NCBI GenBank assembly: GCA_963669155.1
Contig: OZ022583.1
Location: 5,656,658 to 5,720,657 of the forward strand
DNA length: 64,000 nucleotides
Direction: 5' to 3'
From: Arbacia lixula
Taxonomy: Eukaryota > Echinodermata > Echinoidea > Arbacioida > Arbaciidae
Position numbers and translations under genes: made by a program. Positions 1 to 64,000 of this stretch are shown here, one piece after another (within the stretch, counting starts at the first letter, position 1; every line of letters begins with the position of its first letter). Under the pieces are notes generated by a model. That model was not told the DNA's origin and did no database searches. It saw only the letters and a list, made by a program, of their open reading frames with translations.

Positions 1-2
1 CG

Positions 3-947
3 ACGAGCTGCGTGTCCGTCGATGGTAGTTGCGCGTCCGATCAGAGCTCGATGTCGACATCATCTAACCACAGCATGACTCATGACTCTTCCAATCAAGT
101 CATTCCCTCCAGTCCATTATCTCCCACCCATGAGGGCGCTCTATCCGAAGGACTTTCCTCTCGCTCGCCGTCATGTGAGATATCGTGTTCCGGGGCATAT
201 TGTTCAGATTCGGGTTTGAGTTGCTTCGACGGCATCAATCCCATCGCATCGGAGACCAAGACAGCGATTGTAAAGACTGGTGAGAAGACGATGGCTCGTG
301 TGCGGAGGCTAAATACCAAGGTTCGGCGATCTAGTGTCGGAAGCATGTCTGGTCGACGCGAAGCAGGAGGGCGCTACATCAAGGAGGACAACTCATCGCA
401 CCTGAATAGTCGAGAGCTGGAGATGCTCATTGTCGGCAGCTGTTTCGGTACCGGCAAATGCTTCGAAGCGCACGACACTAGCGACTACGAGTCCGAACCA
501 GGCTCCGAATCGCTCACGGACTCGGACTCGCAGCCGAAAGCCAAGCGGTCTTCCCTTGAAGAACCCAGCAGCAGTAGCAGCAGCGACAGGTCGCAGCAAC
601 GCGTAAAGAAGATCCCCCGTAACGCGGCGGCCAGTCGCCTGGCGAGCAGCAGCGACAGTGGATCGTACTCGCCGGTGAGGGCGTCGCGAGAGCGCGACCG
701 CAACGAGCTGGCGAAGATGCCCAAGTCGGACTTCAGCTACAAAGCGGTCATGCAGCACTCCCACAAGGCTCTCTCGGCCATCGAGCTGACTCTGAAGCAG
801 GGTGCGTCCATCTATCTTCACCGGAAGGAGCTGCAGATCCTGCGGGAACAGTCGCCGATCTGGGTCATGGCGTACTCCAAGACGCTCAATAGAATCGGTT
901 TCGTCCCGGCCGTGTATGTCAACATCAGATTAGAGGATTTAGTGTGA
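3..947 (+). CDS. Partial C-terminal coding part of a Ser-rich protein with a probable SH3-like domain
   Basis: The frame is open from the first bases of the window (codons from base 3) to a TGA at 945-947, so the true start lies upstream; the GTG at 12 is only the first possible start codon and is not credible as a eukaryotic start. The visible ~314 residues are Ser/Arg/Asp-rich and probably disordered, with a DSDSQPKAKR-type acidic/basic stretch and poly-Ser runs. The last ~70 residues look folded: a pattern YKAVMQHSHKALSAIELTLK, then GASIYL, then a single Trp (IWVMAY) and GFVPAVYVNI. This matches the SH3 order ALYDY / ELSLKKGD / W / GLVPSNYVEL, though the usual ALYDY motif is degenerate. 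An SH3 at the extreme C terminus would suggest an adaptor or cytoskeletal scaffold, but I cannot name the protein. G+C is clearly higher than in the flank, as expected for coding sequence. Confidence 0.8.
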   Translation, partial: TSCVSVDGSCASDQSSMSTSSNHSMTHDSSNQVIPSSPLSPTHEGALSEGLSSRSPSCEISCSGAYCSDSGLSCFDGINPIASETKTAIVKTGEKTMARVRRLNTKVRRSSVGSMSGRREAGGRYIKEDNSSHLNSRELEMLIVGSCFGTGKCFEAHDTSDYESEPGSESLTDSDSQPKAKRSSLEEPSSSSSSDRSQQRVKKIPRNAAASRLASSSDSGSYSPVRASRERDRNELAKMPKSDFSYKAVMQHSHKALSAIELTLKQGASIYLHRKELQILREQSPIWVMAYSKTLNRIGFVPAVYVNIRLEDLV

Positions 948-1642
948 GCTATTAACATAACTCTTTGAACTGGTTGTCAGATATATCTCTCTATTGTTTC
1001 CTCATCATTTCCGCACAACGATCATGATGATGCTATTTAAAGACAAGTGTGCTATGGGAAACAAAACCAACAGCACTATTGTGTGTATCAACGTTTAAGT
1101 ACCCACATCGTCCAGTATAGTACAGCGTCCTGAGAGAGTTACATAGAGGCTACCCATCAAAGCCCGAAATTCTCCATATAACCCTCTCATAACCGTAACC
1201 ACTCAGCAGTACATAACCCGAACATACTTTTTATGACTTGGTGCTGACAAGATTAATTATGATTTCAAAATTGCTCTGCTCCCTTTTTTCATCATGCATT
1301 TATATCTATATCATATAACTTGTATTTGCTGGAAAGGCTTGGGATCCGCACTTGTCTAATGAGGTTTAAACTATAAACATTTCTTTACAAGGCCACCCAC
1401 TCCCAATTCCCTGTATTATTCCTCGCCATCTAGTAATTGCTATGGATTTTGGTGAAGAAGTGGCATGTAGTGTATTCACCCATCAGTCCCATGAATGTAT
1501 TTTGTTGTTACCAAATCTCATTAACCCTTTGTGTGCCAGACATCGGCTACTGTATGAGATTTGTGTGTGTTACTGGTACAGATATGTAAAGAAAGCGTTA
1601 ACGTGGTTATAAGAGGAGGTGCTTATCAAAATAACAAATAAA
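948..1642 (+). other. Probable 3' UTR of the SH3-like gene, with candidate poly(A) signal
   Basis: The sequence becomes AT-rich and frame-broken right after the stop at 947. An AATAAA hexamer lies at 1637-1642, giving a plausible 3' UTR of about 0.7 kb. No downstream GU-rich element was assessed, and other AATAAA-like hexamers occur further on, so the true end is uncertain. Confidence 0.35.
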
Positions 1643-3372
1643 CAAATGGTAAATCGTCCGGCTAGCGTCTCATTTCAGAGTAACACCTCAAAATAATCTT
1701 CTTCCAAATCTTTGTAATTTCTGAAGGATTATTTGTGGTTTCTGGTTGAATCGTTGTCGGGAATTACCAGCAGATGTGTTGTATATTGCGGAGGTATTAT
1801 CAAAATGCATAATACTGTCATCATTGTCAACGCGATTGTCTTGATGTGCACCATTGTATCTCACATTTTCCGATCATTCTTTAATTATCATGAATTATTA
1901 TGTTCCCCTAAATGTAGTCTGAACCCTCTCAGTACCAAGTGAGGAAAATAATTTTTTCTTATTACACGTTCAATGCACCCATGGTACTCAGATGATTCCA
2001 GCTGAATAACATTAATAGTTCTCTACGGCATTTACAATACTACAATGCATGTATTTCAGTTCATTTCATATTCTGTGTGTAATGTTTTGACCACTGTTGT
2101 ATGGAGATAAAAAAAAACACCAGTATAGGGATTTCGTCTACACGTCTACACGTTATTACACGTTCAATGCACCCATGGTACTCAGATGATTCCAGCTGAA
2201 TAACATTAATAGTTCTCTACGGCATTTACAATACTACAATGCATGTATTTCAGTTCATTTCATATTCTGTGTGTAATGTTTTGACCACTGTTGTATGGAG
2301 ATAAAAAAAAACATTTTCGTCTAGATAATATGCATGACAAAATGTGTTTATCGTTCATCAATATATATGTATGACAATTTCTCTGGTAACTTCATTCTGC
2401 AGTCGACGTATTTTCCCCCATCATTATGATTTTATTTAGGACAATTGTCGAAATGTGACCATATTCCTCCGCATTTTTCCCTATCACAATTCGAGACATG
2501 TCAGGAGGTTGGTTATCAACCAGAGACCCCGTAACATAAAGGTGTGCGATCAATTGCAAAGTTGAAAGACGAATTCTGATTGGGTACTTGGAAGTATTTT
2601 GAACAAAGAGCGCATGGAACAATGGTGTTGATTGGCCATTGCCATTTTCACCCCGTTGTATGCCAAACAAAAGCATTCTCTATGGGATGCGTGTGCATTT
2701 ATGGTGAAAACATCCGCACCGTGTCATGTCAAGAGTTAACCATAGAGAGTTAATGGTGAGTACTCGCGTATCGGATTCAAAATGACGTCGACTCTTCTTA
2801 CAGTTCTTTTCATTACCTTGTGTGGTTTGATAAACAACTTAAAGTGGTTATACCGTATCTATCTTATATCTGTTCAATATCTCCCAGTAGAGTACCTCTT
2901 GGGTGATCCATTCACTTTATTGTCGGATTTTGTCCTCTGTTATGAGACCTACATTTGCGCCAAATTATAATTATAATTATAATTATTATAATTACATTGT
3001 ATATCGTGTCTCCGATACTCATTATACATCATGTACATCACATAATGATTTCGTCATGTACTGTTTTTAAGTTACAATGACGTTACAATGAAGTGTTGAA
3101 TGAAATTCGTGTACACCCAAATGAAGGCGATGTTAATATATTTATATTGTAAATCTAAGGTAGAAGTGTATGTACGTAAATATCACTGAAATGTGGGCAG
3201 TTAATCAGGTATTGTGTTATGTTGTTGTTTTGTACATATGTTAATGTTATTTATGGAGTTGTTTGAAACGACTTTTATTTCCCGAATTATATTTGCAAAC
3301 CTAAACTATCACAACCGTATGAGATGTTTCTATTTTCTGCGTTGTTCATCGCCGAGTCTGACAGGGGGAGTA

Positions 3373-3374
<2 letters not shown>
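1643..3374. other. Intergenic DNA without a recognisable gene
   Basis: AT-rich non-coding sequence. The only clear structure is the 194-bp-period duplication at 1959-2313 (listed separately) and a short AT-palindromic TTATAATTATAATTATAATT tract near 2968-2993. Short open frames here have no recognisable domain. Confidence 0.6.
1959..2313. repeat. Near-perfect tandem duplication, period 194 bp
   Basis: The stretch beginning TTATTACACGTTCAATGCAC at 1959 recurs at 2153 and stays in register through the ATGGAGATAAAAAAAAACA run ending both copies (about 2119 and 2313). The copies are almost identical, so the duplication is recent. A ~34-bp linker between copies contains CGTCTACACGTCTACACG. Confidence 0.9.
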
Positions 3375-3463
<89 letters not shown>

Positions 3464-3580
3464 CACACACATACATACATACATACACATATACACACAC
3501 ATACATACATACACACACAAACACACACATATTATATATACACACGTACAATCTCTGTCTGTCTGTCTGTCTGTCTCTCT
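3375..3580. repeat. (CA)n microsatellite with CATA and CTGT variants
   Basis: A long CA dinucleotide tract grades into ACATACAT and then CTGTCTGTCTGT. The Thr-His and Cys-Val open frames read through it are artefacts of the dinucleotide repeat. Confidence 0.95.
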
Positions 3581-3837
3581 ATGATATATATTATTATATT
3601 ACATCTCCATAATGTAAATATTGCACATATTTCATATGATATATAACACAATTCGGATCTCTCTCTCTCACTTTCTTTCTCTCTTGCTTCTCTTCAATGA
3701 AAACTTTTTTATTTGATTGTCAAACCAGATTCAGTTTTCAAATAAAAACTAACGTGAGCAGAACGTTGAAGAGAGAGAGGTGAGTTAAAAATGGGGAGTG
3801 ATTTATATCATATTAGTAGAGAGAGATTGCATGGTGT

Positions 3838-3853
3838 ATGTATGTGTGTGTGT

Positions 3854-3905
<52 letters not shown>
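3838..3905. repeat. (TG)n microsatellite
   Basis: About 30 TG units with one ATTG interruption. 3906-4320 beyond it holds no recognised gene. Confidence 0.95.
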
Positions 3906-3909
<4 letters not shown>

Positions 3910-4319
3910 CTCCGGATGATGGACAGAGCACGCTGCCTAAAACGTCGAGACTGATACTTTTCTCCACAATTTTTCTCATTTCTTCCCTCCTCTTTTCTTT
4001 TATAACTACTTCGTGACTAGTTGACAACTCCCAATCACCACCCACCCTCTTCTTCTACCTCCATTTTATCCCATTTATTTTCGGTTTAAAACATAACAAA
4101 TAAAAATAAAAAAGTATGTATGTATGTGTATGAGAGTTGTGTTCACATAAAAAAAAAAAATATGTTTGAGTGGGGTTCGTGCGTGTTTGTATGCGAGAGA
4201 TAACGAGACAGATAGACATAGATGTGGTAAATAAATAGAAGCATGGTGTACAACTACGAAGAGACACACAGACAGACGCAATGATCATGATAATAGAGAA
4301 GATGTATTGTCATGGAAGG

Positions 4320-4322
<3 letters not shown>

Positions 4323-4356
<34 letters not shown>
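4323..4356. repeat. (GA)n microsatellite
   Basis: Perfect AG dinucleotides followed by a G-rich run. Confidence 0.9.
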
Positions 4357-4362
<6 letters not shown>

Positions 4363-4431
4363 TGGGGGTAAACATATTCAGGTCAATAAAGAGGAAGAAG
4401 AAAGCTGAAGTTATAGATCACGTAGTAATAA

Positions 4432-4433
<2 letters not shown>

Positions 4434-4473
<40 letters not shown>

Positions 4474-4583
4474 CAGTAGTAGTAGTAGTAATAATAGTAG
4501 TAGAAGTAGTAGTAGTGGTAGTAGCAGTAGGAGTAGTAGTAGTAGTATAGTAGTATAGTACATAGTAGTAGCCTAGTAGTAAT

Positions 4584-4631
<48 letters not shown>

Positions 4632-4720
4632 ATAATAATAATAGCAGTAGAAGTAGTAGTAGTAGTAGCAGTAGCAGTAGTAGTATAGTAGTATAGTACA
4701 TAGTAGTAGCCTAGTAGTAA

Positions 4721-4777
<57 letters not shown>

Positions 4778-4808
4778 AAGTGGTAGAAGTAGTAGTAGTA
4801 GTAGTAGC

Positions 4809-4858
<50 letters not shown>

Positions 4859-4863
4859 CAGCA
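4434..4863. repeat. (AGT)n trinucleotide array of about 430 bp
   Basis: Imperfect AGT/AAT/AGC triplets, with an internal duplicated interruption reading AGTATAGTACATAGTAGTAG then CCTAGTAGTAAT, once near 4544-4580 and again near 4682-4722. The minus-strand poly-Leu/poly-Thr open frame is a repeat artefact. Confidence 0.95.
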
Positions 4864-4993
4864 GTACGGTCATAGACTGCCTAGTACATGTAGTATGGAT
4901 GTCAGATGGGCACAGATGACGACATAAGTCAGTTAACAAACCAGATCATTAGATTTTCCCCAGTATGACCAAGGATAGATACAACTCATACAT

Positions 4994-5207
4994 CCTAGCC
5001 TAGGTACTAGGATGTGAGGTGCATGAACACAACCCAGTCTGTTAACATCTATGTCTGTAACACAGACTATGCCCCAATCCCATCCTCACGAGAGGGAAAG
5101 AAGCCAGAGGAGATATGACGTCATTAGGACGTAGTCTGTGTTACCAGACATAGTTGTTAACAAACTGGATTGTGTCCACGCACCTCACAGCCTAGTACCT
5201 AGGCTAC
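4994..5207. mobile_element. Foldback (long inverted repeat) element, copy 1
   Basis: The left arm from 4994 (CCTAGCCTAGGTACTAGGAT...) is the reverse complement, with few mismatches, of the right arm ending at 5207 (...AGCCTAGTACCTAGGCTAC). Each arm is about 80 bp and contains GGTGC-TG-ACACAA and CAGTCTGTTAAC. The ~55-bp loop contains GACGTCATTAGG. There is no coding capacity. A second diverged copy lies at 42609-42858; both follow a large simple-repeat array. Confidence 0.85.
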
Positions 5208-5713
5208 AAACATCCTTGATATGACAGATTTGTGAGATGGCTTCTGTTCATCCGATGATTTCGAAGGGTCTGGAAGTGGCACATAGAATCACAAATGGCA
5301 CAACAAATAGTTCTAGTCAACAGATGGCGCTCTTCCATTACCCATTTTCATAAACTTTGACTGTAGTAGAGCTTGCGTGGTCAGTGCTTAAACTGCTAAA
5401 AAAACCCTCTCCTCTTTCTCGTCCAACATCCCCTCTCCCTCCCTTTATCGGTCTTTTGATAATTTTAAAAACAAATCTAGAAATAACTCATTGAAAAAAG
5501 TACTCAATTCGTTATACCAGGTAAAGCTTTACTTTTTTTTCCCTTGTCTCCATTATTTAGATGTCTGGTGTATGTTGTTGTTTTAGTATTGTATGTTCAT
5601 ACGTGAGTCAGCTATCAATAAGGCTGCATCCTTCCTGGATGTTACCTACTCACTTTTAATTCATTGATATATGTGTACTAATTATTGTTTTTTTTTATCG
5701 TCTCCACCCCCTC
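5208..5713. other. Intergenic DNA, nothing recognised
   Basis: No open frame above background, no inverted repeat and no recognised domain. Confidence 0.6.
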
Positions 5714-6784
<1,071 letters not shown>

Positions 6785-7022
6785 GAGGAAATCTTGTACC
6801 ATGTACAAGCTGATCCTGCAAACTTAAACACTAAAAAATGCAGAGATATTTTACAACATGCATCTTTGTAAGATCCAAGTTGACCCTTCGAACTTTGACA
6901 CCCTGAACTTCAGCAAGAAAAGGTTTTACAACACACATCTATGCCAGATACAGGTTGATCCTGCAAACTTTGACAGCTTAAACTTAAGGAAGAAAAAGAC
7001 TCAATGCAAGCCACTTTTTTCA
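6785..7022. repeat. Diverged outlying units of the 76-bp satellite
   Basis: About three degenerate units with the same landmarks as the main array: ACAGGTTGATCCTGCAAACT, TTTGACA-C-CTTAAACTTAAGG, GAAGAAAAAGACTCAA. They are more diverged than the core array, as expected at an array edge, and are cut off at ~7022 by an insertion. Confidence 0.85.
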
Positions 7023-7026
7023 GATA

Positions 7027-7430
7027 GGGGAAGGTGGGGTAAGTTGAGCATAGGGGTAAGTTGAGCCATCACCCTTATGGCAATAATAAATGAGTTAGAC
7101 ATTTAAGTGGCGCCATCTATTGATGACCCTTTTTCATAACCTAAGCCATTTTGTTTTCAAGATTGAAACAGAAGTATGTGTCAGATAATTAAAACGTGTA
7201 CACCAGGTAAGTGCCCTTTTATTCCTTATGCATTAATGATCTAATATAGACATTAGATGACAATTATTAGTCCATGTATTGGACTTTATTCTTACCATGA
7301 CAATTGATACATAGAATTTATGTATTTGTGTAAACTTCTTGTAAGATTTAGACTGGGTTAGAAGAACCAGACCTAACGGGGGAAATTGAGCCATGGCTCA
7401 ACTTGCCCCAGAATGGCTCAATTTTCCCCA
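7027..7430. mobile_element. Palindromic short element with GGGGTAAGTTGAGC termini
   Basis: The left end (7027-7067) carries two direct copies of GGGGTAAGTTGAGC(CA). The right end (about 7378-7430) carries the inverse, including the near-perfect palindrome TTGAGCCATGGCTCAA and GGCTCAATTTTCCCC. The layout is that of a MITE of about 0.4 kb inserted in or beside the satellite. No target duplication could be fixed. Confidence 0.6.
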
Positions 7431-8003
7431 TAGGGTCTAGCCTAACTTGCCACATATATTATGAAGCAACGCCTTTGTAGTTAAAAACAGAGCTAACAAC
7501 TGGAAGATTCAAGGAAATTTCATCAGATATCAGGAAAATGACGCTCACATGCATACAACACAATAACAACAATCTTTCCATAATCAGGGAGATTAGGTGA
7601 TGTAATGAAATCCAAAGCACTGATATTGGCCTATTTTCAGGGAGCCTCCTGCCAAATCATGGAGACTTGGCAGGTCTTTAAAAGACAAGTCAAGTAATGC
7701 TATAACATAGACCTATTTCATTAAGAAAAGTAATTCTGAAACTTAAGTGCACCATATGTTTTGCACACACAGCAAGTAATTTATGATATCAAATAACAAT
7801 GACATATTCTTCCTTTTAACTTGGACCAGGGCCCCCATGTCATTAGACCTAAACTCAGTAATTGTACTGAGGCATTTTTGTTTCATTCATATTTGTCTTT
7901 CAGAAGCACATGAGAAATGCTTAACTACAAGCAAAAGACAACACGAGAACAAATTACTCATGATTCCTCACGAATGAGCAGCTAATACTTCTCTACTGCT
8001 CAG
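7431..8003. other. Non-coding interior of the first satellite interruption
   Basis: No recognised domain. A 64-codon open frame at 7783-7977 has no identifiable motif. Confidence 0.5.
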
Positions 8004-8335
8004 AGTGTGCAAAGTGCAGCCAATGAATTTGGCGTAGATCGAATGACACTAACAAGATATATTGGAAAAAGAGACAGATGACAAGAACAAGGGACTGCCT
8101 AAGAACCTACTGTATTGAGGCATTGGGTTTTCTCTCCTGATATTGCGAAAGATTTGGGTGATCACGTTAAACAGTTGGCAGACATGTTTCATGGTTTGTC
8201 GTCAACAGGTGCTGCATATTGGCATATGAGTTTGCTAGACGAAACAATCTTGAGGTGCCTGTTATTAAAGTGGGATCGTGAGAAGAAGGCTGGCCAGGAC
8301 TGGTGGTAAGGGTTCAGGAAGCACCAGAACCTGAC
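8004..8335 (+). pseudogene. Decayed pogo-like (CENPB/Psq-HTH) transposase N terminus
   Basis: In one frame, 8004-8078 reads SVQSAANEFGVDRMTLTRYI, which fits the Psq-type helix-turn-helix (…AAxxFGVPRxTLxRYL). After two in-frame stops the same frame continues from 8115 with HWVFSPDIAKDLGDHVKQLA then DMFHGLS, and further on KKAGQDWW-GF. That order (VFS-E-E-EL-DH, FFGL, KMAGKDW-GF) is the CENPB-type second HTH region of pogo/Jerky-like transposases. The DDE catalytic part is absent. It is a dead relic, probably part of the insertion that split the satellite. Confidence 0.7.
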
Positions 8336-8360
8336 AATACAGCATCCAGGAGCCAGGAAG

Positions 8361-11300
8361 AAAGAAGACTCACTTTTGTCAAATCCAGGCAGACCCAGTA
8401 AACTTTGACACCCTCCACTTCAGCAAAGAAAAGGATTCACCTACCTATGTCAAATCCAGGCAGACCCAGTAAACTTTGACACCCTCCACTTCAGCAAAGA
8501 AAAGGATTCACCTACCTATGTCAAATCCAGGCAGACCCGTTAAATTTTGACACCCTCAACTTCAGCAAGAAAGAGACTCAACACAACCCAACTATGTCAA
8601 ATACAGGCAGACCCGTTAAATTTTGACACCCTCAACTTCAGGAAGAAAAAGACTCACCACCACCTACCCATGTCAAATACAGGCAGACCCGTTAAATTTC
8701 GACAACCTCAACTTCAGCAAGAAAGAGACTCAACACAACCCAACTATGTCAAATCCAGGCAGACCCAGTAAATTTTGACACCCTCAACTTCAGCAAGAAA
8801 AAGACTCAAGGCAACCCAACTATGTCAAATACAGGCAGACCCGTTAAATTTCGACAACCTCAACTTCAGCAAGAAAGAGACTCAACACAACCCAACTATG
8901 TCAAATACAGGCAGACCCAGTAAATTTCGACACCCTCAACTTCAGCAAGAAAAAGACTCAAGGCAACCCAACTATGTCAAATACAGGCAGACCCAGTAAA
9001 TTTCGACACCCTCAACTTTAGGGAGAAAAAGATTCAACGTAACCCACCTATGTCAAATACAGACAGACCCGGTGAATTTTGACACCCTCAACTTCAGCAA
9101 GAAAAAGACTCAACACAACCCAACTATGTCAAATACAGGCAGACCCAGTAAATTTTGACACCCTCAACTTCAGCAAGAAAAAGATTCAACGAACCCACCT
9201 ATGTCAAATACAGGCAGACCCGTTTAATTTTGACACCCTCAACTTAAGGAAGAAGAAGATTCAAGGCAACCCAACTATGTCAAATACAGGCAGACCCGTT
9301 GAATTTCGACACCCTCAACTTCAGGTAGAAAAAGATTCAACGCAACCCACCTATGTCAAATACAGGCAGACCCGTTGAATTTCGACACCCTCAACTTCAG
9401 CAAGAAAACGATTCAACACAACCCAACTATGTCAAATCCAGGCAGACCCAGTAAATTTTGACAACCGCAACTTCAGCAAGAAAAAGACTCAACTCAACCC
9501 AACTATGTCAAATACAGGCAGACTCAGTAAATTTCGACACCAGCAACTTCAGCAAGAAAACGATTCAACACAACCCAATTTTGTCAAATCCAGGCAGACC
9601 CAGTAAATTTTGACACCCTCAACTTCAGCAAGAATAGGACTCACCACCACCTACCCATGTCAAATACAGGCAGACCCGTTAAATTTCGACAACCTCAACT
9701 TCAGCAAGAAAGAGACTCAACACAACCCAACTATGTCAAATCCAGGCAGACCCAGTAAATTTTGACACCCTCAACTTCAGCAAGAAAAAGACTCAAGGCA
9801 ACCCAACTATGTCAAATACAGGCAGACCCGTTAAATTTCGACAACCTCAACTTCAGCAAGAAAGAGACTCAACACAACCCAACTATGTCAAATACAGGCA
9901 GACCCAGTAAATTTCGACACCCTCAACTTCAGCAAGAAAAAGACTCAAGGCAACCCAACTATGTCAAATACAGGCAGACCCGTTAAATTTCGACAACCTC
10001 AACTTCAGCAAGAAAGAGACTCAACACAACCCAACTATGTCAAATACAGGCAGACCCAGTAAATTTCGACACCCTCAACTTCAGCAAGAAAAAGACTCAA
10101 GGCAACCCAACTATGTCAAATCCAGGCAGACCCAGTAAATTTTGACACCCTCAACTTTAGGGAGAAAAAGATTCAACGTAACCCACCTATGTCAAATACA
10201 GACAGACCCTGTGAATTTTGACACCCTCAACTTTAGGGAGAAAAAGATTCAACGTAACCCACCTATGTCAAATACAGACAGACCCGGTGAATTTTGACAC
10301 CCTCAACTTCAGCAAGAAAAAGACTCAACACAACCCAACTATGTCAAATCCAGGCAGACCCAGTAAATTTTGACACCCTCAACTTCAGCAAGAAAAAGAT
10401 TCAACAAACCCACCTATGTCAAATACAGGCAGACCCGTTTAATTTTGACACCCTCTACTTAAGGAAGAAGAAGATTCAAGGCAACCCAACTATGTCAAAT
10501 ACAGGCAGACCCGTTGAATTTCGACACCCTCAACTTCAGGGAGAAAAAGATTCAACGCAACCCACCTATGTCAAATACAGGCAGACCCGTTGAATTTCGA
10601 CACCCTCAACTTCAGCAAGAAAGAGACTCAACACAACCCAACTATGTCAAATCCAGGCAGACCCAGTAAATTTTGACACCCTCAACTTCAGCAAGAAAAA
10701 GACTCAAGGCAACCCAACTATGTCAAATACAGGCAGACCCGTTAAATTTCGACAACCTCAACTTCAGCAAGAAATAGACTCAACACAACCCAACTATGTC
10801 AAATACAGGCAGACCCAGTAAATTTCGACACCCTCAACTTCAGCAAGAAAAAGACTCAAGGCAACCCAACTATGTCAAATCCAGGCAGACCCAGTAAATT
10901 TTGACACCCTCAACTTTAGGGAGAAAAAGATTCAACGTAACCCACCTATGTCAAATACAGACAGACCCGGTGAATTTTGACACCCTCAACTTTAGGGAGA
11001 AAAAGATTCAACGTAACCCACCTATGTCAAATACAGACAGACCCGGTGAATTTTGACACCCTCAACTTCAGCAAGAAAAAGACTCAACACAACCCAACTA
11101 TGTCAAATCCAGGCAGACCCAGTAAATTTTGACACCCTCAACTTTAGCAAGAGAAAGACTCAAGGCAACCCAACTATGTCAAATACAGGCAGACCCGTTG
11201 AATTTCGACACCCTCAACTTCAGCAAGAAAACGATTCAACGCAACCCACCTATGTCAAATACAGGCAGACCCGTTGAATTTCGACACCCTCAACTTCAGC

Positions 11301-13098
11301 AAGAAAACGATTCAACACAACCCAACTATGTCAAATCCAGGCAGACCCAGTAAATTTTGACAACCGCAACTTCAGCAAGAAAAAGACTCAACTCAACCCA
11401 ACTATGTCAAATACAGGCAGACTCAGTAAATTTCGACACCCGCAACTTCAGCAAGAAAACGATTCAACACAACCCAATTTTGTCAAATCCAGGCAGACCC
11501 AGTAAATTTTGACACCCTCAACTTCAGCAAGAATATGACTCACCACCACCTACCCATGTCAAATACAGGCAGACCCGTTAAATTTCGACAACCTCAACTT
11601 CAGCAAGAAAGAGACTCAACACAACCCAACTATGTCAAATCCAGGCAGACCCAGTAAATTTTGACACCCTCAACTTCAGCAAGAAAAAGACTCAAGGCAA
11701 CCCAACTATGCCAAATACAGGCAGACCCGTTAAATTTCGACAACCTCAACTTCAGCAAGAAAGAGACTCAAAACAACCCAACTATGTCAAATCCAGGCAG
11801 ACCCAGTAAATTTTGACACCCTCAACTTTAGGGAGAAAAAGATTCAACGTAACCCACCTATGTCAAATACAAACAGACCCGGTGAATTTTGACACCCTCA
11901 ACTTTAGGGAGAAAAAGATTCAACGTAACCCACCTATGTCAAATACAGACAGACCCGGTGAATTTTGACACCCTCAACTTCAGCAAGAAAAAGACTCAAC
12001 ACAACCCAACTATGTCAAACCCAGGCAGACCCAGTAAATTTTGACACCCTCAACTTTAGCAAGAGAAAGACTCAAGGCAACCCAACTATGTCAAATACAG
12101 GCAGACCCGTTGAATTTCGACACCCTCAACTTCAGCAAGAAAACGATTCAACGCAACCCACCTATGTCAAATACAGGCAGACCCGTTGAATTTCGACACC
12201 CTCAACTTCAGCAAGAAAACGATTCAACACAACCCAACTATGTCAAATCCAGGCAGACCCAGTAAATTTTGACAACCGCAACTTCAGCAAGAAAAAGACT
12301 CAACTCAACCCAACTATGTCAAATACAGGCAGACTCAGTAAATTTCGACACCCGCAACTTCAGCAAGAAAACGATTCAACACAACCCAACTATGTCAAAT
12401 CCAGGCAGACCCGTTGAATTTCGACACCCTCAACTTCAGCAAGAAAGAGACTCGCCACAACCCAACTATGTCACATACAGGCAGACCCGGTGAATTTTGA
12501 CACCCTCAACTTCAGGGAGAAAAAGACTCAATACAACCCACCCATGTCACATACAGGCAGACCAGGTGAATTTTGACACCCTCAACTTCAGGGAGAAAAA
12601 GACTTGCCACAACCCAACTATGTCAAATCCAGGCAGACCCAGTAAATTTTGACACCCTCAACTTCAGGGAGAAGAAGACTCGCCACAACCCACGGATGTT
12701 AAATCCAGGCAGACCCAGTAAACTTTGACACCCTCAACTTCAGGAAGAAGAAGATTCAAGGCAACCCAACTATGTCAAATCCAGGCAGCAAGAAAAAGAC
12801 TCGCCACAACCCAACTATGTCAAATCCAGGCAGACCCAGTGAACTTCGACACCCTTAACTTCAGGAAGAAGAAGATTCAAGGCAACCCAACTATGTCAAA
12901 TACAGGCAGACCCTTTGAACTTTGACACCCTCAATTTCAGGAAGAAAAAGACTCAACGCAACCCACTTTTGACAGATAGAGGCAGACCCTGTAAACTTTG
13001 ACACCCTCAACTTATGGGAGAAAAAGAATCAACGCACCCTACTTATGTCAAATACAGGCAGACCCAGTGAACTTTGACACCCTCAAGTTCAGGAAGAA
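8361..13098. repeat. 76-bp tandem satellite, core array (about 60 units)
   Basis: Units with landmarks CTATGTCAAATACAGGCAGA, CCCGTTAAATTTCGACA or CCCAGTAAATTTTGACA, CCCTCAACTTCAGCAAGAAA and AGACTCAA repeat every 76 bp (for example, equivalent positions at 11053 and 11129). Because 76 is not a multiple of three, each frame is read through three unit phases and repeatedly yields a 74-residue frame ending at the TAA of CAGTAAA or TGA of GGTGAA; these frames are artefacts. Blocks recur in register at 912 bp (12 units; 11053 and 11965 blocks). Units at the 3' end (12500-13098) are more diverged. No internal promoter or protein is evident. Confidence 0.95.
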
Positions 13099-13396
13099 AG
13101 ATTGTATCATAGTCGTGTACATCCAGCCAAATCCTAACATAGATAGTGCGGCATCAAAGATACAAGACGTGTCTTCAAGGATCGCAGCCTCATCCCCAGA
13201 TACAGCCCAGATTATTCTTGGAGATTTTAATAATTGCAACCTACCTAATGTTATGCCTATTTTCATCAGTATATCAATACAACAAGGGGCGACATTGGAT
13301 AAATGTTACGGTAGTGTGCGAAATGGTTATAAGGCAGTTGCTAAGCCACCCCTAGGGAAATCTGATCATAACATTATCCATCTCATTCCCAAATAG
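13099..13396 (+). pseudogene. LINE endonuclease fragment (L2/CR1-like APE domain)
   Basis: In frame with a TAG at 13394-13396, the reading contains IIVVYIQPN, IILGDFNNCNL (the GDFN motif of APE-type endonucleases), TLDKCYGSV and PPLGKSDHNIIHLIPK (the SDH catalytic motif plus L2-type tail). Only the C-terminal half of the endonuclease is present; no reverse transcriptase follows. The upstream part of the open frame is satellite. It sits exactly where the satellite breaks off, so it belongs to the second insertion. Confidence 0.8.
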
Positions 13397-13559
13397 AGAC
13401 AGAAGTTGAAATGTCAGAAGCCCATGAGAGGAATGTATACAATTGAAACAATTGCACTTAGTACAAGTACATGTATAACATTTCAGATGCGTTACTTGTA
13501 GGAATAAACACATTTCTGAAGAACACCTTATTTCTGTCCTATTTTGCTTATATAATGCA

Positions 13560-14838
13560 GGCGCTCATCAAGATGCCAACCAGAAGGATACACACTGCGG
13601 AAGAGATGTTGTCAGCCTACCAGATACTTCAGGAGAATGTGACAACTTCTTCTGCAAGGAGGAAGTATGGGCAGCTTGCTTTAGATGTAACTGCCTTCTC
13701 TGTTTTGATCATTTCAAGGAAAATGACGATGGCTATAATCACAATGTAGCTCTGTGTACATATAATGTAGGCTTATTGGACAGAAATAATGATACATCAA
13801 TTGCTCAAAATAATCCAAATTTGGTGTTGTTCCTCCTTGATAAAAGTGTACAAGAATTAAATATTATTCCTGATGTACAACCTTTCCTGCTAGGACAATG
13901 AAGTGCAGCACAATCTAAGAAAACAGCAGGAAGTGCATCAAGATCTAACAAGACAGCAGGAAGTGCATCAAGATCTAACAAGACAGCATGAACTGCAGCA
14001 CAATGTAATACCTGTGGCAGAAACTATCAATCCTGAACCTGACGTTCCTCTTCTTTACCGATTTACCAAGATCTCCTGCAAATTGCAATGATGCCAAGGC
14101 TTCAGGAAGTTTACGACTTGAGGAATACCATGTAGATGGTGAATCAATGGATTTTCTGATTAAATCTAAAACAGATTCAAAGGCAAGAAACCTTAATGTG
14201 AAGAAAAACAGAAACAAGGGTGAGGTATATTTTACCAAAAAACAAATGTGCAGATGCCAGCAAGGAAAGATGCCCCATTCCTTTCAAAATGTATGACCTG
14301 TAAATTTCGAAAGCTCCAATGTGGTAAACTGAAAATGGAACAACACAAATGCATTAGAAGGTCATTCTATGACTTGGCTGACCTGCAAAAACAAAGAGAC
14401 TGGATATTGCGACACGTCAACATTTCGGGTGCCAAAGGGGGTAAGTTTTCTTACTTCCTTCCTTCAACCAACGATCCTTTTCAGAAACACAAAGTGTGCA
14501 AAAAAATGTTCATAACTACACTGAGCATAACTGTACATCAACTTCGCACAGTCATTGCTAAGAGTCAGCCATGTGGTATCATCGACAAAGAAGGAAGGGG
14601 GGGGGGGGGGGGACAAGCATCTCTGAAAGCAAGAGACGAATGACTCTGAGATGGAGCTGTCTCACGCATCAACCGCTACCCAAGGGTTGACTCGCATTAT
14701 TGCCAATCAACTTCATTATGCCAATATCTTTCGAGCGACCTTAATGCCTCAATAATGTACCGCATGTAAAAGAAGGACTATCGCAATGGTGTATCATACT
14801 CGTTTTACCTCTTCATGTTGAACAAGCTCAATCTGAAA
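13560..14838 (+). pseudogene. Degenerate multi-copy transposon-associated gene (Cys-rich plus QRDWILRHV module)
   Basis: Several frames must be combined. 13576-13680 reads MPTRRIHTAEEMLSAYQILQ with SARRKYG, a start of HTH type; a shifted frame at ~13680-13735 has CFRCNCLLCFDHF and a following His, a Cys/His cluster. 14248-14643 reads ARKDAPF, CKF-KLQCGKLK, QKQRDWILRHV, FSYFLP, VCKKMFITTL. ~14668-14740 reads INRYPRVDSHYC, YLSSDLNASIMY. In my recollection this order belongs to an uncharacterised protein family spread in many copies in invertebrate genomes, probably transposon-borne. Frameshifts, stops, a short GTGCATCAAGATCTAACAAG duplication (13930-13990) and a G18 run (14595-14612) show it is dead. 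The name of the family is unknown to me. Confidence 0.55.
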
Positions 14839-15467
14839 TTTCACCTATGTCAAATCCAGGTAGATCCTGTGAACTTTGACACCCTCAACTTCAGGAAGAA
14901 AAAGACTCAACACAACCTGCTTTTGTCAAATCCAGGCAGACCCAGCAAACTTTGACACCCTCAACTTAAGAAAGAAAAAGACTCAACGCAACAAATCTAT
15001 GTCAAATACAAGTTGACCCAGCAAACTTTGACATCCTCAACTTCAGGAAGAAAAACATTCAACGCATCCCACTTTTGTCAAATCCAGGCAGACCCAGTGA
15101 ACTTTGACACCCTCAACTTCAACCCATTTTTTGTTAAATCCAGGCAGACCCAGTGAACTTTGACACCCTAGACTTCAACCCACTTTTTGTTAAATCCAGG
15201 CAGACCCAGTGAACTTTGACACCCTCAACTTCAGCAAGAGAAAGACTCGACGCAACAAATCTATGTCAAATACAAGTTGACCCAGCAAACTTTGACATCC
15301 TCAACTTCAGGAAGAAAAAGATTCAACGCATCCCTCTTTTGTCAAATCCAGGCAGACCCAGTAAACTTCGACACCCTTGACTTCAGCAAGAAAAAGACCC
15401 AACACAACCCACTTTTGTCAAATCCAGGAAGACCCGGTAAACTTCGACACCCTCGACTTCAGCAAGT
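14839..15467. repeat. 76-bp satellite, distal diverged block
   Basis: About eight units resume after the insertion, with more variation (GTTGACCCAGCAAACTTTGA, CACTTTTGTCAAATCCAGGC) and one shortened unit repeated twice near 15115-15190. The array ends where fibrinogen-related exon sequence begins (GTGTTTCAGTGTTTCACAAGG, 15467). Confidence 0.9.
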
Positions 15468-16203
15468 GTTTCAGTGTTTCACAAGGAAGCTTCAATTCAT
15501 GTTTGAGTAGTCAGTCGTAAAAAAATGGGATGGAAAAACTCTTCAGTAATAGTACACGCTTTGCGATTGCCACACCAAATTAAATTTTTCCGTTACCATT
15601 CAATATTGCACTGAATGTGGATTTCTTCCTGGATTGGAAAGAGTATAAACGTGGCTTGGTGCTATGTCAGCTGAACATTGGTAAGGGAAGGACCACCTTC
15701 ACTTAAACTGTAGTCCATGGCTAAATCAAATATACAGTCAGGGGAGAAAATAATAATAAGTGCTTCACGTTTGATATACAAACATGCTAAATGTGCTACA
15801 GAGTTTCTGTGATGCAAAGAGAATAGCTTGGATTTCTACCAAGAATGGAAAGACTATAAACCTGTGTTCAGGCTATCTCAGCAGAACACTGGCTTGGGAA
15901 TAACAAGATTCACTTCCTATCCACTCAGAAAGAGAGAGAGAGAGCAAGGAAATTGCACGTAGATCTATGGACATTCAATAATGAAAGAGCCTTTGCAAAA
16001 TGTGCTACAGGTTTTCTGTGATGCAAAGAGAATAGCTTGGACTTAGCTTGGATAGATTGGACAGAGGATAGAATGGACAGATTCACGTTATCTCTGTAGA
16101 ACACAGGCTTGTGAATGACAAGATCAACTATGTATCCATTCAAAGAGAGAGAGAGAGAGAGAGAGAGCAATGAAATTGCGTGTGGATCTATGGACATTCA
16201 ATA
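15468..16203 (+). pseudogene. Fibrinogen-related domain (FReD) exon fragments, block 1
   Basis: Broken copies of a single exon type. Readable pieces include VDFFLDWKEYKRGL (15620-15661) and, in other units, LDFYQEW and the RVDLWTF / ERAFA segment. They match the fibrinogen C-terminal order GSVDFYRNW-YK-GFG / EFWLGNEKIH / LRVDLEDF-G-RAYAEYDSF. Each copy is frameshifted and has stops, and several are spliced together within the unit: ERAFAKC runs straight into another GATGCAAAG... start. (GA)n stretches (15929, 16144) sit where LSTQRERA-like codons are expected. FReDs in invertebrates are secreted lectin-like recognition modules; these copies cannot encode one. Confidence 0.75.
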
Positions 16204-16643
16204 ACTGAAGTAGGATATTTGTATCACATGCTGGATCATTACCTCTTGTACATAAATTGTAGATACCTATCAACTTAGGTGTACATACATGTGATAGTCT
16301 AAACCAGCTCTCTCAACACTCATTATTTGCATCATCGAACTTGCTTCTTTTATATATTCTTTGTTCTTTGTAGTGCACAATGTACTTTCGTATTAAACGT
16401 GTAGAATGTCAAAAATATTTGTTTTAGTTTTATCACAAGCACTGCATTGTTCACGGTAAAATTAGGTGTTGCCTCATCGTTGAAATTAAAAGTGTGTTCA
16501 TGTTCTTATCGACACATTGTTACCATGGTTACTTGTACATGAACTTATGACACAAAACTGATCACGTTGTTTGTCAAGGAAGAGAAACATTCAGCAACAT
16601 GTCAACTCTTTAATACCATGGTGTTAATGACCACGGCAGAACA
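16204..16643. repeat. FReD-linked dispersed repeat R (copy A)
   Basis: A non-coding repeat starting TATTTGTATCACATGCTGGATC, with CCTATCAACTTAGG, ACGTGTAGAATGTCAAAAAT, GGTGTTGCCTCATCGTTGAA and ending ACTCTTTAATACCATGGTGT. It recurs at 18898 (split), 21757, 22810 and 29268, always between FReD exon fragments, so it is probably duplicated intron sequence of the ancestral gene. Confidence 0.8.
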
Positions 16644-17900
16644 TCTGTTTCCTTTCCACTAAGAAAACTTGTGGATTTTTGATGGAGAAAGAGCCTTTGC
16701 AGAGTGCAATAGCATCTCAGTGTCTCACAAGGAAGCTTCTATTCATGTTTGAGAAGTCGGTCATAAAAAACTAGGATGGAAAAACTCTTCAGTAATAGTA
16801 CACGCCTTGCGATTGCCACACCAAATTAAATTTTTTCGTTACCATTCAATATTGCACTGAATGTGGATTTCTTCCTGGATTGGAAAGAGTATAAGCGTGG
16901 CTTGGTGCTATGTCAGCTGAACATTGGTAAGGGAAGGACCACCTTCACTTTAACTGTAGTCCATGGCTAAAGCAAATAAACAGTCAGGGGAGAAAATGAT
17001 AAGAATTGCTTCACCTTTGACACACCAACATGGTAAATGTGCTACAGGTTTTCTGTGATGCAAAGAGGATAGCTTGGATTTTTACCAAGAATGGAAAGAT
17101 TATAAACCTGTGTTCAGGCTATCTCAGCTGAACACTGGCTTGGGAATAACAAGATTCACTTCATATCCACTCAGAGAGAGAGAGAGAGAGAGCAATGAAA
17201 TTGCATGTAGATCTATGGACATTCAATAATGAAAGAGCCTTTGCAAAATGTGCTACAGGTTTTCTGTGATGCAAAGAAGATAGCTTGGATTTCTACCGAG
17301 TATGGAACGCCTACAAACAAGGATTCGGTGATACCAAAGAAGAACATCTGTTTTCTTTCCACCGAGAAATTTTGTGGACTTTTGATGGAGAAAGAGCCTT
17401 TGCAAAGTGCGATACTATCTCATTGTCTCACAAGGAAGATTGTATCTTGTGTTGGCTGAGTTGGCCATGAAGAACCATATTACCGCTATATGGAATAGAA
17501 GAGACATATTGAACAGATCCTTAGAAAATAGTAAATATTTAGTAAATTTATAGTAAATGCACCAAAATGCATTTTTTTAACCACTCAATGTGTCCTGGTT
17601 CTTCCAGAGATGCAAAGAATGGAAGTTTTGATTTCTACCAAGAATGGTATGATTATAACACTAGCTTGAGAATAATAAGATCCGCTATGTATCCACTCAC
17701 AGAGAGAGACAGAGCAAACAAATTGTGCGTGGATCTATGGACATTCGATAATGAAAGAGCCTTTGCAGAGTGTGATAGTATTTTAGAGTTTCACAAGGAA
17801 GCTCCTATCTCACGTTGGAGTAGTCAGGAATTTAGAAAGTGGGATGGGAAGGGATCAGTTGATGAGAAAAACAGGAATTTAATTATTTGTATATTTTCCT
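16644..17900 (+). pseudogene. FReD exon fragments, block 2
   Basis: At least five partial copies. The clearest, 17285-17470, reads DFYRVWNAYKQGFGDTKEEH, then FSFHREILWTF and GERAFAKCDTISLSHKED before a stop. Another at 17606-17820 reads GSSRDAKNGSFDFYQEW, LCVDLWTFDNERAFAECDSI. Both fit the fibrinogen pattern (GFG, WTF-GERAFAECDS), but the LGNEKIH segment is missing or altered. Probable acceptor CTTCCAG precedes AGATGCAAAG (about 17604-17609). Confidence 0.75.
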
Positions 17901-18149
17901 AGTAAGCATTGTGTTTTCTTTTCGTTTAACACATTCCTTCTTTCTTCGGAATTATATTTTTGTTCTTACAATATTTATTTGGGTTGTTTTTTATACTTCA
18001 CAGTTATTTTTTTTCCATTTCCCAGTTCATTGTATCTATTTTGAAGTTCATAATCATGATGATGAATACTGAAAACATACTCCCTACCACTTCCCTGCCT
18101 TCTCCCACCTTCCAACCTCTTATCCGGAATGTGTAAAATCCTGGGTATA

Positions 18150-18398
18150 TGAAAGACAAGGACAATGGCATACAATCCCAAGTCGGATGGACTTGTGGAG
18201 AGATTTAAGAGCACTCTGATGAATGTGATAGCTATGCTAGTGGAAGAAGATGCCCATGGCAGAGAATGGCATGAGCTTCTACCCAATGCCACAAGTGCAT
18301 ATCACAGTATGCCACAAGAATCAATAGGGGAGACTCCCAATATGATGATGCTTGGAAGGGAGTTACACCTTCCTGTAGAGTTCACTATGACTACCATA
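18150..18398 (+). pseudogene. Ty3/Gypsy integrase core fragment
   Basis: Reads AYNPKSDGLVERFKSTLM, WHELLPNATSAYHSMPQESI and GETPNMMMLGRELHLPVEF, the C-terminal end of a retrotransposon integrase core including the last catalytic Glu (VERF). Only ~80 residues remain. It abuts a FReD exon directly at ~18398, so a FReD unit and the retroelement are fused without a spacer. The 250 bases before it (17901-18150) show nothing recognisable. Confidence 0.75.
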
Positions 18399-18897
18399 CC
18401 GGTTTCTACCGAGTATGGAACGCCTACAAACAAGGATTCGGTGATATCAAAGCAGAACATCTGTTTTCTTTCCACTGAGAAATTTTGTGGACTTTTGAGG
18501 GAGAAAGAGCCTTTGCAGAGTGTGATAGTATGTCAGTGTTTCACAAGGAAGTTTGCATCTTGTGTTGGCTGAGTTGGCCATAAAGATGCAAATTATATGG
18601 AACAGAAGAGACACATTGAATAGATCTTTAGAAAAAAGAAAAATATTCATTAAATGAATAGTTAATGTACCAAAATGTATTTTTTTTCTCAACATTCAAT
18701 GTGTCCTAGTTCTTCCAGAGATGCAAAGAATGGAAGCTTGGATTTCTACCAAGAATGGAAAGATTATAAACCTGTGTTCAGACTATCTCTGCAGAACCTG
18801 GCTTGAGAATAACAAGATCAGCTATGTATCCATTCAGAGAGAGAGAGAGAGAGAGAGAGCAATGAAATTGCATGTGGATGTATGGACATTTGATAAC
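18399..18897 (+). pseudogene. FReD exon fragments, block 3
   Basis: Begins within the exon (STEYGTPTNKD in the main frame; FYRVWNAYKQGFGDIKAEH in the next frame), then WTFEGERAFAECDS and a second unit at about 18710-18897 with a (GA)n stretch. Frameshifts and stops throughout. Confidence 0.7.
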
Positions 18898-18983
18898 TGA
18901 AGGAGGATGTGTGTATCACATGCTGGATCATTACCTCTTGTACATAAATTGTAGATACCTATCAACTTAGGGGTACATACATC
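18898..18983. repeat. R repeat, left part of split copy B
   Basis: Matches the start of repeat R up to CTTAGGGGTACATACAT (18967-18983). The rest of R continues at 21239 after a 2.25-kb insertion; GGGGTACATACAT is present on both sides. Confidence 0.85.
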
Positions 18984-19782
18984 ATCAAAGCTAAAAACAC
19001 CTTGCTGTTCCACAACAACACACCGTGACAAAGACAAAGTCATCAGACTTGTTCGAGCATGGATTCACAAATTACTAGTGTATGCAAATCAGCACATTAC
19101 ATGATTTATAATCTGAGGCGCATTCGTAAATATTTCGATGAAGATAGCATGAAAAGTGTAGTTCACGCATGCATTACGAGTAAATTTGATTACTGTAATA
19201 GTGTACTGTACGGATTACCAGACTCACAGATAGTAAAGTTACAGCGGGTTCAAAATACATGTGCAAGATTGATTTGTAATCTTCCAAAATTTGCCCATGT
19301 TACACCATTGTTAAGAGACTTGCACTGGCTGCCCGTACGTCAAAGAATTGAATTCAAGATGTTGGTGATAGTCTTTAAAGCGTTAAATGGTCAGGCTCCT
19401 AGATACATTAATCAATTACTGCATTTTAAATGTCAAACCCATGGTCATAATCTCCGCAGTACACAAGACACATTGTTGTTGCAAGTCCCCCAAATCAGAA
19501 CAAAAGTAACCCTAGGTGACCAATCATTCTTTTGTGCAGCTCCTAGATTGTGGAATAAACTACCTGTAAACATCAGGAAATCTAATACATTAGACAGCTT
19601 TAAATCAAAGCTGAAAACATATTTGTTCTAAACATAGACCTAATTTACTTCTGACCATGATTTAAAATTATATAGCATTATGTAGTACCGGTAGAAGTGC
19701 ATATAAAAGCTCTTGCAGCGCAGTAGAATATATAAATACAGTTTCTGTGCTCTATAAATGATTTATTATTATTATTATTATT
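18984..19782 (+). mobile_element. 5'-truncated CR1-type LINE, 3' end with (ATT)n tail
   Basis: The 190-codon frame 19059-19631 reads HYMIYNLRRIRKYFD, VVHACITSKFDYCNSVLYGL, LQRVQNTCARLICNL, LRDLHWLPVRQRIEFKMLV, APRLWNKLPVNIRKS and LDSFKSKLKTYLF before TAA. This is the C-terminal region after the reverse transcriptase of CR1-clade LINEs. The catalytic RT is missing (5' truncation), as usual for LINE insertions. The 3' UTR ends in ATAAATGATTTATTATTATT, and the next element begins at once. Confidence 0.85.
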
Positions 19783-19786
19783 CGAC

Positions 19787-20069
19787 GTCACAATGGGCTC
19801 ATATGACGGAGCAGAAACATGTGAGATGGTAGGAACGTACATCCTGGCTGAAATCAACAGCATCATACCCAAAGAAAACACTCTACCAGGAAGATGCACA
19901 ACAAAAAACGTGATCTACGAAGCCAAAGTTACCACCCCCCACGACGAAAAATCCTACATCGGACTGACCTCCAACACATTCAAAACCAGACATGCATCTC
20001 ACAAAGCATCATTTAAGGATAAAGAGAAGAGGCACAGCACCGAGCTCAGCAGCATATTTGGAAGCTGAA
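19787..20069 (+). pseudogene. Penelope-like element: RT tail and first half of GIY-YIG endonuclease
   Basis: Reads MGSYDGAETCEMVGTYIL, the conserved region of Penelope-type reverse transcriptase, then, after what looks like an internal deletion, CTTKNVIYEAKV, KSYIGLTSNTFKTRHASHK and TELSS. The IY and YIG positions of the GIY-YIG nuclease are visible. A one-base shift near 20055 puts the expected IWKL out of frame. The second half lies at 20764-21236. Confidence 0.8.
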
Positions 20070-20763
20070 CAGTATACTCAGGAGTGAGTATATTATTTAC
20101 TAGCGAAGCCATACTTACCCATTATCATTTTAACAACCGATTCGCTCCCCAGATCCGAATAGCCACCGGTAGCTTACCCCCTATTTTTTTTTTTTTGGTA
20201 TGCCCCGTGCGTAAGTAGGGAAACCCCTCACGCTGGCATATATAAGCGACCCTCACACATGTGCACTTCCTCTTTCGTTACCGCGCATCCGATCGAAGTT
20301 GCAACCACCGGTGACAAAAATTCTTTGACAATCTCGCAAGACTTAAGTCTTCTCCTTCGTCATGGCCGACATATCGAAAAAGGACAAACCCTCAAGCACG
20401 ACCTCGACGAAGATAAAGTCGAGCAAAAATACATGTAATTCCTCGACGAAGTCAAAGTCGGGAGATAAAACCAATAGTAACACTGACTCGGTGGCGAAGT
20501 CAAAGCCATCCGATGGCACCAAGCTCACCACGACGGGCACGGCGAGGTCAAAGCCGCAGCCTGATCGCGGTAGTGACACCAAACTGACACAGGACACACG
20601 GTAGGAGTGCCCCGATAACATAATGACACAAGATAAACGTACGGAAGGGGGTACCCAGAGGAAGAGAAAATCTGATCATGAAAGCAAGGGCAACCCCGCT
20701 AAAACCCAAGCCATGGGACTGGGAGCTCTCCCCGACCCGACCGACGCGGGGAACTGGGTACTA
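20070..20763 (+). mobile_element. Insertion splitting the Penelope GIY-YIG domain
   Basis: About 694 bp unrelated to the Penelope element. It has a GC-richer promoter-like stretch (GGCATATATAAGCGACCC, 20237-20254), a start at 20362 for an 80-residue Lys/Ser/Thr-rich frame (MADISKKDKPSSTTSTKIKS...) and a second frame at 20623 with RKRKSDHESKGNPAKTQAMG. It may be the 5' end of a DIRS- or LTR-type retroelement; I cannot classify it. No terminal repeats were identified. Confidence 0.5.
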
Positions 20764-21236
20764 GATGAGGGCACACCCCACAAGATAACCTTGAGGATCG
20801 TACGCCATGCACAACCATACTCTCCACTCACAAAACGCTGCAACCTCTGCCTATAGGAGAAATTCTTCATCATCACTGCAAAGAAAAACAACAACTTGAA
20901 CTCTCGAACTGAACTCATAACTACCTGTAGACACAAGAAAAAGTTCCTCCTTGCTGGTTATGTGCTGTGCCTCTGTGCCCTAACCCCCCCCCCCCCCCCC
21001 CACCTCACTTGTAACCATGCAGTAATGACCACTAAGTACCCCTTATGTAATAAACAAAGCACATGTACCCCTTCAGTAACCCCATTCATACTTACATGCT
21101 CTGTCAACCCAATGTTATACCCTAATGCTCTGTATGCACTTTAATTGTGTTCTTCATACTACCAGTCGCTGATGATCCTTTGGGTGAAACAGTCTGTATA
21201 ACCAGCTTAAGTTAAGCATCCAACCAATAAATTATT
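20764..21236 (+). pseudogene. Penelope-like element: second half of GIY-YIG endonuclease and 3' end
   Basis: Reads EGTPHKITLRIVRHAQPYSP then LTKRCNLCL, and in the next frame EKFFIITAKKNN and LNSRTELITTCRHKKKFLL. This is the Cys-rich CNLC...CRHKKK segment following GIY-YIG in Penelope-like elements. A C17 run (20985-21001) follows. The 3' end has CTGATGATCCTTTGGGTGAA, a phrase typical of Penelope 3' regions, and ends AATAAATTATTTATA against the R repeat. Confidence 0.8.
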
Positions 21237-21756
21237 TATAGGGGTACATACATGTGATAGTCTAAACCAGTTCTGTCAACACTCATTATTTGTATTATAG
21301 TGTTTCACCTGTCGAACTTGCTTCGTTTATATATTCTTCCTTCTTTGTAGTGCACAATGTGCCTTTCTATCAAACGTGTAGAATGTCAAAAATATTTGTT
21401 TTAGTTTTATCACAAGCACCGCATTGTTCAAAGTAACATTAGGTGTTGCCTCATCATTGAAATTAAAAGTGTGTTCATGTTCTTATCGACACATTGTTAC
21501 CATAGTTACTTGTACATGAACTGATGACATAAAACTGTTCACGTTGTTTGTCAAGGAAGAGAAACATTCAGCAACACGTCAACTCTTTAATACCATGGTG
21601 TTAATGACCACAGCTTCATTTGTCTGCTGAGTGGTAAAAGGTAGCTTTGTGATGAAATGCGGAAGGGGGCAATATCGTTGTCACGTTGTGCACTTTATCT
21701 GATATACTGATAATGTTAATATATTAATGAAAAGATGACTGATCGTCGGTTTTGTA
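21237..21756. repeat. R repeat, right part of split copy B
   Basis: Resumes with GGGGTACATACATGTGATAG and matches the rest of R, then carries an extra 3' stretch (CATTTGTCTGCTGAGTGGTA ... GATATACTGATAATGTTAAT) that copy A lacks but copy E (29268) has. Confidence 0.85.
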
Positions 21757-22244
21757 ATAACTGAAGGAGGATGTGTGTATCACATGCTGGATCATTCCCT
21801 ATCAACTTAGGGGTGCATACACGTGATAGTCTAAACCAGTTCTGTCGACACTCATTATTTGCATTATAGTGTGTCAGGTGTCGAACTTGCTTCGTTTATA
21901 TATTCTTTGTTCTTTGTAGTCCACAATGTGCTTTCGTATCAAATGTGTAGAATGTCAAAAATACTTGTTTTAGTTTTATCACAAGCACCGCATTGTTCAA
22001 AGTAACATTAGGTGTTGCCTCATCGTTGAAATTGAAAGTGTGTTCATGTTCTTATCGACACATTGTTACCATAGTTACTTGTACATGAACTTATGACACA
22101 AAACTAATCACATTGTTTGTCAAGGAAGAGAAACATTCAGCAACATGTCAACTCTTTAATACCATGGTGTTAATGACTACAGCTTCATTTGTCTGCTGAG
22201 CGGTAAAAGGTTGTAGCATTGTGATAAAATTCAATTCAAAATGC
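21757..22244. repeat. R repeat, copy C
   Basis: Starts CTGAAGGAGGATGTGTGTAT; near-identical to the other copies. Some internal sequence (the TACCTCTTGTACATAAATTG stretch) is deleted at about 21796. Confidence 0.85.
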
Positions 22245-22809
22245 ACAGAATATGGCACTGTGGATTTCTTCCTGGATTGGAAAGAGTATAAACGTGGCTT
22301 GGTGCTATGTCAGCTGAACATTGGTAAGGGAAGGACCAGCTTCACTTAAACTGTAGTCCATGGCTAAATCAAATATACAGTGAGGGGAGAAAATTATAAG
22401 AATTGCTTCACCTTTGACACACAAACATGTTAAATGTGCTACAGGGTTTTCTGTGATGCAAAGAGGATAGCTTGCATTTCTACCAAGAATGGAAAGATTA
22501 TAAACCTGTGTTCAGGCTATCTGAGCTGAACACTGGCTTGCGAATAACAAGATTCACTTCGTATCCACTCAGAGAGAGAGAGCAATGAAATTGCACGTAG
22601 ATCTATGGACATGCAATAATAAAAGAGTCTTTGCAAAATGTGCTACAGGTTTTCTGTGATGCAAAGAAGATAGCTTGGATTTCTACCAAGAATGGAAAGA
22701 TTCATGTTATCTCTGTAGAACACTGGCTTGTGAAGGACAAGATCAACTATATACCCATTCAAAGAGAGAGAGCAATGAAATTGCGTGTGGATCTATGGAC
22801 ATTCGATAA
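22245..22809 (+). pseudogene. FReD exon fragments, block 4
   Basis: Starts with GTGGATTTCTTCCTGGATTG (VDFFLDWKEYK). Two further units follow with the TTCTACCAAGAATGGAAAGA (FYQEWK) and GTGGATCTATGGACATTCGA (VDLWTFD) landmarks. Multiple stops; no intact domain. Confidence 0.7.
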
Positions 22810-23325
22810 CTGAAGTAGGACATTTGTACCACATGCTGGATCATTACCTCTTGTACATAAATTGTAGATACCTATCAACTTAGGGGTACATACACGTGAT
22901 AGTGTAAACCAGCTCTCTCAACACTCATTATTTGCATTATAGTGTTTCAACTGTCAAACTTGCTTTGTTTATATATTCTTTGTTCTTTGTAGTACACAAT
23001 ATGCCTTTGTATCAAACGTGTAGAATGTTGAAAATATTTGTTTTAGTTTTATCACAAGCAATGCATTATTCACGGTAACATTAGGTGTTGCCTCATCGTT
23101 GAAATTGAAAGTGTGTTCATGTTCGTATCAACACATCGTTACCATAGTTACTTGTACATGAACTTATGACACAAAACTGATCACGTTGTTTGTCAAGGAA
23201 GAGAAACATTCAGCAACATGTCAACTCTTTAATACCATGGTGTTAATGACTACAGCTTCATTTGTCTGCTGAGCGGTAAAAGGTTGTAGCATTGTGATGA
23301 AATTCAATTCAAAATGCACAGAATG
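22810..23325. repeat. R repeat, copy D
   Basis: Full-length copy from CATTTGTACCACATGCTGG to the TTAATGACTACAGCTTCATT region, again directly following a FReD exon and followed by another. Confidence 0.85.
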
Positions 23326-24561
23326 GCACTGTGGATTTCTTCCTGGATTGGAAAGAGTATAAACGTAGCTTGGTGCTATGTCAGCTGAACATTGCTAAGG
23401 GAAGGACCACCTTCACTTAAACTGTAGTCCATGGCTAAATCAAATATACAGTGAGGGGAGAAAATTAAATGAATTGCTTCACTTTTGACACACAGACATG
23501 TTAAATGTGCTACAGGGTTTTCTGTGATGCAAAGAGGATAGCTTGGATTTCTACCAAGAATGGCAAGATCATAAACCTGTGTTCAGGCTATCTCAGCTGA
23601 ACACTGGCTTGGGAATAGCAAGATTCACTTCGTATCCACTCAGAGAGAAAGAGCAATGACATTGCACGTAGATCTATGGACATTCAATGATGAAAGAGCC
23701 TTTGCAAAATGTGCTACAGGTTTTCTGTGATGCAAAGAGGATAGCTTGGATTTCTACCAAGTATGGAACGCCTACAAACAAGGATTCGGTGATATCAAAG
23801 AAGAACATCTGTTTCCTTTCCACTGAGAAATTTTGTGGACTTTTGAGGGAGAAAGAGCCTTTGCAGAGTGCGATAGTATCTCAGTGTCTCACAAGGACGC
23901 TTGTATCTTGTGTTGGCCGAGTTGGCCATGAAGATGCATATTATACGGAATAGAGGAGACACATTGAATAGATCTATGGACATTCAATAACAAAAGAGCC
24001 TTTGCAGGGTGCGATAGTATCTTAGTTTCACAAGAAAGCCCCTTTCTTATTTAGGATGAGTAGGTGATAACGAAACTGGGATGGGAAGGGACAAGTTGAT
24101 GAGAAAAGACAGGAATTTCATTCTTTACTCATGACACACCCAAACAATTCCTTTCGCTACCATTCAATGTGTGCAGGGTCTTACAGAGAAGCAAAGAATG
24201 GAGTTTGGATTTTTACAGCATATTGATGTACTACAAACATTGGCTTGGGAATGACGTTATTCACCTCTTAATCACTTAGAAGAAATACAAACAGCATAGT
24301 ACCATCTTACAACAGTTTCTCACAAGGCTGCTCTCTCATGGTGATTAAAAGAACCATAATGAATCATATTAAATGTGGGGAGAGACATATTGAACAGATA
24401 GATAGGAATTGAATCCTTCAAAATGACCAAGCACAAACACATTCTATTTCTACCATTCAATTTGTACTAGATCTTCCGGAGACGCAAAGAACAGAAGCTT
24501 GGGTTTCTACAGAGTTTGGAACGTGTACAAACAAGGATTTGGTGATATCAAAGCAGAACAT
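23326..24561 (+). pseudogene. FReD exon fragments, block 5 (last one cut by a transposon)
   Basis: Units at about 23333, 23520, 23700, 23990, 24160 and 24460. The best, 23750-23935, shows FYQVWNAYKQGFGDIKEEH and WTFEGERAFAECDSISVSH in shifting frames. The last unit (24510-24561) breaks off in GATATCAAAGCAGAACAT and resumes at 28661 beyond the DNA transposon. Confidence 0.75.
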
Positions 24562-25449
24562 ACACACTAAAAAATCAGGGTACATTTGGGGTACAAAGTT
24601 ACGTATTTTGAGGCATTATCTACCCCGAGGCAACTTTGTACCTTTGGAGGTACATTTTTTAGTCCTTCGAAATGATCACAAAGACAAGGGGTACAACTCT
24701 GAACCCCGGCGTAATACAACTAGTGCGGTTTCCAGACCCTATTGGATACTAATGATTGAAAAATGAAAGATTATTTTAATTTCTTACCCAACAACAGGTT
24801 AGTTACATAATAAACAGATGTTATTACTAATTGACAGACTTGAAGACTCTTTTTCTGTATAAGGATAAACGAAAAACAATGATATTATTCAATTCAGCCA
24901 CAATTTTGGTTTATAAACTTGAGACTACGTAATTAACGCGTCTAAACCAATGGCTGTGCAGTAAGCGGAGAGCGGCTGGCCAATCGGATGGCTTAATTTC
25001 GCGTCGAAAGCCACGCCGCGCGGCCTTCGATCACGAAGGAATTGCGAATTCATGCATACTAGCGTATGCGTGTATAGTGCAGTGACGACGGGTAAAACTA
25101 AAACTCTGATCTTCTCTCCGAAACAGCGCGTCTGTAGCTTGTGAAAAGTAAGCAATTTAACCTTCTCTGAATATATTTTTTCTTTAATATTGGAGCATAA
25201 TGTTTTGTAACAATTACTAGTTTTTTCTTACCCTTCGATCGAAAGTAACGATTCTTTGCATGAAAAATACTTAATGTTTTGTAAAAGCAGTTGTGTGAAA
25301 CGTGTACCATGTATGTGTACGTGTGAGTGTAGTCCCATAATGTCAGTACTGTTGTGACAACTGACAGTCAGTAAGCCACCATTTGTAATCAAAACATTGT
25401 AAGAAAAAAAATTGTTTTTCATTGTTCTAATCCATGTCTGTGTTTATGC

Positions 25450-25545
25450 ATGTGTGTGTGTGTGTTTATATGTGTGTGTGTTGTGGGTGTGTGTGTGTTG
25501 TGTGTGTGTGTGTGTGTGTTGTGTGGGTGTGTGTGTGCATGTATA
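25450..25545. repeat. (TG)n-rich tract
   Basis: Imperfect TG repeats with GGG interruptions; open frames here are artefacts. Confidence 0.9.
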
Positions 25546-25644
25546 CATGTATGCGTGCAGTTCAGATTATATCAGCACCAGATGCACAAAACAATTTTGA
25601 TTTTTAAAACGTGGTTCATTTATCCCAATACATTTGTTCTGTAG

Positions 25645-25812
25645 GATACCATCAAAGAGTCGCTTAAAACAAAATTTAAGCATGAAAGGGGGACTCTCCC
25701 AGCTCTGGATGACGTAGCCAGAAATCGAACATTCTATGGCCATAGTGGTAAGCGGACTACAGAAGAGAGAGCACCATCCCCAGTAAAGAGGAAGAAGCGG
25801 AACAGTGTTGAG
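25645..25812 (+). CDS. Internal exon in the DNA transposon (basic, RNRTFYGHSGKR motif)
   Basis: TTGTTCTGTAG acceptor, 168 nt (56 codons, phase 0) and GAG|GTAAAA donor. It reads DTIKESLKTKFKHERGTLPA, LDDVARNRTFYGHSGKRT and a basic end SPVKRKKRNSVE. Joined in frame to the exon at 26925 it gives a peptide resembling the N-terminal part of multi-copy 'SAM domain 3-like' proteins of fish and invertebrates, which I recall having a TKF/RF-AR start and a later EDD-S---H-LK-E---PD-----M pattern. No protein function is established. The splice sites and open frame argue for a real transposon gene. Confidence 0.55.
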
Positions 25813-26053
25813 GTAAAAAACAGTACAGTCAGTCACATACCTTTGTGATTGCTTTACAGTTTACAAACTCTTTTTTAATGATTTGGTTTGATTAATTTCA
25901 ATTTGTGGTACATTTATCAAGAATTGATTCCATCCATAAAATTGTCACACTTCCAGAAAATTTCCTTGTCACAATATTTTTTGGCTTACTGTATTTGAAT
26001 TTTAGACCTTTACTATAATAAAGAGTTGTATTGAGTTGGACTTCTATTTTTAC

Positions 26054-26436
26054 TTAAAGGGAGAAGGCGCAGGCAACTAAGAGGCATAAGTTAAGAATAA
26101 AAATGACATTGTATTATGAGAATTATGGTACATGGTGATAAAGACAGCTTAAATAAGGGGTACTTTGTAATACTCACCCTCATCAAGGCCCTATAAATTA
26201 GTTAATTTGTGAATACGTCTTTGTAAGGTTTACCCTAAACAGCTTTAGGGGGAGGAGCTCATCAATTCAAACAGTACGTACATAAACAAGGTATGGCTAA
26301 CACAAGTCGCGTGGCATGCATTGGTCACGCATGGTCAGCTCCAGTGCAGCGCACGCGCAATCTGACTGGTTGGCAAGAACTCAAATTTTATTTTCTTAAT
26401 TTATGCCTGTTAGTTGCTGGTGCCTTCTCCCTTTAA
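26054..26436. mobile_element. TTAA-flanked MITE 1, nested in the transposon intron
   Basis: TTAAAGGGAGAAGGCGCAGG at the left and its inverse (GCCTTCTCCCTTTAA) at the right, with ~27 bp of terminal inverted repeat and TTAA at both ends. 383 bp, no coding capacity. TTAA targets are typical of piggyBac and Kolobok elements. Confidence 0.8.
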
Positions 26437-26828
26437 AGTGATAGGCTAACATTGTGGAGCTTCGATTAAAAAAAAATGTTCAACTTTGATATCTCAGCTA
26501 CATAGTAGCATTTGAATGTACAAATGAACATCCTAGAACACAAAAGTTTGGAAATTTATGCTGCCACTGGCAAGATATGAATGAATAAACAATTAATACT
26601 TGGGGCAAGTAGAAAATAACAAAGATCTACATGAGTAAATCTATGGGAGGAAAAGGGCAGGTGAAAACGGTCAACTTACTTTTCACTTTTTTAAAGCTCT
26701 AAATAATCATTTTGAAATACAATTTTTTCAGGGCTTCATTTTTAGACCTTATCAAAGACAATGCGGGCATTGGGAATTTTGTAGCTCACATTGTTTTAAC
26801 TATGGTAAATGTTAGCCTATCACTTTAA
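26433..26828. mobile_element. TTAA-flanked MITE 2, sharing a TTAA with MITE 1
   Basis: TTAAAGTGATAGGCTAACAT at the left and ATGTTAGCCTATCACTTTAA at the right form a perfect 20-bp terminal inverted repeat ending in TTAA. Non-coding interior. It begins in the same TTAA that ends MITE 1. Confidence 0.8.
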
Positions 26829-26924
26829 ATATTAAGTGGCATCAGATGTTTGTTTGAAACTTCCTGTTGATAATAGAATACATCTTTTCTTTTCTGTGAT
26901 TTCTTATTTTATTTTGCTGTGCAG

Positions 26925-27046
26925 GACTACCCAGCTGGAGAGGATGACGCCAGCATCAAGCGGCATGTCGCTTCATTGAAGGACCAAGCAGCTAAGAGAA
27001 ATCCTGATAGTGGTATTGTTGCAGACAGGATGAAACGTACGCGAGG
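26925..27046 (+). CDS. Second exon of the transposon gene (YPAGEDD motif)
   Basis: TTTTGCTGTGCAG acceptor, then DYPAGEDDASIKRHVASLKD, QAAKRNPDSGIVADRMKRTR, and a G|GTACAT donor. It continues the phase-0 frame of the exon at 25645-25812. The acidic-then-basic helix pattern (EDD-S---H---LK---K--PD) matches the family recalled for the first exon. No third exon was found in the remaining 1.6 kb, so the copy is probably truncated or internally deleted. Confidence 0.55.
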
Positions 27047-28003
27047 GTACATTATTTGTCAACACTGTTTTTATGGTGTGTACTGCAATTATGCAGTAAT
27101 CCAGAATGTTTAAGTTAGTAACAAGTTCTTATGATCATTGGTCATTTTCAACTTATGATTCAGATGATTGTATGATTTGGGATCAATCTGATACAGTGCG
27201 CTCCTGTTATGACAAACACAGTTCTATAGAAATTCCTAAGTGTGTATTTACTGGATGTATCGGTATGTTATTTCATAAAAAAGGACTCCAGAGTCCACAC
27301 CAATTTATTTTACTTTCACTTTGAGCAATTAAAATCAACAATTAATGAAGTTTTTAGTCTTTTACTTGGTCAAGAAGGCAAGTGCTACAGTTCTGTCCAG
27401 CACTGTATATTATATTTTTTTTTTCTTTCCATGCATACTTTTTGGCCACAATTATTGTATTTTGGATGATAAGCAATCTTTAATTTATAATTACCGATTT
27501 GAACTGGCTGTTTTGCAATAAGTCAAGTGAAACAACATTGCCTCTTGAACAAATGCAGCAACTCTCTGAAATATTTTCAAACAACTAATTTGATATAGTA
27601 ATAGTGGTAGAAGGATAGCAACTCAGTGTTATATATTGAGCAACTTATTTCGGTAAATGTGGTACATGTATAAAGTGAGTTATGTGTTTTATTTGTGTTT
27701 TGTATTTTTTTTTGTTTCATTATAATGTATTCCCACAAGTCTTTGGAGAAACCCCAAAGCTGAATAAAAGGTTTACATCAGATAGTTCATTTTCTTTCTC
27801 CGTCCATTTGCCATTGTGTGCTTTGAAAAAAATAGGACTTGTTACTTAGCAATATTGTATTTTAAAAGAAATGGTGCTTTTGTTATTGAGGCTATATCAA
27901 GAACTAACAAACTGTTATTATTTTTTTGTATATTAAAGTACATGTACATGTTCAAGTATACTGTTCTCCGGTGATTACCAGTTTACCCTGCTTCTTGTAG
28001 TGT

Positions 28004-28640
28004 ACATGTATGTGTGTGCTTGGATGCTTTTGTACATGATTGTGTAGGTGTTTGTGTGTGTATGTTTGTATGCATGGATTCAGGTTTGTATAAAGGGGAT
28101 GTGTGTGCATGTGTGTTTGTACGTGTGTGTGTGTGTGGGTGTGTGTGTGTATGCATGAACCAAAAGGGTATAAATGTGAACCCATATGGGTGTAAAATAT
28201 GCACCTTTGGGGTGCAATTGTGGACCCATTAGGTTCTAATATTGGACCCCAAGGGGTCCAGTTTTAGACCCTAAGGTTCCATAATTGTACCCGTAGGGTC
28301 CAAATTTCAACCTATAGGGTTCAGTTTTAGACCCCAAGGTTCCATTTTTGTACCCTGAGGGTCCATATTTGTACGCCAAGGTTCCATTTTTGTACCCCAA
28401 GGTTCCATTTTTGTACCCCAAGGGGTAGAAACTTATACCAGGAGGGTGCAAAATTGCACCCCAGGTTGGGGTACAAATTTTGCACCCCAAGAATAGGGTT
28501 CAAAGTTGTACCCCTAGGGTGCAAAATTGCACCCCAGGTTGGGGTACAAATTTTGCACCCCAAGAATAGGGTTCAAAGTTGTACCCCTAGGGGTTCACCC
28601 GGTGTTGCATAGGATTGTACCCCTAGGGGTTCAAAGTTGT
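28004..28640. repeat. TG-rich tract and GGTACC-type minisatellite at the transposon right end
   Basis: After a TG-rich stretch (28004-28155), ~23-bp units with GTACCCCAAGGTTCCATTTT repeat imperfectly from about 28200 to 28430. Then a 73-bp unit (GGGTGCAAAATTGCACCCCA ... AATAGGGTTCAAAGTTGTAC) is directly duplicated (28443 and 28516). Many units are small palindromes. Confidence 0.85.
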
Positions 28641-28660
28641 ACCCTAATTTCTTAGTGTGT

Positions 28661-29267
28661 ATGTTTCCTTTCCACTGAGAAAACTTGTGGACTTTTGAGG
28701 GAGAAAGAGCCTTTGCACAGAGCAATAGTATCTCAGTGTCTCACAAGGAAGCTTGTATCTTGTATGTTGGCTGAGTTGGCCATGAAGATGCATATTATAT
28801 GGATCAGAAGGGACACATTGAATAGATCTTTAGAAAATAGTAAATATTCATTAAATGAATAGTTGATGCACCAAAATGTTTTTCTCAACATTCAATGTGT
28901 CTTAGTTCTTCCAGAGATGCAAAGAATGGAAGCTTGGATTTGTTCAGACTATATCTGCAGAACCTGGCTTGGGAATAACAAGATACACTTCGTATCCACT
29001 CAGAGAAAGAGAGAGCATTGAAATTGCGTGTGAATCTATGGACATTCAATAATGAAAGAGCCTTTGCAAAATGTGCTACAGGTTTTCTGTGATGCAAAGA
29101 GGATAGCTTGGACTTAGCTTGGATAGATTGGACAGAGGATAGGATGGACAGATTCATGTTATCTCTGTAAAACACAGGCTTGTGAATGACAAGATCAACT
29201 ATGTATCCATTCAAAGAGAGAGAGAGAGAGCATTGAAATTGCGTGTGGCTCTATGGACATTCAATAA
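28661..29267 (+). pseudogene. FReD exon fragments, block 6
   Basis: Continues the exon cut at 24561 (GTTTCCTTTCCACTGAGAAA), then a unit at 28900-29060 with a partial exon and one at 29062-29267 ending in a (GA)n stretch. The 29101-29140 stretch contains the unusual GATAGATTGGACAGAGGATA insertion also seen at 16043. Confidence 0.7.
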
Positions 29268-29868
29268 CTGAAGTAGGACATTTGTATCACATGCTGGATC
29301 ATTACCTCTTGTACATAAATTGTAGATACCTATCAACTTAGGGGTACATACATGTGATAGTCTAAACCAGTTCTGTCAACACTCATTATTTGCATTATAG
29401 TGTTTCACCTGTCTAACTTGCTTCGTTTATATATTCTTCCTGCTTTGTAGTGCACAATGTGCCTTTGTTTCAAACGTGTAGAATGTCAAAAATATTTGTC
29501 TTAGTTTTATCACAAGCACCACAATGTTCAAAGTAACATTAGGTGTTGCCTCATCGTTGAAATTAAAAGTGTGTTCATGTTTTTATCGACACATTGTTAC
29601 CATAGTTACTTGTACATGAACTGATGACATAAAACTGTTCACGTTTTCCGTCAAGGAAGAGAAATATTCAGCAACATGTCAACTCTTTAATACCATGGTG
29701 TTAATGACTACGGCTTCATTTGTCTGCTGAGCAGTAAAAGGAAGCTTTGTGACGAAATGCGGAAGGAGGAAATATCGTTGTCACGTTGTGCACTTTATCT
29801 GATATACTGATTATGTTAATATATTAATGAAAAGATAACTGATCATTGGTTTTGTAATAATTGTAATA
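29268..29868. repeat. R repeat, copy E (longest)
   Basis: About 600 bp, spanning all landmarks plus the 3' extension ending GATCATTGGTTTTGTAATAA. Useful as the reference copy. Confidence 0.85.
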
Positions 29869-30075
29869 GTGGAACATGTACAAACACGGATTCTGTGATA
29901 TCAAAGCAGAACATCTGTTTCCTTTCCACTGAGAAAACTTGTGGACTTTTGAGGGAGAAAGAGCCTTTGCAGAGTGCGATAGTATCTCAGTATCTCAAAA
30001 GAAAGCTTGCATCTTGTATGTTGGCTGAGTTGGCCATGAAGATGCATATTATATGGAATAGAAGAGACACATCCT
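29869..30075 (+). pseudogene. FReD exon fragment, block 7
   Basis: One unit with TACAAACACGGATTCTGTGA (YKHGFCD), WTFEGERAFAECDS and an LS-type tail. It is broken at GAAGAGACACAT by the Gypsy sequence. Confidence 0.7.
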
Positions 30076-31790
30076 GAAAGCATTACGTGATAGACTTGAT
30101 GAAGACCCTTCTGATGTGGAGCGAGATTCCATGACTGAAGAGGCAAAACTGCTGTGGCATCACCAAAAGAATCTCATCCTGAATAATGGAGTTCTCCTCA
30201 AACAGTGTACTCTTTCCGGTGAAAAGTACTTACAGCTAGTCTTGCCTACCAGCCATCGGAAACAAGCCTTGATGCACCTCGGACTTGACAGGACCCTTGA
30301 CCTTGTGCGTACACGATTCCACTGGCCTAGGATGGGATTAGATGTAGAAAACCACTGCTCCTCTTGTCCCCGATGCATCCGACGAAAGAGGGGAGCACTG
30401 GAGGCTGCTTCCCTGGTTAGCATCCAAAAGACAACTCCAATAAAAGTAGTCTGCATCGACTTACTCTCCCTAGAGCCAGACAAATCTAACACACATAACA
30501 TACTTGTAGGGACCGACCACTTCACCAAGTATGCACAAGCATTCCCCACCAAGGACCAGAAGGCGTGCACAGTTGCGAAGGTACTCTGGGAGTCGTACTT
30601 TGTACATTACAGATTTCCAGAACGGTTACACTATGATCAAGGTAGAGATTTTGAATCTCAGCTGATCAAGGAAGTGTGTGTTGCCTATGGTATCAAGAAG
30701 ACCAGAAAGATCCCATATCACCCTCAAGGAAATGGACAGTGCAAGCGCTTCAATCAGACACTGCTCGAGCTGCTCGGCACCCTTGAGGATGGAAAGAAGT
30801 GTAACAGAATTGGTAGAGCTATAGGAGCTGGTGTTTATACACACACCGGTATTGCTGTGTGGATAAAGAGTTGGGATGCACGCACTCACATGCCTAGGGC
30901 AGTTCGCTGTGTGTGCTGTGATACACATACTGTAGGTATACCCAAAGGACTGTGCAGTGTCAGCGAAACAATTACGGGGGACAGGTATATAGAGATTTGT
31001 GTGTAGGGGAAAGGGAGAGTCTCGCTCTTGCCTTCGGAGCGAACACTTGCAGCTGTAGCCCATGCTCCTTGGTTTCCCTTATCAGTACTTCTAGATAAAA
31101 GTGTAATGGGCTCAGCTAGGTACCGACTACGGTAGTAAACCTGAAGTGTACTCTCACCATTTACGTATTGCTGCTCATCAGTCAATAAAGATCTACTTTC
31201 ATGGTACGTACATATCTGGTGTTACTTTCTCCTTTGTGGAGTATTAGTTGGAAACAAGAGTGATAATGACCTCTCTAATGGTGCATGGGATGGATGAAGA
31301 ATGATCGATGAATGCTCAATGTGATTGTGATGTGCCCTGAACAGGATACACAGGCGGCCCGGTCTCGTTACAGAAGGGAAGTTGGCAAAAGCATGTGGGA
31401 CACCTTGTGCATGCCTACAACTGTACAAGGCATAGCAGCACTGGGATGTCGCTATACTTTCTGATGTTCGGAAGGGAACCCAGGCTCCCTGTCGATGTCA
31501 TCTTTGGGCTACCCACAAGAGAAGGAAACGCCAACCAAGGCAGGTGCACTGAGGTTCTGAAGGAAAGACTCCATCGAGCACAAGACTTAGCTGGCGCCGT
31601 GATGGAGAAAGCCTCATTAGCCGCACATCAACGCTATGACAAACATGTTCGAGACCACGCCCTTGAAGTTAGAGATCAAGACTTGTGCGACGAGTAGGCT
31701 TCAAAGGACCACATAAACTAGAAGACATGTGGAGCAAGGATGTATATGAAGTCCTGCGATGAATGACCACCGCAGTATTACAGGTTTTTG
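30076..31790 (+). pseudogene. Ty3/Gypsy integrase remnant, split by a solo LTR
   Basis: Reading from 30116 there is a zinc-binding CSSCPRC segment with the preceding FHWPRM; the first His of the HHCC finger is lost. The core has CIDLLSLEP (first Asp), YDQGRDFES (second Asp) and PYHPQGNGQCKRFNQTLL, where the third catalytic acid (Glu in the family) is Lys. After the inserted LTR the domain continues at 31382-31697 with GHLVHAYNCT, FGREPRLPVDV and a C-terminal tail, then fades near 31790. No reverse transcriptase, gag or flanking LTRs of its own were seen. Missing residues and the insertion show it is inactive. Confidence 0.85.
30801..31372. mobile_element. Solo LTR (572 bp) inserted in the Gypsy integrase
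   Basis: Starts TGTAACAGAATTGG and ends CCGGTCTCGTTACA, i.e. TG...CA with a TGTAAC/GTTACA inverted end. It is flanked by GAAG on both sides (30797-30800, 31373-31376), and the integrase reading frame is collinear across it, so the boundaries are exact. An AATAAAG hexamer near 31185 is the likely poly(A) signal in + orientation. It has no internal genes. Confidence 0.85.
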
Positions 31791-32372
31791 ACTCCCAGTC
31801 AACGAACCATTGATATTTTGACCCTGGTACATGAATTGAATTGAATTGAATTGAATTGAATTTATTAACAACTTCAACATCATCAATAGCAATACAAAGA
31901 AATTGTATGTACTTGACTGAATTAACAAAGAAAGAACGAAATAAATTATCAAACAAAACTGGCATGAATCTAACAATGGATGTAGAAATAAAGCATATTA
32001 CTTATGATGCAGCATTGTACACAATTTTATACATAAGTGAATGTTGTTAATGGGAATCAGAAGTTAGCACAAGTGCTAGTCGAGCCTGATTCCTTTAATT
32101 CATTAGTACGGCAGTAACAAAAAAAATCATCTTTGGCTACTGATTGCGTAAGCACTAGTACATGTAATGGTAGTGATGAATACATGTATAAAGAAGTATG
32201 CATGTAAATTATTGTAAAATATCTCTTAGATATAAAAGTAATATCTTATTAACTATACTTGACAACTACTTTAAGTCATACTGCTGTAAAAATTAAAAGA
32301 AAAAGAAGAATAATCTAGACATCTCATACAATCTTGATTTCCACACAAACGGGAAACACAACAAGCGACAAT

Positions 32373-35348
32373 TTAACAGTTTCCTGTTGAAACTGAAAGC
32401 TCCATTAAATACTTCATTAACAGCTTTCGGAAAGCAACTCTAGTTTTCATTTCTCTAATGTCTTTTGGGATACGATTCCATAATTTTACTCCAATGTAAG
32501 ATATTGAAAATTGGCCTTGTGTTGTTTTACACTTAGGTATATATAGCTGTCCCTGGTCTTTTCCTCTAGTGGCAAACCTGTGATCTATCACTTGACAATA
32601 TTGTATTAGAGTGTGAGGAAGGTTGTTATTAACTAAATCATATACAAAAGTTGAAACCGACAAGAAGTGTAGATTGTAAACATCCAGTATCTTTAACTTG
32701 TGGAACAAAGGTCTTGAATGAGCTCTCCATGAACTAAAGGTAATTGCTCTCATTGCCATCTTTTGGGAATACAATATGCATTTTAAGTTAGTCTCGTAGG
32801 TACTTCCCCACACTTCAATGCCATATGAAAGGTGTGGCTGTATTAACCCCTGATACAACATCAATAATACATTCTGTGGGACAAAATGCCTGAGTCTGAA
32901 TAAAATACCAACCTTTTTACGAACATTCTTATTAACCATTTTGATATGTTCTCCCCATGTAAGGTGATTATCAATTTGAAGTCCTACAAATGAGGCCATA
33001 TTTACCTCAGATATTTCTGAGCCAGATATTTCAAGAGCACCGTTAACCTTCACAGATCGTCTTCTACTTCTTATCAACATGTAACTAGTTTTCTTTAGGT
33101 TGATTGTGACCTTGTTAGCATAACACCATGTCTGGACTTTTTCCAAATGCGTATTAACTAAGTGCATATCAATCTCCGCTTTGCCCTCCTCAAAAGTGTG
33201 GAACAGATTTGAATCGTCAGCAAACAATCTGAAATTAAAGTACTGAGTGGAATTAGGCAAGTCATTAATATAAATCAAAAAGAGTGTTGGTCCCAGCACT
33301 GATCCTTGCGGGACTCCACATGATATATTCAAATTAGATGACATTGTATCTTTGTATTTTACAAACTGATGTCTGTTGCAAAGGTAGTCTGCAAACCATT
33401 GTAAAGCGACACCACGTATTCCATAGTGTGATAGCTTTCTTAGGAGAATGTTGTGGTTTATGGTATCGAATGCCTTCTGAAAATCAATAAAGAGCCCCAG
33501 TGTGATTTTCCCATCATCCAGTGATTTCAAAAGGGTATTTGTTAAATTGATAATCGATAACTTTGTACTATAATTTTTACGAAAGCCATATTGATGTTGC
33601 TGCAAAATATTGTTAACTTCTAAAAAATCCATTAACCTATTATTAACAATCTTTTCAAAAATTTTCCCTAAAACTGGCAATATTGAGATTGGCCTATAAT
33701 TTCCTGGAACTTCTTTGGACCCTTTTTTGTAAACAGGTATTACTTTAGCTATCTTTAAAGCATCAGGAAATTTGCCTTCTTGTAATGATAAATTGATAAT
33801 GTGAGTCAATGGTGTCGTTATATAAACTGCAGCATCTTTTACGAGTCGTGCAGGCAGCATATCATACCCACATGCTTTCCTCATATCGGTAGCATGTAGG
33901 TGATTTAACATTTCATTTTCTGTCACTGGCTTCCAAAATAATGACCTATTTTGCTTAGACCCCAAATACGATGTACAATCTGTATCGATTACTGGTATTT
34001 CATCTGCTAGATTTGGTCCTACACTTACAAAGAATTGATTAAATTCAGAAGCAATTTCACAATCATCACATGTAGTTGTACTTTCTCCATTTCGTACAAT
34101 TCTTAACTTCTGAACATCAGTTGATTTTGTTGAGGCATTTACTCGATTTAGTAACTCATTGATAGTCTTCCATGTTTTACTGGTATCGTGTTTGTTTTGT
34201 TCGAAAATATCACTATAATATTTACGTTTAGCATTTTTAATAACTAAGGTCAGGGTATTTCTATATCTTTTATAACTTCCCTCATATTGCACATCAAAAT
34301 TTGATGATTTATATTTAGAGTACAATTTGTGCTTTTTCCCTATGGATTTAAGGATCCCTTTCGTTATCCACGGTTTTTTAGCTACATTTTTCTTGTTCAT
34401 AGACTTTTGTGTGAACACAGGGGCATGTTTATCACAAATATTTTTAAACATATCAAAAAAGTTGGCATAACACTTGTGAATGTCATTTTCCTTGAGTACA
34501 AGATCCCATCTGATTTTGGCCAGATCTTCATGAAACTCTTCAATTTTGTAATTCTTAAAGGTACGACTTGTTACTTTCTTTTGGTAACCTTTGTTTCCAG
34601 ATTTACAATTTTCAAAAACCACAAATATAGGAAAGTGGTCAGATACATCAGTTTCTAGAACACCCGCATGGATAGTAGAAGCATTGAAATTGGTGTAAAC
34701 ATGATCAATTAGAGAAGATGATGAATTTGTTACTCTTGTCGGTGATGCAATCAATTGTTGTAAACCTGTACAATTCAACGCTGTTGCAAATTGTTCAACC
34801 TTGTCCTCCTTATCCAGCAAATCAATATTAAAATCTCCCAACAGAAAACAATTTGTCTTATCTAGTTTTAGATCTGCTAGTACATTTAACAGGCTATCTT
34901 GAAATTCGGAAACATCAGTGTTGGGTTTCCGATATATTATACCAACAACAACTCTTTTTTTATTGACGCTAATCTCAAGCCAAAGGCTTTCTGCATGTAA
35001 TAATTCATATTCTAGAATATTATACTTAAGGGATGAACGAATGTAAGCTCCCACTCCACCTCCTCTCGCGTTATCCTTCCTACATTTTACCTCGAGTGTA
35101 TATCCTGACATACCTAGCATTGCTGTGTTACGTACATTCCATACTTCTGATAAACAGATAATGTCAAATTTGGATTTCAAAGTGTGGTCGTATAAAAAAG
35201 ACAATTCATCAAAATTCTTCCCCAATGATCGAATGTTAACATGAGTCAAAGAAAACGAATTTGTTACCGGTTGGTGTAAAGTTTCATCAAATGAATCTGG
35301 AGTTAAATTATAATTTAGAACCTCAAAATCTGAATCATGGTCATCCAT
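32373..35348 (-). CDS. LINE ORF2: APE endonuclease and reverse transcriptase
   Basis: 991 residues without a stop. Endonuclease: THVNIRSL (~35-42), CLSEVW with E68, GGGVGAYI, LLGDFNIDLL (D172, N174) and VSDHFPIF (D237, H238). Reverse transcriptase: VIPVYKKGSK and NYRPISILPVLGKIFEKI (~536-567), GLFIDFQKAFDTINH (D622), GVPQGSVLGPTLFLIYINDL (~678-697) and FRLFADDSNLF with the catalytic FADD at 709-712. The C-terminal region has SYGIEVWGS and LWNRIPKDIR. All catalytic residues I can check are present, so the protein could be active; ATG at 35346-35348 is chosen as the first Met, 43 bp after the ORF1 stop. It copies the element's RNA into DNA at a nicked target. Confidence 0.9.
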   Translation of the reverse strand: MDDHDSDFEVLNYNLTPDSFDETLHQPVTNSFSLTHVNIRSLGKNFDELSFLYDHTLKSKFDIICLSEVWNVRNTAMLGMSGYTLEVKCRKDNARGGGVGAYIRSSLKYNILEYELLHAESLWLEISVNKKRVVVGIIYRKPNTDVSEFQDSLLNVLADLKLDKTNCFLLGDFNIDLLDKEDKVEQFATALNCTGLQQLIASPTRVTNSSSSLIDHVYTNFNASTIHAGVLETDVSDHFPIFVVFENCKSGNKGYQKKVTSRTFKNYKIEEFHEDLAKIRWDLVLKENDIHKCYANFFDMFKNICDKHAPVFTQKSMNKKNVAKKPWITKGILKSIGKKHKLYSKYKSSNFDVQYEGSYKRYRNTLTLVIKNAKRKYYSDIFEQNKHDTSKTWKTINELLNRVNASTKSTDVQKLRIVRNGESTTTCDDCEIASEFNQFFVSVGPNLADEIPVIDTDCTSYLGSKQNRSLFWKPVTENEMLNHLHATDMRKACGYDMLPARLVKDAAVYITTPLTHIINLSLQEGKFPDALKIAKVIPVYKKGSKEVPGNYRPISILPVLGKIFEKIVNNRLMDFLEVNNILQQHQYGFRKNYSTKLSIINLTNTLLKSLDDGKITLGLFIDFQKAFDTINHNILLRKLSHYGIRGVALQWFADYLCNRHQFVKYKDTMSSNLNISCGVPQGSVLGPTLFLIYINDLPNSTQYFNFRLFADDSNLFHTFEEGKAEIDMHLVNTHLEKVQTWCYANKVTINLKKTSYMLIRSRRRSVKVNGALEISGSEISEVNMASFVGLQIDNHLTWGEHIKMVNKNVRKKVGILFRLRHFVPQNVLLMLYQGLIQPHLSYGIEVWGSTYETNLKCILYSQKMAMRAITFSSWRAHSRPLFHKLKILDVYNLHFLSVSTFVYDLVNNNLPHTLIQYCQVIDHRFATRGKDQGQLYIPKCKTTQGQFSISYIGVKLWNRIPKDIREMKTRVAFRKLLMKYLMELSVSTGNC

Positions 35349-35391
35349 TATGTGTTATGAGAGTGGTGCTATGGATACCAACATCCCATAT

Positions 35392-36267
35392 TTAATCAAC
35401 AAGGTGGAGCTTAAAATCTCTGTAGTTGATGTTGTCCAGTCCAATGTCAAAGAGGTCATCCGGGGTTCGAAGAACTGTGTAGCTATCGTCATCCATTTTA
35501 CAGATTATTGTCCCATGCTTCGTTGATGCACCTTTAACACGGGGAGCCTTCTTTGCAGTCATGAGAACAGCATAGCGCAGGGTGGTCAGATCTTCGTTAA
35601 TAAAGAGTCCTTTGTAGCGGTCGTTGCCCTTGAGTTTAAAGCGGGCATCAAAAAATTGATCCCTCTTCCGTCTGGCCACAAACCTGACGATGGCTTGTCT
35701 TGGTTTGCCGTCTGTACGCTGCCGTCCCATTCGATGGCATGAGGATATGTCATCTGGCTTCAACTCAACACCAACATCTTTAGCCACGGCACACACCTTT
35801 TCCATCAGGCCATCACTCGTCTCCTGCTCACTCTCTGGGAGGCCAAGCAATCTCAAATTGTCTCGTTTCATCTCTTGCATGAGTTCGTCCTGTTTGAACT
35901 GTGTACGCAGCAGGGAGGGGTTCACAACGTCCTTTAAGCTTGCCATGCAAGCATCCTGCACAGCCTGCACTATCGTTGGTAGTGCAGCTTTAACCGCTGC
36001 CTCCACCGCAGCCGTGATCACACTGGCCATGTCGCTATGGTTACCTGTCGCTCCCATCTGGACACTGTCTAGCTGGTCCACGATTTCCTCCAAGTTAATA
36101 ACAATGCCGTTACTGTCTGGGCGAGGCTTTTCCTCCATACCACAGACTTTTTTTACCTCCTTGTCCAAGGCCTGGGCAGTGAGCAGTTGCTTGCTGGGCG
36201 ATGGAATGTGGCCTTGCTTAGGTGATAAAAACTTGCCTGGGTTTTTTCCACTTTTTGTACGACCCAT
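35392..36267 (-). CDS. LINE ORF1: RNA-binding protein with L1-ORF1-like core
   Basis: 291 residues. The basic N terminus (MGRTKSGKNPGK...) is followed by a helical stretch around ELMQEMKRDNLRLLGLPESE, then DISSCHRMGRQRTDGKPRQA, IVRFVARRKRDQFFDARFKL and the C-terminal FINEDLTTLRYAVLMTAKKA. This order (coiled coil, 'RLLGLPE', 'CHR-GR...PR-IIVRF', 'NEDLT--R') is that of ORF1 proteins related to the L1 ORF1/transposase-22 family, which coat element RNA. There is no Cys-rich zinc knuckle. It lies immediately upstream of ORF2, same strand. Confidence 0.85.
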   Translation of the reverse strand: MGRTKSGKNPGKFLSPKQGHIPSPSKQLLTAQALDKEVKKVCGMEEKPRPDSNGIVINLEEIVDQLDSVQMGATGNHSDMASVITAAVEAAVKAALPTIVQAVQDACMASLKDVVNPSLLRTQFKQDELMQEMKRDNLRLLGLPESEQETSDGLMEKVCAVAKDVGVELKPDDISSCHRMGRQRTDGKPRQAIVRFVARRKRDQFFDARFKLKGNDRYKGLFINEDLTTLRYAVLMTAKKAPRVKGASTKHGTIICKMDDDSYTVLRTPDDLFDIGLDNINYRDFKLHLVD

Positions 36268-36570
36268 GGCAGTGTAGTAACGGTGAAGTTATACTCAAAT
36301 ATGAATTAAAATGCAGGAAGAAAATGTACAAAAACACAAGTTTCTTAGATCCAAACAAAATGAAGATGGTCCAGTAGGTTCCTGAAGTTGCTATAAAGCA
36401 AACATCAAATTATGCAATCACAACACCAATCATAACACTGTTAAACAGGACAAAATTTCAAGAGCACACTGCAGCACGTGTCACCCCTCGGCTCCTACTG
36501 TACTAAACATGACTTGTGTCGTAGCATGACTGGTGAGAATGAGTCAAAGTGACGATGATGGGGACACCAT

Positions 36571-36685
36571 GGTTTTAGGAGGGAAGATTATTTTAATTAC
36601 CCCATGTCATTAAATATATGAACAGGAAAATGCTCAAACGAGTAAACCTATCAATTATCCTACCAAACCCCCCCCCCCCCCATGA
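36571..36685. other. Short flank between LINE and FReD block 8
   Basis: AT-rich, ends in a C13 run (36668-36680). No gene seen. Confidence 0.4.
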
Positions 36686-38262
36686 CACACAAACACGTTA
36701 ACGTTAAATGTGCTACAGGGTTTCTCTGTTGCAACAGTGCAATGTTATCGCAGTCCCATGGCTAATAAAATGGCCATCAAGAAACATGTTTCACGAGATG
36801 AGAATTGACAGACAGACACAAGCGCATTATCCTGCTACCACACTTAATGTTTACCGGGCCTTTCCGAGACGCAGACAATAGCTTGGATTTCTACAGAGTA
36901 TGGACAGATAATAACGTGGGTTCATGACAATCTCTGCAAAACATTGGCTGGGCAAAAAGAACCTACAATTCCTATCCACTTCAAAAAACACAAGTTATAA
37001 ATCCATCGAACATCGTTCATAGTAAATATGGAATTTAATTCTTTACTATTAACACACAAAAGCACATTTTGCTTCCAGTCAATGTTGAACATTGGCTGGG
37101 GAATGACAACCTCCATAACCTATCCTCTCAGAACACAAACTGTGTGAGAACTTCTGGTCATTTGACAACAAGAAAGCTTTTGCAGAGGGCAATAATTGGT
37201 CACCCGTAAGATCCAATCTGAATGTAAAACATTCCACGACTAATTATGGAAAAACTATGCAATTCCCTTTTTTCAGGAAAGATATTTAGATGACTTTGAC
37301 AAATTGCCATTGAGTGAACCTGGAGTTTACCTCAATGCATTTGGATAAGTTAGTCATGAAGAAATTGGGATGAGAGGAGACACATTGAATAGAGAAACAG
37401 GCATTTCAAACTTTACTCATGACACACCCATACACATTCTTTTGCGACCATTCAATGTGTTCCAGGTTTTTTAGAGAAGCAAAGCATGGTTGCTTGGATT
37501 TCTATCGAGAATGGAAAGTATATAATCGTGGCATCAGTACTATTTCAGCAGAACATTTGCTTGGGAATGAGAAGATCCACTTAGAGAGAGAGAGCAGTGA
37601 AATTGCGCATGGATCTGTGGATGTCTGAGGGCGACAGAGTCTTTACAGAGAGCGATGTTATCTCAGTGTCTTACAAGGAAGCTCCTTTATCACGGTGGAT
37701 TAGTCGGTCAGAAAAAAATGGGATGGGAATAGACATATTTAATGGAAAAACTCTTTTGTAATAGTACATTCTTGACTATTGCCACACCAAATCACATTTT
37801 TTTTTTGTCACCATTCAAGGTTTGCTGGGTTTTCCAGAGACGCTCAAAATGGAAATGTGGATTTCTTCCTGGACTGGAACGGATATAAACATGGCTTCTG
37901 TACTATTTCAGCAGATCACTTGCTCAGGAATGAAAAGATCCACTCAGAGAGAGTAGTGAAATTTCAAATTGACTTGTGGACGTTTGAGGGGGAAAGGGCC
38001 TTCGCAGACAGCAATGTTATCTCAGTGTCTTACAAACGAGCCTGTAACTTGTTTTGGCTGAGTTGGCCATAAAGATACATATTAAATAGAATGAAAGAGA
38101 CACATTGAATAGAAAAACAAGAATTAAATTCTTCATTACTGACAGACACAAATGCATTCTTTTGTTCCCATTCAATGTTTGCAGGGCCTTCCAGAAAGGC
38201 AAACAATGGAAGCTTGGATTTTTACAAAGAAAGGGAGGAGTTGAATCGTTGGTTCCGGACTC
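36686..38262 (+). pseudogene. FReD exon fragments, block 8 (least degraded)
   Basis: Units at ~36690, 36860, 37090, 37440, 37800 and 38180. The frame 37419-37628 reads CLDFYREWKVYNRG then STISAEHLLGNEKIHLERES; 37779-38072 reads NVDFFLDWNGYKHGFCTISA, DHLLRNEKIH, IDLWTFEGERAFADSNVI and SVSYKRACNL. The LGNEKIH motif, absent in most other blocks, is preserved here, so these copies make the fibrinogen assignment clearest. Acceptors of the GTTTGCAG / CAGG-TTT type precede several. Stops still break every domain. Confidence 0.8.
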
Positions 38263-39904
38263 AGCAGAACGTAGGCTGTCAAGTGTATTTCTGTGGTAAC
38301 CTAGGCTAACCAAGATGGCGGTACGATCACTCAAACATGGCAGCTGGGTGACATCGCAGTGCCTGCAGGGTTAAAGGTGATGATCCTTCCACCTATTTAT
38401 ATCTCAGTGGTCCCATCAGAGGGTCCGTCCTGTAGCCCAAGCTGTTGGCAGCTCCATGTCCCATTGTCTCACCCTCCGCCTCAGATTTGCCGCTTCTCAG
38501 GCAACACTTTCATCTGCACCTGTTGATCGAATACAAACGGTAAAGGAATATAGAGAGAATGCTGATCACGAATATGAATACTAAGTCCGTCGTAATTACT
38601 AAATACTGCCAAGTGTGAGTAAACATGAACTCTTGACATTGCAGAGGTGGGGTCACTCATCCAACCCCCCAACCCCCACCCCACCCACCTCCTCTTCCCC
38701 CATAAAAATACAATGTTCTTACCGGTGTGTTTATTAAAATTGTTAGTGCCCTTTTCTATCTAAGATGGCACACATATTTATCTATTCATCGATTGATCAA
38801 TCATTTTAAAACAGAATCATTCTTTTTTTTAAACTCCAAATAAGATGTGTTGCCTGACTCACTATTGAAGTGAAAAAAAAAGAAAACCCCCTCTTTTGAT
38901 GTAATTTCGGAAATAACATTTCAAGCCCAGTAGTGGAGAGGCAATATCTACGTGTATAATACTTACTACAAGTAGACTTAAGGTTTAAGGTAGATTCAAC
39001 ACAGTCATCTGGTGTTGAGCTGCCATCACCAGTTGACTTCAGACCAGTTTTTCAGCAGGTACATCATGTTGGTAGTGACTGGAGCATGGCTCGAATTGCT
39101 TCTCCACACAGTCGGAGGAGGAGTAGTAACAACTGGTTATCAGATAGAAACATTGAGAAACAGGGATTACAATACTTTCTCTTGTTGTTTAATTTCATAT
39201 CTCTTATCATTTTATCTTCTAATATTCCCTCTAAGTCCCCTGAATAAAAGAAAATTTGTCAAATAAACAGAGCTATTCGTTTATGCCAATCAGCAAATCA
39301 TGGAGCCATCCCAATCAAATAGCAGCTCGAGTTAATGAGCGAAGTATCAAGCTTCTGCATATTGAATCAGCCGGTCATTTCTTCCTCTTTCTTCAGCACA
39401 TTTATATGTATGCACTATTATTCATATCAGCTCACATAAATGAAAATGCTACACTTAACTGTGTTCAACAGAATGGCTATGGACAAAAGCATCCAGTATC
39501 ATGTAACAGTTGCTCTATAGCAGCAAAGTTGAAACAATAGCCCAAGAAACCAATTCAAACAGAAGAAAATATCAAGCTTACCCTGTATGAAATTAAGAAG
39601 TTGTACAAGTCCTGTAGTATCACAAAGCCTGGTTATTGTAGTACACCACGAGTAGGTAGTCACTCCCTGCTATGTCACGGCAGGATGTAGGTGGGTGTAG
39701 GCCCATCCTGCCTGTTCGGAAGTTAAGGGGTCGCACTCAAGATTTTCAAGATTAGCGAAGGTGAATTGCGCCCTCTGTTGCAGTATGTGGTGAGGATCTG
39801 GTGACGTGAAGCGTTTGGTAGGCTTGCATCCCCTGTGGTAAAAATATAAGACAAACACTGCTGTTTTTAAATTATATCAGCAAACAGCTATTAGGGAGGT
39901 TTAT
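38263..39904. other. Intergenic DNA, no gene recognised
   Basis: A C/A-rich patch (38667-38700), poly(T)/(A) runs and several short frames without motifs. A frame at 39256-39540 (94 codons) has no recognised domain and is not supported. Confidence 0.5.
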
Positions 39905-40160
39905 GTAGAGGAAAGGAAAGATGGAGAGACATAGGGCACAGGTGAGAGAGAGCGCAATAGAGAAACAGACATAGAGAGGGGAAAGTGAATTAGAGAAAGG
40001 GAAGAAACACAAGGAGAGAAAGGGAGAGAGAGAATGGGGGGGGGGGTAGGGAGAGTGAAGAAGTGAGAGAGGTGAGAGAGGGGAAGAGAGGGGGAAAGAT
40101 AGGGGGAAGAGGGTCGACAAGAGGGGAAAGAGAAAGGGAAAGAGTGAAGAGGTGAGACAC
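39905..40160. repeat. Purine-rich (GA/GGGA) tract
   Basis: Imperfect GAGAGA/GGGAAAG tract of about 250 bp. The poly-Ser/Pro minus-strand frame is a composition artefact. A C-run of about 22 follows at 40364-40385. Confidence 0.85.
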
Positions 40161-40804
40161 TAAAATAAGTACTATTGTTGGCCATAATTGTTTGAAGGCC
40201 TTATTCTAGAGAGTCAAAATACAAGAAGTATACATAACTAATGAGGTAGTCTTCAGAAATAACATATTCATTGGAGAACCAGTTACATCCAGACACAGAA
40301 ACAATAAAATTCATACCAATATTTATGGGGAGAGTCACCCCCACCCTTTCACCTTACCCTCCCCCCCCCCCCCCCCCCCCCCCCCGCCCGAAACTTAAAA
40401 AATTGTAATCACCAGTGAGAAAAAAAAAAAACAGAAGAGCTTCACAGACCATCATGTTTTTTAATCTTTTTCACAGAAAATGAGGTGTTCTGTATAGAAA
40501 GACTGCTATGTTCTTAGGTACGGATTTACAACTTCCATGAGGAATACAGGTTATGACGTCTTCTGATGACATCAGACTTTAATCCAGTTGACATCACTTT
40601 CTATCTTCCTCGTAGGCAAACTATCAAATACAACAGAATCAGTGTTCAGACAACCTTCTCTCTAATCACATTTCTACGCGGATTCGGGCTGGTCCAGTGC
40701 GCATTGCAGTACGCAGTTTGATCCAGGAAGTATAGGTCAACTTTTACACAAGCGTTTTCTGACTTCTACATGGGCTGTTTGACTAACACCAGAAGTAGGC
40801 CAAC
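40161..40804. other. Intergenic DNA, no gene recognised
   Basis: Only the C-run at 40364-40385 and an A-run near 40420 stand out. Confidence 0.5.
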
Positions 40805-41035
40805 ACAATGACGTCATAGAATCATGATTCAAAACACGGTTGCGTTCAAGCGACCTTTTTTGAACATGATTCTGCAGATATGCATTTCCAAATGCCCCTT
40901 TTTCTGCATTTCATGTTTGCGTTTTGAATCACATTTATATTCAATTTCGTCTGAAAGCATTTGTGATTCTGCAGAAATGCGTTTTGAATCATGATTCTAG
41001 GGCAAAAAAAATTGTCACATATGAACGCAACCAGA
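40805..41035. mobile_element. Inverted-repeat element with GGTTGCGTTCA ends
   Basis: GGTTGCGTTCAAGCGACC (40849) is mirrored by TGAACGCAACC (41020-41031). AGAATCATGATTCAAAAC and ATTCTGCAGA-ATGC occur in both orientations inside. It is probably a decayed MITE; the boundaries are approximate. Confidence 0.5.
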
Positions 41036-41196
41036 GTGAGCCATGTTTATAAAGGAAGTTATAGCATGAAAGGAATCACTCCTTCAAAGTTAGTAAGGTA
41101 CGTATATCACAGTGTATATAGGTACAGTCTGGTGATGGGGTTTGAAGAGATAGAAGGAAGTAGGATGCGACAATGCAATTGTTCTTTTATTCCCAG

Positions 41197-41289
41197 GATG
41201 AAGAAGCAAACAGAGAGGTCTTCACAAAGAGAATTGACCTCAAGAGAGAGTTGCTGGCATTAAAAGAAGAAAAATCAGCCCTAGGTTGA
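41197..41289 (+). CDS. Candidate terminal exon of an unidentified coiled-coil protein
   Basis: The strong acceptor TTGTTCTTTTATTCCCAG is followed by 30 charged codons (DEEANREVFTKRIDLKRELL, then ALKEEKSALG) and a TGA at 41287-41289. An AATAAA at ~41296 lies immediately downstream. The composition (heptad-like Leu/Ile with Lys/Glu) is typical of a coiled-coil tail. No upstream exon was found in the window, so the parent gene is unknown; chance cannot be excluded. Confidence 0.35.
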   Translation, partial: DEEANREVFTKRIDLKRELLALKEEKSALG

Positions 41290-41965
41290 GTAGAATAAAA
41301 AACAGAATAAGGAAATTATAAAGTTGCTCCCAGCAATAAAAGAAAGTAAATCAGAAACAGTCTCAGGAAAATGTCACACTTAATAAGAAGATAAGAATAA
41401 GAAAATAATAATAAGAAAATAAAATATTTTTTCTTTCTAATCACAGTGACAACAATAAATAACCCTAGACTGTTGTACTATAACTGAGTAAGGCTACGTG
41501 CAGTTAATAACTTTGTACAAAATTTAACAAAATACTTTTGTTTCTGTTTGTGGTTTAGATTATGTTTGATCTATAATGAATGTACTTCAAAAGCATTATA
41601 ATATAAAGGAGCAGTGAAATAACAGCATGTCAGGTTTTAGAATGATCTAGACCAAAGTGTGCATCTGTAAGAACTTGATGTTGCTCATAGCCTGACATAT
41701 GGCATGGTGTGTTCCATTCATGTCAGCTTTTGAGAGAAATCCTGGGAAACATTTTAACTTTCACATTACCAAGTGAAGGAAATATCATTAACTTGATACA
41801 TTTTGTTTTGAACGGTGGGGACAAGAGGGTTATCTCTTACTATGGTGAGGGAAGTAGGGATGTTTTAGTGTATTAAACCTCTATTGATAAGGTGATTGTG
41901 TAACCTTAGAGCACCAAACACAGGCAGTATCTAGTCTGCAGGTCAAACCCTTGTCTGTCTGTCTG
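41290..41965. other. Intergenic DNA, nothing recognised
   Basis: No open frame of note and no inverted repeats. Confidence 0.55.
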
Positions 41966-42606
41966 TGAGTCAGTCAGTCAGTCAGTCAGTCAGTCAGTCA
42001 GTATGTCAGTCAGTCAGTCAGTCAGTCATTCAGTCAGTCAGTCAGTCATCCAGCCAGTCAGTCATCCAGCCAGTCAGTCAGTCAGTCAGTCAGTCGTCAG
42101 TAAGTCAGTCATCCAGCCAGCCAGTCAGTCAGTCAGTCAGTCAATCAGTCAGTCAGTTACCCAGTCAGCCAGTCAGTCAGTCAGTCAGTCAGTCAGTCAG
42201 TCAGTCAGTCAGTCAGTCAGTCAGTCAGCCAGCCAGCCAGTCAATCAATCAGCCAGCCAGCCAGCCAGCCAGTCAGTCAGTCAGTCAGTCATCCAGCCAG
42301 TCAGTCATCCAGCCAGTCAGTCAGTCAGTCAGTCAGTCAGTTAGTCAGTTAGTCAGTTAGTCAGTCAGTCAGTCAGTCAGTCAGTCAGTCAGTCATCCAG
42401 CCAGTCAGTTAGTCAGTCAGTCAGTCAGTCAGTCAGTCATCCAGCCAGTCAGTCATCCAGCCAGTCAGTCATCCAGCCAGTTAGTCAGTTAGTCAGTCAG
42501 TCAGTCAGTCAGTCAGTCATCCAGCCAGTCAGTTAGTCAGTCAGTCAGTCAGTCAGTCAGTCAGTCAGTCAGTCATCCAGCCAGTCAGTCAGTCAGTCAG
42601 TCAATC
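41966..42606. repeat. (CAGT)n tetranucleotide array of about 640 bp
   Basis: CAGT units with ATCCAGC and TTAG variants that recur in blocks, such as CAGTCATCCAGCCAGTCAGT, giving a secondary period. Ser/Gln/Val-rich frames through it are artefacts. Confidence 0.95.
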
Positions 42607-42608
42607 AT

Positions 42609-42858
42609 CTAGCCTTGATTGTAGGTTGTTGTGAAGTGCATGGACACAACAGAGTCTGTTAACTATGTCTGGTATTAAAGACTACATATCCATCTTGTGT
42701 AAGGGGACAGCAAGCAGTGTGTGCATAATTGAGTTCGATTTAGAAATGCGCCTAAAATCATCAATCACCATCAACAAGCGGGGAGAGGATGTAGTCTTTG
42801 ATACTGGACATAGTTGTTAATAACAGACTCAGTTGTGTCCATGCCCTCCACAGCCTAT
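42609..42858. mobile_element. Foldback element, copy 2
   Basis: The left arm GAAGTGCATGGACACAACAG...GAGTCTGTTAACTATGTC and GACTAC pairs with the right arm GTAGTCTTTGATACTGGACA...CAGTTGTGTCCATGCCCTCC. Same family as 4994-5207: both start CTAGCC, share GTGCATG-ACACAA and CTGTTAAC-TATGTC, and read GTCTG/GTATTAAAGACTAC at the loop side. It directly abuts the (CAGT)n array. Confidence 0.85.
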
Positions 42859-43418
42859 ACACAAAGTTCTCAATCATTGAGTCTGAAACCACTTAGACTA
42901 GTTATCATATGGTGTATACATTTACATGCCTCCCAACCTGTGGGAAGTCATGTGCTGGTCTAATCTTACAGACATAGGTTTTGTGACACTGTAGTTTTGT
43001 CACACTGTCACAATTGAGTCTTTGTCTGTAGACTAGGCAGTTACATCCAGGGTAAGTTTTTGCTTCCTCGTTCAGATATTTCACATGACCTTACTTTGTA
43101 CGAGAGATACAATCAAAATCACTTAATTTACATTTTTAACCCTTTGTGAGCCAGATAAAGTGAAGCTCTATAGGATCCAATGGTGAAATATTCACGAGTG
43201 GTATGTTAAGGGTTGATAGAAAATACATGTAGGTAGCTTGTCCATAACTGTAATGCATCTGTGTTTGTTTGTAAAAGCCACACTTGTATTTTTTCTTTCA
43301 CTGTAAGCAAAGCTTTGTTGATATTACAGTGTTTATTTTCAAATACTCCAGTTATCTATAAGCTCTTTAAAGCACATCCATTGAGAGAATATATGGACAA
43401 TACTGCCCACTGACTGTC
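42859..43418. other. Intergenic DNA, nothing recognised
   Basis: No gene or clear repeat. Confidence 0.5.
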
Positions 43419-43468
<50 letters not shown>

Positions 43469-43513
43469 TGTGTGTGTGTGTGTGTGTTAGTGTGTGTGTG
43501 TGTGTGTTTGTGT
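43419..43513. repeat. (TG)n microsatellite
   Basis: About 45 TG units with few interruptions. Confidence 0.95.
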
Positions 43514-44943
43514 AAGGATAATGCCACTCATGTAATGTGTACATGCTTAAATTTCAATAAAAAAACAGATTATTACCAATTTAAATTCAAGAATATTTCT
43601 AGTTGAATAAATGAACTCCTGCTTATCACACTTGAAATTCACACATTTTTTTATCTATCTCTTACACACATTTTCTTTATAGCAAATATTGGTATGTTAT
43701 TGTCTTAAACTAGAATTTCTCTGTTCACCTTTTTTCTCTTATGGAAGCTTCAATTGCATATTACACTTTTATTTCTTCTTTATATTTCATGTTACTCTTT
43801 TTCTTCACCTCTTTAAGAAGTAGAATGTTATGTTTCATGTACTCACATTTATACCCCTAATATATTTTTAAGGGGTCAATTCATACAGGAATAAAATGTA
43901 TTGAGCTTGCCACATCGCTTCTTATACTTTCAATTTGATTCATGTAGTTTAACATGTAAATACACTTCAATCTTATTCAGTTCAATACTTGTGAACATCA
44001 AAATATGGATTATTTTTAAAAATGTAAAATATCGATTCTTCTTATTTTCTACTTTTTAACAGAAGCAACCATGATTCAGAATTTTTGCAGTAAGTCCTGC
44101 ACAAATTTAAAGCAATTACTGCACAAAATTTTTCCATGCTTTATCCAATAAATTCATTTGTCCATATATCCCAGTATACCATTGTCAAAACATAATGATT
44201 AATGATAATCCTACATTCAAATAACTAATACACTTGGGGGGGGGAGGGGCTGAACCATTCAGATACCACCACCATATTCACTTTCACCTGCTCATGGATC
44301 TGACTACTTTGCAAAGAAGACCAAATACGGAAATCCATTTGTAGGACAAACACTGTATTCAATCAAACCAGGAAATAGGGGACTGGATTGTTCTTGTAAG
44401 AATCACCAATCTTTTGTTTCTTGAAAAGTCGGCTGAAAAACCGAGGAGAAATGTTGTAATGTGATGAAATTCCCCATGCCTGGAGGAGAGCTAGAATACA
44501 ACATAAAGAGCAGAACAAATTTACTTGATACAGCGGAGTATGGAGAGAGTGTTCGGTGAGGGAAAGATCTTGAAGTGAGTCCTTGGTTTGAGTTACACAC
44601 ATGTCCAGACGGAGCTCTTCATTTAAACTACACATCACCTACAGGTTAGGCTGATAGTGATTCCGTCACTCCCGTAATGGACCAGAAGGAATTATTCTAA
44701 CCAAGAAGAAATGACAAACCGTGTAAGGAAAGGAGTACCGGATAACTGTTTCAACTGCAAAGTAAATGTAACACTGAGATAGATAAGTGTAGCAGAACAT
44801 GAGTTACTGGTTTGCAGAGGGACTGCTTTGATATCCTATGACATTGCTAGAGTTACAATCATCTTTTTGTATACGATTTATATCTCAATAAGCAACAACA
44901 ATAAGTAGAACTTCACCTCGATAGATTGCACCGCTATTTCATC
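43514..44943. other. 5' flank and possible 5' UTR of the Ig receptor gene
   Basis: AT-rich, with a G-run near 44237. No coding sequence and no convincing TATA box. A splice acceptor or 5' UTR exon could lie just upstream of the ATG, but none is compelling. Confidence 0.4.
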
Positions 44944-47900
44944 ATGATGCCTATTCACACGCTGCTCCTGTTGGTGATCACTCTCAGTTTAAATGGAGGT
45001 GTGTTTGGCCAAACATTCCTCATAGAATCCGCAGACCAGGAGGTTGCCGAGGGAGATGATGTGACATTCCAATGTAAGGTCAGCCACCTAGCGCATAATC
45101 AGGTTGTGATCTGGCTCGCCCTTGGAGTCCAAGTTACCACAGGAACGGCCGCCATCCGCCAACGTCCTGGAGGAGGGAATTACGCGGTCACAGGGAATGG
45201 TGCGACCATCTTTAATCTGCTCCTGGAGAATGTCCAGACGTCCGATGAGGGGAACTACCAGTGTAAGGTGGTCAACAGACACCAGCATCATACCATCATC
45301 ATCTCTTCTAGAATAGCAGTCCTCATCGTCAACTTCTTACCAGGCCCCCACGATCCAAGATGCACCCCAGAGACCACTACGGTACACGTCTCTGATTCCG
45401 TCACCATCACCTGCAACACCAAAGCTGGTAAGCCCCCTGTCACACTTGTGTGGACTCGTAACGATGGGATGTTAATTGACAACAGGAATACCACACTGAC
45501 CGACAGGATGCTCCGTCGCACTCTGACGTACACTTTCATTGCCACGCACGACGACAACGGGGCTGTGTTCATCTGCACGTCAACCAGCATGAAGTTCCCT
45601 CATTATCGGAAGACGTGCATGGTGATCGTCACTGTGGAATTTCCTCCGAAGGTCAACGTTACCACCAACCCTCCAGACCCAGGTGAAGATTTCCCGAGCT
45701 ATAACTGCACAGCCCTTGCGAGCCCCGACCCCTTGCTTCCCTTCCAGTGGGTCATCGACCCGCCTTTCCCGGACACAACTTTCCTCCTCTCACAGGATGG
45801 TATGATTCTCTCTTTTGATGCTAAGCCAGTGTGTCGCGAGGTGACCACAGGGACTTGCATTGTGACCAACACAAAAGGCAGTGGGAATGACTCGACCATC
45901 ATCTGTGAGCCACTGCCCACCACCATTTCACCTTTCACCTCCAGGATCGCTGGAGAAAGAGTGGATGATAACGACAAGACGGTCATCATCGTTCTCGTCA
46001 TCCTGTTCCTGTTCCTGCTCCTAGCACTGTTACTCTGCTTCCTCTGCCGCAAGAACCAGACTGTGATACGGGAAAGGTTAATAGGGGGCCCGCCGTCCAA
46101 CATCAACATCACGGTTGACCCTCACATCAGCATCAACATCAATGGAGCAGAGACCATAGCCAAAGGACATGTCAAAGGGGAAGGAGAGCATGACAACCTG
46201 GCTGTGAATGCTGTGGAAGAGGAAGGCCTATACTTGGATATGGGTGCCGTCAAGGCCAAGAACTACCAGGCAGATTATACGGTCACCAAGTCTTCGGCTG
46301 CCCTGTCTGCAAGTGCACCACCCCAGGGAGAAGAGCCTGAGGACCTCTACATCGATGGCTTTGAAGTGCATGATGGCGTCCACAGCGCATCATCGGGACA
46401 GTACCCCAGCCCGGTTATCCAGCCAGCAGCTGCACCAAAAGCCAGTGGGTTTTCCAAAATGAGGTTTGTGAATGCCCTGAAGAGCGGGCTCACCTTCAGG
46501 AAGAGGGCACCCCACAAGGAGAATCATGACGACTTCAACATGGACAACCCCAGGAATGATTATGAGCGCTACAAAAAGGGGGAGGTCAACGTCTACGAGG
46601 GTCTGAATGTGAGGTCTGGCGGCAATGGAGATGATGATAATGACAGTCTGGCAGATGAGAAGGTGGAAGCTCAGGTCAGATACTTGGCCAATGGTGAAGG
46701 GGCCTATGACCTTGCAGGGGCACTGAGGGCAAGGGCCCCAGCATCAGAATCTGAAGATCCTGTTGGCAACAGCTCTGAGAAATTTGCCAATGCTGACCTC
46801 TATGGGGCTGGGCAAGCTAACCCCAGCCAAAGCCGTCTTCAAAATGCACTTCTGAATGCTGAAGGAGATGGAGATACTATTGGGTCTGCTCAATCAATGA
46901 CGCGTGCTGGGAAGGGGAAAAATGACAAGGTTCGGCCGGAAAGTGAGATTTATACAGAAGCACAGTTGTACACCACACCACCTCCGGCCAAAGGAAACAA
47001 CAAGAAAGGCCTTGGCAAGAAAGTGGCACTTCTGTTTGGCAACATCAAGCAGGGCTTCCAAGGTGAAGGAGGTTTGTCAGCTGTGCCAGAAATGAACGTG
47101 GCCAAGGCATCCACCAGTGTCCTCAAAGACAACACAAGGAATGCCAGCTCGGTGAATATGCCAGACGGGGACGCAGGGGGGGAGATTTACCAGGATGCCA
47201 AGATGTACGGTGGTATCGGAGAGCCCTCCAGCAACATCAACGTCAGGAGGAGTATGGAGATTCCTCAGGATGTGAATGCGGAAGGTGGTGGGTTCGGTAA
47301 GCTTGTGCAGCAAGCAGGTCCGGAGGCAAGGAGAGCCGGGATGGGGCTAAACAACGTCAATGCACCCGGAGACGATGACAATGGTGAGCTGTACGAGGCC
47401 CCAACTTTGTATGAGGGCGCTAAACCGACACCGGTGAAGAGAGCCGGAATGGGGCTAAACAACGTCAATACACCCGGAGACGATGGCAATGGTGAGCTGT
47501 ACGAGGCCCCAACTTTGTATAAGGGCGCTAAACCGGCACCGATAAAGAGAGCCGGAATGGGGCAAAACAACGTCAATACATCTGGAGACGATGACAACGG
47601 TGAGCTCTACGAGGCCCCAACTTTGTATGAGGGCGCTAAACCGACACCTATAAAGAGAGCTGGGATGGGGCTAAACAACATCAACACACCTGGAGTGGAT
47701 GATAACGGTGAGCTCTACGAGGCTCCAACTATGTATGAGGGCACTAAACCGACACCGATAAAGAGAGCTGGGATGGGGCTAAACAACATCAACACACCTG
47801 GAGTGAATGACAACGATGAACTCTATGAGGCCCCAACCACGAGTTGGTCCGACACCCGTAGTGGCCACATTAAAGATCAGACTGGAGCCCTGAAAAATAG

Positions 47901-48621
47901 TAATGTGATCGACCCGACACTGGTGAAGAGAGCTGGGATGGGGCTTAACAACGTTAACAAACCCAGACAGGACGATAATGATGATCTCTACGAGGCCCCA
48001 ACATTGTACGAGGGTGCCAAACCAAGTTCGTCCAATATCCGTAGTGGTGTTCTCGTAGATCAGGACGACGACCCCGATGACAGTGATATGATATACGAGG
48101 AAGCCGTGTTCCACGCGGGTCAAGTCATCACGACTGAGTCTTGTCGCACCGAGTCTAAGAGTGCACTCATTACAGACAACAAAGATGATGATGATCTTGA
48201 TGAGTCCGCGTCTCCTCCGGAAGACGAGAGCATCTACGCCGAAGCCGCTTTCCACGTCGGAGATACAGCGCCCTCGTCCATGACATTCGGCCAACAGAGC
48301 AAGCCCGTTCCAGCGGGGAGAGGAGGGGCTGTGGGCAAGAAGACCGCCACGCTCATCAACAACGACGACGATGTAGATTTGTCCCAGTTTGCCGAATCTG
48401 GCGACAACGATGAAAGAGGGGGTGATAATGATTCAGATGGTGATGAGCAGCTATACATGGAGGCGACTTTCCATGGGTCGATGGGCGGCGCTGGGTGGAC
48501 CATCGGTCCAGCAAATATGGAGGCTAGAAGACCGCCAGTCGCTAGTCCAAGGGTGCATAAGAAGGTCGAGCACACAAAGTCGGCCACCATAATGAGAAAT
48601 GATGATGAAGACGAGTTTTGA
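44944..48621 (+). CDS. Single-pass Ig-domain receptor with tyrosine-module cytoplasmic tail
   Basis: 1225 codons without an intron from tandem Met codons at 44944; the frame also opens at a TTG at 44926, which is not a plausible start. Signal peptide: residues 1-22 (IHTLLLLVITLSLNGGVFG). Ig-like domains: V-type with C44, W57 and DEGNYQC (C107); second with C157, W170 and C211; third weaker, with C255, W269 and later Cys 305/321. N-glycosylation sequons lie at 182, 238, 254 and 315. Transmembrane: about 347-368, then basic RKNQ. The tail is 857 residues, acidic and probably disordered, with about a dozen [L/I]Y-x-[E/D/A]-[A/P]-x-[L/M/F]-[Y/H] modules such as LYEAPTLYEG, IYTEAQLYTT, IYQDAKMYGG and MIYEEAVFHAG, plus YEGL and YDLA. 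The first Ig domain (ADQEVAEGDDVTFQCKV) recalls nephrin/Kirrel-like proteins. The role is inferred: cell-surface recognition with phosphotyrosine-dependent SH2 recruitment. No named family was identified. Confidence 0.9.
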   Translation: MMPIHTLLLLVITLSLNGGVFGQTFLIESADQEVAEGDDVTFQCKVSHLAHNQVVIWLALGVQVTTGTAAIRQRPGGGNYAVTGNGATIFNLLLENVQTSDEGNYQCKVVNRHQHHTIIISSRIAVLIVNFLPGPHDPRCTPETTTVHVSDSVTITCNTKAGKPPVTLVWTRNDGMLIDNRNTTLTDRMLRRTLTYTFIATHDDNGAVFICTSTSMKFPHYRKTCMVIVTVEFPPKVNVTTNPPDPGEDFPSYNCTALASPDPLLPFQWVIDPPFPDTTFLLSQDGMILSFDAKPVCREVTTGTCIVTNTKGSGNDSTIICEPLPTTISPFTSRIAGERVDDNDKTVIIVLVILFLFLLLALLLCFLCRKNQTVIRERLIGGPPSNINITVDPHISININGAETIAKGHVKGEGEHDNLAVNAVEEEGLYLDMGAVKAKNYQADYTVTKSSAALSASAPPQGEEPEDLYIDGFEVHDGVHSASSGQYPSPVIQPAAAPKASGFSKMRFVNALKSGLTFRKRAPHKENHDDFNMDNPRNDYERYKKGEVNVYEGLNVRSGGNGDDDNDSLADEKVEAQVRYLANGEGAYDLAGALRARAPASESEDPVGNSSEKFANADLYGAGQANPSQSRLQNALLNAEGDGDTIGSAQSMTRAGKGKNDKVRPESEIYTEAQLYTTPPPAKGNNKKGLGKKVALLFGNIKQGFQGEGGLSAVPEMNVAKASTSVLKDNTRNASSVNMPDGDAGGEIYQDAKMYGGIGEPSSNINVRRSMEIPQDVNAEGGGFGKLVQQAGPEARRAGMGLNNVNAPGDDDNGELYEAPTLYEGAKPTPVKRAGMGLNNVNTPGDDGNGELYEAPTLYKGAKPAPIKRAGMGQNNVNTSGDDDNGELYEAPTLYEGAKPTPIKRAGMGLNNINTPGVDDNGELYEAPTMYEGTKPTPIKRAGMGLNNINTPGVNDNDELYEAPTTSWSDTRSGHIKDQTGALKNSNVIDPTLVKRAGMGLNNVNKPRQDDNDDLYEAPTLYEGAKPSSSNIRSGVLVDQDDDPDDSDMIYEEAVFHAGQVITTESCRTESKSALITDNKDDDDLDESASPPEDESIYAEAAFHVGDTAPSSMTFGQQSKPVPAGRGGAVGKKTATLINNDDDVDLSQFAESGDNDERGGDNDSDGDEQLYMEATFHGSMGGAGWTIGPANMEARRPPVASPRVHKKVEHTKSATIMRNDDEDEF
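47332..48036 (+). repeat. 108-bp (36-residue) in-frame tandem repeat in the receptor tail
   Basis: Repeat starts at AGAGCC/AGAGCT: 47332, 47440, 47548, 47656, 47764, then 47929 after a 19-residue insertion. Each unit has RAGMGLNNVN, a PGDDDNGELY acidic spacer and LYEAPTLYEGAKPTP. The units are nearly identical at DNA level, indicating recent expansion; the fifth unit lost the second Tyr (LYEAPTTSW). Confidence 0.95.
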
Positions 48622-48902
48622 AATGCATGGTATCTATACAATAGTCATCGATTTCAATGTGGAGAAAAAGGACCCAAGAAGAGGTTTTCCTCTATCAGTA
48701 TTAAATCAACTTCAGTGTGTAGTTTTCACCAATTTGATCTACTCCTGCTCCTAGTATCTAGTGCAAAGTAAAAGTGATATATATTGTATGAAAGGATAGA
48801 ATTTCGAGAATGTGATGATATAATCATAAGGAGTGTTAACATATTGAAGATTGAGGTATTGATGATGGTGTAATTGGCATAAAACATTAACAAGGCAATA
48901 AA
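48622..48902 (+). other. 3' UTR of the Ig receptor gene, AATAAA at 48897-48902
   Basis: AT-rich flank starting at the TGA (48619-48621); an AATAAA hexamer 276-281 bases downstream is the first good poly(A) signal. Confidence 0.55.
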
Positions 48903-49505
48903 ATACAACACATATTATATTTCTATCATATTCTAATATATAATATCTATTATCTATATCTATGTCTAAATATTCAATGCAAAGACTGATTGTGTTGGTA
49001 AAAGATTTTGAATTGAAATTTGTCATGTACCCAGATATGAATAATGACTATAGTCTATAGTCTCTATATTTTTCGCTCTATCTCTGTTGTAAATTTCCTG
49101 ATTTTGAAAAGTTACATTATACAAGTGTGTGGGAAATCCAACTCCATATGGGGCTTTATGTGCATATAGACACAACCAGGGCCCTGTCTCATAAAAAGTT
49201 GTGATCAATCTGAATTAATCAATTTGCAGTCCATTGCAACCCTTTATAAAACAGGGTCCAGCTAGGCCCTGGTCAGTGTTGACTTCATGTTGTAAGGACA
49301 TAATGTGCAAACATGTTTGGCAGCAAATTACCAGGTGAATCTCTCTAAACAATATACATGCATATGTGGAGGCAAATATAACACAATGTGCAAATTAACC
49401 CATTTTGCGCCAACGAGGCAAGTTTACCATGCACAAAAAAACAATCCTGGCAAACACCCTGAAGCAGCTTGTCAGTGATGTTGAATTTGATTAGCCCAGT
49501 GTTTA
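48903..49505. other. Intergenic DNA with one weak MITE-like copy
   Basis: Around 49180-49262 there is a hairpin-like CAGGGCCCTGTCTCATAAAA ... TTTATAAAACAGGGTCCA stretch, related in ends to the GGGCCCTGTTGCAT family but with a different interior (TGATCAATCTGAATTAATCA). Confidence 0.5.
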
Positions 49506-49649
49506 GGGCCCTGCTACTTGGTAACTTTGTCATCAATAGTAACTACCATGGTAACATATCACTCCACAGCCAATCAAATGCAAAGTTTCCAGCGAAGTTG
49601 CTTTTGATAGCAAAGTTACCATCAATGGTAATTTTATGCAACAGGGCCC
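49506..49649. mobile_element. GGGCCCTGTTGCAT-type MITE, copy 1
   Basis: About 144 bp. GGGCCCTGCTACTTGGTAAC at the left, GTAATTTTATGCAACAGGGC at the right, with TACCATGGTAAC and AGCCAATCAAATGCAAAG inside. No coding capacity. Confidence 0.8.
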
Positions 49650-49785
49650 GGGATTATAATGATGCTTCCGTATATTTTGTACAGGTTTACAATTGGTATT
49701 TCATCCTAAGATGAGGTGAATCATGAAGAGTACTGGTATAATGATAAATGTGAGTGAGCCACAAATGCTTGCATGTTATTTCCAG

Positions 49786-49952
49786 GGGCCCTGGGTCCTG
49801 TTGCATAAAACTTGCCATTAATGGTAACTCTGCAATCAATGGTAACTACCATGGTACCACCGCTCAACAGCCAATCAAATTCCAGGTTTCCATAGAAGTT
49901 GCCATTGATGGCAAAGTTACCATCAATGGTAAGTTTTATGCAACAGGGCCCA
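49786..49952. mobile_element. GGGCCCTGTTGCAT-type MITE, copy 2
   Basis: About 167 bp. Opposite ends GGGTCCTGTTGCATAAAACT and AAGTTTTATGCAACAGGGCC. The interior repeats TACCATTGATGGTAA-type palindromes and AGCCAATCAAATTCC. Confidence 0.85.
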
Positions 49953-50014
49953 GGTGTCTAAAACCTAATATCATGAATAGATGGGAAGGGTTAGATTTCC
50001 CACCTCTCAGACCA

Positions 50015-50115
50015 GGGCCCTGTTGCATAGAACTTAGCATTGATGGTAATTTTGTTCTCCATGGCAACTTGTATGGAAACTATGCATTTGATCGGCTGTT
50101 ATTAATGTTACTACG
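50015..50115. mobile_element. GGGCCCTGTTGCAT-type MITE, copy 3 (right end lost)
   Basis: Starts GGGCCCTGTTGCATAGAACT and continues with the family interior, then merges into GTTAATGTTACTACGGCAG without the inverse end. Confidence 0.65.
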
Positions 50116-50359
50116 GCAGAGTTAAGAGGAAAACATCAGAACATAAATTGTTCGAAACGATGAGACAGCTTAACAAACTGTGTCGACCGAAAATGAAGCT
50201 CGAAGATGAAATTCTTAAGTAGAAAATCTACGAATTTCTGACTGCTTTGAGAAGATCCTTCTCAGTCCAAGCATATGAAGAAGTGTAATGACTGCGCATG
50301 CGCAAGGTGGGTTCTCATGTAAGTCTATTCCGTAGACTCACAAAATAAAATATTAAGTT

Positions 50360-50890
50360 TTAAAGGGTTACTAAATTAGCAAAATATGTTCCCACTAATC
50401 TACGTAAAATTATCCACTAAAAACGAATTTCACATTCGTTTGCCGCAATAAAGTCTCATTTTGACGAAAATTTGAAAAAACTGTGATGTATGAGAAGTCA
50501 AATTTCCATAGATTGTACGAAAGTCAACAATAGACCATTTTCGTAATGTATTCACAACTTCCCCCGCTGCATTCACCTGTATCTTGTCATTCAGATTCAA
50601 TGTATGGAATGCACTTTGAATCTATTAGTTGTTACTACTCGACAAACCTCGGACAAGCTTTGGTGTTCCCATTGGTAACGTATTGTTTGAATAGCGTGAA
50701 TAAAATATTTTATTTACGCCGTTGGCATTTATGGCATTTTGATTTCTCATACATCACTGGAGGCGTGTGTTTTTTCAAATTTTCATCAAAATGAGACTTT
50801 ATTGCGGCAAACGAATGTAAAATTCGTTTTTAGTGGATAATTTTACATAGATTAGGGGGAACTTATTTTTCTAATTTAGTAACCCTTTAA
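50360..50890. mobile_element. TTAA-flanked MITE, 0.53 kb, with ~120-bp terminal inverted repeats
   Basis: TTAAAGGGTTACTAAATTAG at the left pairs with CTAATTTAGTAACCCTTTAA at the right. Both arms contain CATTCGTTTGCCGCAATAAA / TTTATTGCGGCAAACGAATG and AATTTTCATCAAAATGAGAC or its inverse. TTAA lies at both ends. The middle is unique AT-rich sequence; the 82-codon frame in it has no domain. Confidence 0.85.
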
Positions 50891-51700
50891 GCAACAGTGC
50901 CCAGAAAGGTGAAATCTCCTTTCTAGTAAGCCCCCCTGATCCCTCCCATTCAAAAGGGAGATGTCATAATTCATACCGAATTCCTCTCCTTTTGGGGATA
51001 CCGTAGCAATGGGTTACTGTACTTTCTTTCCCAAGATGGGAACAGAAATGATAAATAAGTTGAATTAACATACATGTATGTATACTGGAAAGAATGATAT
51101 GTTGTTTTTATGTTTTCTTTGAAGCACGTTCAAGCACATTTGAATTACAAGTTGATGTAGTCTTTATATTCCTTGTGACATGTTCTATTATGTACACTTG
51201 AATTGGAAGTTCATATAATTCTTATATTTGTAATATCAAAAAAGTGTCAAATGTAAGCGTTTTGGTATGATCTATAACATTGCATACATCATAAGTACAT
51301 GTATAACATGCTGTGTGTTTCAATATTGTTCCACAATTTATAAATCTCTATATTGAGTAGAAAAATAATGATGATAGTGAATATGTATTAATTTACATTT
51401 AATGCCATAATGATATGTTACATATTTCTCTGTTGCATAATTATTTTATACCCATTTGCTTTTTTTCTTATAATCATGAAAATATAAATTAGAGCTGTTT
51501 TATTCAAACTAATCATTACCGCTTAATCTATGCATACTAAGTATGTTGAGGATGTGCACAGGTACCTATAGCACAAATGAAAATAAATAGCAATCTTGAT
51601 TGAATTTCTGAGAGACAGAATTTATCATACACTAAATTGTTCTTGTCATATAGAGTAGTGGTGGATGAGAGTAGATATGTCACATTCATTCTCATTTCAA
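50891..51700. other. Intergenic DNA, nothing recognised
   Basis: AT-rich, non-coding. Confidence 0.5.
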
Positions 51701-51808
51701 ACAATGTCCCTCTTTCCTCCCCTCAGTCTCTTTCTCTCCCTCTACCCCCCCCCCCCCCCCATCCCCCTTCTTTGTCCTTTCATCTTGCTTCTTGTCCCCC
51801 CTCCCCCT

Positions 51809-51842
<34 letters not shown>

Positions 51843-52082
51843 CTGTATCTCTCTCCATCTGTATACTATCTGTTTCTCTCTCCTTCTCTACCTCCTTCCC
51901 CTTTTTATTCCTCCAAATCTCAGCTCTCTATCCCTTTTCCCTGCCATCCTACCCTTCCCCCTCCGGATTCAGTCAGCTCTCTCTTCCTCTTCCTTTCTCT
52001 CTTTCTTTCTCCTCTCCCTATTTCTTCATCCTCCACCCCTGCCCCCCTTCTCCTCTTTCTTTGTCCCTTCGCCTTTCTTCAT

Positions 52083-52134
<52 letters not shown>

Positions 52135-52260
52135 GTCTCTCTCTCTCTCTCCCTTTTAACTCTCTTTCTTTCCCCTTCTACGTTGTTTCCTCCTTCTCCC
52201 ACCCCTCACTCTCCCTCTTTCTTTCTACCCCTCCCCTGTCCTTCTTCCTCTCTCAGAGCT
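51701..52260. repeat. Pyrimidine-rich (CT/CCT) tract of about 560 bp
   Basis: Almost entirely C/T on the + strand, including a C-run (51745-51760) and pure (CT)n at 52086-52150. The Ser/Leu/Pro-rich frames through it are composition artefacts. Confidence 0.9.
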
Positions 52261-53455
52261 CATTGTCTACGTGCCAAAGTTCTTGTGGTATTGGGCTGTC
52301 AGCGTTTGCAGTGGGGTGTGTGATGAATGGATTAATTTGTTTAGATTCAGTCTGTGTGAGTCAGCTTCTAACAGTACAATACCGCCCTCTCTTGAGCTCA
52401 AAGCAAACAGCAAATGACGTCTTTCCAAATTTCAGTCACAGGTAATTAAGTTACCCAATGCAAGCTCATTGGGACGAGAATGGTGTTTTCTACCAAGGGA
52501 CGGGGAAACTGAATGTTGAATATCAATCACCGGTATTGGTGAAAGTGAAAATGAGAGGGGGGAATAGGAGGGGGGAGGGGGGGGCGGAATGATTCCCCCT
52601 TTCCCGAATTATCTACTCCCCACTCCAATTGATAAAAGTACATTTAGCATGACCCAAAACGAAAGGCGATACTTTCTTTTAATTCCTTTTCACTCCCTTA
52701 CCCTCATTTTTTTTAACTAACCATAACTAAATGGGTCCTTTTGGTGCAAAAGGATTTGATATGATCAGAAAGAAATAGACTCTGCAGGCTGATACCAAGA
52801 CTAACTCTGTGTGTATGCTGAGGTATAAATATTGCCCACTCCCATTCCAATGCAGTTGTAATGAATCAGGCATGGAAGTAAACTCAATACACATCAGACA
52901 GGTATAAGCACCACATTTCCACTTCCTCTTAAAATCATCTCCAAAATTAAATCCAGAAATGTCAGCCCCAATAATAGCTATCCAATTTTAGATTGGGGGG
53001 GGGGGGAGAGACATAAATAACAATGGCAATCTTCATTCTGAGAATATAATCATATCTAATTATCATATTTTCATCGAGTTGAAGGAGAAAACTACAGCAA
53101 ATGAGAGAGTGGAATGGAATTCATGTACTTCTTTATCTTCCTTTCTCTCCTCATATTTTTATTTAAGTAAAATTTGATATATCTTTTTAGAGCCTAATAT
53201 TTTTTCATTCGAAATGTTTCAACAAATCAAAATCATTTGTGATAAGTACTACTTATTTATTAATTACTGTTTTGGCTATTTAACCTGTCATGACATGGTT
53301 TCCAATGTGGAGTCAACAAATATGACTTGGGCAACACACTCACATAATTAATGGGCAATGTAATGGTATAAAGGAAGTACATCCTTGATAAATAATGCTG
53401 ATACATGCTCACTGATAGATAGATAGATGTGATGACAGATAGAATAACAGAAACT
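52261..53455. other. Intergenic DNA, nothing recognised
   Basis: G-runs near 52575 and 52996. No gene. Confidence 0.5.
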
Positions 53456-53712
53456 TTACAAAGAAAGAAAATGATAGAGTCAGAGAGAGCAAGGGGAATA
53501 TGACAAGAGTTAGAGAGAGAAGGAAATATGATAGAGGTTGAGAGAGAAGAGAAGATGCGGTAGAGTGTGAGAGAGAAAAGGAGATATGATAGAGTTAGCG
53601 AAAGAAACATACAGGAAAAATACATGCTGCAGCGGGACACAAATGAACAAAGAGAAAAACAGAGGGAGTGGTATAGAGAGTGAGAGAAAGAGAGATATTG
53701 AAAGGGGAGCAG
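53456..53712. repeat. Purine-rich GAGA tract
   Basis: Imperfect GAGAGA/GATAGAG units, with ~40-bp elements such as ATGATAGAGTTAGAGAGAGA repeated. Confidence 0.8.
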
Positions 53713-54059
53713 AGAAGATTAGTATGCACAATCACATTACCGAAACAAATCCACTAAACAACTTATATTTCTTTCATGATTTATTTCTAATAATTTCTAC
53801 CTGCTTAAATGGCCACCTGTCTATGAAAACATCATTTGTTTCCCTTGAACTTTTTTGTCCATTGAAACCTGTGTAAAAACTAACCTGTACATTTAAACCC
53901 ACCTGCTCACGAAGAATGAGCATGAATACAGGTTTGACTGTTTATATTTTATTTAGTGATATAAGGGGAAAACATGATGGTACCAATTTGATGATAAATC
54001 ATGAACTTACTTAGTACCACATCAAAGAATCACATGACTGAACCGCGGGTTAAGAGCTA

Positions 54060-54545
54060 CATGATTGAATCAGAACTTGGTAACTCACAGGTTGAATGGC
54101 TATACTGTCCTATCCCGCTCCATCTCAAATCAAATTAACTTTCCCAATCAGACCTATCTTTACAGTTTTTCTGCCCTCTTCATCATCATCATCATCCTCC
54201 TCCTTCTAACAATCACATGTTTGAAGTTTGAACCATGGGTCAGTAGCTACATGACTAGCTCACAGGTTGAATGGCAATACTGTCTCCATCTCAAATCAAA
54301 TTTAGCCTTATCAATCAGACCTACCTTTGCAGTTCAAATTTTCTCTTCATCATCATCATCATTATCCTTATAAGAATCACATGTTTGAAGTTTGAACCAT
54401 GATTGAATCAGGACTTGGTAGCTCGCGGAATAAATGGCAACACTTGTCCCGATTCCCACTCCATCTCAAATCAAATTTAGCCTTCTTAATCAGACCCACC
54501 TTTGCCGTTTTAATTTCCTCCTCATCACCATCACCGCAGTTCCCA
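54060..54545. repeat. Three-unit tandem minisatellite, ~150-190 bp units
   Basis: Units start near 54060, 54246 and 54399. They share ATGATTGAATCAG-ACTTGG, CTCCATCTCAAATCAAATTT, AATCAGACCTACCTTTGC and (TCA)n stretches. Divergence between units is moderate, with deletions in the second. Confidence 0.8.
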
Positions 54546-54774
54546 TGATGCCTTGGCCCACGGGCTGGGATGGCTGACCTGGCCGACCTGGCCGTTGAGG
54601 TATGAGGAAGCGTGAGACATAAAACCCGTTCATGGTGGATCTATTATTCCTCCCTGCCTGCTTCATGGTTGCCTATAAGTAGGTTTACAGGAAATACAGG
54701 CAAATACAGCCCATTTCACATCGTATAAATAAACCATTAGCAATCTTACAACAGAGTGAAAAGCAAGTATCAAA

Positions 54775-55098
54775 ATCTTCAAGATACGGGCCAAAAGAGG
54801 TTTAACACAAACCTGGACTAACTTTATGGGGCACAAAATGAATCATCTGATGCTGTCACAAAATCATAGATTTTAATCACAGAATCAAAACAGTTGGAGA
54901 TTTTGTTTGTTTTCTGTAATTATTATGTGGACAAACTCAATATGTTAAAGTGATGGCGAAAACAATAATCAATTATATTGAATCAATAATAATATTTCAT
55001 GTTGTTTCATCTTTTGGCATGCCATAAAATTAGTCCAGGTTTTTTATTTAGTACATTGCGATAAACCTCTGTTTAGAATATGGGCCATGAACTACAAT
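54775..55098. mobile_element. Inverted-repeat element around 54.9 kb
   Basis: AAGAGGTTTAACACAAACCTGGACTAACTTTATGG at the left pairs with the inverse of CCATAAAATTAGTCCAGG-TTT...GATAAACCTCTG at the right. Arms are ~80 bp, with a loop of AT-rich sequence. The outer boundaries are unknown. Confidence 0.6.
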
Positions 55099-55555
55099 TG
55101 CATCATCTATGTTTGCGCATTCCCAAGTTAGAATCCATACATATCAGTTTACTATTTACTGCAATTCATAATATGGGTAACGGATGACGATTATAAGGCT
55201 TGTCTGAGGTGCGTCTGACACAGCAATAACTGATGTTTGCAAATTATGTGCCCATTCCTGATCAAATGAGCATGATTTGTTCAAGACAGATAGAAGAATG
55301 CTCTATTACGCAGGGTTGCCCATAAAGGTAATTGATCAGGGTTCAATGCTAGCATTTTATGATGTTCAAAAGTTCTTAGCTTTCTGATTTGTCTCAACCT
55401 TTCCCCTAAACTGATCCTGTTTTTTCTACTCCGATTCTATTCAATTCATTGTATCTTGAGGGTCTCATTCACCTTTTACATCGATTAGATATGCAGTGTG
55501 AAGCGGTATTTTAAAAGTAATGTTCCTCCTGTCAATATCAGTGTGATAAAGACAC

Positions 55556-55570
55556 ACTCAAACACAAAAA

Positions 55571-55604
<34 letters not shown>

Positions 55605-55622
55605 AACACACAAACACACACA

Positions 55623-55693
<71 letters not shown>
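55556..55693. repeat. (CA)n microsatellite
   Basis: CA units with AACA and CCCA interruptions, then a pure block of about 28 units. Confidence 0.95.
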
Positions 55694-55695
<2 letters not shown>

Positions 55696-57905
55696 ATTAA
55701 CGAACAAGGGATGACACTGTGTTATCTATCCAGTGACTCTCATGGGCTGCATACATTCTGTTACAAGCGATTCACCCCCAGAAAGAATGAAGACAAATTT
55801 TGTTTTCGAATGACACGCTCAGGGTCACAATCAAACAAGCTATTGACGTTCTAGAATTTCCAGGTCCAACAGAAAAAGAAGAAGATACTGTGGTAGAAAT
55901 ATTTTGTTTTTCGTATCGTCTCAGTTCTATAACAATGTGTCAGCTCTGAATGGAGGGTTAATGTACTTGGTGTACTTTTGTGGAGAGACACATAACCGGT
56001 TGCATGCTGGAATCATGTAACCACTGTGTTAAAACTATGGTCTGTTGAGACTGTGGTCGACAGGGGGTTAATATCATTTTGTAGCCTTGTTATATTGCAG
56101 ATTTCGTTTTTCAAACAGTCTGATGTCGCTATTGTCACTCTCCTTCTTACTTCATTTGTATCGGGCTGGAGAGAGAGAGATAATGATTGCAAGACTTTGT
56201 GGATTTCCGGTAAGTTCATTTTGCCATGTTTTTAAATGCTCGTAAATATGACAATATTCATTGTGATGGACTTAGTATATGTAGGATCTTTTCTGAACTA
56301 AAATGACAAATCTCAGGCTTTAACCAAGCTCTGTTCACTATTTATGCATTGAGAAAAGGTGCAGGGGGCAAAAGAATGATGTTTTTTTTGTGAGGGTTCT
56401 TTTGCATGCATGTCACGTCATGAAAAGGAATACTGAACTATCATACCCTATGAGTAATATGTACTTGTTATAGTTTTGTTTCGTTCTTCATGGTGACTCC
56501 AATTTTGTTGTGTGTGTGTGTTTTGTTGATGTTGTTGGGTTACGGCTGTTGTTTTATTGGGTGGGGGGGGATTACACTGCTCTAAGCCTTTGAGTAATAT
56601 ATTTATTTCACTGAAAGGGTATATGTTTTTGTTATTGGTATTTGTTACTTTGTTGGTGATCTGCTTGCTTATGACTCTGCTATCTGTTATCTAGTTGTTC
56701 CTGACTTCTTCATCTGTGTTTGCATGCACAAACAGAAGAGACATAGGGACAGCAAATCATGACTTTTTAAACATATATCAAATTTATATATTCTGAAAAT
56801 GCCAGAATTCTGGAATGACCCCACAAACAAATTGCTATCTCAGTTCAAAACCACATCCCACCTGTTAATTCCCCCTTCCAAAAAACTGATTGATGACATC
56901 CTATAATTGAACACATAACATTAAACAATTTCCATGTATCCACAGCAAATTGACACAACCATATCACCATAAATATTTTGTTAAGGTATTAATTTGTATA
57001 ATTTGTATACAGTGAGAATAACATGAATATTATTGTGCAGCAAATGCATTCAATATCATTATTTTGGCATATTGCTGAAATTGAAACCCTACTGTGACTC
57101 ACAAAAGTCACGAAAATAAAACCCTGACAAAAGAAACAGCCCATAGCGCATTTGTATGGAATAGTTGCTCAATGCAACTCTAATTGTTTTGACTCACCTT
57201 AAATGTACATGTACAAAGGAAAGACAAGGAAAAAATAATAATAAATAAAAATATGGGGACAAACAACAAAAAAGATGAAACTGTATGAGTGGGTAGAAGG
57301 AACGACAAACAACAAAATATATGAAATTGTGTGAGTGCACAAAAGGAAAGAAGGACACAATTTTGCAAAAGCTGGAAAATAACAAATCGCTTCACAAAGA
57401 AAGCCTTTGTTTTTAGATCCTCCCATTCTTCTATGCCTATTTCAAACAAAGACTATTCTTTATGATACAGTTTCACTTACATAGATAGCAAAATAGAAAG
57501 ACAGGGTTGCCCTGTTCCTGAGAATATTTGTGAAGCTATGACTGAGATTTTGTATGCGTTATTGTTAGGGTATACTGCTGATTCCTGCTGAGTTTCATGA
57601 CTTGTGCCAATGGGACACACTGTCTTCATGACGAAATCCATCTCCAGTACGATGTGCGATGTGAATCTTTCTTAACAGATGTCACTGAAATAGGAGCTGT
57701 AATTATGAGTTAAAAGATGAAAAGTACATGAAGATGAGATGCATACAAAGGCATCGGTTTTACATCATCGGTACCTGCATGTTCCCACTCACCTCTGAAA
57801 CTCACATGAGGCTGCGTGTGAACTAACCCCTATGGATAATCAGATTTTCTGCTGTAAATTTTGTCATCTCTCAATGAGAGGAGATGAGAACTTGATTAAT
57901 TTAAC
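55694..57905. other. Intergenic DNA, nothing recognised
   Basis: Several short frames (56026-56235, 57180-57449) have no domain. A G-run lies at ~56566. No convincing splice sites with conserved coding. Confidence 0.5.
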
Positions 57906-58680
57906 ATTGCAGTGAGCAGCTCATTGAGGGAGCTGTGACAGAGCGTCTGATTTACAGGCTGTGGCACGCAGTCACACATGAAGCCATGACTGGCTTCTCC
58001 TATCTCTCTCGTTCACTCACTCCTGTTGTATAATCCTAGTCCTATTTTTGTATCACTTCCCGTTTTTCATACCATTACAATTTCTTTTATTTCCACTTTC
58101 CTCCTCCTCTCCTGTTGTTTATAGCCTAATTCCGCTTTTTGTCTTTTTTCTACTCTCCTTCGACTGGCTACACTCTTCCTGTTTATCCTATATTCTTCCT
58201 CCTCTTCACATTCATTTCCTTCCCTTTCTCCTCCTCCTGTTTGCATTCCTCTCTTCTTCCTCTTCCGTTTATTTTCATCTTCAACCCTTTCCTCTCCTTC
58301 CTCTTCTTATCCCCCCCCCCCCCCCCCCTCCTCACTCCGGAACATTGAGGTACCGGAGCTGTGACAGAGTACTTGATCTACAGTCTATAGCACTCGGTCA
58401 CACATGGAGACTTGACCGACTTATTACATCTTTCTCCGTCAATTTTCCCTCTCTCATTTGGCTACAGCCTGTTTTTTTTCTTTTTCTTTATCTCTTATCC
58501 CTTTGTCTCTCTTTCTTCTTGTTGTCCTCTACTCCCTTCCTCCGTACTCACCCTCCGTATTCATCCGTTCTCTTTTCTCCTCTTCCCATCCACTTCCTTC
58601 ATTCTCTTCTTCATGCTCGTATCGTTCTCTTTCTCCTCTTCCTGTTTATTCTCTTCAACTCCTCCTCTTCCAATAGATTG
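57906..58680. repeat. Two units of a hairpin-prone segment plus pyrimidine tract
   Basis: Each unit has GAGCTGTGACAGAG, a CTGAT-TACAG or CTTGATCTACAG stretch and GTCACACATG-AG-C-TGAC, then several hundred bases of C/T-rich DNA (unit starts near 57911 and 58334). A third, shortened unit lies at 60087. The Leu/Ser/Phe-rich frames are artefacts. Confidence 0.7.
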
Positions 58681-59080
58681 TTTTCGTGATGTACGCAATT
58701 TTGCACACGGCCGCAACCTTGGACAAACAACCGCTGCCTGTCGTCTGCACTGACACACATGCATGTACACAATGCATGAGCGGCAAATACAGTGCACTCG
58801 ATTCACTTTTCTCTTTGAACTAATTCAGACCTCGTTGTGGACAATATATCTGTCTGACTTACACAGCTGGCATATAACAGTTAGTAAGATTATGAGGAGT
58901 TCAGTTTCTCAGAGGAAAGTTAAATTTTTTAGAAGAAAGTTCGGAACAATCGGTAATAATCGGGATGAAGCACTGCTGCTAGCTGGTATGGGACTCTCGG
59001 TATGCAGCACGGGCCGAAATGCAAGGTGTAAGATTTTCTTCCATTCCCGAAAAAAAAAAAAACTTGGAAAGTGCAAACTC

Positions 59081-59350
59081 TGTGTCAAGGAATGTGGAAG
59101 AAAAGACTTGACAACAGACAAAATCACGAAAGACAGCTACATTTGCAAATATTCTTTTCATGGGAATGGGCCGACAATCACCCCACTAAACCCGTAAACC
59201 CAACCTGCCGCAGTCTCCGCGAAACCTGTAACATACCATGCGACCAGCTCCCCGAGAGGGAGTATTCGGCCATCGGTCCGCTTCCCGAGCGGCAGAAAGT
59301 TACCGAATCATCTACATGTATCAGTTTGCTGAACACATACCCCCATTAAA
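59081..59350 (+). pseudogene. Transposase-type zinc-finger fragment (GNGPT motif)
   Basis: Reads GKCKLCVKECGRKDLTTDKI, SYICKYSFHGNGPTIT then PLNPTCRSL, a Cys2-...-Cys-x2-H pattern followed by GKGPT-like residues. I recall this N-terminal Zn-binding module from DDE_Tnp_4-type transposases and related proteins of invertebrates and fish (…C-LCG...YICS-HF-GG-GPT). It is preceded by a poly-Lys run and is not continuous with a catalytic domain, so it is probably a relic. Confidence 0.45.
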
Positions 59351-59508
59351 TAACAAGATAATATTGATAATATAATAAATAACAAGATAATATCATGAAT
59401 GAACGGTGTAACTGTAAGTTGTATGTAAATACATTGAATGTAGAACTACTCCTTCACATACATTTGCACTTATTTTTTAAAGGATTTATTTTGCATCTTC
59501 ATGTAGCG

Positions 59509-59700
59509 TCAGCTCCACGCTGTGTGACAGACCGGCGAGGTCCAGGGGTCCAACACGAGGTGAAGCGCTGTTTCTAATTTCGCTAGCTGCAAAAGCCGAC
59601 CCGTCGAATCCCCGGTGGTAGAAACACCCTTATACTTCAAAAAATCCTGGAGCTGCTTGACAGCCATGCCGCCAAAAGTTCCTGTAGATGTCGACGACAT
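59509..59700 (-). CDS. Possible first exon of a SAP-like protein
   Basis: From ATG at 59700, minus strand, the frame reads MAVKQLQDFLKYKGVSTTGD then STGRLLQLAKLETAL, which fits the SAP-type helix-turn-helix (L--FL---G----G-K--L---). It is GC-richer than its neighbours, and the upstream part has promoter-like AT-rich sequence. The end of the frame (WTSPVCHTAWS) may be past a donor site; none is fixed. SAP-like starts are frequent in transposon-borne genes, and the zinc-finger fragment at 59081 converges on it. Confidence 0.4.
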   Translation of the reverse strand: MSSTSTGTFGGMAVKQLQDFLKYKGVSTTGDSTGRLLQLAKLETALHLVLDPWTSPVCHTAWS

Positions 59701-59879
59701 TGTAGAATTCCCTCATTTAAAAAAAAGGGTCTTTCAGGTAATATAAAACTGAAAATATAACGGATAACTCGGAAGACCCGCTTGATTTGAACGCGGCGAT
59801 ATGCGCACAAGATGAAGGAGAGCGCTAAGCTTGACCGAGGTAGCAACAGTAACTAGGAATGACATCATTCTGCATACAT

Positions 59880-60250
59880 TATGAAAACCGCCTTTTCATT
59901 TTCACCTTCTTCCATTTCCTGTTTGCATCATCCCCTTCTTCCTCTCCCTCTTTATCTTCATCTTCCATTTTGTCCTCTTCTTCTTTTCTTTCCTTCCTTC
60001 TTCTTCCTCTCCCTCTTTATCTTCATCTTCCATTTCGTTTTCTTCTTCTTTTTTTTCCATTTCTTATTCCTCATCTTCATTCTTCTCTGGAACATTGTAG
60101 TAGTTACAACAGGATAATTGTTTCACATGAAGACATGACTGATTCAATCTCTCTCTCTCTCTCTTGTTCATCCTGTCATTTTTTATAATCTTAGCCCTTC
60201 TTTCACATCACATTCTCTTTCTTCTTTTTATCACATCTTTCTATTTTTTT
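59880..60250. repeat. Pyrimidine-rich tract with a third GTCACACATG-type unit
   Basis: CTTCTTCCTCTCCCTCTTTA is directly repeated (59934 and 59998). The shortened hairpin segment lies at 60087-60165, followed by (CT)n. Confidence 0.8.
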
Positions 60251-61124
60251 CTGAGCTCCCCTCCCCTCCATCCTGTGTAATTGTTTCACTGCCCTGAACC
60301 CATATGGTCAGTAGTCAAGAGAGTGACTGGACAGCCAGCTCAGTCCATCATCTGACCAATGACACATAAACACACACCTACTAGCCAGTGGGTCATCCAT
60401 CATGAATGACCATAAACTTGGACTGAGCTGCCAACAGAAGGACGCATGTAACAAGGATGAAATAAGATGTTGTTCTACTGTATATTCATATAGATGTCAT
60501 CACATTCATTGGTATGCGTATGTTGAATGTATGAAAGGGAATATACTGTACTGGGAAGAGAAAAAGGCCTTCAAAAGGTGATTGTGAGCAATCTTCTTAC
60601 CAATGATCCTAAATTCATGTATGTATTGTCTGTTTTAGAAACTTGCTGAAAGTTATTGGCCCTAAAATTATCAACATTTTGAGAAATTAGTAATTATATC
60701 ACAAATCCTCAAATTGTTTGGGCCGAACATTTCAAGGATTTGATCACTAATTACTCAAAATGCGGATCATATGAAGGCAAATAACTTTTTTCAGCGAGTT
60801 TCTAAAATTGACAATACATGAATTTAAGATACAAATTGAACATAATAATAATAATAAAAACAAAATATTAATAATGAAAATACTACTACTACTACTACTA
60901 CTACTAATAATAATAATTAAAACAATAATAATGACAAATATAATAGTTATGATCATAATAATATTGTTATTCTTCAAGGAAGGTTCTTGCATGCTAAGAA
61001 TGTATAATGATTTTAATGGAGTCCTTAAAAGGACATCAGAAAGATGGCTAAGGGGATACCAGTCACATACAACACTGTTCTCGATTAACTGAACTTCAGC
61101 TACCACTTACTACCTTCTGCCATC

Positions 61125-61451
61125 GAGGCACAGCATACACTTGAGCTCAGAGCTTCTAGTCTCTTTCTGCAGACCCCATATGGGTACAAGGTCAATACCT
61201 TGAAAACAAAGAAGTTTGCCATGACATACTTTGGCCAAGAACTTGCAGATCAAACAAAGCCAGTCATACATGTATGTGGTCCAAAAATGCATTCAGTCAC
61301 AATGATTGATTTTTTTTCACCAGCAATCCGCACAAATCTAAGAAAGACTAAGAGAGCCGAACTTGGACAAAAGAAGAGCTACTGTCTTGACAGTATTGTT
61401 TACATCGAGCCAAAATCAATCAAGAAGGCACAGATGAGCAGATGGTCATAG
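61125..61451 (+). other. Unassigned open frame inside the inverted-repeat element
   Basis: Open from about 61125 to TAG at 61449, reading LFLQTPYGYKVNTLKTKKFA, FGQELADQTKPVIHVCGPKM and IRTNLRKTKRAELGQKKSY. No recognised domain; the residue mix is protein-like rather than repeat-like. It may be a fragment of the element's former gene. Confidence 0.3.
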
Positions 61452-61486
61452 AGTTCAAGTGACAGTAGTAACATGCTCATCATCTG

Positions 61487-61705
<219 letters not shown>

Positions 61706-61864
61706 CCATCTCCTCTTTGAGGATTTGTGATTTAATCGCGAATTACTCCAAATGTGGATCATTTGAGGGCAAATAACTTTCAACAAGTTTCTAAAATGGA
61801 CAGTACATGAATTTCAGACCATTAGCAAGAAGAATGCTCAAGATCACCTGTTGAAGGCTTTTTG

Positions 61865-62594
61865 TCTTCTTTGTACAGTATATGCCCTTTAACACTTGTA
61901 TCATTGGAACACATTGTTCACAGGAAACAACAAATGTGATCTTTCTAAGCAAGTGGTCTTTCTGTACCAGTGTCACTAAAGCCAGTTTCACTGTGTGGGG
62001 ATGGGTCGAGGTGAAAGATTTGGTCATAGATTTCTTGAATCCCTATGGCTTCCAATACTCCTATTTGTTCAGGAAAATGATCCGAAAGACTATTTGTAGC
62101 ATATAAAAAACATTTTAAGAAGAAAATGGCAAGTAATGTACCCGTATGACATGTTGGCGAGAAGACATAATACACTCCCAATGACATCATGACCTTTTGT
62201 CAGTCTTACTAATTTTACCAATTTCAAATGTCAACTTTTTATATTGCTTATCTGATTTTGCTCAGACCTGCAGTTAGCCTGGCTTCCAGGCTGTTTGGCA
62301 TTTCTAAACCAAAGTATTCAATAAAGTGGTCTGGCTGCAGTAGACTAATCATTCTCAATCCCTACTCCTGACCTCACAAAATGTTTGACAGACTGAGAAA
62401 AGAGGAGGAGGATGAAGTCACTAGTCTTGGAATACTAGACTCAATTATTTTTCAGTTTGGATTGAAGGCCAGGAGGTCTTGAGGCCAGGCTAAACTGCAG
62501 TGATCTCTTCCTCTGATTTCTCTGCTCTTTTGCAATCCTATCCTCTGGAGGGCTGTCCTTCTTTTGTTTAACTCCTCCTGTGCTAAAGCACTGC
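61865..62594. other. Intergenic DNA, nothing recognised
   Basis: Short frames only; none with motifs. Confidence 0.5.
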
Positions 62595-62710
62595 TCTATG
62601 GGAGTTGTGCGTATTACAAGTGGAGAGGTGTGGTAGTGGCATTGAAAGAGTTAATTTGTTATGTGCCATGGGTGCCCTCTTTCACTAGTAATACATACAA
62701 CTCCCATAGA
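62595..62710. mobile_element. Small hairpin element, 116 bp
   Basis: TCTATGGGAGTTGTGCGTAT at the left pairs with ATACATACAACTCCCATAGA at the right, arms of about 45 bp. The right end abuts the next MITE. Confidence 0.75.
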
Positions 62711-62712
62711 CC

Positions 62713-62880
62713 AGGGCCCTGTTGCATAAAACTTTACCATTGATGGCAACTTTGCCATCAATGACAACTTCTATAGAAACCTTACATTTGATTGGCTGTT
62801 GATCAATGTTTAATGGTAGTTACCATTGATGACAGAGTTACCATTAATGGTTTTAAAAGTTTTATGCAACGGGGCCCAGG
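62713..62880. mobile_element. GGGCCCTGTTGCAT-type MITE, copy 4
   Basis: GGGCCCTGTTGCATAAAACT ... AGTTTTATGCAACGGGGCCC, with the family interior (TTGATTGGCTGTTGATCAAT). Confidence 0.85.
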
Positions 62881-63035
62881 GCCATGTTGTATATAGGGTT
62901 TCAATCATTATAACTTCCCATGAATGGTAAATATCATGGCAACAGGTGCAATAATGGGAGCTCAATGGTTGTTGCCACTGAATTTACCATTGCTGGTAAG
63001 TTACAATAATCAGAAACCTATATGCAACATAGCCC
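62879..63035. mobile_element. Diverged GGGCC-ATGTTG MITE, copy 5
   Basis: GGGCCATGTTGTATATAGGG ... CCTATATGCAACATAGCCC. A related palindromic element directly behind copy 4, sharing a GGGCC end. Confidence 0.65.
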
Positions 63036-63097
63036 AGCATTTTATTTGGCACATAATGTGTAAAACGGAGAAGTGGGTAGTTTCTGTGATGTTTTAC

Positions 63098-63309
63098 CTG
63101 TAATATCCTGCTGTCATATGTGCTTCCTGGGAATCTGGTTGAGATGTTTGTGATGCGATACTCTGCACTACAGACCAACAGGACATTGACAGAGTAGCGC
63201 CCCTGCACCTAGGGGGCTGCCATGCAGACAGATGTGTGTTCTGTGTACCACCCCAACAATCCCGGGAAACTGGGCTGCTTCGTAGAATTTTGGCGGGAAA
63301 TCTCATGAT
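63098..63309 (-). pseudogene. Harbinger-like transposase (HARBI1-type) exon relic
   Basis: On the minus strand, flanked by a TTTTACTTGCAG acceptor and an ACAG|GTAAAA donor. One frame reads PGIVGVVHRTHICLHGSPLG (family GVIGAIDGTHI...), and after a frameshift another reads RYSVNVLLVCSAEYRITNIS then TRFPGSTYDSRIL (family YHSLNVQ-V-D---RI-NV-A--PGS-HDS-I). The catalytic Asp of GAIDGTH is replaced (VVHRTH), and the frame is broken, so it is inactive. No upstream exon was found. Confidence 0.75.
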
Positions 63310-64000
63310 CTGCAAGTAAAAGACATCATATTTGGTGAATTTGGATATCAAAACATGCAAAATAATACAAAATGATACCACCTGACCACTTTGTGGTGAG
63401 GCAGAAAATTTGAGTCTATGTCATTACAGCAACATGACTTTCTTAATTAAATGTAGTTGTCTGATTTCCTATTTGTTTGCTTTTTATATGTGTAGTGATA
63501 GGGGCACACAACAACATGATACAGAAGATATTAAGAAATAACCAAAGACAGAATTCAAAGACATATATAAAGAGTGAAAGTGAAAGTACGACTATGTCAA
63601 GTTATTCACAGCAAAAGAACAAAAATTGAAATCAGATTTAATGTCTTTTCCATTCACGCGAGCGTCTTCAGATTTTCCTCTATATCCCGATATGATTTAT
63701 GACATCAAAATCTGTTTTTGAAATCATGTTCCGCATGATACATGATGTGCGGAGAGAGATCGCGGGTCGAGCTAAGACACTGCTCAAGATAGAGAAAGCC
63801 TTCCCAGGTTTTCTAGTAGGATTGAAGGGACCTGGATTTCTAGATGTGTATGGCGTTTTTGCAGAAAAAATGTAGTCACTTCTTGTCATCGCATGTAATA
63901 AATCAGAGAGACAGCGTTGCCAGCTTTCCGGTCATACTGCTACAGTCATCAATAAATGTTACTAGATTTGGGATCTGTGGAATCATTTCTCAACTTGCAA
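63310..64000. other. Right edge: no gene recognised
   Basis: AT-rich; the 69-codon minus frame 63680-63889 has no recognised domain. Confidence 0.5.

Follow-up and report, generated by a model that had tools for sequence, protein, structure and literature searches.

We describe a single-exon gene of the echinoid Arbacia lixula whose product, on balance, we believe to be a type I receptor of a large intronless immunoglobulin (Ig) family, one in which binding of a partner would lead to phosphorylation of the tail and to multivalent docking of SH2 proteins there. A receptor whose likely docking sites have been multiplied by tandem duplication offers a natural case in which to test how valency affects SH2-driven clustering. 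In the same way, the surrounding family allows tests of how tyrosine-tailed Ig receptors arose outside vertebrates.

Results

The gene was found in a window of 64,000 nt, by which we mean the whole stretch of DNA that was analysed. A sea-star source, the bat star Patiria miniata, is rejected: a 25-base oligo given for that species in PMC10170166 has no match when up to 2 mismatches are allowed, and the order of the mitochondrial genes differs from that of sea stars. The frame and coordinates given by the initial annotation are correct: an ATG at 44944 is followed by 1,225 codons with no internal stop and by a TGA at 48619-48621, and the 300 nt upstream of the ATG hold seven in-frame stops. The single membrane span and the 857-residue tail reported there stand as well, with 29 tyrosines in the tail (Table 1). 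A pseudogene or unspliced noise is disfavoured, as the frame is intact and the repeat units discussed below show a silent-site bias. At Rfam gathering scores the whole window is without a match.

Table 1. Features of the receptor gene, in positions of the window
Feature	Position	Strand	Basis
Single-exon coding frame, 1,225 aa and stop	44944..48621	+	sequence
Signal peptide, about aa 1-22	44944..45009	+	sequence; cleavage site by eye
Ig domain 1, about aa 28-117	45025..45294	+	Pfam
Ig domain 2, about aa 138-229, extra Cys pair C140/C225	45355..45630	+	Pfam; alignments
Ig domain 3, degenerate, aa 233-321	45640..45906	+	paralogue profile; no match by Pfam alone
Transmembrane span, aa 347-368	45982..46047	+	sequence
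Tail, 857 aa, taken as cytoplasmic, 29 Tyr, 1 Cys	46048..48618	+	sequence
Module IYTEAQLY (Y670)	46948..46971	+	motif match
Module IYQDAKMY (Y749)	47185..47208	+	motif match
Five contiguous 36-aa units RAGMG...ELYEAPTLYEGAKP..., fifth diverging after LYEAPT; strict modules Y817, 853, 889, 925	47332..47871	+	
Sixth 36-aa unit, strict module Y1016	47929..48036	+	repeat comparison
Module IYEEAVFH (Y1051)	48091..48114	+	motif match
Module IYAEAAFH (Y1098)	48232..48255	+	motif match
Module LYMEATFH (Y1171)	48451..48474	+	motif match
AATAAA, possible polyadenylation signal, 275 nt past the stop	48897..48902	+	sequence; chance possible

The tail carries a recurrent tyrosine module. With the strict form of the motif taken from the initial annotation, [L/I]Y-x-[E/D/A]-[A/P]-x-[L/M/F]-[Y/H], there are ten copies (Y670, 749, 817, 853, 889, 925, 1016, 1051, 1098 and 1171), or six after collapsing repeats, and none of 5,000 shuffled tails reaches either count, so a chance origin of the motif is rejected. 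About a dozen had been claimed; ten are strict, and beyond these we find one truncated module (Y961) and three looser ones (Y430, 469 and 620). The residues picked out by that reading are borne out, with +3 divided evenly between Pro and Ala (five each) and the paired aromatic at +6 being Tyr in seven copies and His in three. For a comparison by column we chose ten modules, two from array units and three looser, leaving out Y551 and Y588. Position -1 is L/I in all ten, whereas +2 is D/E, +3 is A/P and +6 is Y/H in 7/10 each; acids occupy four to six of the ten at each of -2 to -6, and most linker columns are free to vary. Modules outside the array have diverged, and still keep the same motif.

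Shorter patterns are also in excess. YxxP occurs eight times in the tail against 1.9 expected, and YxxA ten times against 2.9, each reached by one of 5,000 shuffles. The YxxP excess depends on the array, because the three sites left after its collapse (1.15 expected; reached by 504 of 5,000 shuffles) are not above chance.

Half of the strict modules (5/10) lie in six units of 36 residues, five of which form an unbroken tandem array with a 108-nt period (4.7 copies, 91% matches). This array had been overlooked, and the variable spacing previously ascribed to the modules does not hold for these five contiguous units of the six, which are strictly periodic. The best explanation of the pattern is that tandem duplication of the unit raised the number of sites in the tail.

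Differences between the units show a silent bias, in counts for which the six units are not independent of each other. Across E-L-Y-E-A-P-T we count six silent changes and one that alters the protein (P=0.0012; pN/pS 0.05), pointing to selection on the protein. The 25 codons compared across the units give 15 silent and 14 changing (P=0.0006; pN/pS 0.22). Constraint is weak both in the 18 codons preceding ELYEAPT (nine silent, 13 changing; P=0.037) and in the second-tyrosine part, LYEGAKP, of five units (four silent, three changing; P=0.043).

These patterns bear on an unlikely alternative, that the tail acts as a scaffold or a spacer, with repeats that serve acidic charge, length or phase behaviour and tyrosines that are trafficking or structural residues, seldom phosphorylated. 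The composition of the tail, rich in Gly, Ala, Asp, Asn and Glu, is consistent with this, as is another element that recurs, K[ST]A-x-x-x-x-N, present three times near the C-terminus. However, conservation among the old modules centres on the tyrosine and its flanks. ELYEAPT is also the most constrained part over all six units, although the same is not true of a wider stretch in units 1-4 alone, where pN/pS is 0.53 in GELYEAPTLYEGAKP versus 0.26 in the preceding stretch.

Two genome searches gave 42 places belonging to the family; 39 have open frames of 362 codons or more (16 of these known from frame lengths alone), and 22 lie on one contig. Among 23 paralogues that were fetched, 22 have a long single frame, and a membrane span is present in 21 of the 22. 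The receptor follows the same plan of single open frame, Ig ectodomain and membrane span. A single-exon Ig receptor is therefore not odd in this genome, and the initial view that a single coding exon is unusual for such a protein fails here; echinoderm KirrelL is described in the available part of PMC8903837 as intronless too.

The tail itself appears to stand alone. Searches of the genome for relatives of the tail (E up to 1, seven candidates scored) and of its last 186 residues (E up to 10) found none, and the exact degenerate tail pattern has three matches, all inside the gene itself. Homologues lacking the modules had been named as a finding that would count against the docking idea; within this genome that is partly the case, with no tail relative found and a looser [LIV]Y-x-[EDA]-[AP] present once each in four of 19 paralogue tails.

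Other tyrosine motifs are found in those tails. The 19 tails together have 14 ITIM-like motifs against 4.1 expected (0/1,000 shuffles reach 14) and three ITAM-like matches. The ITIM-like enrichment therefore suggests that tyrosine tails are a family habit. It also lends something to the quite unlikely proposal that the receptor belongs to the activating or inhibitory immune receptors of ITAM/ITIM type, with a tail that signals via Syk or SHP like those of vertebrate leukocyte receptors. The vertebrate proteins likewise join an Ig ectodomain to a tyrosine tail, and some paralogues here carry such motifs. The tail of this receptor, in contrast, has neither: the scan gives no ITAM (YxxI/L x6-8 YxxI/L), in agreement with the initial annotation, and no ITIM ([SIVL]xYxx[ILV]), while YxxI/L/V is found twice versus 4.25 times in shuffles, i.e. 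less often. A classical ITAM/ITIM identity for this tail is rejected.

The ectodomain was fairly described as three Ig-like domains. Two are clear by Pfam, each above the cut-off, while the third, unrecognised by Pfam alone, is degenerate and was found with a profile of the third domains of 15 paralogues (15.7 bits; best of 500 shuffles 7.3). The cysteine pair of the second domain is invariant in all 16 chosen rows of the family alignment; over 22 rows C140 is invariant and C225 is present in 90% or more. A tree of 16 ectodomains has none of its 13 inner branches well supported and is too weak for naming the nearest paralogue.

The best sequence scores for the ectodomain were, in order, to Robo1, SYG-2, contactin-2, SYG-1 and DSCAM, with Kirrel1 further down. 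A profile search of solved structures placed titin, DSCAM, carcinoembryonic antigen and Robo2 above SYG-2, and with 9,895 sequences matched it shows the Ig fold only. With Robo, SYG/Kirrel and contactin scoring best, the best explanation is that this is probably an ectodomain of the adhesion-receptor kind.

Since SYG-1, SYG-2 and Kirrel1 are among the proteins that it resembles, one may ask if this could be the KirrelL or IgTM of the species, an adhesion gene already known from skeletogenesis and not a recognition receptor. We regard this as very unlikely. KirrelL is an Ig superfamily member that, like this receptor, has a coding region without introns, in all echinoderms examined according to the available text of PMC8903837; IgTM, in that of PMC6768484, is a protein with Ig and transmembrane domains that regulates skeletal branching, and so shares Ig superfamily membership and the membrane domain. 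However, at least 38 other family places with long open frames are also candidates. In a comparison by description only, a repeated tyrosine tail is absent from what the available parts of these two papers say of either protein.

That the gene is young or decaying, and its array a functionless coding minisatellite that slippage is enlarging, is highly improbable, for despite the 108-nt array with 91% matches and the lack of any tail relative found in its own genome, the 1,225-codon frame is intact, the repeat units show silent bias and the diverged modules beyond the array retain the same motif.

Discussion

The suggestion of a multivalent SH2 docking tail, made in the initial annotation, is still the reading we favour, and the silent-site bias among the repeat units strengthens it; phosphorylation, the adaptor, the ligand and the role are what we infer. 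The protein would best be read as a receptor for adhesion or recognition whose tail is a multivalent dock made of phosphotyrosines, nearest in design to p130Cas and nephrin. In such a receptor the three-Ig ectodomain would bind a partner, be it on another cell, in a matrix or on a microbe. Clustering would then allow a kinase of the Src-family type to phosphorylate the acidic-[L/I]-Y sites of a presumably disordered tail, and the phosphotyrosines, many of them in Y-E-A-P and Y-x-[E/D]-A, could bring an SH2 adaptor to the tail in several copies. For the Y-E-A-P sites the first choice would be the Crk class, which could provide a bridge to actin and small GTPases.

A wider and rather doubtful conjecture concerns the family. 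The germline of echinoids may contain a repertoire of 39 or more Ig receptor genes without introns, roughly half on one chromosome, with a deeply diverged but shared ectodomain plan and gene-specific tails (ITIM-like, ITAM-like, very tyrosine-rich or, within this receptor, a tandem-amplified Cas-like array). This could be an independent invertebrate counterpart of the leukocyte receptors that come in activating and inhibitory pairs, and one of its members would be a receptor-scaffold fusion. Among the matches listed for echinoderm intronless, ITAM, ITIM, IgTM and single-exon receptors, the family is undescribed beyond KirrelL and IgTM in the text available, which does not prove its absence in print; the available parts of PMC11999971 and PMC13428168 do not mention such an intronless Ig family.

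Nephrin and Kirrel (SYG-2/SYG-1) resemble the receptor in the ectodomain, a similarity common also to Robo1, contactin-2 and DSCAM. Kirrel has five Ig domains and nephrin more, whereas the receptor has three and is encoded by an intronless gene. The nephrin tail, as the available text of PMC4238058 describes it, uses three phosphotyrosine sites, Fyn and Nck, and is a multivalent dock for an SH2 adaptor that drives actin. Its three sites are YDxV, unlike the ten strict sites of Y-x-[EDA]-[AP] type seen here, and none of the 29 tail tyrosines has D at +1 and V at +3.

To call the docking tail one of an unrecognised kind, as had been done, was too strong, because Y-E-A-P fits phospho-YxxP, the CRK/CRKL SH2 consensus, for which repeats are known; the accessible part of PMC5043372 describes 15 YxxP in p130Cas, together with Src and CRK, and choanoflagellate transmembrane proteins with cytosolic YxxP repeats. 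That said, half of the strict modules, those with Ala at +3, lie outside this consensus. The choanoflagellate proteins are likewise membrane proteins with several cytosolic YxxP sites, but their ectodomains differ, and we claim a likeness in design and not homology. The substrate domain of p130Cas/BCAR1 similarly has many repeated YxxP-type sites, of which our tail has eight, or three when collapsed, the latter not above chance. p130Cas is a focal adhesion protein with SH3 and FAT-like domains (PMC5043372, in the part available), whereas the protein here is a receptor without either, Pfam giving no match to SH3 or CAS_C at E up to 1. The same genome has a separate Cas-type gene, found as a single CAS_C match (E 1.8e-45).

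The receptor and its tyrosine modules

The reading frame of the receptor is intact over 1,225 codons. Sequence and Pfam bear out the single frame, the signal peptide (hydrophobic by eye), the one membrane span and the 857-residue tail, which holds 29 tyrosines and one cysteine. Of the three Ig-like domains in the initial annotation, two are matched by Pfam; the third has no Pfam match when searched alone and is recovered by a profile from the third domains of 15 paralogues (15.7 bits; the top of 500 shuffles was 7.3). Among solved structures, sequence comparison places the ectodomain nearest to Robo1 (3.4e-14), SYG-2, contactin-2, SYG-1 and DSCAM, which makes a role in adhesion or recognition likely, if unproved.

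The proposed array of tyrosine modules stands. The strict motif, [L/I]Y-x-[E/D/A]-[A/P]-x-[L/M/F]-[Y/H], occurs ten times in the tail and six times once repeats are collapsed, and each count was reached by 0 of 5,000 shuffled tails. Six 36-residue units hold five of the ten copies; the fifth unit diverges past LYEAPT and has none. Five units are contiguous (period 108 nt, 4.7 copies), therefore the array is in part a coding minisatellite. This had been missed, and the variable spacing described for the modules holds only outside it.

In ten hand-chosen modules (two from array units, three looser, with Y551 and Y588 left out), position -1 is Leu or Ile in all ten, and +2 is acidic, +3 Ala or Pro, and +6 Tyr or His in seven each; acids lie upstream of the tyrosine and linker columns are mostly variable. 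An acidic residue followed by Ile or Leu and then Tyr is a Src-like substrate context. ITAM and ITIM patterns were both absent from the receptor's tail, in agreement with the claim that it is no classical ITAM, and three approaches found no relatives of the tail in the same genome. The tail also repeats a second element, K-[ST]-A-x-x-x-x-N, which starts at residues 1072, 1133 and, near the C-terminus, 1212; by eye, acids come after it.

Coordinates of features in the window and at other loci
Feature	Location	Strand
Ig receptor frame	44944-48621	+
Second recurring tail element	48157-48618
Integrase-like frame	30116-31006	+
Endonuclease/reverse transcriptase frame, LINE-like	32373-35348	-
Serine-rich open frame	12-947
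Its upstream part, in adjoining DNA	L044:8770-9999
Tyrosine-rich paralogue	L021:1713-4022 (contig C1)
Paralogue with mucin-like repeats	L023:1664-4669 (contig C16)

Selection among repeat units

Under a simple site-count null, whose P values serve as guides since the units share history, distinct silent and changing differences across six units number 6 and 1 in the heptapeptide ELYEAPT (P=0.0012), 15 and 14 over 25 codons (P=0.0006), and 9 and 13 in the 18 codons preceding the heptapeptide (P=0.037); across five units they number 4 and 3 in LYEGAKP (P=0.043) and 17 and 26 over the whole 36 codons (P=0.01). When all six units are compared in pairs, pN/pS comes to 0.05 for the heptapeptide, 0.22 for the 25 codons and 0.29 for the first 18. 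Units 1-4 alone give 0.32 overall, 0.53 in GELYEAPTLYEGAKP and 0.26 in the stretch before GELYEAPTLYEGAKP, and do not set the module apart.

A possible docking tail

The tail is best read as a putative multivalent dock for phosphotyrosine-binding partners. Y-E-A-P matches the CRK/CRKL consensus, phospho-YxxP (PMC5043372). The same paper describes p130Cas, with 15 YxxP sites of which ten or more are phosphorylated by Src, and choanoflagellate transmembrane proteins with YxxP repeats. A separate Cas-type gene is kept in this genome. Two results weigh against this reading: collapsing the array brings YxxP down to a number that chance can explain (3 vs 1.15 expected), and Ala occupies +3 in half of the strict modules. 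In nephrin, an Ig receptor, clustering with Nck and with N-WASP is set by how many phosphotyrosines the receptor carries (PMC4238058). We judge the tail to use a known device in a new layout.

An intronless receptor family

Counting paralogues had been proposed beforehand as a check. The whole protein finds at least 24 places in the genome, itself included, and the ectodomain of one paralogue (L010) at least 39, of which 18 are new and known by match and frame only. Together these make at least 42 places, and in at least 39 of them a frame stays open for 362 codons or more, although in L025 a stretch of N inflates its length. One contig, C10, which is 26 Mb of 607 Mb, holds 22 of the 42. This family is possibly a more interesting finding than the receptor itself.

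A single exon is not unusual here, contrary to the initial annotation: 22 of the 23 other places from the first search carry one long frame that has a Met near its start, a structure compatible with further exons, and one (L032) has short frames broken as if by introns. KirrelL, likewise an intronless Ig protein, is known across echinoderms (PMC8903837), and the receptor's gene structure is therefore not new.

In an alignment of 16 selected members, all keep the Ig cysteines of domains one and two, and domain two has a further cysteine pair; their identity to the window ectodomain is 19-28%, and a tree of these 16 was too weak to resolve them. One member (L023) has long Thr/Ser/Asn-rich repeats before its membrane span, mucin-like by eye.

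Tails longer than 20 residues were compared in 19 of the 22 single-frame paralogues, dropping L015 (no membrane span), L017 (16 residues) and L031 (7 residues) and cutting L025 at its run of N. With eleven patterns tried, uncorrected, ITIM-like motifs number 14 vs 4.1 in shuffles (0/1,000), spread over nine tails; ITAM-like motifs 3 vs 0.3 (3/1,000), at a spacing of 6-12, wider than for the receptor's own tail; YxxP 27 vs 18 (20/1,000), eight of them in L021; and [LIV]Y-x-[EDA]-[AP] 4 vs 0.7 (2/1,000), one each in L010, L011, L018 and L024. YxxA, YxN and YxxM showed no enrichment over shuffles in these 19 tails. The tails of L013, L029, L016, L024 and L022 carry ITIM- or ITAM-like sequences, for example VYADL and VEYAKL, and the 375-residue tail of L021 has 50 tyrosines and repeated Y-x-Q-P stretches.

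Other features

The serine-rich frame continues from the adjoining upstream DNA with no stop at the join; its SH3-like end is weak at most, the best match to Src SH3 having E 0.61. On the mitochondrial contig (C590) Pfam identifies a COX1 gene, with AAA at an Asn position, as in the echinoderm code; this Asn position is conserved in animals. On the same strand as cox1 lie frames that we take by likeness for nad1, nad2 and cox2, with tRNA-Ile between the putative nad1 and nad2. This arrangement is that of urchins and sea cucumbers, not sea stars, and a 25-base oligo of the bat star Patiria miniata has no match in the genome with up to 2 mismatches allowed. We take this COX1 to be urchin-like in appearance.
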